A stretch of DNA of 64,000 nt. It comes from Blastococcus sp. VKM Ac-2987. Its GTDB lineage: Bacteria; Actinomycetota; Actinomycetes; Mycobacteriales; Geodermatophilaceae. Made by a program: the position numbers and the translations under genes. Of this stretch, positions 1 to 64,000 are shown one piece after another. The notes beneath the pieces were generated by a model. That model saw only the letters and a list, made by a program, of their open reading frames with translations, was not told the DNA's origin and ran no database searches. Location of the stretch: contig NZ_JAPVBG010000001.1 of the NCBI RefSeq assembly GCF_026967805.1, positions 1,612,047 to 1,676,046 of the forward strand. Direction: 5' to 3'. Within the stretch, counting starts at the first letter, position 1, and every line of letters starts with the position of its first letter.

Positions 1-183
1 ACCTACGCCGGGTCCGCCCTCGGCGATCCGGGGCAGATGCCCGTCGAGGAGTACCTCGCCGCCTACCGCGCGCTCGCCGAGGCGGGCACCCGCGTGCGGG
101 GCGCCTACGTGTGGGACATGACGATCGAGAGCGCTGCGGGCTACCCGTTCGCCGAGGCGTTCGGCGCCGAGCTCGGCACCTGA
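1..183 (+). CDS. C-terminal fragment of an unidentified protein (cut by window edge)
   Basis: An open frame runs from base 1 to the TGA at 181-183 and encodes the last 60 residues of a protein whose start lies outside the window. It reads naturally, with G or C in nearly every third position, and contains aromatic stretches such as RGAYVWDMTIES and ends in GAELGT. The pattern resembles the last strand and helix of a TIM-barrel glycosidase, but that is only an impression. Its 3' end overlaps the 3' end of the opposite-strand deacetylase gene by 43 bases, an unusual tail-to-tail overlap. Confidence 0.55.
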   Translation, partial: TYAGSALGDPGQMPVEEYLAAYRALAEAGTRVRGAYVWDMTIESAAGYPFAEAFGAELGT

Positions 184-1010
184 GCCGGCGCGGGGAAGTC
201 GAGCACCCGCCCGGTCGCGTCGGGCCGCACCTCGGTGGTGGTGCAGAGCCGGCGCTCGTTCATGGCGTCGACGATCCGCTGCAGGGCCTCGATCGAGTTG
301 AGCGTCGCCTGCCCCAGCCCGTCGTGCATGGTGATGATCGAGCCGTCGCGCATCGGTCCGACGACGTTGGCCGCGATCTCCTCGGCGGAGATGCCCTCGG
401 TGTCGTGCGAGTCGACGAGGTTGTCGCGGGCGTCGCGGCCGAAGGACATGACCAGCTGCAGCCCCAGCGTCTGCGCGACGTCGTCCACCTGCCGGTTCAC
501 CGCCCCGTACGGCGGCCGGTACAACTCCGGCACCGGGGCGCCGTTGGCCACGAGCAGCTCGTTGGTCCGCCGCAGCTCCTCGCGGATCTGCGCCGCCCCC
601 CAGGGCACCACCTGGTCACCCGAAGGCAGCTCCCCGGTGGTGAGGTCCACGTGCGACTGGGTGTGGTTGCCCAGGACATGGCCCTCGGCGACGGCGCGCC
701 GGACGAGCTCCCCGCGGCCCTCGATGTTGTGCCCGCTCCAGAAGAAGACGGCGCTGAGGCCGAAGGCGTCGAGCCGGTCGAGCAGCTCCGCGCTGTGCTG
801 CCGGGGCCCGTCGTCGAAGCTGAGGACGACGTACCCGCCGGAGCAGTCGCTGTCGAGCGGACGGAGGTCCGGCGCACCGGCCGACGCCGGGCCCGTCGAC
901 GCCGCCGAGGTCGTCGCCACGTCGGACGCCACCCGGTAGCCGGCGACACCCAGCCCGAGCACGACCGCCAGCGCGACCAGCAGCGGTCGTCGCCACGACC
1001 GGCGCGTCAC
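141..1010 (-). CDS. NodB-type polysaccharide deacetylase (CE4), membrane anchored
   Basis: This predicted carbohydrate esterase family 4 enzyme would remove acetyl groups from N-acetylated polysaccharide outside the membrane. The NodB core is visible: SFDDGPR at residues about 64-70 (catalytic and metal-binding aspartates), the metal-binding histidines of NHTQSH at 115-120, and RPPYG further on. A basic N-terminus followed by one hydrophobic segment (residues 10-25) gives a signal anchor. The GTG at 1010 is chosen because it overlaps the upstream gene's TGA (GTGA), as in the rest of this operon; an in-frame GTG at 1037 would add nine residues. The stop is TAG. It is the last gene of a four-gene operon with a GT2 synthase and a GT-C enzyme, which suggests it modifies their polymer. 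Confidence 0.88.
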   Translation of the reverse strand: MTRRSWRRPLLVALAVVLGLGVAGYRVASDVATTSAASTGPASAGAPDLRPLDSDCSGGYVVLSFDDGPRQHSAELLDRLDAFGLSAVFFWSGHNIEGRGELVRRAVAEGHVLGNHTQSHVDLTTGELPSGDQVVPWGAAQIREELRRTNELLVANGAPVPELYRPPYGAVNRQVDDVAQTLGLQLVMSFGRDARDNLVDSHDTEGISAEEIAANVVGPMRDGSIITMHDGLGQATLNSIEALQRIVDAMNERRLCTTTEVRPDATGRVLDFPAPAQVPSSAPNASANG

Positions 1011-2575
1011 CGGGACGCCGGCCGGTACACCAGCCACATGTCGGCGTCGGCGACACCCGAGGCCGGGATCGTCGCCACGAGCTCGTAGTCGGTGTAGTTG
1101 TCGTGCAGCGCCTGCAGCACGACGCCCTCCATCGCGTCCTCCGCCGGCGAGCCGGTGCTGGCCGAGTGCAGGACGATCGCCTCGTAGTGCAGGTCCTCCA
1201 CGGCCACCCGGACGGCGTCCTCACCGCGGGCGTAGAGCCCGTAGGTGTCCGCCCACTGCACGGCGGGCCGGTCGTTCGTGTAGAACTCCAGCGCCTCCGC
1301 GGCGGTGCCGCTGGCCAGGTACGCCCCCGGCGCCGGGTCGTCGAGGATCTCGGCGACGACCGGCCGGACGTCCGGCCAGGCCGCGTAGACCGCCCCCGAC
1401 CGGGAGACGCCGAAGAGCACCAGCACCGGCAGGAGCAGCAGCACCGGCCCCAGCCGCCACGTCCCCCGCGACATCCGGGTCAGCGCGAGGCCGGCCAGGG
1501 GCGCCAGGAACAGCACGGAGTAGGCCAGGTTCCGGTCGAAGGCCACCGCCGAGCCGGTCCACAGCTGCGCGGCCGGGAACAGGGCGCTCCCGGCGATCAG
1601 CACCGCGGCCAGCAGCGCGTTCGGCCGGCCGGCGCGGGCCAGGCCCACCGCACCGGCTCCGGCGAGCGCGACCAGGATGCCGATGTCGAGCACGAGCCAG
1701 CCGACCAGGCCCGACCACGGGTGCGGGCTCAGCGGCGCGTTCCCGAAGAGGTCGGTCCAGCCCCGGGCGGCCGGTCCTGCTCCCAGCAGGTGCAGCGCGC
1801 CGGCCAGGAGCACCGCCGTGCCACCGACGACGGCCGTGCGGCGGAGCGCGCCCGTCCCGCCGGGCGCGCCCGCCCGGCGGTGCGCACCGGTCCGCCGGGC
1901 CGTGCCGCCGCCGATCATGGCGGCCCCGGCCGCGAGGACGAGCGGGGCCAGCAGGGCGGTGGAGTACTCGAGGACCGGCACCAGCGCGAGCAGGGCGCCC
2001 GCTCCCAGCGCGGACACGGCACCCCGGCGCGCCACGATGGCCCAGAGCGCGGCGGCGAGGCCGGCCAGCGCCACCGCGTCCGCCGTGCCGAGCCCCGCGG
2101 CGAACACCACGGGTGCGCTCAGCGCGAAGGCGGCCGCGGCGAGGACACCGGTCCGGTGCGGAAAGCGCGCCGCCACCGCGCCGCACAGCAGCACCATCGC
2201 GGTGATCACGGAGGCCAGCCCGAACGCGCGGACGAGGAAGAGCCCACCGACGCTGTCGAGCGCAGCGGCCAGCACCGGGTACAGGAACGGCGCGCCGGGC
2301 AGCGCGCCGTCGGGGATCCCCGCCGGGGCCTGCGTGACCCACTGGGCGATCTGCTCCCGGCCGGTGTTGACGGCGAGGGCCTCGTCGGCCGAGGCCCCGT
2401 TGCGCAGCCGCAGCGCCAGCCCCGCGAGCACGACGGCCAGCAGGGTCATCGGGAGCCCGGCGATCCACCGGCGGGCACGCGGGGAGACCAGCCGGTCGGG
2501 CAGGCTCAGCAGGAGTGCGTCGTGCCAGTGCGGCGCCCGGTAGGCGCCCGTCGGCGCGGCGGTGGTGGCGGTCAT
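1007..2575 (-). CDS. Polytopic membrane glycosyltransferase, GT-C/ArnT-like
   Basis: The 522-residue product is a multi-pass membrane protein with about ten or more hydrophobic segments. It has the GT-C layout: a first membrane helix (about residues 40-57), then an extracytoplasmic loop with an acidic pair (SADEAL) where GT-C enzymes such as ArnT and protein mannosyltransferases carry their catalytic acid. It ends in a soluble domain of about 140 residues. Such enzymes transfer sugars from polyprenyl-phosphate donors. The ATG at 2575 overlaps the stop of the small upstream gene as ATGA, and its TGA overlaps the deacetylase start. Acceptor and sugar cannot be read from the sequence. A Gly/Arg/Thr-rich cytoplasmic linker follows the middle helices. 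Confidence 0.75.
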   Translation of the reverse strand: MTATTAAPTGAYRAPHWHDALLLSLPDRLVSPRARRWIAGLPMTLLAVVLAGLALRLRNGASADEALAVNTGREQIAQWVTQAPAGIPDGALPGAPFLYPVLAAALDSVGGLFLVRAFGLASVITAMVLLCGAVAARFPHRTGVLAAAAFALSAPVVFAAGLGTADAVALAGLAAALWAIVARRGAVSALGAGALLALVPVLEYSTALLAPLVLAAGAAMIGGGTARRTGAHRRAGAPGGTGALRRTAVVGGTAVLLAGALHLLGAGPAARGWTDLFGNAPLSPHPWSGLVGWLVLDIGILVALAGAGAVGLARAGRPNALLAAVLIAGSALFPAAQLWTGSAVAFDRNLAYSVLFLAPLAGLALTRMSRGTWRLGPVLLLLPVLVLFGVSRSGAVYAAWPDVRPVVAEILDDPAPGAYLASGTAAEALEFYTNDRPAVQWADTYGLYARGEDAVRVAVEDLHYEAIVLHSASTGSPAEDAMEGVVLQALHDNYTDYELVATIPASGVADADMWLVYRPASR

Positions 2576-2745
2576 CGCCGGCCCTGCTCGCGGGACGGCA
2601 GGGTGTCGTCCCGGTCGTTCTTCGGCAGGATGCGGCGCACCGCGAGGGTGAGCATCAGGACCGTGACCGCCGTCAGGACGGCGGTGGCGCCCATGAACCC
2701 GTCGTGGCTGACCTGCTCGAGCAGGGCGGGGAACTCGGCGTCCAT
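2572..2745 (-). CDS. Small single-pass membrane protein in the GT2/GT-C operon
   Basis: This 57-residue protein has an acidic N-terminus, one clear transmembrane segment (GATAVLTAVTVLMLTLAV, about residues 19-36) and a charged tail (KNDRDD...REQGRR). Its ATG at 2745 shares a base with the TGA of the GT2 gene (TGATG), and its TGA overlaps the ATG of the GT-C gene, so it is translationally coupled on both sides. That coupling is the best evidence it is real. I do not recognise a family. A small accessory subunit of the glycosyltransferase is plausible by analogy with other processive GT2 systems, but that is inference. Confidence 0.7.
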   Translation of the reverse strand: MDAEFPALLEQVSHDGFMGATAVLTAVTVLMLTLAVRRILPKNDRDDTLPSREQGRR

Positions 2746-4073
2746 CAGGTGATCCACTCGGGCTCGGCGCCGTGCAGCGCGCGGGACAGGGCCTGCCAGT
2801 TCACGACCGCCTGGGCGAAGTCGTAGACGATCATCGGGAGCAGCGATGCCGCGTAGAGGCGGCCCCGCCGGCCCGCCTTCCAGGACGCCAGCACCTGGTC
2901 GAGGACGAAGACCGGGATGATCACCAGCCAGACGAGGTGCAGCGAGGGCTCCTCGAGGGCCAGCGCGTAGGACCAGGCCGCGATCATCAGCAGCGGCACG
3001 AGGCTGCGGAAGTACGTCCAGGCCTGCACCAGCCACGCCTTGCGCGTGTGCTCGACGAACCCGTACGCCATGAGCGTCTCGAGCGTGCCCCGCTGCCAGC
3101 GCAGTCGCTGGGTCCGCCACTCCGACCAGGTGGGCATGATGTCGGTGACCACCTGGCAGTCCGGCGCGCACCTGGGGTCGTACCCGAGCCGCTGCAGGGC
3201 GACGGTCAGCTCGTAGTCCTCGGTGAGCGACGCCTCGTGGTAGACCTGCCCCGGCACGCCGGGCAGCACGGCGGAGCCGCGGGCGGCGCCCACGGCCCGG
3301 AGCGCCTCGGCGGTGAACATGGTCGCCGCGCCGGAGAGCACGTGGATCCGGCCCGCACGGCGGTGCACCGTCCGCAGGCCCTGGGCGTACTCGATCTTCT
3401 GCAGCAGCCCGATCCGGGACGGGTGGTCGGCGGCCTGGTAGGAGCCGCTGATGCCCCCACGCTGCCCGTAGGCCTCGAAGTAGCGCATGCCGCGCTCGAT
3501 GAAATCGGGGCTCAGCCGGCTGTCGGCGTCCATCGACAGGACGACGTCGTCCGGCTCGAGCGCCGCGAGCACCAGCGCCAGCCCCTGGTTCAGCGCGCCC
3601 GCCTTCTTGGCGGTGTTGCCGCGCGTCTCCAGCACGTCGACGCCCAGCGCACGGGCGATCTCCACCGTGCCGTCGGTGCAGTTGTCGGCGGCGACGAGGA
3701 TGCGCTGGGGCGGCCGCGTCTGCCGGCGGAGGCTCGCGATCGTCTGCGCGATGCCGACTTCCTCGTTGTGCGCCGGGATGACGGCCGTGACCCGGGGCTG
3801 CTGCCGCTCGACCTGACTGCCGGGCGCCGGGGCGGTGCCCGGGACCGGCACGGAGGGCGCCAGCACGACGGCGTTGGACTCGAAGCGGTACTGCCGGGGG
3901 AGCTTCGGGGCGAGCGTTGCACCCGGCTCGGCGGAACGGCCGCGTCCGTGCGCGGGGCGCGCGCCGGCGCTCTCGATTCCTGCATTCCCCAACGGATTTT
4001 CCCCCCGAATACCGTGGGGTACCGATCGTGCTCCGGCTCCACGGTCCTGACGTACAAGCACATTCCTGCGCAT
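2745..4073 (-). CDS. Processive-type family 2 glycosyltransferase, membrane bound (PgaC/BcsA-like)
   Basis: The protein has an 85-residue low-complexity N-terminus and then a GT2 catalytic domain. It starts with PAHNEE and has the DMDADS-like metal-binding motif (SMDADSR), an EDYE acid motif near residue 285 and QRLRWQRG (Q(Q/R)xRW) near 321. The last 110 residues contain two or three membrane helices. These are the signatures of synthases such as PgaC, chitin and hyaluronan synthases, which polymerise sugars from UDP-sugars at the inner membrane. It heads a tightly overlapping operon with a tiny membrane protein, a GT-C enzyme and a NodB deacetylase, so a partly de-N-acetylated glycan is a reasonable guess. 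The start at 4073 follows family length only loosely; a later start is possible because the N-terminus is not conserved-looking. Confidence 0.82.
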   Translation of the reverse strand: MRRNVLVRQDRGAGARSVPHGIRGENPLGNAGIESAGARPAHGRGRSAEPGATLAPKLPRQYRFESNAVVLAPSVPVPGTAPAPGSQVERQQPRVTAVIPAHNEEVGIAQTIASLRRQTRPPQRILVAADNCTDGTVEIARALGVDVLETRGNTAKKAGALNQGLALVLAALEPDDVVLSMDADSRLSPDFIERGMRYFEAYGQRGGISGSYQAADHPSRIGLLQKIEYAQGLRTVHRRAGRIHVLSGAATMFTAEALRAVGAARGSAVLPGVPGQVYHEASLTEDYELTVALQRLGYDPRCAPDCQVVTDIMPTWSEWRTQRLRWQRGTLETLMAYGFVEHTRKAWLVQAWTYFRSLVPLLMIAAWSYALALEEPSLHLVWLVIIPVFVLDQVLASWKAGRRGRLYAASLLPMIVYDFAQAVVNWQALSRALHGAEPEWIT

Positions 4074-4766
4074 CGCGGTGACGACGGGCAGCGCCGATAA
4101 CGTATGTCGGGACGGGATGCCGGTGAAGCCTTTCCCGATACGATCTTTAAGCGCTCAACTGATCACGCTGCGTACTGGTTGACTCTCGGTCACGGCGTCG
4201 TGACGTGCACTTTTGCCAGGCGCGCAGAGTCCACGACGCCGCGGAGGTGACTCTCAGTTTCGACCCTGGACCGAGGGGGAATGCCAATCTGCGCGACCCG
4301 GCCGGGTCATTCGGTCGCCATTCCTGCGCGCGCACATTCGCCGGCCCCGGCGGAGGCCGGTCCGAGGTGCTCGACGCAGCGTCGTGACGCCGTCCTCTCG
4401 GCGGAAAAGCGCTGGTGAGCGCCTCGGCGACGGCAACGGTCCACCCCCACGGGGACCGAGGACCACCCGATCCCCGCCGGCACGCGGAACGGCGAGCCGC
4501 TGCAGGCGCAGGACGAATTCGGGACGGCGCCGCTTGCGCGGGCGTCGACAATTCAGTTGCGCGCCGCCGGTCGGGCCGCAGTGTGCGCGGGCCCGCCGCC
4601 CGCGTCGTCGACCGGCGCCCCCCGGCTCGCTGTCCGGGGGTGGGTCGAGATATCGCAGACGGTGCGCGACCCGCCGTCGCGACACACCGACGTGACGGAA
4701 GTCATACCGGCGGAGCGGTCCTGCCCGCACTGGTTCGGCAGCCGGCGGACCGCCGACCGACCGGCG
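4074..4766. other. Long intergenic region, no supported gene
   Basis: About 690 bases lie between the GT2 start and the small gene at 4767. Open frames exist on both strands but their translations are arginine/proline-rich shadows without domains. Bases 4090-4260 are more AT-rich than the surroundings (for example ATCTTTAAGCGCTCAACTGATC), as expected for the promoter region of the minus-strand polysaccharide operon. I could not fix a promoter, operator or RNA gene. Confidence 0.5.
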
Positions 4767-5144
4767 CTACGCCGCCCTGGGCAGCAGCCGCAGGCGCGCC
4801 AGGAAACCGGTGGCCCTCGTCAGCAGCTCGTCCGACGACCGGGCGCCGGTACCGCCGTCGGCTGCGGCGACGACCGCGTCCGGGACGCCGCGGTCGGGCA
4901 CCGCCACCGGCGCGGCCTCGGGGTCCGTCGGCACCGCAGGGGAGTTGAGCGGCGCCCCGGGCAGCAGGCGGTGGACGTCGGCCGGCCCGTAGGCCGACGC
5001 GGGCGCAGCGTGGCGGCCGTACCCCACGACCTCCAGACCGCGGAGGACGACGGTGACGCTCACCGGCTCGGTCACCTGCGGCGGGTCGGCCCGACGGCCG
5101 GTGATCCGCGGCGGCAGCCCGTCATGACCACGCGATCGCTCCAT
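4767..5144 (-). CDS. Hypothetical protein, doubtful
   Basis: An ATG at 5144 opens a 125-residue frame ending in TAG. The middle part (VTEPVSVTVVLRGLEVVGYG) looks like ordinary folded protein and codon third positions are mostly G or C, but no family is recognised. The C-terminus is leucine/arginine-rich. An internal start at the GTG of VTEPVSV is equally likely. It is divergent from the GGDEF-EAL gene with about 137 bases between them. Confidence 0.4.
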   Translation of the reverse strand: MERSRGHDGLPPRITGRRADPPQVTEPVSVTVVLRGLEVVGYGRHAAPASAYGPADVHRLLPGAPLNSPAVPTDPEAAPVAVPDRGVPDAVVAAADGGTGARSSDELLTRATGFLARLRLLPRAA

Positions 5145-5281
5145 ACCTGCGTCATCGGCAGTCCCGGGCTCGTCCGTGACCGTGCGCCCCCGATCGGCAC
5201 CGTCGGCCCTGGCTCCCCCCTCCGGGTGAGCCGGGGCCGGCGGCGCTGAACCCGGCGCGTGCCACGGCCGATGTCCCCGGC

Positions 5282-7603
5282 ATGGACCAGCGACAGCAGG
5301 ACGCGGCCACGCGGCGCCGCCCCGGCCCCGCGCTGCTCCTGACGGCCGGCCTGGTCGCGCTGTTCGCCACCGGCATCGGGCCGCGCCCGGCCGGCGCAGC
5401 GTGGGACCGGACGTACGACGTCGTCCTCTACAACCTGCCCTACCTCGCCGCCGCGGCGGCGTGCGTGCTGGCGGCGCACCGGGTGCGCACCGAGCGGATC
5501 CTCTGGGCCGCGCTCGCGGTCGCGCTGACGCTCGGCGCCGTCGGCAACGCGCTGCGTGTGCTCTCCGCCGGCCTGGAGGGCAACGAGCCGTCCTCCACGC
5601 TGTCGCACGCCGTCTCCTTCGCGGCCTACCTGGTCATGTACCTGCCCCTCGTCGTGCTGATCCGCACCCGGGTACCGCGCTTCCACCCCAGCATGTGGCT
5701 CGACGGCGTCGTCGCCGCCCTGGGCAGCCTGTCCGCCGGGGTGGCCTTCCTCCTGGGGCCCTACCTCCACACCGCTCCCGGCGAGACGCCGGTGGCCGCC
5801 GTCGACCTCGCCGCACCGATCACGACGGTCCTGCTCATCGCCATGCTCATGGCCATCAGCGGCATCCTCGGCGTGCGCCTCGACCGCACCTTCGTGCTGC
5901 TCGGCGCGGGGCTGGCCCTGATCTGCGTCTCGGACATCGTCCTGTTCGCCCTCAAGGTGCAGGGCACCTACGTCGACGGCGGCCCGCTCGAGCTGGGCTG
6001 GCTGGCCTCCGTCGTCCTGACCGCCGCGGCCGCGGACGGCGCCGTCGAGCGGCCGGCTCCCGTCGACGCTCCCGGCTCGCGCATCGGCTGGCGGCTGCTG
6101 GCCGTGCCGCTCGTCTGCCTGGTGGCCAGCCTCGCCGTGCTGAGCCCGGGGTGGTCCGAGCCCGTGCCCGACATCGCCGGCTGGCTGGCCCTCGGCTGCG
6201 TGCTGGCCGGTGTCGTCCGCATCGCCGTGACCTTCCGCGAGGTCCGCGGGTACAACCAGGTCAAGCTCGAGTCGCGGACCGACGAGCTGACCGGGCTCGC
6301 CAACCGCCGGTCGCTGCTCGAGCGGGCCAAGCGGGTCGTCGCCGCGGCCCGCCGGGACCGGCCCGCCGCGCTCCTGCTGCTCGACCTCGACGGCTTCAAG
6401 GAGATCAACGACAGCCTCGGTCACTCCGCCGGTGACGACCTGCTGCGCCAGATCGGCCCGCGGCTGCGCGGCTCCCTGCGGTCCGGCGACGTGCTGGCCC
6501 GGCTCGGCGGTGACGAGTTCGCCGTCCTGATGCCGGCCGCGGAGCCCGGCGAGGCGCGCGCGCTCGCCTGGCGGCTGAGCGACCTGCTGCACGCGCCGTT
6601 CACGGTGGCCGACGTCCGGCTGCACGTCGGCGTCAGCATCGGCGTCGCGACGACGCCGGCACCGGCGACGACGGTCCAGGAGCTGCTGCACTGCGCCGAC
6701 GTCGCCATGTACAGCGCCAAGCGGGCCCGCGAACGCGTGCACGTCTACGTGCCCGACCCGGTCACCGGCACCGCCGGCAGCGGGCGGCTGCGCACCATGG
6801 AGGAGCTGCGGACCGCCCTGGACGGGGACGAGCTGCGCGTCTTCCTGCAGCCCCAGATGGACCTGCGCGACGGCCGCATCGTGGGCGCCGAGGCCCTGGT
6901 CCGGTGGGAGCACCCCACCCGGGGGCTGCTCTCGCCCGCCGACTTCCTGCCGGCGGCCGAGCAGGCCGGCCTCATGCGGCCGCTGACCGACCGGGTGATC
7001 GAGCTGGCGCTCGCGGCAGCCGGCCGCTGGTGGCCCGACCGCGCGATCCCGGTGTCGGTCAACCTGTCGGCCGCGAACGTCACCGACCTCGACCTGGCCG
7101 CCAAGGTCGCCACCGCGCTGCACCGGCACGGCCTGCCCCCGGCGGCACTCACGCTGGAGCTCGTCGAGGACACCCTCATGGCCGACCCCGAGCGCGGGCG
7201 GGGCGTGCTGGCCGAACTGCGCTGCTCCGGCGTCCGGACGTCGATCGACGACTACGGCACCGGGTACAGCTCGCTGGCCTACCTGCGGCACCTGCCGGCC
7301 GACGAGCTCAAGCTCGATCGCAGCCTGACCGCGGACGCCGACCGCGATCCCCGTGCGGCGGCCATCGTGCAGAGCACCGTCGCGCTCGCCCATGCCCTCG
7401 GGCTGAGCCTGGTGGCCGAGGGAGTCGAGACCCTGGCGATGAGCGCCACGCTCGCCCACCTCGGCTGTGACGTCGCGCAGGGGTACGCCATCGCCCGCCC
7501 CATGCCGGTCGACGACTTCCTGCGCTGGCTCGACGCCTCGGACTCCGGGCTCGTCGACGCGACCCTGATCCCCCAGCTCCACCGGGGTCCGAGCCAGGGC
7601 TGA
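5282..7603 (+). CDS. Membrane GGDEF-EAL protein (c-di-GMP cyclase/phosphodiesterase)
   Basis: The 773-residue protein begins with about 320 residues of hydrophobic helices (roughly eight membrane spans), forming an uncharacterised membrane sensor. A GGDEF domain follows (GGDEF at residues 409-413, intact, after LARL), then an EAL domain (EAL at 537-539, followed by VRWEHP). The EAL metal and catalytic positions NLSAAN, ELVED, DDYGTGYSS and KLDRS are all present. GGDEF domains make, and EAL domains hydrolyse, cyclic di-GMP; both look competent here, so the net activity is probably set by the membrane part. A role in switching exopolysaccharide production would fit the neighbourhood but is not shown. 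A perfect 7-bp hairpin starts at its stop codon. Confidence 0.92.
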   Translation: MDQRQQDAATRRRPGPALLLTAGLVALFATGIGPRPAGAAWDRTYDVVLYNLPYLAAAAACVLAAHRVRTERILWAALAVALTLGAVGNALRVLSAGLEGNEPSSTLSHAVSFAAYLVMYLPLVVLIRTRVPRFHPSMWLDGVVAALGSLSAGVAFLLGPYLHTAPGETPVAAVDLAAPITTVLLIAMLMAISGILGVRLDRTFVLLGAGLALICVSDIVLFALKVQGTYVDGGPLELGWLASVVLTAAAADGAVERPAPVDAPGSRIGWRLLAVPLVCLVASLAVLSPGWSEPVPDIAGWLALGCVLAGVVRIAVTFREVRGYNQVKLESRTDELTGLANRRSLLERAKRVVAAARRDRPAALLLLDLDGFKEINDSLGHSAGDDLLRQIGPRLRGSLRSGDVLARLGGDEFAVLMPAAEPGEARALAWRLSDLLHAPFTVADVRLHVGVSIGVATTPAPATTVQELLHCADVAMYSAKRARERVHVYVPDPVTGTAGSGRLRTMEELRTALDGDELRVFLQPQMDLRDGRIVGAEALVRWEHPTRGLLSPADFLPAAEQAGLMRPLTDRVIELALAAAGRWWPDRAIPVSVNLSAANVTDLDLAAKVATALHRHGLPPAALTLELVEDTLMADPERGRGVLAELRCSGVRTSIDDYGTGYSSLAYLRHLPADELKLDRSLTADADRDPRAAAIVQSTVALAHALGLSLVAEGVETLAMSATLAHLGCDVAQGYAIARPMPVDDFLRWLDASDSGLVDATLIPQLHRGPSQG

Positions 7604-7617
7604 CTCCGAAGAGTCAG
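7600..7617 (+). terminator. Short stem-loop at the end of the GGDEF-EAL gene
   Basis: CTGACTC and GAGTCAG form a perfect 7-bp stem around a CGAA tetraloop, beginning within the TGA stop. There is no U-tract, as is common in high-GC actinomycetes. It may act as a terminator or 3'-end stabiliser. Confidence 0.4.
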
Positions 7618-7687
7618 GACGACGCCCTGGAGGTGACGCACGACCGGGCGACACGCCGACCTCGGTGAACACCCTGCGCGACCGAAT

Positions 7688-8092
7688 GTGGACTATGAGC
7701 AGGTGACGCCCTCCTTCCCTGCCTCTGACCTGGTCCCCCGCCCGCTCGCGTGGCGGGACCTCGCACCGGACATCCTCCGCCAGCGCCTGGTGATCGAGGG
7801 GGTCCCGGCCGGGCCCGTGGACCACGCGCAGATCCGGGCGTACCTCTCGGCGCTGTCCCGCGAGGTGGACATGGTCCAGCTCCTGGAGCCGGTGACGCAC
7901 CGCTCCGATCTGTACGGCTGGGCCGGCTGGATCCACTGGGAGACGTCCGGGGCGCACTTCTACGCCTGGGAGCAGCCGCGGCTGTTCTTCTCGGTCGACA
8001 TCTACACCTGCAAGGCGTTCGACCCGGACGTCGCCGTGGCGTTCACCGCCGACTTCTTCGCCGCCCGCACCGTCGTCGCGAAGTCCTTCTGA
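7688..8092 (+). CDS. S-adenosylmethionine decarboxylase-like protein
   Basis: This 134-residue protein matches the size and C-terminal layout of prokaryotic AdoMet decarboxylase (SpeD/SpeH). The segment ETSGAH...W...SVDIYTCKAFDP aligns with the family pattern ESH...HTW...DLFTCG...DP. The Ser falls at the position of the pyruvoyl-forming Ser63 of the Thermotoga enzyme and the Cys of YTC at Cys83, but the residue at the His68 position is Tyr. It could therefore be a divergent decarboxylase or a non-processing relative. The GTG at 7688 is the furthest upstream sensible start; a GTG five codons later is possible. The stop lies one base before the acyltransferase gene, so the two are almost certainly co-translated. 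Confidence 0.7.
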   Translation: MDYEQVTPSFPASDLVPRPLAWRDLAPDILRQRLVIEGVPAGPVDHAQIRAYLSALSREVDMVQLLEPVTHRSDLYGWAGWIHWETSGAHFYAWEQPRLFFSVDIYTCKAFDPDVAVAFTADFFAARTVVAKSF

Positions 8093-8093
8093 C

Positions 8094-8897
8094 ATGACCC
8101 TCCGGCTGCTGGTGGCGCAGTCCCCCGCCGAGCGGGACGCCGCACGACAGGTCGAGGCCCGGGTTTTCCTGCACGCGTTCGGCAACACGCCGGAGCTCCT
8201 GGCGCAGGAGTACGGCCCGTACGAGGCGCGATCACGGTTCGTCGTGGTGATCGACGACCGCAGCGGCGAAGCCCTCGGCACCGCACGGCTGATCACCGCG
8301 GCCGAGAGCCCGGTGAAGAGCCTGGTCGACGCGGCGGGCGAGCCGTGGCACCTGCCCGTGGCGGACAGCCTGGGCACGGTCGGCCTCGCCGCGCGGGATG
8401 TGTGGGACGTGGGGAGCCTGGCCGTGGATCCCCGGTACCGCGCCGGCGCGGCGGGTGCCGAGGTGAGCGTGGCCCTCTGCCACGGGCTGTGGCGGTACGC
8501 CCGCAACTGCGACGTCCCGGGCCTGGTCACGATCGTCGACGACCGGGTGCGCCGGTTGCTCCGCGCGATGGGCGTGCCCTGGCAGCCGATGGCGGGAGCG
8601 GCGTCCCGGCCCTACCTGGGATCGCCCGCCAGCACCCCGTGCGTGCTCGTCGCGGAGATGGCGGAGGAGGAGATGGCCCGGGCCCGCCCCGACCTCGCGC
8701 CGGCGCTGGTCCACGGGCGGTTCCACTCGATCACGCTCGACCCCGCCGACCTGGCAGCGACCCGTGGCACCGTCGGCCGGCCGCCCGCACCGGCCGACCG
8801 CCCGGATCGGACGCTTCCGCCGCGCCGCGACACCACCGGGTGGCGACCGCCGACGTCCCGCCGCGCGGAGCAGCTCGCCAACCCGCCGGGCGCGTAG
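8094..8897 (+). CDS. GNAT-fold acyltransferase resembling autoinducer/N-acyl amino acid synthases
   Basis: The 267-residue product has an N-terminal segment (RQVEARVF) and a central strand-helix unit (GEALGTARLI, then VWDVGSLAVDPRYR) typical of GNAT-fold enzymes related to LuxI-type and FeeM-type N-acyl synthases. In these the Arg after GTA and acidic residues before it bind the acyl donor and amine. The last 60 residues are proline/arginine-rich and probably unstructured. It follows the AdoMetDC-like gene by one base, so the pair probably works in one pathway, perhaps acylating an AdoMet-derived or amino acid substrate; that is inference. Family assignment is by pattern, not by database search. 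Confidence 0.65.
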   Translation: MTLRLLVAQSPAERDAARQVEARVFLHAFGNTPELLAQEYGPYEARSRFVVVIDDRSGEALGTARLITAAESPVKSLVDAAGEPWHLPVADSLGTVGLAARDVWDVGSLAVDPRYRAGAAGAEVSVALCHGLWRYARNCDVPGLVTIVDDRVRRLLRAMGVPWQPMAGAASRPYLGSPASTPCVLVAEMAEEEMARARPDLAPALVHGRFHSITLDPADLAATRGTVGRPPAPADRPDRTLPPRRDTTGWRPPTSRRAEQLANPPGA

Positions 8898-9317
8898 GCC
8901 CGGAGCGCGCCGGCTACGGCTACCGCGTGCGCCGCCGTTCGACCGCGGAGCCGGTCGGCACGACACCTGTGCCGACGACGTGTTCAGCCGGGTCCCGGGG
9001 CGACGGCTACCCCCTTGGCGTCCGACATCTCCGCACGTCCCCGCTGTCCCGACGCGCCGATGGTCGACGCGCGGGCGATGCTCGCCGTCTGTTCACCCAG
9101 CGTGATGGAGCACGACCACGGTGCTCGCAATTCGAGTACTGGCCCGTTCAGAGCCGTGACCGAGGGTGATGCCCAGCCGACACCGGTCGTCTCGGCGCAA
9201 GCAGGGGTTGACCGAGGAGCGGCGACGGCCGGATGGTCCGCCCGGCAGAGGCGATCGCCGTCACGCTGCAGGGCAGCCGGTTCTGACGGCACGTCGTGAC
9301 TCGGGGGGAAAAGCGTC
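8898..9317. other. Intergenic region upstream of the proline-rich protein gene
   Basis: About 420 bases without a convincing gene. It is less GC-biased than its neighbours and ends in a purine-rich ribosome site (GGGGGGAAAAG at 9303-9313) before the TTG start at 9318. It presumably holds the promoter of that gene, but no promoter boxes could be assigned. Confidence 0.5.
9303..9313 (+). promoter_or_regulatory. Ribosome binding site that supports a TTG start
   Basis: GGGGGGAAAAG lies four bases before the TTG at 9318, with the G-run about nine bases away. No ATG or GTG is available near it in the frame that encodes the signal peptide, so this site decides the start. Confidence 0.5.
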
Positions 9318-12200
9318 TTGATTGATCGGCCGGAGGCTCGCGGCGATTCGTCGCCCTGCCTTGCGTCGATCGACGGACCTGATCGTTCCGACGCGGCTCC
9401 CACTTCACGACGGTGGACCCGTCGGCTGCTGGTCGGCCCTGTCCTGACCGTCGGCGCCTGCGGACTGCTGACCGCCCTGGCCGGTGCTGCTCACGCGGCC
9501 CAGGACACCGCGATCGTCGCCGGCGACGCGCCCCGGACCACCGTCGTCCAGGCGTCCGAGGAAGGTCCGGGCGACCGGCTCGACGGAGGCGCGAGAACAG
9601 CGGCCGTCGCGGCCACTCCCCTCGAGTCGGCGTCCGACCGTTCGCCGGCGGCTCCCGCTGGCGCCTCCGCGGATCCCGCGGCGCTCCCCACGTCTACTGA
9701 CACGTCGACGGCGGGCCAGGCCGGAACTCCCGCGGACCCCCCCGGCTCATCGAACGCCGATGCGCCCTCCCCGCCCGCGAGCCCTCGGAGCGAGGAGCGC
9801 GACCGGTCGGTCGATCCCTCGATGCAGGGCCCGCTGGACCCGACGCGGACGGCTCCTCCTGCCATCGCGGACCCTCGAGCCAGTGCGGACGCGCCCGGAA
9901 CGTCATCCGGCAAGACCAGGGGTTCGCCAGGGGAACCAGCCCCCGAGGCCACCTCGAGCAGCTCCCAGGCCGGGACACCACCGAGCCGTGCTGGTGCGAA
10001 CTCGCCGGACGCAGGGGCCGGCAAGCCGGCTGCTCTTGACGCGACCGCACCCGTCGAGTCCGGCCTACCCACCGCTCCCGAAGCGGACCCCGGCCCACCG
10101 GCCGCACCACCAGCCGGCCCCCCGGCCAAGCAGCCTGGTCCCCCGGCTGCACCACCAGCCGGACCCCCAGCCGAACACCCCGGCCCGCCGACCGCACCAC
10201 CAGCCGGCCCGCGCACCGAGCCACCAGCCGGCCCCCCGGCCAAGCAGCCTGGCCCCCCGGCTGCACCACCAGCCGGTCCGCGCGCCGAGCCACCAGCTGG
10301 CCCGCGCACCGAGCCACCAGCCGGCCCCCCGGCCAAGCAGCCTGGCCCCCCGGCTGCACCACCTGCAGGGCCCCCAGCCGAACACCCCGGCCCACCGGCC
10401 GCACCACCAGCCGGCCCGCCGACCGCACCACCAGCCGGCCCCCCGGCCAAGCAGCCTGGTCCCCCGGCTGCACCACCTGCAGGGCCCCCAGCCGAACACC
10501 CCGGCCCACCGGCCGCACCACCAGCTGGCCCGCGCACCGAGCCACCAGCCGGCCCCCCGGCCAAGCAGCCTGGTCCCCCGGCTGCACCACCTGCAGGGCC
10601 CCCAGCCGAACACCCCGGCCCGCCGACCGCACCACCAGCCGGTCCGCGCGCCGAGCCACCAGCTGGTCCCCCGGCCGCACCACCTGTTGGCCTCCCAATC
10701 GAGCAGCCGGGTCCTCCGGTCGAGCCCCGCGAGAACCCTGGCCCCCCGGCTGCACCACCAGCCGGCCCCCCGGCCGAGCCGGCCGAGCACCCCGGCCCCC
10801 CCGACGAGCACCCCGGCCCGCCGGCCACACCACCTGCCGCACCACCAGCCGGCCCACCTGCCGCACCACCAGCCGGCCCACCTGCCGCACCACCAGCCGG
10901 CCCACCTGCCGACCCGGCCACACCACCAGCCGGCCCGCCGGCCACACCACCAGCCGGCCCGCCGGCCGCACCACCAGCCGGCCCGCCGGCCGCACCACCA
11001 GCCGGCCCGCCGGCCGCACCACCAGCCGGCCCGCCGGCCGCACCACCAGCCGGCCCGCCGGCCGAGCCGGCCGAGCACCCCGGTCCCCCCGACGAGCGCC
11101 CCGGCCCGCCGGCCACAGAACCAGCCGGCCCCTCGACCGCACCTGACTCGCGCACCGATCTCCCCGACGTGGACGCCGGGCCGTCGCCACAGCCCTCGCT
11201 CCCGACCGCACCGCCCCTGCCGCCGCTTCCTTCCCCCGTCGGTCCGCCCGTCCCCGGGTCCAGCGCCAGCGCTCCGGACCTGCCCCCGGGCCCACCTGAG
11301 CTGCTCCCCGTCCACCGTCCGCTGCGTCCCGGCCCACCGGCAGGCGACCTCCCGCCGGCTGCTCCCGACGTCTCCGCGCCGGCAGCGCAGCCCGCCGGTC
11401 CACCCACCACCGCTCTCCCCCCGGGCCCGACGACCCTGCCGGCCGCAGTCCCGCATCCGCAGCAACCAGCGTCGCGGCCGGAGCCCCTTCCGGTCGTCCG
11501 GACCCAGACCCCGCCTGCGGTCACCCCGACCGCTCCGGCACCACTCGACACGGCGTCGGCCCCCGAAGCCGGGTCCATGCCCGTCGAGTCGCCCGACCAG
11601 GAGCAGGCCACCGCTGTCCCGGCTGTGGAGGGAACTGCGACCGCCGCGACAGCCTCAGGGACGACCTCGGCCATCGGGACGGCCGCCACCCCGGCTGATC
11701 ACGCCGGTGTGATCGTGGAGGGCTCATCCGCTGAGGTCAGCAGCTCCCCCTCGGCGGCGGGCCTGCTCGACGCCGAGCTGCTGACCTTGCTCGACGGCAT
11801 CTCGGCCGGCTCGTGCACGACCGCACCAAGGTCCACCGGTGCCCTGGAGCCGAGGACCCGAGCTTCGACGTCGACGACCCGCCCCGATGACGCTGCACGT
11901 GCCGTGCTCGCGTCCCCGAGCACGGGGTCCGGAACCACCCCGGGCCCCGTCGACCCACCTCGGCAAACCCTCCCCCAAGGTCTGCCGGTCCCGTCCGCGC
12001 CCACCGCGCCGACCGCGCCCGGATCCACCGCCGGCGCCTCCACGTGCGGACACGGGAACCACGACGGCGACCGGACGCTGCACGCCGTGCTCCCCGGCCT
12101 CCAGGCGGCCGCCCCTGCCTGCGGCTCCGGCCGTAGCGCCATGGGTCAGGCCTCCGGTGTCGTCACGAGGGCGGACGATCCCGGGGCTCCTCCGGACTGA
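9318..12200 (+). CDS. Secreted proline-rich repeat protein
   Basis: The 960-residue protein starts at a TTG preceded by a G-rich ribosome site. A basic stretch (RRWTRRLL) and hydrophobic core (VGPVLTVGACGLLTALAGAAHA) form a signal peptide ending near AHA-AQ at about residue 60. A Ser/Ala/Pro/Thr-rich region follows, and then about 360 residues (roughly 250-605) of PPAGPPA-type repeats, many as AAPPAGPPAEHPGPP or AKQPGPPAAPPAGPP. The C-terminal third stays Pro/Ala/Thr-rich with a few cysteines (SCTTAP, TCGHG, ACGSG). No enzyme domain or sorting motif was found. It is probably an extended wall- or matrix-spanning protein, and it lies just before the priming sugar transferase of the exopolysaccharide locus. 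Repeat number is likely to vary between strains. Confidence 0.75.
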   Translation: MIDRPEARGDSSPCLASIDGPDRSDAAPTSRRWTRRLLVGPVLTVGACGLLTALAGAAHAAQDTAIVAGDAPRTTVVQASEEGPGDRLDGGARTAAVAATPLESASDRSPAAPAGASADPAALPTSTDTSTAGQAGTPADPPGSSNADAPSPPASPRSEERDRSVDPSMQGPLDPTRTAPPAIADPRASADAPGTSSGKTRGSPGEPAPEATSSSSQAGTPPSRAGANSPDAGAGKPAALDATAPVESGLPTAPEADPGPPAAPPAGPPAKQPGPPAAPPAGPPAEHPGPPTAPPAGPRTEPPAGPPAKQPGPPAAPPAGPRAEPPAGPRTEPPAGPPAKQPGPPAAPPAGPPAEHPGPPAAPPAGPPTAPPAGPPAKQPGPPAAPPAGPPAEHPGPPAAPPAGPRTEPPAGPPAKQPGPPAAPPAGPPAEHPGPPTAPPAGPRAEPPAGPPAAPPVGLPIEQPGPPVEPRENPGPPAAPPAGPPAEPAEHPGPPDEHPGPPATPPAAPPAGPPAAPPAGPPAAPPAGPPADPATPPAGPPATPPAGPPAAPPAGPPAAPPAGPPAAPPAGPPAAPPAGPPAEPAEHPGPPDERPGPPATEPAGPSTAPDSRTDLPDVDAGPSPQPSLPTAPPLPPLPSPVGPPVPGSSASAPDLPPGPPELLPVHRPLRPGPPAGDLPPAAPDVSAPAAQPAGPPTTALPPGPTTLPAAVPHPQQPASRPEPLPVVRTQTPPAVTPTAPAPLDTASAPEAGSMPVESPDQEQATAVPAVEGTATAATASGTTSAIGTAATPADHAGVIVEGSSAEVSSSPSAAGLLDAELLTLLDGISAGSCTTAPRSTGALEPRTRASTSTTRPDDAARAVLASPSTGSGTTPGPVDPPRQTLPQGLPVPSAPTAPTAPGSTAGASTCGHGNHDGDRTLHAVLPGLQAAAPACGSGRSAMGQASGVVTRADDPGAPPD
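10921..11064 (+). repeat. Tandem 24-bp repeat (six units) inside the proline-rich gene
   Basis: Six consecutive 24-base units starting CACCACCAGCCGGCCC each encode eight residues of the PPAGPPA(A/T) pattern. The units are nearly identical at DNA level, so this stretch is recent expansion rather than only protein-level repetition. Looser copies with AAGCAG or GAACAC inserts fill 10060-10920. Confidence 0.85.
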
Positions 12201-12204
12201 CCGC

Positions 12205-12231
12205 CGCGGCACCGGGGTCCGACGTGCCGCG
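12205..12231 (+). terminator. Stem-loop after the proline-rich gene
   Basis: CGCGGCAC pairs with GTGCCGCG (8 bp) around an 11-base loop, starting five bases after the TGA at 12198-12200. There is no U-tract. It is a weak candidate terminator. Confidence 0.35.
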
Positions 12232-12447
12232 ACGTCGTCGGATCGCCGAACACCGCTGCCGCATGCCGGGCCTGCGCCACAGGCGCCGCCCGTACGCCCA
12301 GGTCACCACGACCGCGGCGCGTGCACACGTAGGCCAGGGAAGCGCGTCACCTCGTCCCTTCCCGGGCTCGACGCCCCGGCACCGCGACAGCCCGGATCAC
12401 CCACCCCGCAGCTCTACCCCTCCCCGCAGCAGATCGGGTCGACGACG

Positions 12448-14127
12448 ATGATCGACAGCTCTGAACAGTTCACCGCCGACGACGGGAAGTCCGCTCACGG
12501 CAGCGGCAGCAGGCCCGAGGACGCCCGAGCGGTTCGTCGCGAGAAGACGCCGCTGCGCAGCGTGGACGTCCTGCCGCAGGATGTCCACGCGCCGCACGGT
12601 CCGTCCGAGGACGCCGACCCCTGCGAGGTCCGCCGACTCGAGCAGTTGCGCCCCGTCCCCCCGGTCACCCGGCCCCCCGCCGCCTCCCCGCCTCGGACGA
12701 GGCCGGTGTACGACCCGTTCACCGCCCGCCGCCGGCGCCCCCCCGAGTGGTTGGTCACGTACGTGGCGACGCTGGTCATCGGTGACACGCTGGCCACCGG
12801 GGTGGCGGTCTGGCTCGCCGCCGCGGTCCCCGGTCCAGGCGCCGCGCCGCAGGGGGCCGCCGCACTCGCCTTCGTGCTCGCCTGGCCGCTCCTGCACCTG
12901 CTCCTCGGCTCGTACACCGAACGCCGGTTCGGGAGCGGCCCCGACGAGTTCCGGCGAGTGGTCCTCGTGGGGGTGCTCGCCATGTCGCTGTGCGGCCTGA
13001 TCGGGACCCTCCCGTGGGAGTCCGGGTCCGACCGCCTCATCCTGGTCGGCGCTCCGGTTGCCGGCGTTCTCTCCCTCGTCGGCCACGGGGTCGCCCGGTG
13101 GCGCCTGCACGTCGCGCGGCGGGGAAACCTCAAGACGAAGCAGGTCGTCCTCGTCGGTCGAGACGTCGCCGTCCTCGACCTCGCCAGGCGGATCCGCCGG
13201 GATCCCTGTGCCGGACTGGACGTCGTGGGGGTCTGCGTCCCGCAGCCCGACGCCGCTGAGGAGCTCCGGCAGCACGGACTGTCCGTCCTCGGCCGACTGG
13301 ACGAGGTGACAAAGGTGCTGGACGACGTCCGAGCCGATGCCGTCGTCGTCACCTCGGCCAGTGAGACCGCCGGCGCCTACCTGCGCGAGCTGTCCTGGCG
13401 GCTGGAGGGAACGAACATCGAAGTGCTGGTGTGTCCCGGCCTCATCGAGGTGGCGCCGAACAGGCTGCAGGTACGTCCCATGACCAGCCTGCCGCTGATC
13501 CAGGTGCGGGAACCTGATTTCCGCGGCAGCCGGCGGCTGGTGAAAGCAGTGCTCGACCGGACCGCAGCCGCCGTCCTGCTGATCGTGGCCACCCCGCTGA
13601 TGCTGGGCATCACGATCGCCATCCGCGCCACCAGCCCTGGTCCCGCGATCTACCGGCACCGACGGGTCGGCAAGCGGGGCCGGCACTTCGACCTGCTGAA
13701 GTTCCGCAGCATGGCCGTCGGCGCCGACCAGCAGGTCGACGCACTCTGGCTGTTGAACGAAGGCAACGAGGTGCAGTTCAAGCTGCGCCGGGATCCGCGG
13801 GTCACCCGGGTGGGGCACGTCCTCCGCCGATCCTCCCTGGACGAGCTCCCCCAGCTGATCAACGTGCTGAAGGGCGAGATGTCCTTCGTCGGTCCCCGGC
13901 CGCACGTCGACCGGGAGGTCGAGCACTACGGGCCCGACATGCACCGCCGGCTGCTCGTGAAGCCGGGGATCACGGGCTTGTGGCAGGTCAGCGGCCGGTC
14001 CGACCTGAGCTGGGAGCAAGCCGTGGAACTCGACGTCCGCTACGTCGAGAACTGGTCGTTGGGTCTCGACCTCACCATCCTGTGGCGCACCCTCCGCGCC
14101 GTCACCCGGAGCTGCGGGGCCTACTGA
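12448..14127 (+). CDS. Polyprenyl-phosphate sugar-1-phosphate transferase (exopolysaccharide priming enzyme)
   Basis: The 559-residue protein has a charged, disordered N-terminus of about 90 residues, four membrane helices, a nucleotide-binding-like middle domain (QVVLVGRDVAVLDLARRI), a further membrane helix and the C-terminal bacterial sugar transferase domain. The last carries the family marks KFRSM, RRSSLDELPQLINVL, GPRP and KPGITGLWQVSGR. Such WbaP/WcaJ/CpsE-type enzymes transfer hexose-1-phosphate from a nucleotide sugar to undecaprenyl phosphate and so start repeat-unit assembly. The ATG at 12448 begins the plausible protein; the same frame is open further upstream but there it is the shadow of the proline-rich gene. 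It converges on the DUF4910 gene with only 14 bases between the stops. Confidence 0.9.
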   Translation: MIDSSEQFTADDGKSAHGSGSRPEDARAVRREKTPLRSVDVLPQDVHAPHGPSEDADPCEVRRLEQLRPVPPVTRPPAASPPRTRPVYDPFTARRRRPPEWLVTYVATLVIGDTLATGVAVWLAAAVPGPGAAPQGAAALAFVLAWPLLHLLLGSYTERRFGSGPDEFRRVVLVGVLAMSLCGLIGTLPWESGSDRLILVGAPVAGVLSLVGHGVARWRLHVARRGNLKTKQVVLVGRDVAVLDLARRIRRDPCAGLDVVGVCVPQPDAAEELRQHGLSVLGRLDEVTKVLDDVRADAVVVTSASETAGAYLRELSWRLEGTNIEVLVCPGLIEVAPNRLQVRPMTSLPLIQVREPDFRGSRRLVKAVLDRTAAAVLLIVATPLMLGITIAIRATSPGPAIYRHRRVGKRGRHFDLLKFRSMAVGADQQVDALWLLNEGNEVQFKLRRDPRVTRVGHVLRRSSLDELPQLINVLKGEMSFVGPRPHVDREVEHYGPDMHRRLLVKPGITGLWQVSGRSDLSWEQAVELDVRYVENWSLGLDLTILWRTLRAVTRSCGAY

Positions 14128-14141
14128 GACCGGGACGGCGG

Positions 14142-15464
14142 CTACCGGGCCGGGGCCATCAACCCGGCGGCCTCGAGGTGCCCGGCGGCACGCCGCAGGC
14201 CCGCGAAGTCCACGCCGGCCACCGAGGCGATGTCCAGCAGCGACGTCGAGCCGTCGGAGTACGCCAGCGCCCAGAGCATCGCCATGACGGCCTCGTCGGC
14301 CGCCCGCCCTCCTGTCGTCGGGTAGAGACCCCGCTTGCCCAGCTGCGGCTCCCCGTGCGGGGACAGGTTCTCGTACCGCTCGTCGTTCTCGAGGACGTCG
14401 ACGATCTCCAGCACGGCGAGATAGGACTCCGCCAGCTGCGAGGGCTTCACGAACGACAGGTCGTCCGCGGAGGTGTGGTACTCGGGGTACTCCCCGTGCG
14501 GCGTGCGGGACAGCCGCCCGAAGGGCAGGTCGAAGCCGATGGAGTTGAACTGCCGCTCGTCGTAGCCGTACGGCGAGTAGTCGCGCACCTCGCCACCCCG
14601 ACCGGCGACGACGTGGGCGGCCGCGCGGTCGATGCCCCGGGTGCCGCGCCGCGAGCGCTTGTACACGAGGCCGCCGGGCCCGCCCAGGCCGGTGAGGACC
14701 AGCCCGTGCCGGATCCGGGGCAGCACGTCGGCGTTGCGGCTGAGCCACGTGATGGACCCGATGGTGCCCGGCGCGAAGAGGAACCGGTACGTGTGCCGCC
14801 GCTTCGCCAGGGACGTCAGGGTGCGTGCCAGCTCCGTCGCGACGGCGATCCCGGCGAGGTTGTCGTTGGCGAGGGACGGATGGCACAGGTGGGCGCTGAC
14901 CACGACCTCGTCGGTGCTGTCGCCTGGCACGACCAGCTCGCCATAGGTCAGCTCGCCCGGCACGATGGTGGTGTCGATCACCACGTCGTAGGGCCCCTCG
15001 TCCATCGAGCGCAGCTGGCTGTCGGGCAGGCAGAAGCCCCAGTCCCGGTGGTAGTACGTCGTCCGGTAGGGGATCCACTCGGGCTGGTCGGGCCGCGTGT
15101 GCAGGTGGGGACGGAGCTCGTCGAGGGTCATCGTGGCGCGCACGGGGACGCTGTAGCCGACCAGGTGCAGGTTGTGCCGCCGGAAGTCGACGACCCGGAG
15201 GCCCCGGCGGTCGGCGATGTAGGCGTCCCGCACGTTCCACTCGTCCGGGACCGTCCAGTCGAATGCCTGCGCGCCCGAGGGAACGGCGTGGCGCTGGATG
15301 GCGAGGGACTCGCCGAGGATGTCGAGCGTCGCCCGCACACCGTCGCCCGTGATGCTGCGGCAGATCGGGTAGAGCCGGGCCATGGCCGCGTGCATGCTCT
15401 CACCGAGCCCGTCGAGGTCCTGGTCACCGGATCGCAGCCGGTCCACGTGACCCGCGAGGCTCAC
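14142..15464 (-). CDS. DUF4910 / M28-like zinc aminopeptidase-type protein
   Basis: The 440-residue protein matches the DUF4910 aminopeptidase-like family. It has an N-terminal region with ICRSITGDGVR and the hydrolase signature SAHLCHPSLANDNLAG, whose His and Asp would bind zinc. Further metal and catalytic positions lie around EYHTSADDL, and a winged-helix-like C-terminus ends it. Members are often encoded within surface polysaccharide loci beside nucleotide-sugar enzymes, where the substrate is unknown; hydrolysis of an amide on a sugar is one possibility. The GTG at 15464 lies four bases after the epimerase stop. It ends the minus-strand sugar-modification operon 20686-14142. Confidence 0.8.
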   Translation of the reverse strand: MSLAGHVDRLRSGDQDLDGLGESMHAAMARLYPICRSITGDGVRATLDILGESLAIQRHAVPSGAQAFDWTVPDEWNVRDAYIADRRGLRVVDFRRHNLHLVGYSVPVRATMTLDELRPHLHTRPDQPEWIPYRTTYYHRDWGFCLPDSQLRSMDEGPYDVVIDTTIVPGELTYGELVVPGDSTDEVVVSAHLCHPSLANDNLAGIAVATELARTLTSLAKRRHTYRFLFAPGTIGSITWLSRNADVLPRIRHGLVLTGLGGPGGLVYKRSRRGTRGIDRAAAHVVAGRGGEVRDYSPYGYDERQFNSIGFDLPFGRLSRTPHGEYPEYHTSADDLSFVKPSQLAESYLAVLEIVDVLENDERYENLSPHGEPQLGKRGLYPTTGGRAADEAVMAMLWALAYSDGSTSLLDIASVAGVDFAGLRRAAGHLEAAGLMAPAR

Positions 15465-15468
15465 CCGG

Positions 15469-16491
15469 TCACGCCCTCGAGCGGAGCAGGTCGTCCAGCA
15501 GACCCGCGGCCCTGAGCCGGTTTACGCGATGGAGGCGGACATAGCGCTCGCCGTCGAACTCGTCGGCGGTCAGCCCGATCCGGTCCATGTCCGCGGCGAG
15601 CTCGTGGATGCCGTCCAGCACCGTCCACTCCGGGCGGAACGAGGGCAGCTCCTGCTTGATCTTGGTGAAGTCGACGCGGTAGTCACGCTTGTCCGCACCC
15701 GCGCCCTCGGTGAAGGTCACCGGGGCGTCGAACACGTCGGCGACCGCGGTGGCGATCTGCCGGATCTGCACCACGTCCTCGTCACGGCCGACGTTGAACG
15801 CCTGGTCGTGCACCTGCTCACGGGGGGCTTCCAGGACCGCCAGGAATGCCTGCGAGATGTCCTTCACGTGCACGAGCGGTCGCCACGGGGTGCCGTCGCT
15901 CTGCAGCCGGACCTCGCCCCGGGTGAACGCCGTCCCGGTCAGGTTGTTGACGACGATGTCGGCCCGCAGGCGCGGCGAGGATCCGTAGGCGGTCGCGTTC
16001 CGCAGGTACGTCGGGCTGAAGCGCTCGTCGGCGAGGAGGCTGATGTCCCGCTCGGCGCGCACCTTGCTCTCCCCGTACGGGGTGACCGGGTGGAACGGGC
16101 TGGCCTCGGAGACCGGGGCGTCGCCGGCCGCGCCGTAGAGCGAGCACGAGGAGGAGAACAGGAACCGCTCCACCCCGGCGGCCTTGGCCATGCGGGCCAC
16201 GTGGGCCGCGCCCTCGGCGTTGACCGAGTAGGTGGCCTCCGGGTTGAGGTGCCCGACGGGGTCGTTGGAGATGGCAGCGAGGTGGACGACCGCGTCGAAC
16301 CCGGACAGGTCGTCGGCGGTGACGTCGCGGATGTCGCCCGTCCGGGAGGAGTAGCCGTGCGGCTGCTTCCCGAAGTCGCAGCCGTCGTACCACCCGGCGT
16401 CGAGGCCCTCCACCTCGTGCCCGGCCGCCATCAACAGCGGTACGAGGACCGCCCCGATGTAGCCGCGGTCGCCGTCCACGAGAACACGCAT
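15469..16491 (-). CDS. NAD-dependent sugar epimerase/dehydratase (extended SDR)
   Basis: The 340-residue protein is an extended short-chain dehydrogenase. The N-terminal Rossmann motif is [13 protein letters not shown] (GxxGYIG), with NAD-ribose contacts later. The active site has SSSCSLYG and YGESK (YxxxK, catalytic Tyr and Lys), and [11 protein letters not shown] is typical of sugar-nucleotide epimerases. The first Gly pair carries an unusual Asp-Arg insert (GDRG rather than GGTG). It lies between an aminotransferase and the DUF4910 gene in one operon and is expected to act on the nucleotide sugar made by the cytidylyltransferase. It lacks the length and motifs of CDP-glucose 4,6-dehydratase, so epimerase or reductase activity is more likely. 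Confidence 0.85.
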
Positions 16492-16539
16492 CGGGCACTC
16501 ACTCCTAGGGTCGTCGATCGGGACGGGGGCCGGCCGTGC

Positions 16540-17901
16540 TCAGGCCGGTCTGGGGAGCCGGCAGGGGGAGGCGAACCTCCGCAGAGCCGGCGCGACGGGG
16601 CGGCCGTGGAGCAGCCCGTCGCACGAGCCGGCCGACAGCGCCGCGGAGTACACCGTCAGGGCCTCGCCCACCGCTTCGACGGTGCGGTCGACGTCCTCGT
16701 CGGTGTGCGCGGCCGAGATCACGAACGACTGGCCGAGGACGCCGCGACGGAGCATCTCCTGGAGGAACAGCGTGCGGAACTCCTGGGAGGGCCTCCCGAG
16801 GTGGTCGCGCGTCACGAAGACCAGGCAGGAGGACCGGCCCACCACGGTGAAGTGGTCCGCGATGCCCAGCGACGCCGCCGCCGCGTTCGCCCCGTCGGCC
16901 AGCCTGCGCCCCTGCGCCTCCATCGCGGCGACCACGTCCCGTTGCCGGTAGGCCTCCGCGACGGCCAGGTAGGCGGCCAGACCCGTGGTCTCCGCACCGT
17001 TCGTCGTGGACAGCAGGAAGGCCCTCGGCAGGTCCGTGCGCAGGCCCCCGAGCTCCATGAGCTCGCGCCGGCCCGCCAGGGCCGCCACCGCGAAACCGTT
17101 GCCGAGCGCCTTTCCCCAGGTCGAGAGGTCCGGGGTGGTGCCGTAGACCTGCTGCGCACCGCCCGTCGCCCAGCGCATCCCCGTGATGATCTCGTCGAAC
17201 ACCAGGACGAACCCGTCGCGGTCGGCCAGTGCCCGCAGCCCCGCGAGGAAACCCGGCTGCGGATCGGCCATCGCCGTCCCCGCCTCCAGCAGCACGCAGG
17301 CGATCCGTCCGGGGTACCGCTCCAGCAGGTCCTCGACGGAGCCGAGGTCGTTGTAGTCGAAGACCACCGAGAGGTCGCGGTGCGGGGCCGGGATCCCGGC
17401 GTCCATGTCCGTGGTGCCGATGAACCAGTCGTCGGTGGAGAAGAACGGCTGGGACCGGCACAGGGCCACCAGGTCTCGCCCCGTCACGGCCCGGGCCAGC
17501 TTGACCGCCGCGGTCGTGGCGTCGGAACCGTTCTTCGCGAACTTCACCATGTCCGCCCCGGGGACCTGCGCGAGGAACTGCTCCGCCGCCTGCAGCTCCC
17601 ACACGGACGGCCTGCTGAAACTGACGCCGGACCGCGCCGCTGCGACCACGGCCTCGACCACCGGTGCGTACGCGTGCCCGAGCGTCACCGACCGCAGGCC
17701 CATGCCGTACTCGACGAACCAGTTGCCGTCGACGTCCTGCACGTGGGCACCCTGCCCGCGGGCGATCACGGGTGCCATGCCCTCGGGGTACTGGTCGGAC
17801 CCGCGCGCGTAGGTGTGCGCTCCCCCGGGCACCAGCTCGTGCAGGCGCTGCTGCAGGGCGGTCGAGGTCGCGAAGGTCCGGTCCTCCGCCCAGGAGCTCA
17901 T
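16540..17901 (-). CDS. Class III PLP-dependent aminotransferase (glutamate-1-semialdehyde-mutase-like)
   Basis: The 453-residue enzyme has the class III fold: VPGGAHTYARGS near the N-terminus, the cofactor phosphate-binding NGSDATTAAVKLAR, the DEIITGMR motif with the PLP-ring Asp, and the Schiff-base lysine in STWGKALGNGF. It resembles the glutamate-1-semialdehyde aminomutase group, members of which also occur in sugar and antibiotic clusters. Given the neighbours it probably aminates a keto-sugar nucleotide or a side-chain precursor. The ATG at 17901 overlaps the PIG-L gene's TGA as ATGA. A 48-base gap separates it from the epimerase gene. Confidence 0.87.
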   Translation of the reverse strand: MSSWAEDRTFATSTALQQRLHELVPGGAHTYARGSDQYPEGMAPVIARGQGAHVQDVDGNWFVEYGMGLRSVTLGHAYAPVVEAVVAAARSGVSFSRPSVWELQAAEQFLAQVPGADMVKFAKNGSDATTAAVKLARAVTGRDLVALCRSQPFFSTDDWFIGTTDMDAGIPAPHRDLSVVFDYNDLGSVEDLLERYPGRIACVLLEAGTAMADPQPGFLAGLRALADRDGFVLVFDEIITGMRWATGGAQQVYGTTPDLSTWGKALGNGFAVAALAGRRELMELGGLRTDLPRAFLLSTTNGAETTGLAAYLAVAEAYRQRDVVAAMEAQGRRLADGANAAAASLGIADHFTVVGRSSCLVFVTRDHLGRPSQEFRTLFLQEMLRRGVLGQSFVISAAHTDEDVDRTVEAVGEALTVYSAALSAGSCDGLLHGRPVAPALRRFASPCRLPRPA

Positions 17902-18548
17902 CCGGCCCTCCCCGCAGCGATGTCGACGAGCAGCTTCTGGCACACGAAGCCCTCGGCGTAGCGGGACCTGCTCTCCATCCCGCGCAGACGCATGAGACCG
18001 CGGAAGACCTCGTCGTCCCACCAGTCCCGGCCTCCCTGCGAGGGGAAGCAGCGGTGCAGCAGCTCGACCTTCCGGTGCGCCTCGGTCTCCGTCAGGCGGA
18101 CGTAGGCGTTGGGGGGACGCAGGTCCCCGTCCCACTTGGGGATCTCGTAGTGCAGCACCAGCGCGTCCCGCCACACCGTCGTCACCAGGCGGCCCAGGAG
18201 ACGGTGGTCCTGGTGGGCGTCGTCGACCCGGGGCGCCAGGACGACGGTCGGCCGCAGGTCCCGGGCCGAGTCCTCGAGGGTCTCCTTGACGGCGTCCCAG
18301 TGCGCCGGCAGTCGCCCGTCCGGCAGGTCCAGGACCCGCACGGTGGCGCCCGGGAAGAACTGCGGCAGGGCGGCGGCGGCCTCCTCCTGCCGCTCGGGGG
18401 TGCCGGTCAGGACCAGCCCGTGCACCGTCGTGGACGGGCGGCCGGCCAGGGTCAGGAGGGTGCCACCGCAGCCGATCTCGATGTCGTCGGGGTGGGCGCC
18501 CACGCACAGGATGTCGAGCCGGCCGCCGGGCGGCGTCACGCCGATCAC
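17898..18548 (-). CDS. PIG-L/LmbE family zinc deacetylase
   Basis: The 216-residue protein begins with the PIG-L signature AHPDDIEIGCGG (zinc ligands His, Asp) and has DAHQDH later, the second His ligand motif. Family members deacetylate N-acetylglucosamine-type groups on sugars, lipids or small thiols. In this operon it may act on the nucleotide sugar or on an acylated amino-sugar intermediate. The GTG at 18548 is the natural start, and the stop overlaps the aminotransferase ATG, so the two are translationally coupled. Confidence 0.87.
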   Translation of the reverse strand: MIGVTPPGGRLDILCVGAHPDDIEIGCGGTLLTLAGRPSTTVHGLVLTGTPERQEEAAAALPQFFPGATVRVLDLPDGRLPAHWDAVKETLEDSARDLRPTVVLAPRVDDAHQDHRLLGRLVTTVWRDALVLHYEIPKWDGDLRPPNAYVRLTETEAHRKVELLHRCFPSQGGRDWWDDEVFRGLMRLRGMESRSRYAEGFVCQKLLVDIAAGRAG

Positions 18549-18590
18549 GACGCCACGTCTCTTCCCCGGGTCCCGGAGGATCCTCGCCGG

Positions 18591-19436
18591 CTACCCGGCA
18601 TCGACCGCACTGGGCTCCGGCAGGACGACCGGGACGACCCGGGGTCCCGGGTCGACAGGCCTCTCCCGCCACACGGCCCACGGGCTGATCCCGCTCCGGT
18701 ACTGGTCCTCGAGGGCGCTCCGCTCCTTGAGGGTGTCCATCGGGGCCCAGAAGCCGTCGTAGGAGGTGGCACAGAGCTTGCCGTGCGCCGCGGCCCGCGC
18801 GAACCCGTCCATGACGAGGTCGTCGCCCTCTTCCAGGTAGTCGTAGATCGTCTGCCGCAGGATGAAGTAGCCCCCGTTGATGCGCATGGACATGTCCGCG
18901 ACCGGGGTGAGGCCGGTGACCCGATCCCCTCCCGCCGTCTCCACGACGTGGAACGAGTCCTGGGGCTTGACCGCGAGCAGGCTCGCCACCGCGTCCTTGG
19001 ACTCGAACTCGTCGATGAGGTCGTTCATGGGCGCGTCGGTCAGCACGTCGCCGTAGTTGGCCAGGAAGATCTCGTCGCCCTCGAGGTAGGGACGCACCCG
19101 GCGCAGCCGCTCGCCGATGGCCGTGGAGATTCCCGTGTCGATGAAGGTGATCGTCCACTCGCTGATGTCGGTGGCGAGCATCTCCACGTGCCGGCCGCCC
19201 TTGGTGAGCACGAAGTCGTTGGAATTCGTCTCCCGGTAGTCGAGAAAGTAGTTCTTCACCGCATCGGCCCCGTAACCGAGGCAGAGGATGAACTCCTTGT
19301 GGCCGAAGTGCGCGTAGTACCGCATCACGTGCCACAGCACCGGCCGGCTGCCGATGGGCATCATCGGCTTGGGCAGCGACTCCGGACCCGTCCGGATCCG
19401 CATGCCCAACCCGCCGCAGAATATGACGACCTTCAT
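18591..19436 (-). CDS. rfbF: Glucose-1-phosphate cytidylyltransferase
   Basis: The 281-residue nucleotidyltransferase has the NTP-binding start KVVIFCGGLGMR followed by KPMMPIG, then WHVMRYYAHFGHKEFILCLGYGAD and NYGDVLTDAP, all close to RfbF (CTP + glucose-1-phosphate to CDP-glucose). The C-terminal WAPMDTLKE is also typical. A strong ribosome site (GAGGGAGGA) lies five bases before the ATG at 19436. It supplies the activated sugar for the operon, yet the usual partner CDP-glucose 4,6-dehydratase is not in this window and must be elsewhere or replaced. Confidence 0.9.
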   Translation of the reverse strand: MKVVIFCGGLGMRIRTGPESLPKPMMPIGSRPVLWHVMRYYAHFGHKEFILCLGYGADAVKNYFLDYRETNSNDFVLTKGGRHVEMLATDISEWTITFIDTGISTAIGERLRRVRPYLEGDEIFLANYGDVLTDAPMNDLIDEFESKDAVASLLAVKPQDSFHVVETAGGDRVTGLTPVADMSMRINGGYFILRQTIYDYLEEGDDLVMDGFARAAAHGKLCATSYDGFWAPMDTLKERSALEDQYRSGISPWAVWRERPVDPGPRVVPVVLPEPSAVDAG

Positions 19437-19456
19437 GGATGTCCTCCCTCGGGCCT

Positions 19457-20686
19457 TCAGAGAATCTCGAGCCGGGGCAGCGCCACGACGAGCCTGCCGC
19501 CCCAGTCCCGGACGTAGCTGAGCTGGTCGGATATCTCCTCCCTGAGATTCCAGGGCATGATCAGGACGTAGTCCGGCCGGGCCTCCGCGAGCGCCTCGGG
19601 CGCATGGATCGGGATGTGCGTCCCCGGCAGGAACCTGCCCTGCTTGAACGGGTTCCGGTCGACGGAGAAGGCGACCAGGTCCGACCGGACACCGCAGTGG
19701 TTGAGCAGCGTGTTGCCCTTGCCGGGCGCGCCGTAGGCCACGACCGTCTCGCCCCGGCGGGAGCGTTCCACGAGGAACTCCACCAGGTCGTTGCGCACCC
19801 GGGCGACGGCCAGGGCGAACCCGGCGTGGCCCTCGAGGGTGCTCAGGCCCGCTGCCCGCTCGTCAGCGAGCACGGCGGCCACGGCGGCGCTCGGTGGCGT
19901 GGCCGACTCGGCCGGCATCGACCAGGTGCGCAGCGACCCGCCGTGCGTCGGCAGCTCCTCGACGTCCACGACCACGAGGCCCGCCTCGGCCAGGACCCGC
20001 TGCGTCGTCAGGAGCGACAGGTACGAGTAGTGCTCGTGGTAGATGGTGTCGTACTCGTTGCCCTCGATGAGCCGCAGCAGGTGCGGGATCTCGATGGTGA
20101 CCGTCCCGCCGTCGGCCACCAGCCGGCGCAGGCCCCTGGCGAAGTCGACGATGTCGGGGACGTGGGCGAACACGTTGTTGGCCACGACCAGGTCGGCCGC
20201 CCCGTGCCGGGCCGCGACGTCGGCGCCGGTCGCCTCCCCGAGGAAGACGACCTCGGTCGGGACACCGCGGGCGACGGCTGCCTCCGCCACGTTGGCCGCA
20301 GGCTCGATGCCGAGCGCCCGGATGCCCCGGTGGACGACGTGCTCGAGGAGGTAGCCGTCGTTGCTCGCCACCTCGACGATGAAGGAGTCCGGTCCGAGAC
20401 CCAGCCTTCCGACGGCCTCCTCGACGAAACCCTTGGCGTGCGCCACCCAGGAGTCGCTGTAGGAGGAGAAGTACGCGTAGTGGCTGAAGATGTCGCCCGC
20501 GTCGATGTAGGCCGGCAGCTGCACCAGGAGGCACCGGGCGCAGATGCGCACGTGCAGCGGGTAGAACGTCTCGGCGGTGTCGAGCTGGTCGGCCGTCAGG
20601 TAGCTCTCGCAGGGTGGGGACATCCCCAGGTCCACGAAGGTGTCGACCAGGGGTGCGGAGCAGAGTCGGCAGTGCGGTGCGCTCAT
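19457..20686 (-). CDS. Zinc-binding C-methyltransferase for nucleotide sugars
   Basis: The 409-residue protein has the three-part layout of sugar C-methyltransferases such as TylC3/NovU. An N-terminal zinc-binding domain (CRLC at residues 6-9 and a second CxxC, CARC) is followed by an AdoMet-binding domain (VEVASNDGYLLEHV, DLVVANNVFAHVPD, and the active-site-like IYHEHYSYLS). The C-terminal Rossmann-like domain contains YGAPGKGNTLLN. These enzymes methylate C-3 of a 4-keto sugar nucleotide. The ATG at 20686 has GAGGTGG five bases upstream. It is the first gene of the minus-strand sugar operon and is divergent from the RmlC-like gene across an 80-base promoter region. Confidence 0.88.
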   Translation of the reverse strand: MSAPHCRLCSAPLVDTFVDLGMSPPCESYLTADQLDTAETFYPLHVRICARCLLVQLPAYIDAGDIFSHYAYFSSYSDSWVAHAKGFVEEAVGRLGLGPDSFIVEVASNDGYLLEHVVHRGIRALGIEPAANVAEAAVARGVPTEVVFLGEATGADVAARHGAADLVVANNVFAHVPDIVDFARGLRRLVADGGTVTIEIPHLLRLIEGNEYDTIYHEHYSYLSLLTTQRVLAEAGLVVVDVEELPTHGGSLRTWSMPAESATPPSAAVAAVLADERAAGLSTLEGHAGFALAVARVRNDLVEFLVERSRRGETVVAYGAPGKGNTLLNHCGVRSDLVAFSVDRNPFKQGRFLPGTHIPIHAPEALAEARPDYVLIMPWNLREEISDQLSYVRDWGGRLVVALPRLEIL

Positions 20687-20766
20687 GTACGCCACCTCGA
20701 CGTCGTCCGGAACGGGTGACATGCTCGGCTGCCGTCGACGGCAGCACGGGCGGAGGAGCGGGGACC
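20687..20766. promoter_or_regulatory. Divergent promoter region of the sugar-nucleotide genes
   Basis: Only 80 bases separate the starts of the minus-strand C-methyltransferase operon and the plus-strand RmlC-like gene, so both promoters must lie here, in part overlapping the leaders. Ribosome sites GAGGTGG (minus) and CGGAGGAG (plus) can be seen. No -10/-35 boxes could be assigned. Confidence 0.4.
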
Positions 20767-21354
20767 ATGCGCTGGAGCTCCACACGCATCCCGGGCGTCA
20801 TCGAGTTCACGCCCTCGCCGCACGTGGACGACCGGGGGTTCTTCAGCCGGACGTTCGATGCGGACGTCGCTCGTGAGGCGGGGGTGGACCCGCACGGCTT
20901 CGTCCAGGACAGCATGTCGCGGTCCCGGCAGGGCGTGATCCGCGGGCTGCACGTCCGCGTCGGGGACGGCGAGAGCAAGCTGGTCCGCTGCTCGTCGGGA
21001 CGGGTCTTCGACGTCGTCGTCGACCTCCGCCCGGGGTCCCCCACCCACCTGGAATGGATCTCGGTCGTCCTCGACGGGGAGCAGCAGAACTCGATCTACA
21101 TCCCGGCCGGCTGCGCCCACGGGTTCCAGGCCCTCACCGAACCTGCGGACACGGCTTACCGGATCGACCGGCGTCACGATCCCCACGAAGACCTCACCAT
21201 CGCCCACGACGACCCCCAGCTCGCTGTCCCATGGCCGCTCCCCGCCGTCGCGATGTCACGGTCCGACGCCACGGCGCCCCCACTGGCGCAGTTGTCGGCG
21301 TCGCTGAGCACCATCAGGGCCGGAGTGCGGACGGACGGGCCGCCGGCGGGGTGA
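20767..21354 (+). CDS. RmlC-like nucleotide-sugar 3,5-epimerase
   Basis: The 195-residue protein has the RmlC cupin pattern: DDRGFFSRTFD, the substrate and catalytic His region GVIRGLHV, DVVVDLRPGSPT, AGCAHGFQAL and the ending IAHDDPQLAVPWPL. It would epimerise a 4-keto-6-deoxy sugar nucleotide made in this locus. In classical RmlC the last catalytic element reads like DYYxPxxE; here it reads RRHDPHED, so the Tyr position is altered and activity may be restricted to one epimerisation or changed. A GGAGGAG ribosome site supports the ATG at 20767. Confidence 0.85.
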   Translation: MRWSSTRIPGVIEFTPSPHVDDRGFFSRTFDADVAREAGVDPHGFVQDSMSRSRQGVIRGLHVRVGDGESKLVRCSSGRVFDVVVDLRPGSPTHLEWISVVLDGEQQNSIYIPAGCAHGFQALTEPADTAYRIDRRHDPHEDLTIAHDDPQLAVPWPLPAVAMSRSDATAPPLAQLSASLSTIRAGVRTDGPPAG

Positions 21355-21811
21355 TCCGGAGCCAGGGACGGGAAGCTCGTCGCTGTGGGCCCGTTCGGGC
21401 CCGCACGCCGGGAGAGTGCGACCTCCAGCAGAGCTTCATGATGGCGCCCTCCCCTTCCGCCCAGCGGTGCGGCGAACCCTCGGCCGGCAGCCGCCGCCCG
21501 TACATCCGCGCACGTTAGGGACGAGGCAGGAGCGGAGGGAGTTCTGCCTCCCGCCGATCAGCCGCCCCAGCGCGCCCCCACGAGGCGTGCGGGCTCGGTG
21601 ACGCAGGCCCCCGCGGACGCCTCGCGGGGGGCGATACCCGCCGGGCCCGGTGCGTGCCGCGGTACCTTCCGACAGCCGACGCGGGGGGACGCACGGTCGC
21701 CGATGGGCTCTTCGGCCTCGATCGGGCCGCGCCGCCGTGACCCCGGGCTGGTCACGACTCGCGGGCGGTGTGCCGTGTCCGCCGCCACCCGCGGGAGGGG
21801 AGGACCCACCG
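21355..21811. other. Intergenic region between the RmlC-like and pyruvyl transferase genes
   Basis: About 457 bases. Apart from the hairpin near its start I see no gene. The frame of the downstream gene stays open upstream to 21650, but the residues there are shadow-like. The strong ribosome site GGGAGGGGAGG at 21793-21803 fixes the downstream start at 21812. Confidence 0.5.
21385..21406 (+). terminator. Stem-loop after the RmlC-like gene
   Basis: TGTGGGCCC pairs with GGGCCCGCA (nine pairs including one G-U) around GTTC, 30 bases after the stop. There is no U-tract. Probable intrinsic terminator of the actinobacterial type. Confidence 0.45.
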
Positions 21812-23107
21812 ATGCGAGTTCTCGTGGAGAACGGCGAGTACTGGCTCAACAACAAGGGCGACCAGGCCATGCTGGACGTGTCGGTCGGGCGGTGCACCGA
21901 ACGCTGGCCCGGGGCGCGCATCGGCGTCCTCACGTCGGCGCCCCGGCTGCTCCAGGCCTACGAACCGGCGGCGGAACCGATCTGGTACGAGCGCGGCGGC
22001 GCCTGGAACGGCCGTGGCCCGGTCGGGCTCCCCGGGGTGGCCGACCTGCTGGACCGGCTGGGCCCGTCACGCACCGGCCCGGTGCTGAACGGCTGGGACG
22101 CCGTCGTCGCCCGCACCGCCCGCATCCACCGCGGTTCGTCGCCCCCGCCGCCTCGGGCGGAGCGCGTCCTGCACCGCGACGGTGGCACCTTGCCCGACGC
22201 GCTGGCCGAGGCGTCCGGTGTCATCGCCATCGGCGGCGGATACCTCACGGACGTCGACCGCTCGCAGACCGCCCGCACGCTCGACCTCCTCGAGTACGCG
22301 ACCGCGCGGCGCATCCCCACCGCGATGCTGGGGCAGGGGATCGGCCCGTTGGAGGACGGCGATCTCCGGGAGCGGGCAGCCCGGGTCCTGCCGGCCGTCG
22401 GGCTGATCGCCCTCCGCGAGGGGCTGCGAGGTCCCGCCGTGCTCCGCGGGCTCGGGGTCCGGGACGACCGCATCGTGGTCACCGGTGACGACGCCGTGGA
22501 GCTGGGGTACGGGCTGCGCCCGGACCGGCTCGGCGCAGCGATCGGCGTCTGTCTCCGCATAGCGGACTACTCACCCGTCGGGTCTGCGACGCGCGCCGCG
22601 GTCGGTCGGGGGCTGCGGGCGGCCGCGCGCGAGCACCGGGCCGCGCTCGCTCCCGTCATCGTCTCCGAGCACGGCGCCGAGGACCGGAGGGCGACGCTGC
22701 CCCTGGTCGAGGAGGCGCTCGACGTCCTACCGCCCCCCGGCCGCTTCGCTCCCGCACGCGAGCTGATCCGGCGGGTCGGGGAGTGCCGGGTGATGGTCAC
22801 CGGCGCCTACCACGCCGCGGTCTTCGCGATGTCGCAGGGGATCCCGGTCGTCGCCCTCTCGAGCTCGCAGTACTACGACGACAAGTTCGAGGGCCTGGCC
22901 GACATGTTCGGCTGCGGTCTCGACCTCGTCCGCCTCGCGGCCGACGACGACAGCGTGGCGGAACGGCTCCTCGGGGCAGTGTCCGGACGGTGGCGTGCGG
23001 CACCGGATCAGCGGGCCGCTCTCCTGGAGAGCGCGTCGCACCAGGTCGGGCTCAGCCGCGCGGCGTTCGACCAGGCGGCCACGTTGCTGGAGGGAGGAGC
23101 GGCGTGA
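21812..23107 (+). CDS. Polysaccharide pyruvyl transferase family protein
   Basis: The 431-residue protein fits the pyruvyl transferase family (WcaK/CsaB-like), which adds pyruvate ketals from phosphoenolpyruvate to sugars. It opens with ENGEYWLNNKGDQAML, the family's typical first motif, has GVIAIGGGYLTDV and AMLGQGIGPL in the middle, and has the C-terminal VTGAYHAAVFAMSQGIPVVAL (conserved His of the substrate site). The ATG at 21812 follows a strong GGGAGGGGAGG ribosome site. Its TGA overlaps the GTG of the next gene (GTGA), so it is coupled to the GT4. It probably decorates the exopolysaccharide. Confidence 0.85.
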   Translation: MRVLVENGEYWLNNKGDQAMLDVSVGRCTERWPGARIGVLTSAPRLLQAYEPAAEPIWYERGGAWNGRGPVGLPGVADLLDRLGPSRTGPVLNGWDAVVARTARIHRGSSPPPPRAERVLHRDGGTLPDALAEASGVIAIGGGYLTDVDRSQTARTLDLLEYATARRIPTAMLGQGIGPLEDGDLRERAARVLPAVGLIALREGLRGPAVLRGLGVRDDRIVVTGDDAVELGYGLRPDRLGAAIGVCLRIADYSPVGSATRAAVGRGLRAAAREHRAALAPVIVSEHGAEDRRATLPLVEEALDVLPPPGRFAPARELIRRVGECRVMVTGAYHAAVFAMSQGIPVVALSSSQYYDDKFEGLADMFGCGLDLVRLAADDDSVAERLLGAVSGRWRAAPDQRAALLESASHQVGLSRAAFDQAATLLEGGAA

Positions 23108-24210
23108 CGCCGAACATCACCCTGGTGCACGAGCGGTTCACCGAGGTCGCCGGTTCCGAGCACGTCGTCGAGCAGCTCTCCGTCCAGTGGCCGGCCGCGC
23201 CGGTCCACGTGGCGCTGGCACGCCCGTCCGGTGTCCCCGCCGGGCTGAACCCACCGGAGACCACCTGGTTGGACCACCTCTACCGGCTCCTCGGGCGCAG
23301 GACGTACGCACCGCTGACCCCGCTCATGCCGAGCGCGTTCCGCGGGATGAGGTTGGACGGGGCCGATGTCGTCGTCATCAGCCACCACGCCTTCGCCACG
23401 CAGGCGGCCTTCGCGACCTCGGCGCCCACGGTCGCCTACGTCCACAGCCCGGCGCGGTGGGCGTGGGAGACCTCGATGCGCTCCGGAGAGGGCGGCGGGC
23501 GGCTGGGTGCCTCCGCCCTGCGGGCGCTCGCCTCCGCCGCGCGGCGGGACGAACTCGCCGCGGCTCCCCGGCTCACCGCGATCGTGGCGAACTCGACAGC
23601 GGTCGCGGACCGCATCCGGCGGTGGTGGGACCGGGACGCCGTCGTCGTCCACCCGCCGGTGGACACGGAGGCGTTCACCCCTGACCCGGGCCTGCCTCGG
23701 GAGGATTTCTTCCTCCTGGCGGGCCGGCTCGTGCCCTACAAGCGACCGGATGTGGCGATCAGGGCGGCGAACCTGGCCGGCGCACCGCTGGTCGTGGTCG
23801 GGGACGGGCGCAGCGCCGATCTGTGCCGGAAGCTGGCCGGCCCGACGGTCCGCTTCGCCGGGCGGGTGCCCCACGCGGACCTGCTCGACCTGCAGCGAAG
23901 AGCACGGGCCCTGCTGATGCCAGGTGTCGAGGACTTCGGCATCGTCCCCGTCGAAGCGATGGCGTGCGGTACCCCGGTCATCGCGCTCGGCGCGGGTGGC
24001 GTGCTGGACACCGTCCTCCCCGGCGTCACCGGGCAGTTCGTGGCGGCCTCCGCCTCGGACGAGTCGGTGGTCGAGAGCTTCGCGACCGCGCTGTCCGAGT
24101 TCGAGGACGCGGACTACGACCGCGTCCGCATCCGCAGGCACGCCGAGGGCTTCTCCCGCCCGATCTTCCGGCGGCGCATGCAGGAGGTCGTGGACGGCGT
24201 GCTGGGCTGA
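23104..24210 (+). CDS. GT4 family glycosyltransferase
   Basis: The 368-residue GT-B enzyme has a variable N-terminal acceptor domain (VAYVHSPARWAWE) and the C-terminal donor domain with AGRLVPYKRPDVAIRAA, MPGVEDFGIVPVEAMACGTPVIALGAGG (the EX7E motif of GT4 retaining enzymes). It would transfer a sugar from a nucleotide donor to a lipid-linked intermediate on the cytoplasmic face. The GTG start at 23104 overlaps the preceding stop and has GGAGGGAGGAG before it. It converges on the beta-helix lipoprotein gene with 19 bases between stops. Confidence 0.88.
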   Translation: MTPNITLVHERFTEVAGSEHVVEQLSVQWPAAPVHVALARPSGVPAGLNPPETTWLDHLYRLLGRRTYAPLTPLMPSAFRGMRLDGADVVVISHHAFATQAAFATSAPTVAYVHSPARWAWETSMRSGEGGGRLGASALRALASAARRDELAAAPRLTAIVANSTAVADRIRRWWDRDAVVVHPPVDTEAFTPDPGLPREDFFLLAGRLVPYKRPDVAIRAANLAGAPLVVVGDGRSADLCRKLAGPTVRFAGRVPHADLLDLQRRARALLMPGVEDFGIVPVEAMACGTPVIALGAGGVLDTVLPGVTGQFVAASASDESVVESFATALSEFEDADYDRVRIRRHAEGFSRPIFRRRMQEVVDGVLG

Positions 24211-24229
24211 CTGCTGCCCGGATCGGTCG

Positions 24230-25585
24230 TCACGCCAGAGGGCGGACGTCGCCCAGCGCGGTGGTGCGCAGGGCCCCGTCGCGGCCGACCGAGAGGCGCC
24301 AGTAACCGCCTGCCTCGTCCCTGAGCACCACCCCGCCCTCCGGCCGGTCGGAGAGGAACGCCCCGGTCGGCAGGACCGCGGACACCACCGATCCTGTCGC
24401 GTCCCTGGCCTCCAGGAGGTCGCCGCCGCGCGGACCGGCCCGCAGAGACAGCGGACCGACGTGCGCCGCCCCCGAGATGACGCCGCGGGCGGTCACGCTC
24501 CACCCGGGCGGGAACGCTTCCAGGTCGATGTCGTCGGCGAAGCCGGAGACGAGGTTGACGGCGGTGCCCTCGGCGCAGTACTGCGGATCGATCCGGAGGG
24601 GCGTCGGCGGCGAGTCGAGGTCGGGGTCGAAGAGGACGTTGGCGAGATACGGCTGGCGGCAGTGCAGGAGCTCGACGCACGTGGAGCGGGCGGCCACCTT
24701 GCAGTTGACCAGACCGAACTGGGCCGGGCCGCCACGGCCGGGATCACCCGCCGAGATCGCCACGTCGGCGCCCTCGAACCAGACGTTCGTGATCCACCAG
24801 TCGTTCGCCGGCCCGTCGATCCGGACGTGCGTGCTCGTCGTGTCCGGGTCGTTGTCCGACACGAACTCCGAGTTCACGATCGACAGTCCGGCGTTGTAGT
24901 CGCCCCCCGTCCCGAGGACGCCGACGTAGTTGTTCGTGAACTTCGAGGCGGTCACGTAGTTCTGGATGCAGGACGTCACGAGACCCGTGCCGAAGTTGTT
25001 GATGTCGCAGTTGACGAAGGTGGTCCCTCCCGTGTTGTCCGACAGGATCACCCCCTGCTGATCCGCGAACTGCGGGAAGTTCTCGGAGAGGTGGCTCCCG
25101 CGGAGCACCACCGAGTCGAACGAGCACCGGAAGCACGCGGACAGCGAGACGGCCGAGCCACCCGGCCGGGTCACGTGGACGCCGAACCGCCGGAACGCCA
25201 CCCGGTGCCTGCCCTCGAGTGCGAAGAGGGCGCCGGACCCCTGGTGGATGATCGTGGTCGCGTCCCCGCCCTCGCCGATGACGACCGAGTAATCGGGCAG
25301 CGCCGGCCAGGCCGAGACCAGGTACTTGCCGGCCGGGAGGTAGAGCACGACGGGCCCCTCCGCGCCGGCGTAGGCCTCCGCGATCGCCGCGGTGTCGTCC
25401 GCCACGCCGTCGCCGACCGCACCGAGGTCCCGCACGTTCGTCGCGGACGGCAGGACGTCGAGCGCCTCCGCCGAGTCACCGGCCGCTCCCGTGCCGCGCG
25501 AGGTACAGGCCGCCGCGACCGGGAGCCCCGCGGCGGCGGCCAGGGTGACGCCGAGCAGCCGGCGCCGGGACACGCTGTCGGACAT
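24230..25585 (-). CDS. Tat-exported lipoprotein with a right-handed beta-helix (pectate-lyase-3-like)
   Basis: The 451-residue protein starts MSDSVSRRRLLGVTLAAAAG and ends its leader in VAAAC-TSRG, a twin-arginine signal with a lipobox-type Cys. The start of the mature domain, RDLGAVGDGVADDTAAIAEAY, is the hallmark of Pectate_lyase_3/GH55-type beta-helices. Asn-rich coils follow (TTFVNCDINNFGTG, SKFTNNYVGVLGTGG). Such domains bind or cleave polysaccharides. Being the last gene of the glycosyltransferase/polymerase operon, it could trim or bind the exported polymer. The ATG at 25585 is chosen because it directly precedes the Tat motif. Confidence 0.82.
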   Translation of the reverse strand: MSDSVSRRRLLGVTLAAAAGLPVAAACTSRGTGAAGDSAEALDVLPSATNVRDLGAVGDGVADDTAAIAEAYAGAEGPVVLYLPAGKYLVSAWPALPDYSVVIGEGGDATTIIHQGSGALFALEGRHRVAFRRFGVHVTRPGGSAVSLSACFRCSFDSVVLRGSHLSENFPQFADQQGVILSDNTGGTTFVNCDINNFGTGLVTSCIQNYVTASKFTNNYVGVLGTGGDYNAGLSIVNSEFVSDNDPDTTSTHVRIDGPANDWWITNVWFEGADVAISAGDPGRGGPAQFGLVNCKVAARSTCVELLHCRQPYLANVLFDPDLDSPPTPLRIDPQYCAEGTAVNLVSGFADDIDLEAFPPGWSVTARGVISGAAHVGPLSLRAGPRGGDLLEARDATGSVVSAVLPTGAFLSDRPEGGVVLRDEAGGYWRLSVGRDGALRTTALGDVRPLA

Positions 25586-25641
25586 GCTCACCCCGGTGCT
25601 CAGCGGATCATCGGACAGGGACGACGGGTGGATCTCGCGGT

Positions 25642-26955
25642 TCAGCTCGGCCCGCCCTCGAGCTCCGAGCGCCCGGTCCGCCGGTTCGCATGACGAGCGG
25701 ACCGGGTGACCGGGGCCAGGGCGACCGTGGCGACGACGGGGACGTCGGCGACCGCGAACGCCTCCGCTGCGTCCCGCGCGGCGCGAACGGTGGTCGTACC
25801 GATCTCGCCGACGACCACGGCGCCTGCGCACTTCCACGACGCGGCCAACGTCGCGGCGTCGGCCGGGGCCGCCGCGACCACGATGTGGTCGTACTGCTCA
25901 CCCAGTCGCTCCAGGAGTGCCGTGCTCCGCTCGGAGTCCAGCAGCTCGACGGTCCGGTCGTCGGTGACACCCAGCGGCACGAACGCGCAGCCGTCCTCCG
26001 TCTGCCGCACGACGTCCTCGAACCGGGTCGTCCGCCCGGCCAGCCAGTCCGCGGCACCGGGCACGCCGAGGAGGCCCAGGACCGCGGAGGGCCCGTGCGC
26101 GGACGTGTCGGCGTCCACGAGCACGGCCTTCGTGCCGGCCGCGTCGAGCGACCTCGCGAGCCGCAGGCCCACCCACGGTTGCGACCGGCCGGAGATGCTC
26201 GTGACCACCAGGGTCGTCGGGCTGGTCCGGCCTGCCCCTCCGGTCACGACCCGGCGCAGCCGCGCGTAGGCGCGCGTCGCCTCCGGCTCGCCGGCGCCGA
26301 CGGCGAGCACCGGCGCGGAGCACGCATCCCCGAGCTGCTCCGGCCTCCGGACGCGCTGGTCCAGCCGGTCCCGCACGAAGGCGGCCAGCACGCCGAGCAC
26401 GAGTCCCAGGACGGTCCCGAGGGCCAGGATCTGCATCGCCGGCCGGCCGACCGGGGACGTCGGCCGCTCGGCCGGCTCGATGACGGTCGCCTGCGCGGCG
26501 GGCGCCGCGCCGACCACGGTCGTCTCCATCTGGCCGACCATCTCGCCGAACTGCGACGCGAAGGCGTCGGCGAGGAGCCTCGCCCCCTCGGGCGTCGGGT
26601 CGGTGGCGGTGATCTCCAGCAGCGCCGTGGCCGGCGGGAACGTCACCGAGACCCGGGACGCGAGGGCCCCGGGGGTGGTGTCCAGCCCCAGCTCGTCGAT
26701 CACCCGCTCTGCCACGACCGGTCCGCCGGCGAGGTGCGAATAGGTGGTCACCCGCTGCTGGGCGGCCATGCCGCCCTGGAACGAGTCGTTCACCGACGTC
26801 CCCGTGGCCATCGAGACGTACAGGGTCGACGTGGCGGCGTAGGTGGTCGGCGCGGTGACCGCGTACGCGACCGCGCCCGCGACGCAGACCGCCAGGACCG
26901 CCACGGCGACCACCCAGCGACGCCGCACCAGGCGGAGGAACTCGATCGGTGTCAT
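25642..26955 (-). CDS. Wzz-type chain-length regulator fused to a degenerate CpsD-like domain
   Basis: The 437-residue protein has a Wzz-like domain framed by two membrane helices (about residues 15-33 and 173-195) and a C-terminal BY-kinase/ParA-like domain. The Walker A region reads TSISGRSQPWVGLRLAR, lacking the GKS/T needed for ATP phosphate binding, while the second motif KAVLVDADTS is kept. There is no C-terminal tyrosine cluster. It probably regulates polymer length and export with Wzy but may not be an active kinase. Its ATG overlaps the stop of the polymerase gene as ATGA. Confidence 0.85.
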   Translation of the reverse strand: MTPIEFLRLVRRRWVVAVAVLAVCVAGAVAYAVTAPTTYAATSTLYVSMATGTSVNDSFQGGMAAQQRVTTYSHLAGGPVVAERVIDELGLDTTPGALASRVSVTFPPATALLEITATDPTPEGARLLADAFASQFGEMVGQMETTVVGAAPAAQATVIEPAERPTSPVGRPAMQILALGTVLGLVLGVLAAFVRDRLDQRVRRPEQLGDACSAPVLAVGAGEPEATRAYARLRRVVTGGAGRTSPTTLVVTSISGRSQPWVGLRLARSLDAAGTKAVLVDADTSAHGPSAVLGLLGVPGAADWLAGRTTRFEDVVRQTEDGCAFVPLGVTDDRTVELLDSERSTALLERLGEQYDHIVVAAAPADAATLAASWKCAGAVVVGEIGTTTVRAARDAAEAFAVADVPVVATVALAPVTRSARHANRRTGRSELEGGPS

Positions 26956-28346
26956 CTCATCGTTCCCATCGTCTCGGGCAGGCCCACGCCGGTGTCCCGG
27001 CTGTCGGGGGTGGTTCGTGGTGACGTCCGCGGCGCAGGACGCGGCGAGGACTGCCGGAGCGTCCGGAGGGCGAGGTCGACCGCCCAGACCGCCACGGCCA
27101 GCTGGAGGCCCTTCCCGATGACCTCCATGCTGCCGAGGAACCCGCGTTCGTCGAGGATCGGCGACGTGGCCACGAGAACACCCAGCACGATCACCAGGAC
27201 GTGCCGGGCGTGCAGTGCACGTGCGGCGAGCACCAGCAGGGTGAAGGTGAACAACGCGACCAGGACGATGCCGACCGTCCCGCCGAGCACGTAGCCCTCG
27301 GTGATGCCGCCCTCGGCGAGCGATACCGAGACGGTGGTCATGTCGACGGAGCTCCCGCGGACCTGGCTCGCCCACGCGGTCCCGGACTGCAACTTGTCCG
27401 CGCCGAGCAACTGGGAGGGCACCAGGCTCTGCACCCCCGCGGTGAGGACCTCGTCGAGGGTCAGCCACGGCCGGCCGCCCAGGTAATAGGCGTCCGTGGC
27501 CGCCTGCAGCAGATCGAACCGGCGCAGGACGCTGAGGAACGGGTGCACCACGGTCGGGTACTGCGCCTCGGTCACCGCCGCCGCCGCCTTCGCCTCGTCC
27601 GTCAGCTTGAAGGACTGCAGCCACCCGAATCCGGCCAGCCCCACGACGGCCAGACCGACCGCGACGAGCGTCCTCCGCAGCGTCCAGCCGAGCAGCGCGA
27701 AGCGGATCGCGAGGGCCAGCGCGGCAGCGATGATCGGGCTCTTGGACTCGACCGCGATCGCCCATGCGAGCTCCACCACCAGCAGGCAGCCCAGTGCCAC
27801 CGCGGTCGTCCGGGGCCCGGCGAGGCGCAGGAACAGGATCAGGCCGAGGGCGCCGACGCCGGCCAGCCCGGAGACCAGGGTGAGGACCGGGTTCGCGCTC
27901 TCGACCTCGCCCGCGGACGCCTGCTGCCCGGTGAGCAGGGCCGCAGCCCGGGCGAGGCCGCCGATCACGTAGATCGCCAGCAGGGTGTTGATGAGGTCGG
28001 GATCGGTCCGCGCGGGGGGCGGGTCCGGCCTCCTCCGCGCCCACAGGGCGTACGCCACCACGATCGCGGCGTAGACCCACAGGCCGAAGACGACCGGCCT
28101 CAGCACCTCGGTGATCCCGTGGGGATAGCCGATGAGCGCGAGCCGCTCGTCGGCGAGGTCGTCCCCGAAGCGGGGTTGGGGTTGGACCCACAGCAGCACG
28201 AGCGGCCGGGCGACGTACGAGAGCGTCCAGTAGGCGACCTGGCCGAGGAGGAGCACCCGGGCGACCCCGCGGACGGCCAGCGCGGCGACGACGATCGTCG
28301 CCAGGGCCGCGAAGGCGCCGCCGATCGTGATCAGTGCCGCGGACAC
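26952..28346 (-). CDS. O-antigen-polymerase-like (Wzy-type) membrane protein
   Basis: The 464-residue protein has about eleven or twelve hydrophobic helices with a large extracytoplasmic segment in the second half (VVHPFLSVLRRFDLLQAATDAYY), as in Wzy polymerases. Family members share little sequence, so the call rests on topology and on its place between flippase, chain-length regulator and glycosyltransferase genes. The GTG at 28346 is preceded by GGAAGGA nine bases away. Wzy joins flipped repeat units on the outer face of the membrane. Confidence 0.72.
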   Translation of the reverse strand: MSAALITIGGAFAALATIVVAALAVRGVARVLLLGQVAYWTLSYVARPLVLLWVQPQPRFGDDLADERLALIGYPHGITEVLRPVVFGLWVYAAIVVAYALWARRRPDPPPARTDPDLINTLLAIYVIGGLARAAALLTGQQASAGEVESANPVLTLVSGLAGVGALGLILFLRLAGPRTTAVALGCLLVVELAWAIAVESKSPIIAAALALAIRFALLGWTLRRTLVAVGLAVVGLAGFGWLQSFKLTDEAKAAAAVTEAQYPTVVHPFLSVLRRFDLLQAATDAYYLGGRPWLTLDEVLTAGVQSLVPSQLLGADKLQSGTAWASQVRGSSVDMTTVSVSLAEGGITEGYVLGGTVGIVLVALFTFTLLVLAARALHARHVLVIVLGVLVATSPILDERGFLGSMEVIGKGLQLAVAVWAVDLALRTLRQSSPRPAPRTSPRTTPDSRDTGVGLPETMGTMR

Positions 28347-28398
28347 GCCATGACGTCCTTCCCGCTGATCGGGGGGCGAAGGGTAACCCGCATCGCCC

Positions 28399-29403
28399 TC
28401 ACCTGAGGGCCGAGACGATCTCCCGGGCCCGATCCGCGTACGTGTGACCGCCGCCGGTGATCCGGCGGTGACCGAGCGCGGCGACCGTGCGCGCCCCGTC
28501 GGGGTCCTGCTCGCAGCGCCGCAGGATGTCGTGCAACTCGTCGGCTCCGGAGAACAGGAAGCACTCGGCACCGTCCTCGAGCAGCGACTCGTGCTCGTCG
28601 GTGCGCTCGCCGACGAACAGGCCGCCCGCAGCGGGCACCTCGAAGGTGCGGCAGGTGTGCGTGTCGCGGTTGTCCGAGTTGAGGAGGACGAGGTTCGCGG
28701 TCACCTGCGCGACCACGGCCGAGAAGTGCTCGCCGTAGACCGGACCACCGACCGTGGCGCCGGTCCGGTGCAGTTGGGGGACCCTCCGCCAACCCGGGCC
28801 GCGAACGAGCATCTCCGCGCCGTAGCGCCGGGCCAGCGCCGTCGTCGACACCCGCCGGTCCGGCCTGCAGGCACCGATGAAGCCGACGAGGTACTGCCGG
28901 GGATCGCGGCGGGCCACGGGCCGGTGCCAGGCGGGGTCGTAGGCGCTGAGCACGAACGTCGCCGCCCGCACCCCTCTCCCGAGCAGCTCGGGGACGTTGT
29001 GCCGCTTCGTCGTCACGACCAGGTCCCACGCGCGCTCGTGCTCGAGATACGCGGGCGAGGTGTTGACGGGGTTCGAGACGTCGTCCGGGCTGTAGTGCAC
29101 GTGCAGCCCTGCGCGCACCCCGAGCAGCCGCGGCTGGTCCAGGTGGGCGGCGTTGAATGCCAGGAGCAGGTCCGGCCGGAGCGCTGCGGCGGCGCGTTCG
29201 ATCCGCCGGTGCACCACCTCGACGTCCCAGGGAGCGCGCTCCCCGGTGATCTTCGAGTAGACCCACGGCGGGGAGAGCCGGGCCGGCAGGGTGACCCGGG
29301 TGGAGTCGACGACGACGACGTCGTGCCCGGCCGCGCGGAAACCGTCCGCCAGGGACCGGGCATTGCTGCCGACCCAGTCGTTGCCCACGAACAGGACCTT
29401 CAC
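28399..29403 (-). CDS. CgeB-like glycosyltransferase
   Basis: The 334-residue protein begins KVLFVGNDWVGSNARSLADGF and contains HYSPDDVSNP, LLNSDNRDTHTCRTFEVPAAGGLFVGERTDE and a short C-terminal helix. The RTFEVPAAGG segment with the following acidic residues is typical of the CgeB/GT-B spore-maturation-type glycosyltransferases found in polysaccharide loci. The GTG start overlaps the flippase stop as GTGA. Donor and acceptor are unknown. Confidence 0.78.
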   Translation of the reverse strand: MKVLFVGNDWVGSNARSLADGFRAAGHDVVVVDSTRVTLPARLSPPWVYSKITGERAPWDVEVVHRRIERAAAALRPDLLLAFNAAHLDQPRLLGVRAGLHVHYSPDDVSNPVNTSPAYLEHERAWDLVVTTKRHNVPELLGRGVRAATFVLSAYDPAWHRPVARRDPRQYLVGFIGACRPDRRVSTTALARRYGAEMLVRGPGWRRVPQLHRTGATVGGPVYGEHFSAVVAQVTANLVLLNSDNRDTHTCRTFEVPAAGGLFVGERTDEHESLLEDGAECFLFSGADELHDILRRCEQDPDGARTVAALGHRRITGGGHTYADRAREIVSALR

Positions 29404-30686
29404 AGCGGACTCCTCTCCTCGGAGGGGACCACCGCGGCCGAGGCCCGCGCCCGGGCCGTGCGCCGTTCACGCAGCACGAGCCGGCGCATGCGGTACGCGT
29501 ACCAGGCCGCGACGCCCACCTCGCTGCAGACCGTGCCCCACACCAGCGTCCAGACCGAGTGCGTCATCGCGGCGACGACCAGCCAGCCGGCCGCGAGCGA
29601 GGTGCCGATGATCCCGCCCACGAGCACGCCGGTCGTGTCCCGGCGGACGGTCAGGACGGCCGTGATGACGAACGAGGTCACCGCCGTCGCCGGCAGGATC
29701 AGGGCCTCGACCCGCAGCAGCGCCACCGACTCCGTGAACTGGTCGCCGAAGACGACCGCGATCAGGAGCGGCGCCGCCGCCCAGAGCACCGCCGTGACCG
29801 CGGTCGCGACGCCGACGGTGCTCAGGAGCGCGAGCGTCGCGCGGCGCCAGAACCGGTCGTCGTCCGCTATCCGGGCCATCCGGGGCAGCAGCGCGAAACC
29901 GATCGGGTCGAGCAACGACTGGAGGGCGCGGACGATCCGGTCCCCGGCGGAGAACAGCCCGAGGGAGGCGGCGTCGAGCACCGACGCGTACACCACCCCT
30001 GAGCCCTGCCCGTAACTGGCGATCAGCAGACGCGAGGTGAGCACCGGTGCCCCCATGCGCAGCGTCGGCAGCAGCTCGCGCGGTCGCTTCGGGCGCCCGA
30101 ATCGCCGGATCGTGTCCCTCCAGGTCAGGGCGATCATCGGCAGGGCCGACACGAGCAGGCAGAGGAGCGCGACCACCGCGCTGGGGTACCGCGGGAGCAG
30201 GACGATCAGCAGGACGAGGTACACCACCCGGCCGACCGCCTGGTAGGCCATGGAGGCGAAGAACCGGCCCTGCCCGATGAGCACCCAGTCCTCGGTCATG
30301 GCGAACAGGCCGCCCGCCGCCAGCCCCAGCAGGATCATCGTGGCGGCCGGCCCCACATCGACGGCCAGACCCACACCCAGGGCGGCGGCGAGCACGGCCA
30401 GGATGCCGGCCCGGATCGCCAGGTAGTTGCCGCGGAGCTGGTTCACGTCCGCCTTCGGCAGCATGGCGGACAGGAACTGCGCGATGCCGAGGTCGACGAG
30501 CAGCGAGCCGATGAAGTACGCCGACATCCCGATCGCCAGGAGCCCGAGCCCCTCGGTCCCGAGCAACCGGGCGGCCAGCGGCACGGTCACGGCCGTCACC
30601 AGGTACTGCCCGTACTTGCCGAAGCTGACGAAACCGATGTCCCGGACGATGCCGAGCAGCCGGATCGCCGTGACGTCGTCAGACAT
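29400..30686 (-). CDS. Polysaccharide flippase (Wzx-like, MOP superfamily)
   Basis: The 428-residue protein has about twelve membrane helices and starts with GIVRDIGFVSFGKYGQYLVTAV, the usual N-terminal helix of Wzx/RfbX flippases. Such proteins turn lipid-linked repeat units from the cytoplasmic to the outer face of the membrane. The ATG at 30686 lies eight bases inside the end of the upstream GT4 gene. Together with the Wzy and Wzz-like proteins it completes a Wzx/Wzy-type pathway. Confidence 0.85.
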   Translation of the reverse strand: MSDDVTAIRLLGIVRDIGFVSFGKYGQYLVTAVTVPLAARLLGTEGLGLLAIGMSAYFIGSLLVDLGIAQFLSAMLPKADVNQLRGNYLAIRAGILAVLAAALGVGLAVDVGPAATMILLGLAAGGLFAMTEDWVLIGQGRFFASMAYQAVGRVVYLVLLIVLLPRYPSAVVALLCLLVSALPMIALTWRDTIRRFGRPKRPRELLPTLRMGAPVLTSRLLIASYGQGSGVVYASVLDAASLGLFSAGDRIVRALQSLLDPIGFALLPRMARIADDDRFWRRATLALLSTVGVATAVTAVLWAAAPLLIAVVFGDQFTESVALLRVEALILPATAVTSFVITAVLTVRRDTTGVLVGGIIGTSLAAGWLVVAAMTHSVWTLVWGTVCSEVGVAAWYAYRMRRLVLRERRTARARASAAVVPSEERSPL

Positions 30687-31854
30687 GGCTGCGCCCCCTC
30701 CGCCCCGTGCGAGCGCCGACGACCTGTTCCAGGAAGGCGGCGACGTCGCGGGCGGCATCCGCGATCGCGAACCGCTCGGCCCGCGCCGTGCCGCCGTGCG
30801 CCAGCCGCTCCCGCAGGCTCCGGTCCTGGAGGAGCCGGTCGAGCGCGGCGGTGAGCTGCCGGTGGTCCCCGCCGTCCACCAGCAGCCCGCTGACCTCCGG
30901 CTCGACGATCTCCGCCGGACCTCCTGGCCCCGACGCGATGACCGCGCACCCGGCAGCCATGCCCTCCACCACGACCTGGCCGAACGGCTCCGCGAGCACC
31001 GAGCAGTGCACCAGGACGTCGGCTTGCCGCATGTACTCCTGCGGGTCCTCGACGTGCCCGGTGAAGGTCACCGGAAGGCCCAGCTCGTCGGCGAGCTCCT
31101 GGAGTCCGGACCGGTACGCCTCTTCGCCGAAGAGCGTCCCGCCGACGAGCAGTACCCGGGCGGGGCGGACCCGGAGCCGGGCCACCGCCCTCAGGAAGAC
31201 GTCCTGGCCCTTCCAGGGCGTCAATCGCCCGACCACCGCGACGACGGTCCGGTCCGGCGGACGCTGCGGGTCCCGCGGCCCGGGCTCGATGCGGTCGACG
31301 CCGGGGTGGGCGACCAGGGTCGGGCGACGCCAGGTGATCAGCTGGTCGAGGGTGGACCGGCTGTTCGCGATGAGGCCGGCCCCGCTGACCCAGCCCAGGA
31401 CCCGAAGGGCGATCGCCAGCCAGCGCCCGAAGTACTCCCGGGAGACCCGGTCGTGCACGTGCCAGACCAGCGGGACACGCGCACGGCGGCTGGCGACGGC
31501 GGCCATGAGCAGCGCCTTGGTGCTCTCGGCGACCAGCACCGAGGCCCCGGTGCGACGGGTGAGGTCGCCCAGTCGCCAGCCCAGCTGGGCGAGGCGGAGC
31601 AGTCCCGCGGCGAATCGGCGGATGTCCCGGGTCTGGATCGTCATCGCGCGGCTGTCGAACCTGCCGACGAGGAGGGTGGCCGGGATGCCGGCCTCCCGGG
31701 TCCTGGCGAGCATGGGTCCGTCCTCGCAGTACGCCGCCGCCACCTCGACCGTCCCGCGCCCGGCCAGGGCGCGCATCAACCGCAGAGCGGCGAGCTCTGC
31801 TCCGGACGGCGCCGCGGTGTGCAGCACGAACAGCGCTCTCGTCGGCGGGGTCAC
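30679..31854 (-). CDS. GT4 family glycosyltransferase
   Basis: The 391-residue GT-B protein shows LFVLHTAAPSGAELAALRLMRAL at the N-terminus, WHVHDRVSREYF in the acceptor domain and VVAVVGRLTPWKGQDVFL plus EPFGQVVVEGMAAGCAVIASGPGGPAEIV in the donor domain (the EX7E pair of retaining GT4 enzymes). The GTG at 31854 overlaps the previous stop (GTGA). It is one of four glycosyltransferases in this operon that would each add one sugar to the repeat unit. Confidence 0.88.
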   Translation of the reverse strand: MTPPTRALFVLHTAAPSGAELAALRLMRALAGRGTVEVAAAYCEDGPMLARTREAGIPATLLVGRFDSRAMTIQTRDIRRFAAGLLRLAQLGWRLGDLTRRTGASVLVAESTKALLMAAVASRRARVPLVWHVHDRVSREYFGRWLAIALRVLGWVSGAGLIANSRSTLDQLITWRRPTLVAHPGVDRIEPGPRDPQRPPDRTVVAVVGRLTPWKGQDVFLRAVARLRVRPARVLLVGGTLFGEEAYRSGLQELADELGLPVTFTGHVEDPQEYMRQADVLVHCSVLAEPFGQVVVEGMAAGCAVIASGPGGPAEIVEPEVSGLLVDGGDHRQLTAALDRLLQDRSLRERLAHGGTARAERFAIADAARDVAAFLEQVVGARTGRRGRSHV

Positions 31855-33044
31855 AGCAGATCCCGGTAGAGCTCCGCGTGCCGTTGCGCGGCGAGGCGCC
31901 AGGAGAACGTCTCCGCGTGCGCGCGGCACTGCCGAGGGGCCGGGACATCGCCGCCCAGGGCGCGGCTGATGCGCTCAGCGAGCGCCGCCCCGTCGCCGGG
32001 GCGCACCACGAGGGAGGGGTCCAGGCCCTGCACGGCGTCCGGCAGGCCGCCGCAGTCCGTCACGACCGGGGCGCGCCCGGCTGCCAGCGACTCCAGGGCG
32101 ATCAGCCCGAAGCCCTCGAGCGCGACCGAGGGGACCACGGTCACGGCCGCCCGGGAGTAGAGGCCGGTCAGCGTCTCGTCGTCCACCCGACCGACCAGGC
32201 GTGCCGTTTCCGCGATGTCGGGCCGTGCGGCCCGTTCCCGCAGGGACGCCTCCTCGCTGCCCGTGCCGACGATCACCAGTCGCGCATCGGGATGCGCGGC
32301 TCGCACACCGGGCCACGCGTCGAGCAGGACGTCGATGCCCATCCGCCGTTCGAGGCGTCGTACGCACAGCACCGTCGGGGGTCCCCCGGGAGCCGGGGCC
32401 ACCTGGAACCGCTCGAGCTCCACCCCCGGTGGGATGACCTGCACCCGGCGCTCGGGGACCCGGTAGGTCTCGACGAGGAGTTCGCCGAACCGCCGCGAGA
32501 GCACGACGTACCGATCCGCACGGGCGTAGCGGATCCTCTCCAGGGCGTACTTCAGCGCCGCACCCCGGGAGCCGGCCAGGCGGCTCTCCGCCGCCCACGG
32601 CCCGTGGAAGTGGACGACCAGCGGGTTCCGCCCGCGCGCGCCGGACGCAGACCGGCCGTAGAGGCAGAAGTGCCGGTCCAGCACGTGGGGCTCCCGTCCG
32701 GGTGCCTGCTCGGTGAACGCCGCCAGCGCTCGGCGCCACGTCGGGCCCCCGACCGGGCCCCACGACGCGCCGCCCGGGGCCGGTCGACCGAAGGCGGAGG
32801 CCGACACGGCGACGCCGGGCAGGTCGCGCAGCGCCAGGAAGAGGTCCGTGAAGTACCGGTTCAGTCCACCCGGGGTCGTCGAGAACCACTCCGACCCGGT
32901 CATGTGGACCCGGACGTCGGCGGCCGCCGGGGCGGCGCTCCCGTCCTCCCAGCCGTCCTCTGCCGGTCGAGCACCGCGGAGAGCCACGAGGTCAGTCCTC
33001 CCCTCGATCGCTCGTCCGGCCGACGTGTGCGGAGCGACGGCCAC
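31851..33044 (-). CDS. GT4 family glycosyltransferase
   Basis: The 397-residue GT-B protein has GGLNRYFTDLFLALRD near its start, VVHFHGPWAAES in the acceptor half and VLCVRRLERRMGIDVLLDAW with EGFGLIALESLAAGRAPVVTDCGGLPD in the donor half. The first 45 residues are low in conserved character and the GTG at 33044 has no clear ribosome site, so the true start could be further in, for instance at the ATG of MTGSEWFS. It is translationally coupled to the next GT4 gene. Confidence 0.85.
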   Translation of the reverse strand: MAVAPHTSAGRAIEGRTDLVALRGARPAEDGWEDGSAAPAAADVRVHMTGSEWFSTTPGGLNRYFTDLFLALRDLPGVAVSASAFGRPAPGGASWGPVGGPTWRRALAAFTEQAPGREPHVLDRHFCLYGRSASGARGRNPLVVHFHGPWAAESRLAGSRGAALKYALERIRYARADRYVVLSRRFGELLVETYRVPERRVQVIPPGVELERFQVAPAPGGPPTVLCVRRLERRMGIDVLLDAWPGVRAAHPDARLVIVGTGSEEASLRERAARPDIAETARLVGRVDDETLTGLYSRAAVTVVPSVALEGFGLIALESLAAGRAPVVTDCGGLPDAVQGLDPSLVVRPGDGAALAERISRALGGDVPAPRQCRAHAETFSWRLAAQRHAELYRDLL

Positions 33045-33071
33045 GCTGCCAGGGCGGGTGCCCGATCGACC

Positions 33072-33908
33072 TCACGCCAGCTCGACGCGCCTCTTCGGGA
33101 TCGAGCGCGAGCGGATCCAGACCCGCTCGAGACCGGCGCGGAAGAGCCGGGCGTCGCCGGCGGCGACGTCTGCCCAGGTCACGCACCGAGGGTGGTCGGA
33201 CCTGATCCGGTGGTGGAAGCGGAGGGTCTCGGTCAGCTTGCTCAGGGACGAGGTCGTGGCGCACAGGTTGAAGGTGGAGTCGCGCCAGGACGCCACGAGC
33301 TCACGCATCCCGTAGAAGCATCCCGACGTGGCCACACGCGCGAACAGGTCGACGTCCATGGGGAAGACCAGGTCCCCCCGGATGCCGCCCACCCGGTCGA
33401 AGTCGGCCCGCCGGAACATCGCCGCGGCCGTCGGACCGAAGCCGGCCGGTCCCCGGCGCACGATCGTGCGCATGAGTTCCCGCGGCTCCACCCGCCCACA
33501 GAGCCCGGGCAGGCCCAGGTCCGTCTCCTTGACCGCCCCCTGCTCGTCGACGACGTCGAACTTGCCGGACACGATGGCCACCGAGGGGTCACCCAGGATG
33601 TCCGCCTGAGCCGCGACCGACCCCGCCGCGATGAGGTCGTCCGCACAGACGATCTTCACCAGGCTGCCGGTGGACAGGCCCACGAGCCGGTTCCAGTTGT
33701 CCCCGATGGGGAGGACGCTCTCGTTGCGGTGCACCGTGATGCGCGGGTCGGAGAAGGAACGCACGATGTCACCGGTGCCGTCCTCGCTCGCGTTGTCGAG
33801 CACGACGACCTCGAGGTCGAGGTCCTGCGCCAGCACCGACTCGAGGGTCTCGGCGACCGTCCGCGCCGAGTTGTAGGCGGGGATGCAGATCGAGATCGAT
33901 CGGGTCAT
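33072..33908 (-). CDS. Family 2 glycosyltransferase
   Basis: The 278-residue GT-A enzyme opens with SISICIPAYNSARTVAETLESVLAQ and has EVVVLDNASEDGT, the DXD-like KIVCADDLIAAG and MDVDLFARVA, as in GT2 enzymes that act on lipid-linked acceptors. The ATG at 33908 directly precedes the GT2 core; upstream in-frame residues look like non-coding shadow. It is the promoter-proximal gene of the minus-strand assembly operon, and its promoter should lie in the 287-base gap before the fdh operon. Confidence 0.87.
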   Translation of the reverse strand: MTRSISICIPAYNSARTVAETLESVLAQDLDLEVVVLDNASEDGTGDIVRSFSDPRITVHRNESVLPIGDNWNRLVGLSTGSLVKIVCADDLIAAGSVAAQADILGDPSVAIVSGKFDVVDEQGAVKETDLGLPGLCGRVEPRELMRTIVRRGPAGFGPTAAAMFRRADFDRVGGIRGDLVFPMDVDLFARVATSGCFYGMRELVASWRDSTFNLCATTSSLSKLTETLRFHHRIRSDHPRCVTWADVAAGDARLFRAGLERVWIRSRSIPKRRVELA

Positions 33909-34157
33909 GGCAGTCGCTCCGTCGCTCGGGCCGATCCGGCGCGCCGGCTCGGCACGGCGCACGACGCACGCCGCCACCCCCAGCCCTTGGCACCTTGCGG
34001 TCTGGACGACTGCGGGTCAAGGGGAAGTTGCCCGGCTCCATACCGGTCGGCGTTCCCCGCCCACCGAGGTGCCGGCGGCGCACCCACCACCGGAGGAGCC
34101 GGGACCGGGCGCCCGGCCGGACGTGACCGCGATCCCCGCAGCCGCGGCGTGCGACGG

Positions 34158-34192
34158 CGGGGACGCCGGGACGGATCTGCTCGTCCCCGGCC
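34158..34192 (-). terminator. Stem-loop after nrfD
   Basis: Within 40 bases downstream of the nrfD stop (minus strand) a GC-rich hairpin can form, with arms CGGGGACG/CGTCCCCG or the alternative GGGACG/CGTCCC. No U-tract is present. Weak candidate terminator of the fdh operon. Confidence 0.35.
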
Positions 34193-34195
34193 GGC

Positions 34196-35257
34196 TCAGC
34201 GGGTGACGGAGCGGCCCTCGCCCTGGCCGACCTGCTGGCCGGCCTCGCGGGCGGCCATGCGCTCGCGCTGCGGCACGACGGTGTACTTCGGGTCGCGGGC
34301 ACTGGCCATTCCGGCGTCGAAGACGCCGAACCGGGTGAGCAGCGACCCGGCGGCCAGCAGCACGCCCGACGCCACCGCCCCGATCCGCGTCCGCCCCGCG
34401 ACGGCGGTCAGCCCGGCCCCCGCGGCGGTGCAGGTCTTCGCCGCCCGCATCAACGTCCCGGCCCGGCCCTCGTGGTACGGCTCGCTGACGATGCCGTGGT
34501 CGTTCTCGACCTTGTGCATCGCGGCCAGCTCGATGGTCGCCCCGGCGATCGCCATCTTCCGCGACGGCCCCGCCTCGTCCACCGGCGTGAAGATCATCGT
34601 CAGCCCGCCACCGGCGGCCATCGCCGACCCGGCGAAGACGAACGGCAGCTGCTTGTACGGCGCGTGCCACGACGGGACGGCCGTGTTGGCCAGCAGCACC
34701 GCCGTGTAGGTGGCCATCGGCCCGCCGAACAGCGCCGAGACCACCCCGCCGAAGCGCTTCAGCCGCGGGAACCAGTCCAGCAGCTCCACCGCCGCCGTCG
34801 CGCCGGCCGCGGCGCTGAACGGCGACAGGATGTAGGTGCCCACCGACAGCGGCGACGTCAGCTTGATCACGCGCAGCATGTGCAGGAACCGCTCGGGCCG
34901 GCCGAGGTCGTGGATCAGGAACCCGACGGAGGCGATCGAACCGCCACCGGCGACCAGCCGGCCCACCCGGGTCAGGGTCGGCCGGTCGGTGAGGTCGGCC
35001 ACCGCGGCAAGGATCGCCGAGGAGCCGGCCGCGCCGCCGAGGAACAGGTACAGCGGGACGTCGGGGGTCTTCCACACCGGCGGCTTGATGATCGGCCGCC
35101 CGTAGTACGACGTGAACTCGGCGTCGTCGACCATCGCCTGCTCGGCCGAGCGGCCGCGCCGGCCACCGCCCTTGCGGTAGCGCTTCGGGGGCTTGCGCTC
35201 CCCCGGGCCGTCCGCCCGCCGCCAGCCGGCGCCGGGCGTGGTGATCCCCTCGGTCAT
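34196..35257 (-). CDS. nrfD: NrfD-family membrane subunit of formate dehydrogenase
   Basis: The 353-residue protein has a basic N-terminus (PPKRYRKGGGRRGR), a conserved-looking YYGRPIIKPPVWKT segment and eight or so membrane helices with FLIHDLGRPERFLHMLRV, the NrfD/PsrC motif near the quinone site. NrfD proteins anchor iron-sulfur subunits and pass electrons to menaquinone without haem. The ATG at 35257 lies two bases after the TAG of fdhB. It would link formate oxidation to the menaquinone pool. Confidence 0.9.
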   Translation of the reverse strand: MTEGITTPGAGWRRADGPGERKPPKRYRKGGGRRGRSAEQAMVDDAEFTSYYGRPIIKPPVWKTPDVPLYLFLGGAAGSSAILAAVADLTDRPTLTRVGRLVAGGGSIASVGFLIHDLGRPERFLHMLRVIKLTSPLSVGTYILSPFSAAAGATAAVELLDWFPRLKRFGGVVSALFGGPMATYTAVLLANTAVPSWHAPYKQLPFVFAGSAMAAGGGLTMIFTPVDEAGPSRKMAIAGATIELAAMHKVENDHGIVSEPYHEGRAGTLMRAAKTCTAAGAGLTAVAGRTRIGAVASGVLLAAGSLLTRFGVFDAGMASARDPKYTVVPQRERMAAREAGQQVGQGEGRSVTR

Positions 35258-35259
35258 CG

Positions 35260-36327
35260 CTACCGCTTCCGTGAGCCGAGGACGGCCGAGACCGCCACGC
35301 CGATGATCAACGCTGCACCCTGGGCGGCGGCCTTCCACATCGCCGGCACGTCCCGGGTGGTCACCACCGGGTCCGGCGGCAGGCCGTAGACCTCGGGCTC
35401 GTCGAGCAGCAGGAAGAACGCCCCGGCGCCGCCGACGCCGTCGTTCTCGTCGCGACCGTAGAGCCGGGCGGTCTCCACGCCCTGCCCCTTGAGCGTCGCC
35501 AGCCGCGCGTCCGCCCGGGCCTGCAGCTCGTCGAGGTCCCCGAACTGGATGGACTGGGTCGGGCACGCGGTGGCGCAGGCCGGCTGCAGCCCGTCGGTGA
35601 GCCGGTCGTAGCACATCGTGCACTTGAAGACCCGGCCGTCGTCCTTGCGCTGGTCGATCACGCCGTACGGGCAGGCCGGGACGCAGTAGCCGCAGCCGTT
35701 GCAGATGTCGCCCTGCACGACGACGGTGCCGAACTCGGTGCGGAACAGCGCCCCGGTCGGGCAGACGTCGAGGCAGCCGGCGTGCGTGCAGTGCTTGCAG
35801 ACGTCGGAGGACATCAGCCAGCGGATCTGCTTGTCCGCGCCGGACTGGCCGGTCTGCGGGTCGAACTCGCTCAGCGCCTCCGCGTTGAGCACGCTGCTCT
35901 GCTGCGCGTCGGCCAGGCTGACGCCGTCCCCGGGCGTCATCGGCGACGGGCCGCTGCCCTGCCGGTCGTCACCCGGCCGGCCGAAGGTCGGCATCGGGAG
36001 GTCGACGGTGCGGGTCTGCTCGACGAAGGCGACGTGCCGCCACGAGTTGGCGCCGAGCATGCCGGTGTTGTCGTAGCTCATGCCCGACATGCCCATGGCG
36101 TCGCGCACGCCGTGCGAGTCGTCCATCGGGAGCGTGTTCCACTCCTTGCAGGCCACCTCGCACGCCTTGCAGCCGATGCACACCGAGGTGTCGGTGAAGA
36201 AGCCCACCCGCGCGGGGTGCTCCTCCACGTAGCCGGCGTCGGCCGACACGTCGGGCAGCGGGCCGAACAGCCGGTTGCTCGGGTCGTTGCCGGCGAGCCC
36301 CGGGCTCGCCGAGCTGATGGAGGTCAT
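35260..36327 (-). CDS. fdhB: Formate dehydrogenase iron-sulfur subunit
   Basis: The 355-residue protein carries four cysteine clusters of the HybA/FdnH type: CIGCKACEVACKEWN near residues 53-67, KHCTHAGCLDVCPTGALF, CNGCGYCVPACPYGVID, and KCTMCYDRLTDGLQPACATACPTQ. Together they bind four [4Fe-4S] clusters. A C-terminal hydrophobic helix (GAALIIGVAVSAVLG) would anchor it in the membrane. It takes electrons from FdhA and hands them to NrfD. The ATG at 36327 lies 25 bases after fdhA. The stop is UAG, the same codon that is recoded in fdhA, here read as termination. Confidence 0.95.
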   Translation of the reverse strand: MTSISSASPGLAGNDPSNRLFGPLPDVSADAGYVEEHPARVGFFTDTSVCIGCKACEVACKEWNTLPMDDSHGVRDAMGMSGMSYDNTGMLGANSWRHVAFVEQTRTVDLPMPTFGRPGDDRQGSGPSPMTPGDGVSLADAQQSSVLNAEALSEFDPQTGQSGADKQIRWLMSSDVCKHCTHAGCLDVCPTGALFRTEFGTVVVQGDICNGCGYCVPACPYGVIDQRKDDGRVFKCTMCYDRLTDGLQPACATACPTQSIQFGDLDELQARADARLATLKGQGVETARLYGRDENDGVGGAGAFFLLLDEPEVYGLPPDPVVTTRDVPAMWKAAAQGAALIIGVAVSAVLGSRKR

Positions 36328-36352
36328 GCCGACCTGCTCTCGAAGTCGCTCG

Positions 36353-39300
36353 TCACTGGGTCGACCCCTCGCCCGCCGAGGCCTCGACCGGGTCGCGGCC
36401 GTTCACGCCCACGCGGCCGGACGCCACGCCGGCGCGGCGCCGGTAGGCCTCCACGAACTCCAGCAGCTCCGGCCCGCGGGGACGGCGGCCGGGGACGATG
36501 TCGGCGGTGGAGACCTTGTCCTCCTGGATGTGCGTGTTCGCGTCGAGCGCGATGCCCAGCAGGTCGTTCGCCGAGTCCCCGGTGGAGAGCCCGCCGTAGG
36601 ACCAGTGGTACGGCATCCCGATCTGGTGCACGACCCGGCCGTCGCGCAGCTTGATCGGCCGCACCCGCTCGGTGACCAGGACCTTCGCCTCGATCGCCGA
36701 GCGCGCGCTCACCAGCGTGGCGTAGTCGTTGTGCGTCAGCCCGCGCAGCGCTGCCAGCTCCGGGCTCACCTCGACGAAGAACTCGGGCTGCAGCTCGGAC
36801 AGGTAGGGCAGCGTGCGGCTCATCGCGCCGGCGGTGTGGTGCTCGGTCAGCCGGTAGGTGGTCACCTGGAACGGGAAGACCTCGCTGCGCGAGGGGTTCT
36901 CCCGGTTCCACGGCCCGTCGATCCGCTCCACCGTGGGGCTGGCCTGCGTGCCGTAGAACGCGTTCTCTACGACCGACTCCACCGGCTCGTAGTGCGTCGG
37001 CAGCGGGCCGTCGACCAGCCCGGCCGGCGCGTACAGCCAGGCCTTCCCGTCGCCCTGCATGACGAACGGGTCGTCGCCGGCCAGCGCGTCCTGCGCCCGG
37101 GCGCCCTCCGGCGGCACGTAGTCCGGGCGCTTGTTCTTCTCGAAGTCGGGGACGTCGACGCCGGTCCACTCGCCGGCGGCCTCGTCCCACCAGACGTACT
37201 TCTTGCGCTCGCTCCACGGCTTGCCGTCGGGGTCGGCCGAGGCGCGGTTGTAGAGCATGCGCCGGTTGAGCGGCCAGGCCCAGCCCCACTCCGACGCGAC
37301 GGTGCCCTGCTCCGAGCCCGGCTTGCGGCGCGCGGCCTGGTTGACCCCGTCGGCGTAGACGCCGGTGTAGATCCAGCAGCCGCCGGAGGTGGAGCCGTCG
37401 TCCTTCATCTGCATGTAGGACGACAGCGGCTGCCCGTCGGGGCCGGTGCCGTTGATCTCGCGCAGCACGGCGTCGGCGTCGGGGTCCCGGGTCTCCCCGT
37501 GCAGCGGGTAGTCCCAGGTCATCCGCAGCAGCGCCTGGTCGCGCGGGTCGGTGGAGTCCTTCAGCCGCTCGCGCAGGATGCGGCCCAGGTGGAAGAAGAA
37601 CCACAGGTCGCTGCGGGCGTCGTTCGGCGGCTCGACCGCCTTGTGCCGCCACTGCAGCAGCCGCTGGGTCTGGGTGAAGGTGCCGTCCTTCTCCACGTGC
37701 GTGGCGGCCGGCATGAAGAAGACCTCGGTGCCGATCGTGTCGGGGGACATCTCCCCCGTCTCGAGCTCCGGGCCCTCCTTCCAGAACGTCGCCGACTCGA
37801 TCATCTGCAGGTCGCGGACGACCAGCCAGTCGAGGTTGGCCAGGCCGAACCGGTTCATCCGGCCGTTGGGGTGCCCGACCGTGGGGTTCTCGCCGACGAG
37901 GAAGTAGCCGCTGACCTTCCCCTCGATCATGTCGGCGATCGTCCGGTAGGAGCTGTGGTCGCCGTTGATCTTCGGCAGCCAGTCGAACCCGAAGTCGTTC
38001 TCCGGCTGCGCGGCGTCGCCGAACCAGGCCTTGAGCAGGCTGACCATGTAGTCGCGCTTGTTGCCCCAGAACCCGGCCTTGCCGGCGGCGTCGGCGCAGT
38101 ACTCGTCCAGCGTCGAGTGCTGCATCGCGTGCGGCATCGGCAGGTAGCCGGGCAGCAGGTTGAACAGCGTCGGGACGTCGGTGGAGCCCTGGATGCTGGC
38201 GTGCCCGCGCAGCGCCAGGATGCCGCCGCCGGGTCGGCCGATGTTGCCCAGCAGCGTCTGCAGGATCGACGCCGTCCGGATGTACTGCGCGCCGACGCTG
38301 TGCTGCGTCCAGCCCACGGAGTAGACCCACGCCGTCGTCCGCTCGCGGCCGCTGTTGCTGGTGACCCACTTCGCGACCTGCTCGAACACCGCCGGCTCGA
38401 TGCCGCAGACCTCGGACACCATCTCCGGCGTGTAGCGGGCGAAGTGCCGCTTGAGCACCTGGAAGACCGACCGCGGGTGCTGGAGCGTCTCGTCCCGCTT
38501 GGGCTTGGACGGGATCGGCGGGCCGCCGCTGCCGGCCGCCTGCGCCTGGTCGGACTCCCGGACGGCGGGGGCGTCGTCGAGCTGCTCCTGCTCGGCGGCC
38601 TCGGCCGGGTCGTCGGCGCTGGACTCCGGCGGGTTCGCCGGCTCGTACGCCCAGCTGTCCTCGTCGTACATCCGGTTCTCGGCGTCGTACCCGGAGAACA
38701 GGCCGTCGAGGTCCTCGACGTCGACGAAGTCCTCACCGACCAGGGCGGCGGCGTTCGTGTAGGCGACCACGTAGTCGCGGAAGTAGAGGTCGTTGTCCAG
38801 GACGTACCGGATCAGCCCGCCCAGGAACGCGATGTCCGTGCCGATGCGCAGCGGCACGTGCAGGTCGGCCACCGCGCTGGTGCGGGTGAACCGCGGGTCG
38901 ATGTGGATGATCTTCGCGCCGCGCGCCTTGGCCTCCATCACCCACTGGAAACCCACCGGGTGGCACTCGGCCATGTTGGAACCCTCGATGACGATGCAGT
39001 CGGCGTTCGAGAGGTCCTCCAGGAAGTTCGTGGCACCGCCACGACCGAACGAGGCGCCCAGACCGGGCACCGTGGAGGAGTGCTATATGCGGGCCTGGTT
39101 CTCGATCTGGATCGCGCCCAGGGCGCTGTAGAGCTTCTTCATGAGGTAGTTCTCCTCGTTGTCGAGGGTCGCCCCTCCGAGGCTCGCTATCCCCATGGTG
39201 CGGTTGACGCGGTAGCCGGCGTCCTCGTCCTGCCAGCCCTTGCGGCGGGCCTCCAGCACGCGGTCGGCGATCATCTCCATCGCCGTGTCGAGCTCCAGGT

Positions 39301-39652
39301 CCTCCCACTCCGTCCCGAACGGACGGCGGTACTTGACCGTGGTGGTGCGGCTCGGGCTGGTGACCAGCTGCTTGCTGGCGCTGCCCTTGGGGCAGAGCCG
39401 GCCGCGGTTGATCGGCGAGTCCGGGTCGCCCTCGATCTGGACGATCTGCTCGTCCTTCACGTACACGTTCTGCGCGCAGCCCACGGCGCAGTACGGGCAC
39501 ACGCTCTTGACGACGCGGTCGGCGGTCGCGGTGCGGGACACGACGGCCTCGGTCGCCTTGCTGCGGGCGGCGGTGCCGCGCCCCAGCGGGTCCGAGCCGG
39601 TCAGCTGCCGGTACACCGGCCAGCTCTCGAGCCAGGTCTTCACCCGCGTCAC
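36353..39652 (-). CDS. fdhA: Selenocysteine formate dehydrogenase, large subunit (Sec encoded by UAG)
   Basis: This should be read as one 1,099-residue molybdo/tungsto-bis(pyranopterin guanine dinucleotide) enzyme that oxidises formate to CO2. Cys52, 55, 59 and 87 (CPYCAVGC...LCPKG) bind a [4Fe-4S] cluster. At residue 190 the frame has TAG in the context IENQARI-TAG-HSSTVPGLGASF, exactly where relatives have Cys or Sec as the molybdenum ligand. The following His (H191) and downstream domains (ECHPVGFQW, GNIGRPGGGI, the C-terminal molybdopterin-binding barrel) are intact over 900 residues in the same frame, which rules out decay. A bacterial SECIS hairpin follows the TAG. A routine gene finder would split it at 39083 and 39070. 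The GTG at 39652 gives the usual N-terminus VKTWLESWPVYRQL; no export signal is seen. Confidence 0.93.
39053..39071 (-). promoter_or_regulatory. Bacterial SECIS element in fdhA
   Basis: On the transcript, 11 bases after the UAG, GGUGCCC pairs with GGGCGCC (seven pairs, one U-G) around the loop GGUCU. The loop G-U is the SelB contact in bacterial SECIS elements. In E. coli fdhF the hairpin with apical GGUC also starts 11 bases after the UGA. The element lies inside the coding sequence for TVPGLGA. Confidence 0.9.
39083..39085 (-). other. In-frame UAG read as selenocysteine (residue 190 of FdhA)
   Basis: The codon between Ile189 (AUA) and His191 (CAC) is UAG. It occupies the catalytic Sec/Cys position of formate dehydrogenases. 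UAG differs by two bases from UGA, UGC and UGU, so a single sequencing error or point mutation cannot explain it. UAG-decoding selenocysteine tRNAs have been reported in Geodermatophilus and Blastococcus. Confidence 0.92.
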
Positions 39653-39730
39653 TCTGCCACCCGGACGGCGGAGCGGCGCGCCGACGGGGCCCGCGATCTG
39701 ATCGTGTCCCGTCAGTCCACCCCGGCACGG

Positions 39731-39783
39731 CGCCGGCGGGCGGGTACCGGGCCCCCCGTGGGTCCGGTCCCCGCCCGCCGGCG
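39731..39783 (-). terminator. Strong stem-loop between the camelysin-like gene and fdhA
   Basis: Two 24-base arms (starting CGCCGGCGGGCGGG and ending CCCGCCCGCCGGCG) pair with only two mismatches around a five-base loop. The hairpin starts nine bases after the stop of the minus-strand camelysin-like gene and lies 79 bases before fdhA. No U-tract. It probably insulates fdhA from upstream transcription. Confidence 0.75.
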
Positions 39784-39791
39784 TCGCGGGG

Positions 39792-40412
39792 TCAGCGGGC
39801 GGCGCCGTCCCGCTGGGTCGCGGTGAAGGTGAACGTCAGGGCGCTGGACCGCCCGCGCAGCTCGTCGCCCGCCGTCGTGGGGAAGGTGATGGTGGCCAGC
39901 AGGTGGTCGACCCCGCCCGGGGCCAGGCCGGCCGCCCCGGAGAGCGGCTCCCGCATGACGATCGGGCCGGCGTAGGAGTCGGTGACGTCGCCGGCGCAGG
40001 TGTAGCCGCCGGCGGTTGCGGACCAGTCCTGCGAGCACGACTGGACGCGCAGCTGGAGCCCGTTCACCCGGTCGGTGTCCAGCGGGCTGGACCTCCGCGC
40101 CACCGAGCTGAACGTGACCGCCGCGAGCGGCACGTCCCCGTCGTTCACCAGGTCGAAGGGCACCCGCGCGACGTCGCCCGGCAGCATCCTCCCGCCGGTG
40201 AACGGCACGCTCGCCGTGCCGGCGGCGGCGGCGTCCAGGCCGATCGAGAGCACGCCGGTGCCCACCGCGGTGTCCACGCTCTCGCTCGCGCTGAAGCCGC
40301 CGAAGGTGCCCAGGCCGGCCACCGCGCCCGCCGCGGCGACGACGGCCAGCGTGGCCACGACCTTGGCGGCGGTGCCCTGGCGGGCGAGGGCGGTGCCGGT
40401 GCGGCTGGTCAC
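39792..40412 (-). CDS. Camelysin/TasA-like exported protein with SipW-type signal
   Basis: The 206-residue protein has a long N-terminal leader with hydrophobic core KVVATLAVVAAAGAVAGLGTFGGFSASESVDTA, the pattern of SipW-dependent TasA/camelysin signal sequences. The mature part is a beta-sandwich-like sequence (SIGLDAAAAGTASVPFTGGRMLPGD, ARVPFDLVNDGDVPLAAVTFS) with a Cys pair. In Bacillus such proteins form matrix fibres or act as proteases. The GTG at 40412 has GGGAGG seven bases upstream. No SipW-type signal peptidase gene is nearby. It is followed by the strongest hairpin in the window. Confidence 0.75.
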   Translation of the reverse strand: MTSRTGTALARQGTAAKVVATLAVVAAAGAVAGLGTFGGFSASESVDTAVGTGVLSIGLDAAAAGTASVPFTGGRMLPGDVARVPFDLVNDGDVPLAAVTFSSVARRSSPLDTDRVNGLQLRVQSCSQDWSATAGGYTCAGDVTDSYAGPIVMREPLSGAAGLAPGGVDHLLATITFPTTAGDELRGRSSALTFTFTATQRDGAAR

Positions 40413-40531
40413 GGTGCTGCCTCCCTGGTGCTGCCCGGGGTGGCCCGTCCATCCCGCGGCAGCACCGACCCTGCGCGCACACCCGCAGGATCCCCTGCAG
40501 CGATCCGCAAGAAAGCCGCAGGAGAGCGGCG

Positions 40532-40792
40532 TCAGCCGCGGGGCGGGCCCTCGCCGTCCCGGAGCCGCCCGGGCATGGCGGCGAGCGCGAGCAGCGCGAG
40601 GACGGCGACCGCCCACCCCGCCAGCACGAACAGGTCACCGGCGTGCAGGCCGTGGTTCCGGGACACCGTGAAGAGCACCCGGCCCTCGTTCCGGTATTCG
40701 CCGGTGACCAGCAGGAGGGCGAAACCGGTGACGACCCCACCGGCCACGAGAGCGCACAGCCAGCGGAGCATCGACCAACCGTAGTCGGGCAC
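40532..40792 (-). CDS. Small membrane protein, unknown
   Basis: The 86-residue product has two hydrophobic segments (LCALVAGGVVTGFALLLV and LFVLAGWAVAVLALLALAA) separated by a short loop NEGRVLFTVSRNHGLHAGD, and a charged tail. The pattern is seen in small actinobacterial membrane proteins of unknown function. The start is either the GTG at 40792 or the ATG at 40771; neither has a clear ribosome site. It lies between the SGNH-like gene and the camelysin-like gene on the same strand. Confidence 0.6.
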   Translation of the reverse strand: MPDYGWSMLRWLCALVAGGVVTGFALLLVTGEYRNEGRVLFTVSRNHGLHAGDLFVLAGWAVAVLALLALAAMPGRLRDGEGPPRG

Positions 40793-40867
40793 GGCGACCA
40801 GGGGGCCGCGCCGCTTCTGGGCGCCCGCCCTCCGGGTCGGCGCACCGCGCCGACGGCCGCCCGGGTC

Positions 40868-41599
40868 TCACGAGCCGGCGGTCACCAGGGGCTCGACCAG
40901 CGGGGCGATCCGGTCGGCGAGGAACCGGTGGCCCTCCGCGGTCGGCGCGTCGGCGGCGGCGTCGAACAGCCCGGGGCCGGTGAGCCACAGCTCGGCCAGC
41001 GGGTCGGTGAAGGGCACGCCGGCGGCCTCCGCGGCGGCCGACACCGCGTCCCGGTCGGTGATCACGTAGCCGGGTGCCGGCGTCCTCGGCCACGCCGGGC
41101 CGACAGCCAGCAGGTCGGCCTCCGGGGACGCCGCGCGCGCGGCTGCGAAGGACTCCTCCGCGGCGGCCTGGACGTCGGCGGCGGCCGCGTTGTCGTCCCG
41201 TGATCCGGCGAAGACCACGACGTCCCAGTCGCCGCCCGCCGCCTCGGCCAGCTGGGCGAAGGTCTGGCCGCCGGGCGGCGTCCGCAGGTAGCCGCTGCCG
41301 TCGGCGGCCGCCACCTGCAGCTGCACCGGCGGCCCGTCGGCGGCGATCTCCTCCGCCACCAGCTGCGGCCAGCCGACGGCCCCGTCGGGCACCGCGGTGG
41401 TGCCGTCGCCCACGACCAGGACGCGCAGTTCCTGGGCGGCCCCCGGGGCCTCCAGCGGCTCCCCCGCCGACGCCGGGGCGGAGAACCGCGGCGGCGGCGG
41501 CCGGTTGGCCAGCAGGTAGGCCATCACGGCGAGCGCGACGACACCCAGCGCCATGACGACCCACGCCCAGCGCGGCGCCGGAGGCAGTCCCCGCACCAT
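40868..41599 (-). CDS. SGNH-like protein lacking the nucleophile serine, membrane anchored
   Basis: After a single membrane anchor (VVMALGVVALAVMAYLLA, residues 14-31) the 243-residue protein follows the SGNH/GDSL fold: block I VLVVGDGTTAV, block III-like VVVFAGSRDDN and block V TAEGHRFLADRIAP with the His. The expected catalytic Ser of block I (GDS) is Gly-Thr-Thr here. It may be inactive, use Thr, or act as a binding protein. Active relatives are esterases or O-acetyltransferase partners on cell-envelope glycans. It follows a small helical protein gene by 41 bases. Confidence 0.7.
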   Translation of the reverse strand: MVRGLPPAPRWAWVVMALGVVALAVMAYLLANRPPPPRFSAPASAGEPLEAPGAAQELRVLVVGDGTTAVPDGAVGWPQLVAEEIAADGPPVQLQVAAADGSGYLRTPPGGQTFAQLAEAAGGDWDVVVFAGSRDDNAAAADVQAAAEESFAAARAASPEADLLAVGPAWPRTPAPGYVITDRDAVSAAAEAAGVPFTDPLAELWLTGPGLFDAAADAPTAEGHRFLADRIAPLVEPLVTAGS

Positions 41600-41640
41600 T
41601 GCCGGGACGGTACGCGCGCGACCGGCCCGCGGGCGACCGC

Positions 41641-41859
41641 TCAGCGGCCGGTCGGGGAGTCGCCGGCCGCGAGGCGGGCGGCCTGCGCCCGGCGCTGGGC
41701 GGAGCGGCGCAGCAGCACCTGCGCCTGGGTGGCGTCGTCGGTGCGCCGGGCGCGCTCCGCCAGGACGTCGGCGGTCTCGAGCAGCAGCGCCACCCGTCGC
41801 CGCTCCTCGCGACGTCCGTGCGGGAGGGACAACCGATCGGGCAGCTGACCTGTGGTCAT
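41641..41859 (-). CDS. Small helical charged protein, unknown
   Basis: The 72-residue protein is dominated by a helix rich in Arg, Ala and Glu (EERRRVALLLETADVLAERARR and RSAQRRAQAARLAAG). The ATG at 41859 is the first in frame after a poorly coding stretch. It precedes the SGNH-like gene on the same strand and is divergent from gpgS. No family is recognised. Confidence 0.5.
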   Translation of the reverse strand: MTTGQLPDRLSLPHGRREERRRVALLLETADVLAERARRTDDATQAQVLLRRSAQRRAQAARLAAGDSPTGR

Positions 41860-42004
41860 GCCCGCATCGTCGGGGCTCCCGGAGCGCGCCGCGACTCGGC
41901 CCGGCGACCGGCCCCGGCGCCGGTCCCCCGAACGGGTGACGCACCGGCGCGACCGCCCGGACCACGCCCGTTCGAACCACCTGGACGCCCGGGACGCAGG
42001 CACC

Positions 42005-42050
42005 GGGAACGGTCCCGGGACGGCCCCGGGAACGGTCCCGTGACGGCCCG
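42005..42050. repeat. Two tandem 23-bp repeats upstream of gpgS
   Basis: GGGAACGGTCCCG(G/T)GACGGCCC(C/G) occurs twice in direct succession (42005-42027 and 42028-42050), differing at two of 23 positions. Each copy contains the near-palindrome GGGAACGGTCCC. They lie about 60 bases before the gpgS start, where a regulator could bind, or they may form a hairpin in the leader. Confidence 0.6.
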
Positions 42051-42107
42051 GTGAACAGCAGGGTGGCACGCTGGTGCGGGCGTCCGGGCTGGTCGACAGT
42101 GGGCCCC

Positions 42108-43073
42108 GTGAGACCTGACGCCCGCGCCTGGTTCGCCGACCGCACCACCACCGCGCGCTCCCTCGCGCAGCTCGACACCGCCGCGCTGCTGCAGGCCAAG
42201 CGCCGCGGTGGGCACCGGGTCAGCGTCGTCCTCCCCGCCCGCGACGAGGAGGCCACCGTCGGCCGGCTCGTCGCCGACCTGCACGAGCACTGGGTGCGCC
42301 GGGTGCCGCTGGTCGACGAGCTCGTCGTCGTGGACTCCGACAGCACCGACGCCACCGCCGCCGTCGCCCGGGCCGCCGGCGCCGACGTCGTCGCCACCAC
42401 CGACGTGCTCCCCGGTCACGGCACCCGCCGCGGCAAGGGCGAGGCGCTCTGGAAGTCGCTGGCCGCCACCACCGGGGACCTCGTCGTCTTCCTCGACGCC
42501 GACCTGCTCGGCGACGTCGCCCACTACGTGCCCGGGCTGCTCCGCCCGCTGCTCACCGACCCGCAGGTCGACTACGTCAAGGGCTGCTACACCCGCCCGC
42601 TGGCGGTCGGCGACGCCGTGGTGCCGGCCGGCGGCGGCCGGGTCACCGAGCTGACCGCCCGCCCGCTGCTCAACGCCCTGTGGCCCGAGCTCGCCGGTTT
42701 CGTCCAGCCCCTGGGCGGCGAGTACGCCGGCCGGCGCTCGGCGCTGGAGCAGGTGCCGTTCGTCTCCGCCTACGGCGTCGAGGTGGGCCTGCTCGTCGAC
42801 CTGCTGCACCTGGGCGGGCTCTCCTCGCTGGCCCAGGTCGACCTCGGCGAACGCCGGCACACCTCGCAGAGCGTCGAGGCGCTCGGCGCGATGGCCGGGC
42901 AGGTGGTCGCGACCGTGCTGGCGCGGGCGGCCGCCGGGCACGAGCCGAGCGGGCTGCTCACCCAGTTCCGGCACGACGGCGCGGGCTTCGTGCCCCGCAC
43001 CAGCGCCGTCGCCGTCGACGAGCGCCCGCCGATGGCGACCGTGCCCGAGTACCGCGCCCGGCTGGCCGGGTAG
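42108..43073 (+). CDS. gpgS: Glucosyl-3-phosphoglycerate synthase
   Basis: The 321-residue GT81 enzyme resembles mycobacterial GpgS, which joins glucose from UDP- (or GDP-) glucose to 3-phosphoglycerate, the first step of (methyl)glucosylglycerate synthesis. Visible marks are ISVVLPA-like VSVVLPARDEEATV, VVVDSDSTDAT, the phosphate-binding RRGKGEALWKSLAATTGD, the metal motif LDADL, GGGRVTELTARPLLN, LQPL-like VQPLGGEYAGRR and AYGVEVGLLVD. The GTG at 42108 (VRPDARAW) is preferred; a GTG at 42099 would add three residues. Stop codon is UAG. Glucosylglycerate serves as a compatible solute and precursor of methylglucose polysaccharides. Confidence 0.92.
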   Translation: MRPDARAWFADRTTTARSLAQLDTAALLQAKRRGGHRVSVVLPARDEEATVGRLVADLHEHWVRRVPLVDELVVVDSDSTDATAAVARAAGADVVATTDVLPGHGTRRGKGEALWKSLAATTGDLVVFLDADLLGDVAHYVPGLLRPLLTDPQVDYVKGCYTRPLAVGDAVVPAGGGRVTELTARPLLNALWPELAGFVQPLGGEYAGRRSALEQVPFVSAYGVEVGLLVDLLHLGGLSSLAQVDLGERRHTSQSVEALGAMAGQVVATVLARAAAGHEPSGLLTQFRHDGAGFVPRTSAVAVDERPPMATVPEYRARLAG

Positions 43074-43125
43074 CCGCCACCCCCCCTCCGTCGCGGGCCC
43101 CGCCGCGGGCGGGCAGGATCCCCGC

Positions 43126-43173
43126 GTGCCGCTCGACCACCCCGCCGTGCCTCCGCCCTCCCCGTACCGGTGA
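43126..43173 (+). other. Possible 15-codon leader ORF overlapping the GDPD start
   Basis: A GTG at 43126 opens a frame reading MPLDHPAVPPPSPYR that ends in a TGA overlapping the GTG start of the phosphodiesterase gene (GTGA). It contains several prolines. It may be a translational leader, or the former N-terminus of the enzyme shifted out of frame by one missing base. Confidence 0.3.
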
Positions 43174-43997
43174 GCGGTCCCGAGGTCGTCGCCCACCGCG
43201 GGGCCACCGCGGGGGCGCCCGAGCACACGCTGGCCGCGTACCGGCACGCCACGGTCGTCGGTGCCGACGCGGTGGAGTGCGACGTCCGGATGACCCGTGA
43301 CGGCGTGCTGGTCTGCGTCCACGACCGCCGGGTCCGGCACACCTCGAACGGCCGCGGCGTCGTCTCCGCCCTGCACCTCGCCGAGCTGGAGCAGTTCCGG
43401 TTCGGCGCCCGCCGCAGCCGGCGGGACCGGTGGAGGGACGACACGATCACCGCGGTCACCGACGAGCCCGACGTCGAGAACGGCCTGGTGCTCACCCTCG
43501 ACCGGCTGCTCGAGCACGCCTCGGCGACCCCCGGTTCCGTCCGGCTGGCCATCGAGACCAAGCACCCGACCCGGCACACCAGCCGGGTGGAGCAGGAGCT
43601 GGTGCGGCTGCTGCGCCGCTACGGGCTGCTGCAGGGCGACCGGCCGGCGGAGTGGGCCGGCCGGCCGGCGTTCCGGGTGATGAGCTTCTCCCAGCGGGCG
43701 GTGCGCCGGACCCAGGCGCTGGCCCCGGGGGTGCCGACCGTGCAGCTCATCGGCAAGCGGCTGCGCCCGGTGCGCACCGAGCTCCTGGGCGGCGCGATGA
43801 GCGCCGTCGGCCCGGGGATCGCGCTGCTGCGGGCCGACCCGGGGTACGTGGCGCAGGCGCACGCCGCCGGCAAGGAGGTGCACGTGTGGACGGCGAACTC
43901 GGCCGCCGACATCGACTTCCTGGTCTCGCTCGGCGTCGACGCGATCATCACCGACCGGCCGGACGAGGCGCTGCGCCGCCTCGGCCGCCTCCCCTGA
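43170..43997 (+). CDS. Glycerophosphodiester phosphodiesterase
   Basis: The 275-residue TIM-barrel enzyme has the GDPD signature VVAHRGATAGAPEHTLAAYR, the metal ligands VECDVRMTRDGVLVCVHDRRV, and the C-terminal VHVWTANSAADIDFLVSLGVDAIITDRPD. It hydrolyses glycerophosphodiesters to glycerol-3-phosphate and an alcohol. No signal peptide is seen, so it is cytoplasmic. The GTG at 43170 is the only start close to the HRG motif. A 19-bp hairpin follows the stop. Confidence 0.92.
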   Translation: MSGPEVVAHRGATAGAPEHTLAAYRHATVVGADAVECDVRMTRDGVLVCVHDRRVRHTSNGRGVVSALHLAELEQFRFGARRSRRDRWRDDTITAVTDEPDVENGLVLTLDRLLEHASATPGSVRLAIETKHPTRHTSRVEQELVRLLRRYGLLQGDRPAEWAGRPAFRVMSFSQRAVRRTQALAPGVPTVQLIGKRLRPVRTELLGGAMSAVGPGIALLRADPGYVAQAHAAGKEVHVWTANSAADIDFLVSLGVDAIITDRPDEALRRLGRLP

Positions 43998-44001
43998 CCA
44001 C

Positions 44002-44057
44002 CTGACGCGCCTTTCCGCGGAGACGCCGGGGTGCTTTCCCGCGGAAAGGCTCGTCAG
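44002..44057. terminator. Bidirectional terminator between GDPD and HAD genes
   Basis: CTGACGCGCCTTTCCGCGG (44002-44020) pairs with CCGCGGAAAGGCTCGTCAG (44039-44057) with one mismatch around an 18-base loop. It starts four bases after the GDPD stop and includes the stop codon of the convergent HAD gene. Confidence 0.75.
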
Positions 44058-44722
44058 GCGGAGAGGTCGAGGCGGTCCAGCGCCGCGGCGAGGTCGCCCG
44101 GGGTGTCGAAGACGTCCAGCGCGCCGGCGCCGCGCAGCTCGTCGTCGCCGAAGCCCCCGGACCGCACGACCAGCGCCGGCATCCCGGCCTTCTTCGCCGC
44201 CTCGACGTCGAAGACCGAGTCGCCGACCATCACGCTCGGCGCGTCCGCGGGCTCGCCCAGCTTCTGCAGGGCGACCTCGAGCAGGTCGGGGGCGGGCTTG
44301 CTCGACTCGACGTCGTCGCTGGTGGTCCAGGCCTCGGCGAGGTCGCGCAGGTCGAGCAGGTCCAGCGAGTGGTCGACGTGCTTGGCCTTGCCGGAGCTGG
44401 CCAGCACGACCCGGTGACCGCGCTCGCGCAGCGCCTGGACCAGGTCGCGGGCACCGGGCAGGGGCGCCACCTCGTCGATCACCCGGTCGAACTCCTCGGT
44501 CCAGCGCTCGCGGGCCCGGTCGCCGATCCGCGCCTCGACGTCGTCCCCGCCGAGCGCGGCCGGGAGCCGGTCGCCGCCCATGCCGATCAGCCGGTGGATC
44601 CGCCAGATCGGGTAGGTCTCCCCCAGCGACCGCAGGGCCCGGTACCAGGCCAGGGCGTGCTGGTAGTTGGTGTCGACGAGGGTGCCGTCGACGTCGAGGA
44701 CGGCGATGCGCGGGGAGCTCAT
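44054..44722 (-). CDS. HAD-superfamily phosphatase
   Basis: The 222-residue protein has the HAD motifs in order: AVLDVDGTLVDTN (nucleophile Asp and acid Asp), VVLASSGK (motif II Ser), KPAPDLLEVAL (motif III Lys) and VMVGDSVFDVEAAKKAGM (motif IV Asp). The alpha-helical cap after motif I makes it a subfamily I, phosphoglycolate/beta-phosphoglucomutase-like member. Substrate unknown. The ATG at 44722 follows GGGAG; upstream in-frame codons are not protein-like. Confidence 0.9.
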   Translation of the reverse strand: MSSPRIAVLDVDGTLVDTNYQHALAWYRALRSLGETYPIWRIHRLIGMGGDRLPAALGGDDVEARIGDRARERWTEEFDRVIDEVAPLPGARDLVQALRERGHRVVLASSGKAKHVDHSLDLLDLRDLAEAWTTSDDVESSKPAPDLLEVALQKLGEPADAPSVMVGDSVFDVEAAKKAGMPALVVRSGGFGDDELRGAGALDVFDTPGDLAAALDRLDLSA

Positions 44723-44771
44723 GCGCCCGGGCTGCCCACTCGGCGCGCACCCCAACCGGCGCCCCCTCAGG

Positions 44772-44827
44772 CATAGGAAGCTTTGCCTACGGTCCCCGGG
44801 GCGGATCCGTAGGCAAAGCCTCCTATG
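44772..44827 (-). terminator. Stem-loop terminator of the alcohol dehydrogenase gene
   Basis: CATAGGAAGCTTTGCCTACGG and CCGTAGGCAAAGCCTCCTATG form a 21-bp stem with one mismatch around a 14-base loop, 19 bases after the dehydrogenase stop. The arms are less GC-rich than the surroundings. It also lies upstream of the HAD start. Confidence 0.75.
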
Positions 44828-44846
44828 CCGCGGGGGGCGGGACCGG

Positions 44847-45962
44847 TCAGCCGGCGTGGACGAGGAGGCCGCGGATGGTCTCGCCGGCCGCCTGGTCGCG
44901 GTAGCCCTGGTTCACCTCGTCCAGGGAGTAGCGGCGGGTGATCAGCCGGTCGAGCTCGAGCCGGCCCTCCTCGTGCATCCGGAGCAGGCGCGGGATGTCG
45001 GTGAACGGGTTGCAGGAGCCGAACATCGAGCCCTGCACGCGGCTCTCGAACACCGTGGTGACCTGCCCGTTGAGCGTGGCCCGGCCCTCGTCGGGGCGGT
45101 CGGCGAGCGCGGTCAGCACCAGGGTGCCGCCCTTGCCGACGCAGGCGGACGCCGCCTTGTAGACCTCGCCCGACGTCTTCCCCACCGTGACGACGACGAC
45201 GTCGGCGCCGGTGCCCCGCGACAGCTCCCGGGCCAGGGCCGCCGCCTCGCCGGCGTCGGCGACCGTGCGGGTGGCGCCCAGCGACTCGGCGAACTCCCGC
45301 TTCAGGGCCACCGGGTCGACGCCGATCACGTGCATGGCGCCGGCGTGCACCGCGCCCTGCACCGCGTTGACACCCACCCCGCCGAGGCCGACGACGACCA
45401 CGGTGTCACCGGGCCGGACGCCGCCGGAGTAGACCGCCGAGCCCCAGCCGGTCGGCACGCTGCACGCGACCAGCGCGGCGGTGTCCAGCGGCAGCCACGG
45501 GTCGATCCTCACGCAGGAGAACTCGCTGAGCAGGGTGTGCCGGGCGAAGGCGCCGATCATGCAGAACCCGCCCAGCGGCTCGCCGTCGAGCCGGTAGGGG
45601 AAGGTACCGGTGGGCAGCTGACCCGTGGCGATCGTCGCGCCCTTGTCGCACAGGTTGGACCGGCCCGAGGCGCAGTACCGGCAGTGCCCGCAGGCGGGCA
45701 GGAAGCTGGTGACGACGTGGTCGCCCGGGGCCACGCCGGTGACGCCGGCACCGACGGCCTGGACGACGCCGGAGCCCTCGTGCCCGCCGACGATGGGGTA
45801 CCGCCCGCCGGGGTTGGCGTGCCGCAGGTGCTCGTCGGAGTGGCACAGCCCCGCGTAGGCCATCTCGACCAGCACCTCGCCCGGGCCGGGGTCGAGGACC
45901 TCCAGCTCGACGATCTCGTACTCGGTCTCCGGCTCGCGCAGTACCGCAGCTCTCGTCCGCAC
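44847..45962 (-). CDS. NDMA-type zinc alcohol dehydrogenase
   Basis: The 371-residue protein is a class III-like medium-chain dehydrogenase. The catalytic zinc site is in AGLCHSDEHLR and GGHEGSGVV; the structural zinc site is CGHCRYCASGRSNLC; and the NAD site is VVVVGLGGVGVNAVQG. The overall sequence fits the actinobacterial NDMA-dependent (Rxyl_3153) family, whose tightly held NAD is linked to mycofactocin recycling. The GTG at 45962 has GAGGAGGAG seven bases upstream. It is divergent from a TetR gene with about 184 bases between, so control by that regulator is likely. Confidence 0.88.
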   Translation of the reverse strand: MRTRAAVLREPETEYEIVELEVLDPGPGEVLVEMAYAGLCHSDEHLRHANPGGRYPIVGGHEGSGVVQAVGAGVTGVAPGDHVVTSFLPACGHCRYCASGRSNLCDKGATIATGQLPTGTFPYRLDGEPLGGFCMIGAFARHTLLSEFSCVRIDPWLPLDTAALVACSVPTGWGSAVYSGGVRPGDTVVVVGLGGVGVNAVQGAVHAGAMHVIGVDPVALKREFAESLGATRTVADAGEAAALARELSRGTGADVVVVTVGKTSGEVYKAASACVGKGGTLVLTALADRPDEGRATLNGQVTTVFESRVQGSMFGSCNPFTDIPRLLRMHEEGRLELDRLITRRYSLDEVNQGYRDQAAGETIRGLLVHAG

Positions 45963-46146
45963 CGGGCGGCTCCTCCTCGCAGTCGTGGTCGGCGCGCCGA
46001 CGGCATCCGGAGCCGGACGCACCGCGGGCCATCGTGCCTGGTCACCCCCGACCTCCCGCGCGGACCCCCTCGACCTCGACGTGCACGACATACCGCGCGG
46101 TCGGTCGCGCCTGCGATCACCCCGTCCGGTGCCTAAGCTCGGCCCC

Positions 46147-46860
46147 GTGGGCGAGTTGACCGACCGCCGGGCGCGGAAGAAGGCGCAGACGCGGGAGCAC
46201 GTGCGCACGGTGGCCCGGCAGCTGTTCGACGAGCACGGCTTCGACGCGGTGACGATCGCCGACATCGCCCGGCAGGCCGACGTCGCGGTGCAGACCGTGT
46301 TCAACCACTTCCCGACAAAGGAAGACCTCTTCTTCGACGGCCGGACCCCGTGGGTCTCCGGTCCGGCCGACGCGGTGCGCCACCGGCAGCCCGCCGACTG
46401 CCCGCTGTCGGCCCTGACCGACTACCTGTCCCAGTTCGTGCGGAACCGAATTCGCGCACTCCGGGAGGCCGATCTCCGGGCCTACGTGCGCACGCTCGAC
46501 GCCTCGCCCTCGTTGCGCGTGCACGAGCGCGAGCTGGTGTTCGAGAGCGAGCGGCTGCTGGCCGACTCGCTGCGCGAGGCGTGGACCGACGCCGACCGCA
46601 GCGACCCCGGCCCGACCCCGCACGACCCGTCCACCGCAGCGGCGATCACCGCCGCCATGTGGCTCTCGGCCGTCCGCGCGCTGATGGTCCGGCACCGGCC
46701 GCTGGTGACCGCGGGGGCCGACGCGGCGCAGATCGCCGCCGACCTCGGCACCTTCGCCGACCGGCTGCTGCGTGGGCTCGCCGACTCCGCCGAGCAGCTG
46801 CGCACGGGCACGGCGCCCCCGCCCGGCGTCGAGCCGGTGGGCTCGCTGCGCGCCGGCTGA
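46147..46860 (+). CDS. TetR family regulator next to the alcohol dehydrogenase
   Basis: The 237-residue protein has an N-terminal TetR helix-turn-helix (TREHVRTVARQLFDEHGFDAVTIADIARQADVAVQTVFNHFPTKED, split over residues 15-60) and a long helical ligand domain. The GTG at 46147 gives the natural start. The divergent arrangement with the dehydrogenase gene suggests local repression of that gene and of itself; no operator was identified with confidence. Confidence 0.88.
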   Translation: MGELTDRRARKKAQTREHVRTVARQLFDEHGFDAVTIADIARQADVAVQTVFNHFPTKEDLFFDGRTPWVSGPADAVRHRQPADCPLSALTDYLSQFVRNRIRALREADLRAYVRTLDASPSLRVHERELVFESERLLADSLREAWTDADRSDPGPTPHDPSTAAAITAAMWLSAVRALMVRHRPLVTAGADAAQIAADLGTFADRLLRGLADSAEQLRTGTAPPPGVEPVGSLRAG

Positions 46861-46919
46861 GCGCCCCGATCGGCGCGCGGGGCCCCGCCCCACGGCCGGC
46901 CCTCCTCCTGGCCCGGAGG

Positions 46920-47513
46920 TCAGACGGCGACGGGCTCGCCCACCGGCCGCAGCAGCGGCGCGAGCACCTCGTCGACGACGAAGCCGACCTGCTCGGCGGT
47001 CAGCGGCTCGGGCATCCGGTAGCGCTGCCACCAGAAGGCCTCGAGGACCGAGCTGAGCAGCCGCAGCCGCTCGACCCGGATGTCCTCACCCCGGCGGACG
47101 GCGCGCTCACCGATCTCCTGCACGGCCGCCGCCAGCGGGCGCACGAGGGCCTCGTCGAGCCCGACCCGCAGCTCCTCGTCGTGCCGGGCCGCACCCACCA
47201 GGCTGGCCACCGCGCGCTCCTCGCGGTTGAGCGGCTGCGTCCAGCGCTCGGTGAGCAGCCCCAGCAGGTCCGACCGCAGCGAGCCGCCGTCCGCGGGGAG
47301 CACCACCAGCTCGAAGCGGCTCACGGCTGCGCGGGCGAGCGCGGCCATCGTGGGCCACCGGCGGTAGATGCCGGCCTTGCCCGCCCGGGCGCGGGCGGCG
47401 ATGCGGTCGCTGTTGAGCCGCCCCCATCCCTCGTCGGCGAGGATGTCGACGGCCACCGCGAGCAGCTGCTCGGACAGTTCCGCACTGAGCGGGCGCCCCG
47501 GCGTGCCGCTCAT
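46920..47513 (-). CDS. TetR family regulator
   Basis: The 197-residue protein has a TetR DNA-binding domain (LLAVAVDILADEGWGRLNSDRIAARARAGKAGIYRRWPT over residues 17-56, here broken by the usual variation) and a C-terminal domain of the TetR_C type with FWWQRYRMPEPLT. The ATG at 47513 (MSGTPGRPLS) is preferred. It is convergent with the other TetR gene. An 18-bp palindrome 25 bases upstream could be its own operator. Confidence 0.88.
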   Translation of the reverse strand: MSGTPGRPLSAELSEQLLAVAVDILADEGWGRLNSDRIAARARAGKAGIYRRWPTMAALARAAVSRFELVVLPADGGSLRSDLLGLLTERWTQPLNREERAVASLVGAARHDEELRVGLDEALVRPLAAAVQEIGERAVRRGEDIRVERLRLLSSVLEAFWWQRYRMPEPLTAEQVGFVVDEVLAPLLRPVGEPVAV

Positions 47514-47537
47514 GACGCCGTTCCGTCCCGGCTTGTC

Positions 47538-47555
47538 GTATGCACCCGGACATAC
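47538..47555. promoter_or_regulatory. Candidate TetR operator
   Basis: GTATG and CATAC form inverted arms around CACCCGGA, ending 25 bases before the TetR start at 47513. AT-rich arms in this GC-rich DNA and the position in the gene's leader suggest autoregulation. Confidence 0.4.
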
Positions 47556-47640
47556 TTGCTGGTCAGTGGAGCGACCACAACGATCTCTTGGCATCGAGTC
47601 ACAGACAACTCCTCCGGCCGACCGTTCGCGGCCGCGCCGT

Positions 47641-47973
47641 TCAGGCGCCCGCGGCGCTCTCGACGTGCACCTGGAGGGTGGCTCCGTCGTCGGACAGCCG
47701 GCCCTCGCTCCGGGCGCCGGCGACCATCTCGTCCCACCGCGTCAGCCAGTCCCCGTCACCCGCCCGCGGCTCCGCGGCGGCGCGCAGCGCGGCCACGTCC
47801 AGGAACGCGGTCTCGGCGTCCCGCAGCCGTCCGAGCCCGGAGCGCTCGAGCGCCTCGGTGGCCTCCTCGTCGGTGACGGCACCCAGGGCCAGGTGCAGCC
47901 GCCCCAGGTCGTCGACGTCGACCACCCGCGCCTCCGGACGCTCGTCGGCGCCCGTCACCACCTCGACGATCAC
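47641..47973 (-). CDS. Hypothetical protein next to menB
   Basis: The 110-residue acidic protein (VIVEVVTGADERPEARVVDVDDLGRLHLALG, then alternating charged helices) is not a recognised family. A strong GAGGAGG seven bases before the GTG at 47973 and good codon bias support it as real. It follows menB by 16 bases on the same strand and is probably co-transcribed. Confidence 0.65.
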   Translation of the reverse strand: MIVEVVTGADERPEARVVDVDDLGRLHLALGAVTDEEATEALERSGLGRLRDAETAFLDVAALRAAAEPRAGDGDWLTRWDEMVAGARSEGRLSDDGATLQVHVESAAGA

Positions 47974-47989
47974 TTGGGTCCTCCTCGTG

Positions 47990-48877
<888 letters not shown>

Positions 48878-48886
48878 GCCCCGAAC

Positions 48887-49384
48887 CTAACGCCCGTCGC
48901 CGCCGGGCACGGCGTCGTCCCCGGCGAGGAGGGGGCGCAACCGGTCGAGGGAGGCGGCCAGGCCCGGGTGCAGCTGCACGGCGGCGAGCCCGGCGAGGGG
49001 GACCCACGCCACCCCGTCGCTCTCGCCGTCCAGCCGCAGGTCGGTCGCCTCGAACGGCCGCGCCGGGCGGGCCAGCACCGTCGTGTACGCCCAGCCGCCG
49101 TGGTCGTCGACGCTCTCCACGCCCAGGACGACGTCGTGCCGGGTCAGGCCCAGCTCCTCCCCGACCTCGCGCAGCGCACCGGCCGCCGGGGACTCGTCGA
49201 CGTGCAGCGCACCGCCCGGCGTCCCCCAGGTGCCGCCGTGGTGGGACCACCGGGCGCGGTGCTGGAGCAGCAGCTCGACCCCGCCGGGCCCGTCGCGGTG
49301 GATGAGCAGGCCGGCCGCGCCGGCCCTGCCCCAGTGACGGTGACCCTGGCCGCAGGAGGTCCAGCCGTCGGTGGAGGCGAGCAC
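48887..49384 (-). CDS. Nudix hydrolase
   Basis: The 165-residue protein has a complete Nudix box, GGALHVDESPAAGALREVGEELGL, split as GX5E and REVGEELG with the catalytic glutamates. The preceding GTWGTPGG is typical of MutT-like members that hydrolyse nucleoside diphosphate derivatives. The GTG at 49384 gives the start. It lies ten bases upstream of menB on the same strand. Substrate unknown. Confidence 0.9.
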   Translation of the reverse strand: MLASTDGWTSCGQGHRHWGRAGAAGLLIHRDGPGGVELLLQHRARWSHHGGTWGTPGGALHVDESPAAGALREVGEELGLTRHDVVLGVESVDDHGGWAYTTVLARPARPFEATDLRLDGESDGVAWVPLAGLAAVQLHPGLAASLDRLRPLLAGDDAVPGGDGR

Positions 49385-49538
49385 ACCCCCCAGTCAACCC
49401 ATCCGGCGCCGACCGCGCGAGGCCAGGTGGGGTGCTGCGGGACGTCCGCCTCTGCCCACCGGGGCCGGGCAGAGGCGGACGTCACGGAGGACTAGGTTGC
49501 GAGGAGGCACCCGCACGTCCGACGAAGGAGTCGCGCGC

Positions 49539-49997
49539 ATGACCACCACCACGACCATGGCCGAGGTCCCCGGGCTCGTCGGCACCGAGCTCGGCAGCAG
49601 CGAGTGGCACGAGGTCACCCAGGAGCACGTCAACCTGTTCGCCGACGCCACCGGCGACCACCAGTGGATCCACGTCGACGTCGAGCGCGCCAAGGCCGAG
49701 AGCCCCTTCGGCGGCCCGATCGCCCACGGGTACCTGACGCTGTCGCTGCTGGCCTCGCTCTCGGGGCAGGTGCTCGCGGTGACCGACACGGTGATGGGCG
49801 TGAACTACGGCCTCAACAAGGTCCGCTTCCCCTCCCCGGTGCCGGTCGGCGCCAAGGTGCGGCTCTCCGCCAGCCTGAAGTCGGCCGAGGAGGTGACCGG
49901 GGGCCTGCAGCTGACGCTGGCCGCCGTCATCGAGCGCGAGGGCGGCGACAAGCCGGTCTGCATCGCCGAGCCGGTCTTCCGCTACTACCGCGGCTGA
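49539..49997 (+). CDS. MaoC-like hot-dog dehydratase
   Basis: The 152-residue protein has the (R)-specific enoyl-CoA hydratase signature FADATGDHQWIHVD with the catalytic Asp and His, followed by GPIAHGYLTLSLL and VNYGLNKVRFPSPVPVG. It would hydrate an enoyl-CoA or act in lipid metabolism. The ATG at 49539 has GAAGGAG eight bases upstream. A LOG gene follows seven bases after its stop. Confidence 0.9.
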   Translation: MTTTTTMAEVPGLVGTELGSSEWHEVTQEHVNLFADATGDHQWIHVDVERAKAESPFGGPIAHGYLTLSLLASLSGQVLAVTDTVMGVNYGLNKVRFPSPVPVGAKVRLSASLKSAEEVTGGLQLTLAAVIEREGGDKPVCIAEPVFRYYRG

Positions 49998-50004
49998 TCC
50001 GCGG

Positions 50005-50580
50005 GTGCGGATCGCCGTCTTCACCGGGTCGCACGCCGGCCCGCCGGCGCACGCCGCGGCCGCGGCCGCCTTCGCCACCGGGCTGGCGGAGGCCGGCGTC
50101 GGGATCGTCTACGGCGGTGGGCACGTCGGGATGATGGGCGTGGTCGCCGACGCCGCGCTCGCCGCGGACGGCGAGGTGGTGGGGGTCATCCCCCAGCACC
50201 TGGTCGACGACGAGCTCGCCCACGCCGGCCTGCCGCGGCTGGAGGTCGTGCCCTCTATGCACGAGCGCAAGGCCCGCATGGCCGACCTCTCCGACGCGTT
50301 CGTCGCGCTGCCCGGCGCGGCGGGCACCCTCGAGGAGCTGTTCGAGGCCTGGACCTGGGGCATGCTCGGGTTGCACGCCAAGCCCACCGCGCTGCTCGAC
50401 GTCGACGGGTTCTGGCAGCCGCTGCTGGCCCAGCTGCGGCGCATGGTCGACGACGGCTACCTCGACGCCCGGCGGCTCGACGCGCTGGGCGTGGTGACGG
50501 ACGCGAAGGCGCTGCTCGCGTTCACCGAGGGTTACCAGCACCCACCCCGGAAGTGGACCGCCCCGCCGTCGTCGGCCTGA
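50005..50580 (+). CDS. LOG family nucleotide phosphoribohydrolase
   Basis: The 191-residue Rossmann-type protein has the N-terminal GSHAGPPAH, YGGGHVGMMGVVADAAL and MHERKARMADLSDAFVALPG of LOG proteins, which release cytokinin-type bases from riboside 5'-monophosphates. The diagnostic PGGxGTxxE motif reads PGAAGTLEE here; the second Gly is Ala, while the Glu needed for catalysis is present. The usual Arg contact region is MHERKARM. The GTG at 50005 lies seven bases after the MaoC stop, so the two are probably co-transcribed. Confidence 0.87.
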   Translation: MRIAVFTGSHAGPPAHAAAAAAFATGLAEAGVGIVYGGGHVGMMGVVADAALAADGEVVGVIPQHLVDDELAHAGLPRLEVVPSMHERKARMADLSDAFVALPGAAGTLEELFEAWTWGMLGLHAKPTALLDVDGFWQPLLAQLRRMVDDGYLDARRLDALGVVTDAKALLAFTEGYQHPPRKWTAPPSSA

Positions 50581-50631
50581 TGGCGGGCGGGGGGCAACCC
50601 CCCGGCAACAGCACGGTGGTGAACTGGGCAC

Positions 50632-51564
50632 ATGGCATCGCCCCAGGTCCGTGACGCGCGCGTCGTGCACGGTCACAAGCGCGCGTTCATCCGGGCCGGG
50701 AGCGGGCCGGTCCTGCTCCTGCTGCACGGGATGGGCAACAGCTGCCAGACCTGGGCGGGCGTCATCGACCGGCTGGCGGAGTCGCACACCGTCATCGCCC
50801 CGGACCTGCTCGGGCACGGCGACTCGGACAAGCCGCGCGGTGACTACTCGATCGCCGCCTACGCCAACGGCGTGCGCGACCTGATGACGGTCCTGGACAT
50901 CGAGCAGGCGACCATCGTGGGGCACTCGCTGGGCGGCGGCATCGCACTGCAGTTCGCCTACCAGTTCCCCGAGCGCTGCCACCGCCTGGTGCTGGTGGGC
51001 AGCGGCGGGCTGGGGCCCGAGCTCTCGGCCGGCCTGCGGGCCGTGGCCCTCCCGGGTGCCGAGCTGGTGGTGGGTGCGATGGCCGGCGTCTCCGGCCCGC
51101 TCCGCGTGGGGATGCGGGCGGTCGACCAGGTCGGCGGCCTCGTCGGCTGGCGAGCGGTCCGCGACCTCGCCAAGGCCGGCGACGCCCTCCTCGGGCTCCG
51201 GGACGCCGAGGCACGGCGGGCCTTCGTGCGCACCGTGCGCGGCGTCGTGGACTCGCGCGGCCAGGCGGTCACCGCCCTCGACCGCCTCTACCTGGCCGAC
51301 GCGATCCCGATGCTGGTGATCTGGGGCGACCAGGACCCGATCGTGCCGTCGGCGCACGCCGATGCCGTGCGCGCGCTCGTGCCCAGCGCGCGGGTGGAGG
51401 TGTTCCCCGGAGCGGGCCACTGGGCGCACCTGGACCAGCCGGAGCGGTTCTGCGACGTGCTGCTGGACTTCATCGCCACCACCGAGCCCGCGGCGCACGA
51501 CCTGGACAGCTGGCGGGCGCTGCTGGCCCGGCCCCGGGAGGGCACGTCCTCCGCCGCCGGCTGA
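50632..51564 (+). CDS. Alpha/beta hydrolase
   Basis: The 310-residue enzyme has the full triad: oxyanion-hole HGMGNS, nucleophile Ser99 in VGHSLGG, Asp in IWGDQDPIVP and His in GAGHWAHLDQPE. No signal peptide is seen, so it is cytoplasmic. It is of the general esterase/epoxide-hydrolase class; substrate is unknown. It stands 51 bases after the LOG gene. Confidence 0.9.
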   Translation: MASPQVRDARVVHGHKRAFIRAGSGPVLLLLHGMGNSCQTWAGVIDRLAESHTVIAPDLLGHGDSDKPRGDYSIAAYANGVRDLMTVLDIEQATIVGHSLGGGIALQFAYQFPERCHRLVLVGSGGLGPELSAGLRAVALPGAELVVGAMAGVSGPLRVGMRAVDQVGGLVGWRAVRDLAKAGDALLGLRDAEARRAFVRTVRGVVDSRGQAVTALDRLYLADAIPMLVIWGDQDPIVPSAHADAVRALVPSARVEVFPGAGHWAHLDQPERFCDVLLDFIATTEPAAHDLDSWRALLARPREGTSSAAG

Positions 51565-51609
51565 GGGCCCGGCGCGCGCCCGGCCGGTGCGCTGCCTAGC
51601 GTCGGACCC

Positions 51610-52743
51610 GTGGAGCACTGGGACCTCGTCGTCGTCGGTGGAGGGCCGGCCGGGGCCGCGGCCGCACTGGCCGCCCGGCGGGCCCGCCCCTCGGCCCGGG
51701 TGCTGGTGCTCGACCGGGCCGGCTTCCCCCGCGACAAGGTGTGCGGTGACGGCATCGCCGCGGAGGCGCTCGACGTCCTCGCCGGGCTGGGCCTGGACCC
51801 CGCGACGGTCACCGACGGCTTCCCCGCCGTCCCCCGGCTCCGGCTGAGCTCCCCGGGCGGCGCGACGGTCGAGCGGGCGACCGCCCGGCCCTCGTACGTC
51901 ATCCCCCGGGCGGTGCTCGACGCGCGGCTGATCGACGCCGCCCAGGAGGCCGGCGCGGTGCTGCGCCGCCGGCTGGTCCGGGCCGTCACCGTGCGCCCGG
52001 ACGCCGTCGAGGTGGACGGGTCCGTCACGGCCGACGTCGTGATCGCCGCCGACGGTGCGGAGTCGGTGGTCCGCCGGGCCGTCGGCGCCGCCCGGAACCG
52101 CCCCTCCCAGCTGGCCGTCGCCATCCGCGGTTACGCCCCCGAGCCGCCCGGGCAGCGGGGTGTCCAGGTCATCACCACGACCGAGCAGCGCTGGCCGGCC
52201 TACGCCTGGTCCTTCCCGCTCGGGGACGGCCGGGCCAACGTCGGCTACGGCGAGCTGGTGTCCGCCGGGGCCACGCGGGCCGACCTCCTCGACGGCCTGC
52301 AGCGGCTGCTGCCGGGGGTGGTGGCCGGCGAGCTGCGGGCGCACCGGCTGCCGCTGAGCACCGGCCGGCCGCGCCAGCCCGACGGCCGGGTGCTGCTGGC
52401 CGGTGATGCCGCGGCGCTGATCAACCCGCTCACCGGCGAGGGCATCTTCTACGCCGTCCTCTCCGGGGCGCTGGCCGGGCAGGCGGCCGCCGTGGGCGCG
52501 GGCGCCGGCGCGGCCTACCGGCGGGCGCTGGCCGGCCGGCTCGGCCGGCACCTGCGGCACTCGTCGACGGCGTCGGCGCTCAGCCGCTGGCCGGTGCTGA
52601 TGGACGCGGTCCTCCGGGCGGCGGCGGGCTCCCAGCGGGTGTTCGACGACGTCGTCGGCCTGGGGCTGGCCGACGGCCGGCTCACCCTGCCGGCGCTCGC
52701 GGGCGCCGCCCGCCACCTGCGCCGGCCGGGGCCGGTCGGCTAG
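51610..52743 (+). CDS. Geranylgeranyl-reductase-family flavoprotein (MenJ-like)
   Basis: The 377-residue flavoprotein has an FAD-binding VVVGGGPAGAAAALAARRA, the family motif DRAGFPRDKVCGDGI, a middle-domain ADGAESVVRRAVG and the second FAD motif LLAGDAAALINPLTGEGI. These mark the geranylgeranyl reductase family, which includes MenJ, the enzyme that saturates an isoprene unit of menaquinone. Closeness to menB supports such a role, although the genes are on opposite strands. The GTG at 51610 is the start; the stop is UAG and overlaps the end of the GGDEF remnant. Confidence 0.85.
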   Translation: MEHWDLVVVGGGPAGAAAALAARRARPSARVLVLDRAGFPRDKVCGDGIAAEALDVLAGLGLDPATVTDGFPAVPRLRLSSPGGATVERATARPSYVIPRAVLDARLIDAAQEAGAVLRRRLVRAVTVRPDAVEVDGSVTADVVIAADGAESVVRRAVGAARNRPSQLAVAIRGYAPEPPGQRGVQVITTTEQRWPAYAWSFPLGDGRANVGYGELVSAGATRADLLDGLQRLLPGVVAGELRAHRLPLSTGRPRQPDGRVLLAGDAAALINPLTGEGIFYAVLSGALAGQAAAVGAGAGAAYRRALAGRLGRHLRHSSTASALSRWPVLMDAVLRAAAGSQRVFDDVVGLGLADGRLTLPALAGAARHLRRPGPVG

Positions 52744-52811
52744 CCGGCCGCGACCTCGACCCGCCCGCGGCCCGCACGCTCGGCGGAGTAGAGGGCCTCC
52801 TGTTCGGCGCC
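52740..52811 (-). pseudogene. Remnant of a GGDEF-domain C-terminus
   Basis: The minus strand reads ALTGAEQEALYSAERAGR then GRVEVAAG and a TAG, which matches the last helix and strand of GGDEF domains (ADEALYRAKRAGRDRVEVA). No GGDEF core precedes it; the upstream DNA is the end of another gene in a different frame. It looks like the tail of a deleted cyclase gene. Confidence 0.65.
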
Positions 52812-52813
52812 GG

Positions 52814-53659
52814 TCAGCGCAGCGCCGTCACCAGGGTGACGCCGGTGGAACCCGAGGTCTGGACGACGAACCCGAGCTCGGCGAGGGTGTCGGCGACGGC
52901 GGTGTTCATCAGCTCCTGCACCGCCGTGTGCACCGAGTCGCCACGAGACCCCTGGACGCTCATCCGGTCGTGCGTCCGCCAGCTGACCAGCACCCCGCAG
53001 GACCCGGTCTCGGGCACCAGGCAGACGCCACCGGCCGCAGCGCCCCCGGCGGCGTCGTACAGCGGCAACCCTGCCTCGGCCAGCGCCGCGGCGACCTCCA
53101 CGACCAGGGTGGTCAGCGGGTCGGTGTCGGTGAGCAGCGCGTCCCAGTCCTCCGGCAGCCGGTCGAGCTGGTCGCCGAGCTCGGTCAGCCACGCCCGGTC
53201 CGCGGGGGTGGGCCGGGGGGCCAGGGTGCCGTCGGGGCGCGGCACGCCGAAGGCGGCGACGGCGGGCAGGTCGCCGGAGAGGGCGGCCCAGTCGGCGTCC
53301 AGCTGGTCGGCGAACGGGCCGGCCAGGACCCGCGCCGCGTCGTCGACCAGCCACCACCCGTGCGCGTCGCCCGTCCCGGCGGCGGGCGCGTGCGCCGGCG
53401 CGGGCTTGACGGCGACGGCACCGGCCTGCGAGCGCACCTTCGGCTGCGTGCCGGCGCCGGCGGAGCCCGCGGCCCGGCGGCCGGCCGGGTGGGTGCCGGC
53501 AGTGCGGGCGGCCGCGCGCTGCGCGCTCTGCTGCGCCGCGGCGCGCGCGTACTCGTACCGGGCGGTGGAGCTGGTGCCGAGCGCGATCACCACGGCGGTG
53601 CAGAGGAGGAAGCCCAGGACCGAAGCGGTCGGCCACAGCAGCATCGCGTCCATGATCAC
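52814..53659 (-). CDS. Membrane-anchored protein of unknown function
   Basis: The 281-residue protein has one N-terminal membrane helix (LLWPTASVLGFLLCTAVVIAL), an Ala/Gln/Arg-rich linker (about residues 35-90) and a soluble C-terminal domain with acidic helices (AWLTELGDQLDRLPEDWDALLT) and a strand-rich end (CGVLVSWRTHDRMSV, FVVQTSGSTGVTLVTAL). No family is recognised. The GTG at 53659 has GAGGAG seven bases upstream; an ATG two codons later is possible. It lies next to a GGDEF remnant on the same strand. Confidence 0.7.
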   Translation of the reverse strand: MIMDAMLLWPTASVLGFLLCTAVVIALGTSSTARYEYARAAAQQSAQRAAARTAGTHPAGRRAAGSAGAGTQPKVRSQAGAVAVKPAPAHAPAAGTGDAHGWWLVDDAARVLAGPFADQLDADWAALSGDLPAVAAFGVPRPDGTLAPRPTPADRAWLTELGDQLDRLPEDWDALLTDTDPLTTLVVEVAAALAEAGLPLYDAAGGAAAGGVCLVPETGSCGVLVSWRTHDRMSVQGSRGDSVHTAVQELMNTAVADTLAELGFVVQTSGSTGVTLVTALR

Positions 53660-54030
53660 GGGGGTGCTCCTCGGTGCGTTCGCGCGGCGGGGAAGTACCG
53701 CGGTCAGGAGCGAAGCTACGGCGCCGGGAAGGCGTGGACGGCCGGTTCCGGGCCACTCGGGAACCGCCCGTCACCCGATCGTTGCGACCGGCCCCGGCAG
53801 CGCACGGTGACCCCTCCCCCACGGCACCGCCATGTCGACATGTGCGGCCCTGACCAGCGCGGATGCGCTCCGCGAGGGGTGCGGTCACCACCGTCGGGCA
53901 GGCGCGCCCGGCATGTCGGGACGGCCACCGGACCGGGATCGCCGGCGCTCCGGGGCCGGCGCCATGCCCCGGGACGCGGAACGGCCCGCCGGCGGGTGCC
54001 GACGGGCCGTTCGCGTGCTGCGCTAGCGGG
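53660..54030. other. Intergenic region before the M6 protease 3' end
   Basis: About 370 bases with no supported gene. It should hold the promoter of the membrane-anchored unknown near 53700 and, at 53977-54015, a terminator hairpin for the M6 protease gene. Confidence 0.45.
53977..54015 (-). terminator. Stem-loop after the M6 metalloprotease gene
   Basis: AACGGCCCG (53980-53988) pairs with CGGGCCGTT (54003-54011), with CGCG flanks that extend the stem after a one-base bulge, 16 bases past the stop. No U-tract. Confidence 0.6.
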
Positions 54031-56295
54031 TCAGTTGACCCGGACCTGCATGAGTGCGCCCGCTGCGCTCATCCCCTTGACGGTGATGACCGTGCCGGTC
54101 TTCGGCACGTCGACGCCGGTCCAGCCGTTGGCGTCGGGCTGCTCGCCCGGGGCCACCCACCAGTCCAGCCGGTCGTCGAAGGTCGGGACGGCCGGCAGGC
54201 CGCCGATCGTCCCGCCCACGCCGGTGTCCGGGTCGTGCAGCGTGATCTTGTCCGTCGGCTGCCGCCCGAAGGTGGAGTCGTAGGACTGGACGCGCGGCCG
54301 CCAGCTCTCGCCGTCGGTGCGGTCGTCGCCCTCGTCGTCGGTCGGCTCGTAGAGCAGGCCCGGGTGGGCGTCGACCGGGAGGACGAGGCCGGCGCCCGGG
54401 TGGGCCCCGACGTTGTTGTCGTTGTACTGGGTGTTCCAGTAGCTGATCAGCAGACCGTCCTGGTACGGGAAGTGCTCGACCCAGTCCGGCCGGCGCGGGT
54501 CACCGAAGTTGTACGGCCCCGTCTTCAGCCCCGTGTCGTAGCCGGTGTAGGCCCGGTTCTCGAGGATGTAGGCGTTGAAGTACGAGTTGGTGGTCGTGCC
54601 GGTGGTCTGCTCGAACCCCTCCAGCGTCCAGGTGGTCACCGGGGCGCCGTCGATCTCCACGGCGTCGACCTGCAGGCCCGGCTCGGTGGCCGCGCCGTCG
54701 GTCCAGTAGCGGAAGCCGACCAGCGCGCCGTCGGGCACGCCCGCCAGGCTCGCCGAGAGGTCGACCCACTCGCCGCCGGTGCTGCCGGTGATGCCCTGGC
54801 CGAAGTTCTGGCCGTTCGGGTCGGTCGTCGTCGACAGGTTCGTCGGGAGCGACGTGAACGTGGCGCCGCCGTCGGTGGAGTACACCGCGTAGGCGTAGTC
54901 CCAGTCCTCCTCGATCTGGTAGTTGACCTTGGCGGTCAGCTCCTGCGCACCGGCGGGCTTGGCCGCCAGCATGCTGTGGTCGAGGTCGTCGCCCGAGCCG
55001 GAGTACCAGAAGTCCTCGCCCTCGAACGGGGTGCCGATCGTCGTGGTGACCTCCTTCTCCGGGAGGACGACGACGGCCGCCTGCTTCTCCCTGGAGTTGT
55101 AGGCCGCCGGGCCGAGACGGAGGTCCGCGCTCTCACCCGGCTGCACGACCTGGTAGTTCAGCCAGCCCAGCTGCAGCTTCTCCCAGGCGCCCATGTGGAT
55201 CGGCTGGGTGCCGATGCCGTCCTCGGGGCGACCCGAGTTGCCGTAGGAGCCGGAGCTCATCAGCGTCCAGAAGGCGGTGCTGTTCTCCGCACCACCGCTG
55301 TTGCCCGAGGTGTCGTAGAGGTCCGGCAGGCCGAGGTCGTGGCCGAACTCGTGGGCGAAGACGCCGACGCCGCCGTTCTCCGGCTCGACGGTGTAGTCGC
55401 CGATCCAGTACCGGGAGCCGCCGACCGGCGCGCCACCGAGCGGGTTGACCGCGCCGTTGACCGTCGGGCCGGCGGTGCCGATCCGGTTGGTCTGGTTGTA
55501 CCAGCGGTGGCTCCAGATGGCGTCGTCGCCGAGGACCCCACCGCCGACCTCCTCGCCCTCGCCGGAGTGCACGGCCTGGAAGTGGTCGATGTAGCCGTCG
55601 GCCTCGTCGAAGTTGCCGTCGCCGTCGGAGTCGTAGCGGTCCCAGACGTCGAACTGCGACAGGTACTCGTCGATCTGCTCGGGGGTCTGTCCGGCAGCGA
55701 GCTGCTCGTCGTACCAGGCGTCGACCGAGTCGTTGACGAACAGCCAGGTGGTGGCGTCACCGAGGTCGTTGTCGCCGTAGGAGGCGCCAGTGCCGGGCAC
55801 CTGCACCCAGTCCTCGACCTCGCCGGTGACGGTGTAGCGCCCCGAGGAGAGCTGCTCGTAGAAGTTCGCCACGGAGTTGACGCCCGGGGCGGTGCTGTAG
55901 AGCAGGGTGTCGAAGTAGCTCTGCGAGAAGTCCTGCGTCCAGATGGTGCTGTTGTCCACCGAGCGGTCGGGCGCGGGGATCGAGTTGTGCGGCAGGTCGC
56001 TGAACTCGCCGAGGACGGTCCAGATGGCGTCGCTGTCCTCCTGGGCCAGCTCGACGTAGCGGCCCTTCGCGACCTCGACCACCTTGTTGTCGCCCCGCGG
56101 CGTGGCCTGGCCGGTGAGCACCTGCTGGAGGGCCTCGGCGCGCAGCGCGCGCTGCGTCTCGGCCAGCGGGCTGGGCAGGTCGTGGGCGCGGGCGGGGGTG
56201 GTCGGGGTGTCCTGCACGCGTGGCGCGGCCGATGCCGTCACGGGGACCGCCATCACCAGGGCGGCACCGGCGACGACGGCCAGAGCTCTCTTCAA
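54031..56295 (-). CDS. Secreted M6-family (immune inhibitor A-like) metalloprotease
   Basis: The 754-residue protein starts with a signal peptide (KRALAVVAGAALVMAVPVTASAA, cut near ASA-AP). The prodomain is followed by the gluzincin domain with HEFGHDLGLPD (zinc ligands His315 and His319, catalytic Glu316). DSDGDGNFDEADG looks like a calcium loop. The C-terminal half is beta-rich with VYSTDGGATFTSLP (Asp-box-like) and a possible carbohydrate-binding end. M6 proteases degrade extracellular proteins. The start is a TTG at 56295, fixed by AGGAGA seven bases upstream. It ends in the hairpin at 53977. Confidence 0.92.
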   Translation of the reverse strand: MKRALAVVAGAALVMAVPVTASAAPRVQDTPTTPARAHDLPSPLAETQRALRAEALQQVLTGQATPRGDNKVVEVAKGRYVELAQEDSDAIWTVLGEFSDLPHNSIPAPDRSVDNSTIWTQDFSQSYFDTLLYSTAPGVNSVANFYEQLSSGRYTVTGEVEDWVQVPGTGASYGDNDLGDATTWLFVNDSVDAWYDEQLAAGQTPEQIDEYLSQFDVWDRYDSDGDGNFDEADGYIDHFQAVHSGEGEEVGGGVLGDDAIWSHRWYNQTNRIGTAGPTVNGAVNPLGGAPVGGSRYWIGDYTVEPENGGVGVFAHEFGHDLGLPDLYDTSGNSGGAENSTAFWTLMSSGSYGNSGRPEDGIGTQPIHMGAWEKLQLGWLNYQVVQPGESADLRLGPAAYNSREKQAAVVVLPEKEVTTTIGTPFEGEDFWYSGSGDDLDHSMLAAKPAGAQELTAKVNYQIEEDWDYAYAVYSTDGGATFTSLPTNLSTTTDPNGQNFGQGITGSTGGEWVDLSASLAGVPDGALVGFRYWTDGAATEPGLQVDAVEIDGAPVTTWTLEGFEQTTGTTTNSYFNAYILENRAYTGYDTGLKTGPYNFGDPRRPDWVEHFPYQDGLLISYWNTQYNDNNVGAHPGAGLVLPVDAHPGLLYEPTDDEGDDRTDGESWRPRVQSYDSTFGRQPTDKITLHDPDTGVGGTIGGLPAVPTFDDRLDWWVAPGEQPDANGWTGVDVPKTGTVITVKGMSAAGALMQVRVN

Positions 56296-56302
56296 GGATG
56301 GT

Positions 56303-56308
56303 TCTCCT
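56303..56308 (-). promoter_or_regulatory. Ribosome binding site deciding a TTG start
   Basis: AGGAGA on the minus strand lies seven bases before the TTG at 56295, placing translation exactly at the signal peptide MKRALAVV. The frame is open further upstream but has no comparable site. Confidence 0.6.
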
Positions 56309-56638
56309 GCGTTCGGAGGGGAGACCGTCCAGCCGGCCGGTGGAGGACCACCGACGGCCCTCGCGGGCGGTCGGATCGGGACGTTAGGTGAGCCCTGCAC
56401 CCATGTCCACAGAGCGATACCGATCGGTCACAGAACGGCTCCGCCCGCAGTCGGCGAACCGCCGCGATGACCTGGGTCTTCACTCTCGGCAGACAATTGG
56501 TGACGACGCGATCGCCATCTCAGCTGTTGGGACGGGCGCGTCGATTGCGGGACGGCACCCGGCGGCCAGAGCGGACATCGCTGTGCGGACAGGGAACGGC
56601 GGAGGGTGCCGACGCCGGGCCGGTCGCGGGCGGCCGCC

Positions 56639-56680
56639 GGCCGGGGGACACCGTCGGCCGGGGGACGCCGTCGGCCGGGA
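56639..56680. repeat. Tandem 17-bp repeat, 2.5 copies
   Basis: GGCCGGGGGAC(A/G)CCGTC is repeated at 56639-56655 and 56656-56672, with a partial third copy GGCCGGGA. It lies downstream of the tRNA-Ser 3' end. Function unknown. Confidence 0.6.
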
Positions 56681-56709
56681 TCCCTCACGGCCGCGGCAGC
56701 CGCAGGCGG

Positions 56710-56797
56710 CGGAGGGCGTGGGATTCGAACCCACGAAGAGGGATTACCTCTTAGCGGTTTTCAAGACCGCCGCCATCGGCCACTAGGCGAGCCCTCC
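56710..56797 (-). tRNA. tRNA-Ser (anticodon UGA)
   Basis: An 88-base class II tRNA: acceptor GGAGGGC/GCCCTCC with discriminator G, D arm, anticodon stem GCGGT/ACCGC with loop CTTGAAA (anticodon UGA, reading UCA), a variable stem GAGG...CCTC and T arm GTGGG TTCGAAT CCCAC. CCA is not encoded. Its 7-bp acceptor and length exclude selenocysteine tRNA. Confidence 0.95.
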
Positions 56798-57208
56798 TCC
56801 GAGTTCCTGACCTGCGACTGTGTGCGCGGGACAGGAATCGGTGCTGTCGACGGTAGCAACGCCGGCCACGCCAGGACCACGGGCTGGAGAAGAGACCTCG
56901 GCATCCGTCGACCCGGCGATCGCCGAGCACCCAGCTGCTGTGGCCGCGAGCGCCCGCGCGGGCCGTGAGGCTCGCCCGGTCTGGCGGCAGGGTCCGCCCC
57001 CGCGGTGACCGCCTCATCGACGTCTGGGCCAGGGCCTGGAAATGCCGGGTCGGCGGTCAGCTCGTGCCGGTCCATCAGCATGCCCTCGGCCCGGTCGATG
57101 ACGCCCCGGGGTGGACCGACTCAGGCCGCGGCGGCGGGGACTGCGCCCATGCGACCACGTGCGACGCGGCCGCAGACGCCGTCGAGGGCCCAGGTGGGCC
57201 GCCGGCCG
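56798..57208. other. Intergenic region with an ANTAR remnant
   Basis: About 410 bases between the tRNA and the GAF-GGDEF-EAL gene. Apart from the decayed ANTAR piece at 57012-57105 nothing supportable was found. The tRNA promoter should lie near 56810-56850. Confidence 0.45.
57012..57105 (-). pseudogene. Frameshifted remnant of an ANTAR RNA-binding domain
   Basis: The minus strand reads GVIDRAEGMLMDRHELTADP then AF, close to the ANTAR motif VIDQAKGxLMxRHxxTAdxAF. Just after TTT the frame shifts, and the continuation QALAQTSMRR, which fits ANTAR helix 2, appears one base out of frame. An in-frame TGA lies eight codons before the motif start. It is the leftover of a GAF-ANTAR type antiterminator gene. 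Confidence 0.65.
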
Positions 57209-60106
57209 TCACCGCGGCACCGGAAGGGCAACAGCGCTGGTCTCGGCGAGGAGGACGTCGCGCACGGCCGCGGGATCGGCCGGACGGCCGAACAGGTAGC
57301 CCTGGACCCGGTCGCACGTCATCTCCTGCAGCGCCTCCGCCTGGGCGGAGGTCTCCACGCCCTCGGCCACGATGCGGAGGCCGAGGCCGCGGGCGAGGCC
57401 GATGATCCCCGCGATGAGCGGCGACGAGGGGGCGGTGTCGGTGAGCTGAGAGGTGAAGGACCGGTCGATCTTGAGCTCGGTGACCGGCAGCCGCTGGAGC
57501 TGCGCCAGCGAGGAGTAGCCGGTCCCGAAGTCGTCCACGGAGATGCCGACACCGAGGGCGCGGAGGTGCTCCAGGTGGCCGTGGCGGGTGGCGACCTCGG
57601 TGAGCACCTGGCTCTCGGTCACCTCCAGGGTCAGCGACCGTGCGGGCAGCCCGGTCTCGGCGAGGAGGTGGAGCACGGATCCGGCGAAGTCAGGGTCGGT
57701 GAGCTGGACGGCGGAGACGTTGACGGCCACCTCCAGGTCCAATCCGTCCGCTCGCCAGGCCGCGACGGTCCCGCACGCTTCGCGGAGGACGTGGTCACCG
57801 ATGTCCCGGATCTGGCCGCTGGCCTCGGCGAGGGGGATGAAGATGTCGGGCGGGACGGGCCCGAGGGTGGGGTGCTGCCAGCGCGCGAGGGCCTCGACGG
57901 CGACGACCTGGCCGCTGACCAGATCGACCTGCGACTGCAGGTGGACGACGATCTCACCTCGGCCGATCGCGCCGTGCAGGTCGGTCTCCAGGCGCAGGTG
58001 CTCTCTGACCCGCTGCTCCGGCGGACCCTGAGATCCGGCTTTGCGCCGGTGCATGTCCTCTTCGGCGCGCTCGAGCAGGCCCTGTGCCATGTCCCGGACG
58101 GCGTCATCGGTCACGTGCTCGGACGACTCGGCCACGGCGACGCCGATTGCCAGTTCGACGAAGACCTCGTCGTCCCCAGTCCGTACCGGGGCCGCGAGCA
58201 AGCGGTGGATCCGGTCGGCCACCTCACGGGCACCTGGCTCCGTGGTGCCGGGGAGCAGGACGGCGAACTCGTCGCCGCTGAACCGGGCCACGGTGTCGTG
58301 GTCGCGCACCGCCGACCGCAGCCGGTGGGCGACCTCTGCGAGCACCTCGTCTCCGGCGCCGTGCCCGAGGCTGTCGTTGACTCGCTTGAGCCGGCGGACG
58401 TCGCAGAAGAGAAGTGCGGTGCGGGCGGCGGGGCCATCGGGCCGGCTGAGCGCGGTCTGCATCCGCGCGTGGAGGAGCCCGCGATTCGGCAGGCCGGTGA
58501 GCGGGTCGTGTGCGGCCCGGTGCCGGATTTCGTCGAGCAGGTGTGTGTTGTCCAACGCCACGCCGGCCAGGCCGGCCAGGCCCCACAGGCGTTCGGTCGT
58601 CCCCTCACCGAGCGCGGCCGGCGGTCGGCTGTGCGCCCAGTAGGCGAGGACGATCCCCACGAGCCGGTCGTCGACCTTGATCGGCACCCCGCCCATGGCG
58701 GTCACGCCGAAAACGCGCAGGACCTCATCGGCCCAGGACGAGCTCGACCGGTCGACCAGCATCGGGGCGCCCACGGCGATCAGCTCGCACAGCTCGGGGC
58801 TGTCGTCCGTGCTCGTGACGAAGCCGGCGGCCCGGTCGGCCAGGTCCGGCGGCCAGCCGCTGAGACCGGCGATCCAGACGGACTCGCTCTCGGCGTCCCA
58901 CAGCGCTACGGCGGCGCGGTCGGCGTCGCAGAGATTGGGCACGGCGTCGGCGATGGTCTGGGCGATCTGCTGGGCCTCCCGGCGCCCCGCGAGCGACCGG
59001 GCCACGGTGAGGAGCAGTCGTGCGGTCTCCTCCTGCTCGCGGGCCTCGGCCAGCGTTGCCGTCATCTCGATGGCGGCTGCCGCGTGCCGGGCGTAGGCGG
59101 TGAGCAGTTCGACGTCGCCGGGAAGGGTGTCCTGACCTGGCCAGGCGACGACGGCTAGCACGCCGTAGTCCCGCGTCGCGGAGGTGACCGGCACGGACAG
59201 CACTGTGGTGCCGCCGACCTGCCGGCAGCCGACCTCGAGCCGGGCGTCCCCGAGCGCGGCCAGTACCGAGGAGCCCAGACCACGGGAACGCACGTGCCGC
59301 TTCCCGTGGGGCAGTCGGACGTCGAGCACGTAGCCGGGGGCGTGCACGGCGCGGTCCGCACGTTCGGCGACGCGGTCGAGGGTGTCCTCGAGGGAATCCG
59401 CGCTGAGCAGGTCGGTGGCGGCCTCCTGCAGGTCCTGCAGCCGCTGCTCCGCGTCCGCGACGGGCATGTGGACGGTGTTACCAGCCGTCGGGCGGCGCCG
59501 GCCGCGACCACGCCACCAGGAGGACGTCTGCTGCTCCTGCCAGGTGACCGTGTACTCGCACTGCGGGGCGCCGTCGACCTGGCAGGTCCAGTGCTCGACG
59601 ACCGCCGGGGGGAGACCGAACAGCACCGGGGCCTTGCGGAGCATCCCGATGTTGTAGTCGCAGTCCACGCGACCGGGGGAGTGCGGTGGCAGCACGCGCC
59701 AGGCCAGCCGCGCCGTCCCGTCCGCGGCCGACTCGCAGCGGAACACGGCGGAGGTGTCCAGGCGGGTGGAGACTCGCGAGACCTGTCGGAGCAGTCCGGC
59801 AGGGGTCCCGAAGGTCGTCAGCAGGCGCCGCAGCGCCACCACCGCAGGGTCCGACATGGCGGCATCGCCGAGCGCGAGCCCGATCCGCGGGTCGCCGAGT
59901 TCCTCAGCAGCCGCATCGAACAGTCGCAGCTTCTCCGGGTACGACACCCGCCCCCGGAGGCTCAGCAGCAGAGTGCGCCTGTCGGCAAGTCCTGCGCGGT
60001 CGAGCACCCGCTCAACGGCGCCCTCGCCGCCCCGCGCGGCCACCACGCGCAGCAGCAGCCGCGTGGTGATCGTGGAGGTTCCCGCCAGTGGTGTCGCCTC
60101 GTCCAC
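57209..60106 (-). CDS. GAF-GGDEF-EAL protein with an AraC-type N-terminal domain
   Basis: The 965-residue cytoplasmic protein begins with about 190 residues resembling the ligand-binding domain of AraC-type regulators (EELGDPRIGLALGDAAMSDPAVVALRRLL split over about 70-100, then HWTCQVDGAPQCEYTVTW). One or two GAF-like domains follow (about 230-530), then a cyclase domain with SGDEF at 610-614 and an EAL domain with EAL at 738-740 followed by ARWQHP. NVSAVQ, EVTESQ, DDFGTGYSS and KIDRS are intact. SGDEF is a tolerated variant, so cyclase activity is possible but uncertain; the phosphodiesterase looks intact. The GTG at 60106 gives the start. Confidence 0.88.
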   Translation of the reverse strand: MDEATPLAGTSTITTRLLLRVVAARGGEGAVERVLDRAGLADRRTLLLSLRGRVSYPEKLRLFDAAAEELGDPRIGLALGDAAMSDPAVVALRRLLTTFGTPAGLLRQVSRVSTRLDTSAVFRCESAADGTARLAWRVLPPHSPGRVDCDYNIGMLRKAPVLFGLPPAVVEHWTCQVDGAPQCEYTVTWQEQQTSSWWRGRGRRRPTAGNTVHMPVADAEQRLQDLQEAATDLLSADSLEDTLDRVAERADRAVHAPGYVLDVRLPHGKRHVRSRGLGSSVLAALGDARLEVGCRQVGGTTVLSVPVTSATRDYGVLAVVAWPGQDTLPGDVELLTAYARHAAAAIEMTATLAEAREQEETARLLLTVARSLAGRREAQQIAQTIADAVPNLCDADRAAVALWDAESESVWIAGLSGWPPDLADRAAGFVTSTDDSPELCELIAVGAPMLVDRSSSSWADEVLRVFGVTAMGGVPIKVDDRLVGIVLAYWAHSRPPAALGEGTTERLWGLAGLAGVALDNTHLLDEIRHRAAHDPLTGLPNRGLLHARMQTALSRPDGPAARTALLFCDVRRLKRVNDSLGHGAGDEVLAEVAHRLRSAVRDHDTVARFSGDEFAVLLPGTTEPGAREVADRIHRLLAAPVRTGDDEVFVELAIGVAVAESSEHVTDDAVRDMAQGLLERAEEDMHRRKAGSQGPPEQRVREHLRLETDLHGAIGRGEIVVHLQSQVDLVSGQVVAVEALARWQHPTLGPVPPDIFIPLAEASGQIRDIGDHVLREACGTVAAWRADGLDLEVAVNVSAVQLTDPDFAGSVLHLLAETGLPARSLTLEVTESQVLTEVATRHGHLEHLRALGVGISVDDFGTGYSSLAQLQRLPVTELKIDRSFTSQLTDTAPSSPLIAGIIGLARGLGLRIVAEGVETSAQAEALQEMTCDRVQGYLFGRPADPAAVRDVLLAETSAVALPVPR

Positions 60107-60669
60107 GGTGCCCCCCGTCCTGTCCGGCCCGGGTGCTGACGTTCAGCCACCGACTCTGCCTTCCCCGCCGGTATCGGTCGATCGCGTCTCGGCTTGAGGC
60201 TCCGAGCGCGCCCGTCTGCCCCGCAAGGGTGTCGTGGCCCCGCGCGGATCGTCCGTCGAGCACGACCGCCGACGCCCGGCGCCGGACTCATCTCGACAAC
60301 AGCGTGGTGAACGTGGCGCCTCCGTCGGTGGACTCCAGCAGGCCGTCGTCGATCACCACGGGGACGCGCAGGTCGCCGTCGGCGGTGATTGCGCCGACCG
60401 CCTGCGGCGTCCCGTCCTCCATCCGGGCGAACCTGACCGGCCAGGACAACGACCCGGCCCCGGTCGGCGGCGAGAGGCGGAGAACCGGGCGCTGCGGGCG
60501 TTGCCAGCGCCCCATCGGCCGTCTCCCGACCGGCAACGCCACTCCGTCCGCAGGGCGCTTCCAGGGAGTGGAAGCTCCGCTTCGTGACCGCTCCGTGATG
60601 TGTCTAGCGTCACAGCCGCTCAGTCTCCGCACCGGCGCGAACGTCCCCACTGAACGGAGCTCGACTGCC
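60107..60669. other. Intergenic region with a gene remnant
   Basis: About 560 bases between the divergent GAF-GGDEF-EAL and esterase genes. It holds the BNR-like remnant at 60288-60422 on the minus strand. The rest shows no supported gene and must contain both promoters. Confidence 0.45.
60288..60422 (-). pseudogene. Remnant of a BNR/Asp-box repeat protein C-terminus
   Basis: From an ATG at 60422 the minus strand encodes MEDGTPQAVGAITADGDLRV, then VIDDGLLESTDGGATFTTLL and a TGA. STDGGATF fits the Asp-box SxDxGxTF of sialidase-like and BNR-repeat proteins. In-frame codons upstream (LSPPTGAGSLSWPVRFA) also look coding, but no full protein can be built. It is probably the tail of a deleted gene; a short real protein cannot be excluded. 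Confidence 0.45.
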
Positions 60670-61734
60670 ATGCACCCCACCGCACGTACCGCCCGGAGGA
60701 GCCTGGCCGCCGGCTGCGGCCTCGCCGCCGCGCTCGCCGTCACGCTCGCCGCCCCGGCCTCCGCCGCGCCGCCGGCCGCACCCACCGTGGTCGGCGACCT
60801 CGCCTACGGCCCGGCGTCCCCGGGCAACCTGCTCGACCTGCACCTGCCGGACGTCCGCGGGAAGGGCGACCTGCCGCTGGTCATCTGGCACTCGGGCTCC
60901 GCGTGGTTCAGCAACGACGTCAAGACCGGCGAGCAGGCGCTGGACGTCGTCGCGGAGTTCACCGGCCGCGGCTACGCCGTCGCGGCGATCAACGTGCGCT
61001 CCAGCTTCGACGCCCGCTTCCCGGCACAGGGCCACGACGTGCGCGCCGCCGTCCGCTACCTGCGGGAGAACGCCGACCGGTACGGCCTCGACCCGGACCG
61101 CTTCGCGTTCATGGGTAACTCGTCGGGCGGCTGGTCGGCGGCGTTCGCCGCGACCACGAGCGACGAGCTCGAACTGCCCGGGGAGACAGGCGTGGACGGG
61201 ACGTCGAGCGCCGTCCAGGTGGCCGTGCCGTTCTTCCCGCCGACGGACTTCCTGTCGATGGACACCTTCGCGGCCGAGAACGACCTGCCGATGCAGCCCG
61301 GCATCTACCCCCACGACGCGCCGGACTCCCCGGAGAGCCGGCTGATCGAGTGCCCCGGTGAGGTCTTCCCGACCGAGCTCGTGAGCATCCAGGCGTGCCC
61401 GGCGGAGACCGAGGCGGCCGACCCGAGCAGCTACATCGAGGGCGACGAGATCCCCATCTGGGTGCTCCACGGCCTGGCCGACCCGCTGCTGCCCTACAAC
61501 CAGAGCCAGCTCGTCTACGACACGACGACGGCGGAGGGGAACGAGGCGCGATTCACCCTCGTGCCGGGCGCCGGACACTCGGTCGACGACATCATCGGCG
61601 CCCGGGAGTCGACGACGTGGCTCACGAACGCCTACGGGCGCGAGCGGGTCGTCCACCGCGCCGCGCCGAGCTGGCACGACATCGACCGGTTCCTGCGCCT
61701 CGGTTTCGCCCAGGCGGAGCGGGCCGGCCGCTGA
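60670..61734 (+). CDS. Secreted alpha/beta hydrolase (esterase-like)
   Basis: The 354-residue protein has a signal peptide (RRSLAAGCGLAAALAVTLAAPASA cut near ASA-AP) and an alpha/beta hydrolase fold of the BD-FAE/carboxylesterase type. IWHSGSAWFSND is the oxyanion region, the nucleophile is in FMGNSSGGW, Asp in LHGLADPLLPYN and His in GAGHSVDD. Four cysteines outside the signal peptide could form disulfides, as expected for an exported enzyme. Substrate unknown. The ATG at 60670 is preceded by GGAG. A perfect 15-bp hairpin follows 18 bases after the stop. Confidence 0.88.
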   Translation: MHPTARTARRSLAAGCGLAAALAVTLAAPASAAPPAAPTVVGDLAYGPASPGNLLDLHLPDVRGKGDLPLVIWHSGSAWFSNDVKTGEQALDVVAEFTGRGYAVAAINVRSSFDARFPAQGHDVRAAVRYLRENADRYGLDPDRFAFMGNSSGGWSAAFAATTSDELELPGETGVDGTSSAVQVAVPFFPPTDFLSMDTFAAENDLPMQPGIYPHDAPDSPESRLIECPGEVFPTELVSIQACPAETEAADPSSYIEGDEIPIWVLHGLADPLLPYNQSQLVYDTTTAEGNEARFTLVPGAGHSVDDIIGARESTTWLTNAYGRERVVHRAAPSWHDIDRFLRLGFAQAERAGR

Positions 61735-61752
61735 GCCGGCAGGCGGCGTGCG

Positions 61753-61785
61753 CCGGCGCCCGACTTCGCGGAAGTCGGGCGCCGG
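61753..61785 (+). terminator. Stem-loop terminator of the secreted esterase gene
   Basis: CCGGCGCCCGACTTC and GAAGTCGGGCGCCGG form a perfect 15-bp stem around GCG, 18 bases past the stop. No U-tract. It shares the core GACTTC...GAAGTC with the next hairpin. Confidence 0.7.
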
Positions 61786-61799
61786 GCCGTCCTCCAGGG

Positions 61800-61820
61800 G
61801 CCGACTTCCCGGAAGTCGGC
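61800..61820 (-). terminator. Stem-loop terminator of the ABC transporter operon
   Basis: GCCGACTTCC and GGAAGTCGGC form a perfect palindrome around a single base, 14 bases past the stop of the ATPase gene on the minus strand. Confidence 0.6.
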
Positions 61821-61834
61821 GCCTGGCCAGCCGG

Positions 61835-62686
61835 TCAGAACCCCGAGTGGTCCGGGGCCGCGGGCGCAGGGCCGGACACCGGTCCGGCGGCCACGGGCTG
61901 CGCGGCCTCGGTGGCGTCCTTCTCCTCCTTGGCCCGGTGGATCTGCTCGTAGACCCGCGCCCGCAGCTCGGCGAAGCGCGGCGAGGAGCGGGTGGTGAGC
62001 TGGTCCCGCTCGTCGGGGAGATCGATGGCCAGGTCGTCGCGGATCACCGTCGGCGAGTTGGACAGGATCAGCACCCGCTGACCCAGGTAGACCGCCTCGT
62101 CGATGTCGTGGGTGACGAAGAGCGTGGTGACCTGGAACCGGTGCCACAGGTCGCGGATGAGGTCCTCGAGGTCGGCGCGGGTCTGCGCATCGACGGCGGC
62201 GAACGGCTCGTCCATGAGCAGCACGTGCGGCTCGTAGGCCACCGCGCGGGCGATCGCCACCCGCTGCTGCATGCCACCGGAGAGCTGCCACGGGTAGGCC
62301 GCGTGCGCCTCCGCGAGCCCGACCGCGGCCAGCGACTCCTCCACCAGCTCCGTGCGGCGGGCGGTGGGCAGCTTCTTCTGCTTGAGCGGCAGCTCGACGT
62401 TCTCCCGCACCGTCATCCAGGGGAAGAGGCTGCGACCGTACTCCTGGAACACCACGGCCATGCCCGGCGGCGGGCCCTGGACGCGGGTGCCCTCGAGCAG
62501 CACCTCGCCCTCGGTCGGGTCGAGCAGCCCCGACATGATCTTCAGCAGCGTCGTCTTCCCGCAGCCCGAGGGGCCGACCAGGCAGGCGAGCTCGCCGGCC
62601 TGCAGGGTGAACGTCAGGTCGCGGACGGCCTCCACCGTGCGGTCCCTGCTCTCGTAGACCTTCTTGATGCCGCGGACGTCGAGCAC
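61835..62686 (-). CDS. ABC transporter ATPase, nitrate/sulfonate/taurine class
   Basis: The 283-residue protein has a complete ABC ATPase: Walker A GPSGCGKTT (about residues 39-47), Q-loop FQEYGRSLFPW, signature LSGGMQQR, Walker B VLLMDEPFAAVD and switch His in FVTHDIDEA. The Q-loop and LFPW pattern fit the SsuB/TauB/NrtD group of importers. A Pro/Ala-rich tail ends it. Two permease genes follow upstream; the substrate-binding protein gene is expected outside the window. Confidence 0.93.
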   Translation of the reverse strand: MLDVRGIKKVYESRDRTVEAVRDLTFTLQAGELACLVGPSGCGKTTLLKIMSGLLDPTEGEVLLEGTRVQGPPPGMAVVFQEYGRSLFPWMTVRENVELPLKQKKLPTARRTELVEESLAAVGLAEAHAAYPWQLSGGMQQRVAIARAVAYEPHVLLMDEPFAAVDAQTRADLEDLIRDLWHRFQVTTLFVTHDIDEAVYLGQRVLILSNSPTVIRDDLAIDLPDERDQLTTRSSPRFAELRARVYEQIHRAKEEKDATEAAQPVAAGPVSGPAPAAPDHSGF

Positions 62687-62713
62687 GGGGGTCCCCTTCC
62701 CGGGAGTGAGAGG

Positions 62714-63487
62714 TCAGGAGGAGCGCTGCGCGCGGCGCAGGCCGTGGTACCACGCGAGCTGCCGGCTCTCGACGATCCGGAACAGCAGGGCCAGGAGGAA
62801 GCCGAGCAGGCCGAGCATGAGCATGCCCGCCCAGGTCTCCGGGATCGCGAAGCTGCGCTGCGCCTGGACGACCGCGTAGCCCAGCCCGTTGGTGGCGGCG
62901 AACAGCTCGCTGATGACCATGAGGATGATCGCGACCGACAGCCCCTGGCGGAGCCCGGCGAAGATCTGCGGGCTGGCGCTGGGCAGCACCAGGTGCCGCA
63001 GCCGCGACCAGCCGCGCAGGCCGTAGACGCGGCCGGTGTCGCTGAGCACCTCGTCGACGGCGCGCACGCCCTCGACGGTGTTCAGCAGGATCGGCCACAT
63101 GCAGCCGAAGGCGATGACGACGATCTTCATGCCGTCACCGAGGCCGAACAGCAGGATGAAGATCGGCACCAGCACCGGCGGCGGGATGGCCCGGAAGAAC
63201 TCGAAGACCGGCTCGGTCAGCGCCCGGACCGTGCGCGACGTGCCGATCAGCACGCCGAGGACGAGGGACACCAGGACGGCGAGGGCGTAGCCGGCCGCCA
63301 GCCGGTAGAGGCTGGGCCAGACGTCGGAGACCAGGCGCGGGCCGAACCACTCCTCGACCAGGCTGTCGAGGATCTCCGACAGCGGCGGGAAGAAGAAGCT
63401 GGTGCTGCCGGCGCTGGCGAACCACCAGGCGGTGAGCAGGATGACCGGCAGGCCGACGGTCATCGCGACCCGGCGCAGCACGCTCAT
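62714..63487 (-). CDS. ABC transporter permease, SsuC/TauC class
   Basis: The 257-residue protein has six membrane helices and the BPD-transport inner membrane pattern with FEFFRAIPPPVLVPIFILLFGLGDGMKIVVIAFG and the EAA-type loop AIILMVISELFAATNGLG. The ATG at 63487 has GGAGG seven bases before it and overlaps the previous permease stop as ATGA. It forms a heteromeric pore with the neighbouring permease. Confidence 0.92.
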   Translation of the reverse strand: MSVLRRVAMTVGLPVILLTAWWFASAGSTSFFFPPLSEILDSLVEEWFGPRLVSDVWPSLYRLAAGYALAVLVSLVLGVLIGTSRTVRALTEPVFEFFRAIPPPVLVPIFILLFGLGDGMKIVVIAFGCMWPILLNTVEGVRAVDEVLSDTGRVYGLRGWSRLRHLVLPSASPQIFAGLRQGLSVAIILMVISELFAATNGLGYAVVQAQRSFAIPETWAGMLMLGLLGFLLALLFRIVESRQLAWYHGLRRAQRSS

Positions 63488-64000
63488 GCCGCCACCTCCG
63501 CTCGCTGGGACGGGTGCCACGAGAGCGCCCGCCGCTCGACGGTCCGGAAGACCAGGTTGACGATCACGCCGAGGATGCCCGTGACGACCACGATGGCGTA
63601 GGTGGCGGCGACCGCACCGCTGCTCTGCGCGTTGTTGAGCAGCTGACCCAGGCCCGGGGTGCCGATGACCAGCTCGGCGGTGACCGCGAGGATCAGCGCG
63701 ACGGCGGCGCCCAGCCGCAGCCCGGTCATCACGTACGGCAGCGCGGTGGGCCAGGTGACGTGCCGGACCCGCGCCCAGGGGCCCAGCCCGTAGGCGCGCG
63801 CGGTGTCCTGCGCGACCGGGTCGACGTCCTGCACGCCGTAGAGGACCTGGATGAGGATCTGCCAGAAGGCCGCGTAGACCACCAGGAGCAGCTCGCTCTC
63901 CAGGTCGTTGCCGTACAGCAGGACGGCGATCGGGATGAGCGCCACCGACGGGATCGGGCGCAGGAACTCGATGGTGGAGGCGGTGAACTCCCGGGCGAAC
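63484..64000 (-). CDS. ABC transporter permease, SsuC/TauC class (partial, cut by window edge)
   Basis: The frame is open to the edge of the window and reads EFLRPIPSVALIPIAVLLYG near it, the conserved motif of SsuC/TauC permeases. The EAA loop AVTAELVIGTPGLGQLLNNA follows. About 171 C-terminal residues are present and the N-terminal part lies beyond base 64000. The internal GTG at 63945 is not the true start because conserved residues precede it. Confidence 0.9.
   Translation of the reverse strand, partial: FAREFTASTIEFLRPIPSVALIPIAVLLYGNDLESELLLVVYAAFWQILIQVLYGVQDVDPVAQDTARAYGLGPWARVRHVTWPTALPYVMTGLRLGAAVALILAVTAELVIGTPGLGQLLNNAQSSGAVAATYAIVVVTGILGVIVNLVFRTVERRALSWHPSQRAEVAA

Follow-up and report, generated by a model that had tools for sequence, protein, structure and literature searches.

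A predicted UAG selenocysteine codon in the formate dehydrogenase gene fdhA of Blastococcus sp. VKM Ac-2987 and its relatives in the Geodermatophilaceae

UAG-directed selenocysteine (Sec) was reportedly described by Mukai et al. in 2016 (Angew. Chem.), with 75Se labelling, for Geodermatophilus and Blastococcus. The system analysed here resembles that one in its CUA tRNASec and in having formate dehydrogenase and UGSC-motif proteins with an in-frame UAG at the Sec position, and shows no mechanistic difference from it. It is also comparable to the UGA-SECIS system of Escherichia coli fdhF and fdnG, which belong to the same enzyme family and likewise have a hairpin close after the codon; however, UAG, release factor 1 (RF1) and a CUA anticodon are involved here, and UGA and release factor 2 in E. 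coli. Two further publications state that Sec is encoded by UAG in some bacteria (PMC8124441, PMC10778597). A survey with Secmarker (Santesmasses et al. 2017, PMC5330540) gives a CUA tRNASec for three Geodermatophilaceae genomes, together with UAG in formate dehydrogenase and UGSC (after Mukai 2016) and in an AhpC of Blastococcus saxobsidens DD2. The UAG-Sec phenomenon in this family is already published. What this analysis adds is a count over 112 genomes, the genera with a UCA anticodon, the repeated codon switches and the ATA that precedes the Sec codon. Against the three genomes of the survey, we count 101 with the CUA tRNASec, and a redoxin TAG in 30/112 genomes. The repeated switches and the AUA codon were absent from the titles and abstracts of the literature searched, which is weak evidence that they are unreported, subscription journals lying mostly outside its scope.

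The window, the whole stretch of 64,000 nucleotides that was analysed (contig NZ_JAPVBG010000001.1, positions 1,612,047 to 1,676,046), contains on its minus strand the fdhA gene, encoding the alpha subunit of an FDH-N-type formate dehydrogenase (36353..39643) and read through one TAG codon. This codon (39083..39085, minus strand; CTA on the plus strand), a predicted Sec codon, lies in the context IENQARI-TAG-HSSTVPGLG. The reading frame upstream of the TAG comprises 189 open codons from a GTG at 39652, and 909 open codons follow up to a TGA terminator, in line with the 900 unbroken codons given in the initial annotation. Counted from the GTG at 39652, the TAG is residue 190; counted from the in-frame GTG at 39643-39641, it is residue 187. 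The second GTG is the more probable start, since in some relatives VKTW is immediately preceded by a stop codon. The product matched the NCBIfam formate dehydrogenase model NF041513 with 1914 bits (cut-off of 1400) over residues 7-1073 of 1099. In the phmmer alignment with E. coli FdnG (PDB 1kqf), the TAG residue was paired with the X, the selenocysteine of that enzyme, and the UAG is thus placed exactly at the catalytic Sec/Cys position, as had been proposed. The expectation that gene finders would split the gene was also confirmed, with a mechanical ORF list giving two pieces (39083-39652 and 36353-39070); the redoxin and UGSC genes of the family, described below, are likely to be split in the same manner.

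Downstream of fdhA, on the same strand, lie a gene for a formate dehydrogenase beta subunit-like 4Fe-4S protein (35260..36327; TIGR01582 below cut-off, PF13247) and an ORF with an NrfD-like membrane subunit (34196..35623; PF03916). The true start of the NrfD-like subunit is probably inside this ORF, because the ORF overlaps the beta-like gene lying upstream. An alpha subunit with a beta-like 4Fe-4S protein and an NrfD-like protein is the usual three-subunit layout of membrane formate dehydrogenase. Glycosyltransferase-like genes were noted further downstream of the fdh genes (31851-33977, minus strand) and are outside the Sec system.

The TAG might be a plain stop, introduced by mutation or by a sequencing error into a broken fdhA, and other genes of this genome do use UAG as their terminator, with RF1 present. 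However, the site codon was TAG in 105/105 family copies of fdhA with sequence read. These comprise 45 of the 47 loci L049-L095 and all 60 of L136-L195; L088 and L089 were left out of the site counts, as the fdhA match stops short of the site in both. Chance or a read error is therefore practically excluded, in agreement with the initial argument that one error could not make a codon two base changes away from TGA, TGC and TGT. The 909 codons past the TAG encode a protein strongly conserved among relatives, and a CUA tRNASec is present in 101/112 family genomes, all of which makes a broken gene highly improbable. Nine fdhA matches listed as containing one TGA and one TAG, or two TAG, were inspected as possible doubly recoded genes and rejected; the extra stops were ordinary TGA terminators that the alignment had run into at its end, or a stop codon immediately upstream of the GTG start.

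The genome assembly (4.6 Mb, 12 contigs, 99.7% complete) contains a selC gene for a tRNASec with anticodon CUA, located outside the window (G000:C1:470020-470111; L001 1592-1501) and matching RF01852 with 67.7 bits at a cut-off of 47. The selA, selB and selD genes are clustered with selC, which adjoins selA, and all three were above their NCBIfam cut-offs (TIGR00474, 414 bits; TIGR00475, 284 bits; TIGR00476, 387 bits). A search for these four genes had been suggested together with the initial annotation, and their presence supports its interpretation of the fdhA UAG as a predicted Sec codon. One more RF01852 match above the cut-off (49.5 bits) was a tRNA-Ser(UGA), the sole tRNA found in the window (56708..56797, minus strand) and outside the Sec system. 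Six matches fell below the cut-off, and the four that were checked were tRNA-Ser, -Tyr and -Leu. The canonical UGA-Sec system was not matched, with TAG at the fdhA site and CUA in the only non-Ser tRNASec match above the cut-off. The RF1 gene, prfA, was present above its cut-off, and UAG should therefore stay a stop elsewhere.

ARAGORN labelled the CUA tRNA as tRNA-Pyl. This name and the anticodon itself would fit pyrrolysine, a general amber suppressor or a genome-wide reassignment of UAG. However, the tRNA-Pyl label was rejected because the tRNA matches the covariance model of tRNASec over its full length, its variable arm is long and selA is its neighbour; tRNAPyl has a short variable arm (PMC7609411). 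The presence of RF1 also argues against these alternatives, as do the redoxin and UGSC genes of this genome, both of which terminate in TAG at about the same length as the family copies ending in TGA. We regard a reassigned UAG, pyrrolysine or a general suppressor as scarcely credible.

The preferred reading, to which we assign a probability of about 0.96 from sequence comparison, is that the fdhA UAG would be translated as Sec by means of the CUA tRNASec, SelB and a SECIS hairpin, with UAG elsewhere remaining a stop read by RF1. The CUA tRNASec would be charged with serine, SelA would convert the serine to Sec with selenophosphate from SelD, and SelB would deliver the Sec-tRNA to those UAG codons that have a SECIS hairpin after them. 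FdhA would then function as a membrane formate dehydrogenase. In the family, the Sec codon would have passed from UGA to UAG when the tRNA anticodon mutated from UCA to CUA within the existing selC-selA-selB cluster. Each fdhA lineage, including some that probably arrived afterwards, would have followed with its own UGA-to-UAG switch to match.

A SECIS-like hairpin, GGUGCCC-GGUCU-GGGCGCC (39053..39071, minus strand), follows the TAG. Its 5' arm starts 11 bases past the codon, after UAG-CAC-UCC-UCC-AC, and its loop GGUCU is at 39064-39060. The SECIS loop of E. coli fdhF is GGUC, as in the hairpin here. The folding energy was ordinary for the composition (z of about -0.6 to -0.9), and the support for the hairpin is covariation, not energy, with compensatory changes at third codon positions. 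The pair formed by the third bases of codons +5 and +9 (5.3/9.3), which are largely free to vary in protein, was CG in 23, GU in 20, GC in 11 and UA in 3 of the 57 distinct TAG rows, and was unpaired in none. The covariation score was 0.299 compared to 0.116 in the shuffles (0/500 as high), and at most 0.068 with the partner slid. Further pair types, one of five measures, gave a moderate result only, with 34/500 shuffles as high. One GC swap was seen in the pair of codons +6/+8 across the 57 rows; the lowest pair (columns 18/36) showed five swaps and failed in 4/57 rows, and the pair 20/34 failed in 1/57. RNAalifold independently recovered the same seven pairs. On the 46-row tree of TAG and TGA genes, independent contrasts for the +5/+9 pair agreed in 6/6 cases (p 0.03), the contrast traits having been picked after the rows had been seen. 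The loop codon, +7, was GGT in 104/105 copies and AGT in one, whereas 486 of all 4441 Gly codons in the counted genes, the site included, are GGT. In 21 distinct UGA fdhA rows, the hairpin was 91% paired with weaker covariation: the numbers of shuffles as high were 1/500 for the score, 465/500 for double-change pairs and 213/500 for pair types, and the lowest pair failed in 13/21 rows. By its covariation, the hairpin after the fdhA TAG can be classed as a putative SECIS element, and binding by SelB is predicted.

A tRNASec was found in 108/112 family genomes; completeness is 72-82% for the four in which none was matched. The CUA anticodon arm was present with zero mismatch in 101 of the 112, and the seven remaining genomes, all in genera g5-g7, carried a UCA tRNASec. 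In three UCA genomes that were inspected, selA and selB were matched at 59-66% identity, for selB only partially in two cases, and the gene order at UCA locus L201 was selC-selA-selB, as in the CUA cluster. It is therefore most likely that the tRNASec anticodon was changed in place within the sel cluster. The fdhA gene was present in 100/112 family genomes, and each match spanning the codon had an internal TAG. There was no fdhA match at E 1e-100 in the UCA genera g5-g7, and the UGA/UAG switch is therefore not visible in fdhA within the family. The fdhA search of the order gave a match in 266/397 genomes, the family included. Outside the family, an internal TGA was present in 69/69 fdhA genes among the matches listed, and TGA was exactly at the site in 22/22 copies read.

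One family genome, G058, contained two tRNASec genes, one with CUA in the sel cluster and one with UCA (81.8 bits) on another contig (loci L096, G058:C17:1173-1263, and L098, G058:C11). This genome may read both UAG and UGA as Sec. On the contig with the UCA tRNASec, a codon-usage scan identified no convincing UGA selenogene, and matches to selA, selB and selD were absent. By eye, no UGA selenogenes were seen near the sel genes in four stretches from two UCA genomes. A CUA tRNASec with a non-family anticodon stem was not found in one strict-pattern scan of species genomes, by which absence is unproven. The sole pattern match, L099, was rejected as a tRNASec, as it matched RF00005 and is a suppressor-type CUA tRNA. 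This tRNA (L099:2779-2868) has an ordinary fold and lies on an Erysipelotrichaceae MAG contig, possibly of phage.

The family offers a clear example from nature of a Sec codon that has changed, with CUA and UCA genera in one family, both anticodons in G058, related fdhA genes with UGA and with UAG, and RF1 kept in the genome analysed here. A move of Sec between these stop codons is a two-base change in codon and anticodon alike, and it could be traced stepwise in this material.

To place the codon change on the fdhA phylogeny, trees were built from the protein rows, with L085 left out (217 residues). The tree of 84 proteins needed five changes between UGA and UAG, and five were forced by well supported branches. 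A tree with all TAG rows constrained together was rejected (AU p 2e-9). A careful tree of 46 rows, hand-chosen from the 84 to contain all 20 TGA and 26/64 TAG rows, again gave five changes with five forced, and 0/200 bootstrap trees had one. The C-terminal tree agreed with the whole-protein tree. The best N-terminal tree, covering the region around the codon, had five changes, and the bootstrap trees five to six (0/200 with one), with strongly supported branches forcing only two. Recombination bringing the TAG genes into one clade was considered and rejected, as such a clade was present neither in the best N- and C-terminal trees nor in the 200 bootstrap trees. A single change of codon would have left all TAG fdhA genes in one clade. 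As they are split among several, the whole-protein tree requires five or more UGA/UAG switches, and the Sec codon is likely to have switched several times, with a weaker indication near the codon. The direction of the switches was presumably from UGA to UAG, because UGA is widespread outside the family. The minority TAG copies have a patchy distribution and lie beside UGA genes of other families in the tree, which looks like transfer with later recoding.

The codon directly 5' of the TAG, an ATA Ile codon (39086..39088, minus strand), was ATA in 105/105 fdhA copies. Elsewhere in 45 fdhA genes, ATA accounted for 37/1751 Ile codons (82/1796 once the 45 at the site are counted too). Among the UGA copies (n = 22), the preceding codon was ATT in 17, ATA in 4 and ATC in 1. 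ATT accounts for 8/1796 Ile codons in the fdhA genes of the family, and ATT-TGA-CA spells TTGACA (UGA loci L203-L222, L261 and L262). In the UGSC genes, the codon before Sec was GAT in 18 and GAC in 12 (n = 30), compared to a background in fdhA of 97 GAT among 3179 Asp codons; in redoxin it was TGG, the single Trp codon. With ATA in fdhA and GAT the commoner codon in UGSC, it seems that codons not ending in C are favoured immediately 5' of the Sec codon. The link between ATA and TAG was not significant by independent contrasts (three to four of five pairs agreeing, none against, best p 0.125). Our guess is that the ATA before the TAG, when in the P site, influences the competition with the release factor. 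Testable mutations are offered by the invariant AUA codon and by the covariation of the SECIS-like hairpin.

These observations could be consistent with a wider proposal, which we hold tentatively and at a little less than even odds, in which the CUA anticodon would act as a gene-transfer filter. On this proposal, the Sec codon of any fdhA entering or persisting in the family would have had to be rewritten from UGA to UAG. This would have occurred at least five times, with AUU-UGA, as in most relatives, always giving way to AUA-UAG, and the P-site AUA would be a new cis element tuning recoding against RF1. A somewhat less probable alternative is that a TAG fdhA already present in the genome spread ATA-TAG by the copying of a short tract around the Sec codon into newly arriving TGA genes. 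Tract copying would account for the constant pairing of ATA with TAG among the copies read. In G038 and G057, the minority TAG copy is more similar near the site to the main clade than to its own UGA sister, and the copy of G104 is closer to the main genes from codon +30 to +69; in addition, 7/8 minority copies in the tree share a genome with a main-type match (in G097, a fragment only). In this comparison of tract identity, three main rows were 401-base fragments, and the 'overall' lines were left unused. However, the N-terminal third still gives the five to six changes in its bootstrap trees, with one change in 0/200, the other five minority rows are without a clear identity peak to the main genes at the codon, and G104 has the minority copy only. 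We consider the copying of short tracts less likely than not, and most plausible for G038 and G057, and continue to favour separate switches of the fdhA lineages from UGA to UAG.

The genome analysed here has at least three predicted UAG selenogenes (fdhA, redoxin and UGSC). An AhpC/TSA search of the genome gave five matches, one of which had an internal TAG; this is the redoxin gene, with the motif W-TAG-PYC. The UGSC motif with TAG was found at one place in the genome, in a UGSC-family protein (NF041046 above cut-off, PF24696). The frame of the redoxin gene with TAG was intact in 28 of the 30 family genomes that have it. TAG was both the internal Sec codon and the terminator in 14/28 intact redoxin genes and in 6/30 UGSC genes of the family; it thus seems that the SECIS, rather than the codon alone, decides how a UAG is read. 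The terminators of 45 fdhA genes were TAG in 1 and TGA in 43, with 1 cut off. An internal TAG was present in 43/53 UGSC matches in the family, and the other 10 all had 40% identity or less. At two redoxin loci from different genera, L291 (G104) and L292 (G028), the TAG at the site is followed shortly after by the same one-base deletion; this deletion lies beside the SECIS-like hairpin and may represent decay, an assembly error at the hairpin, or frameshifting.
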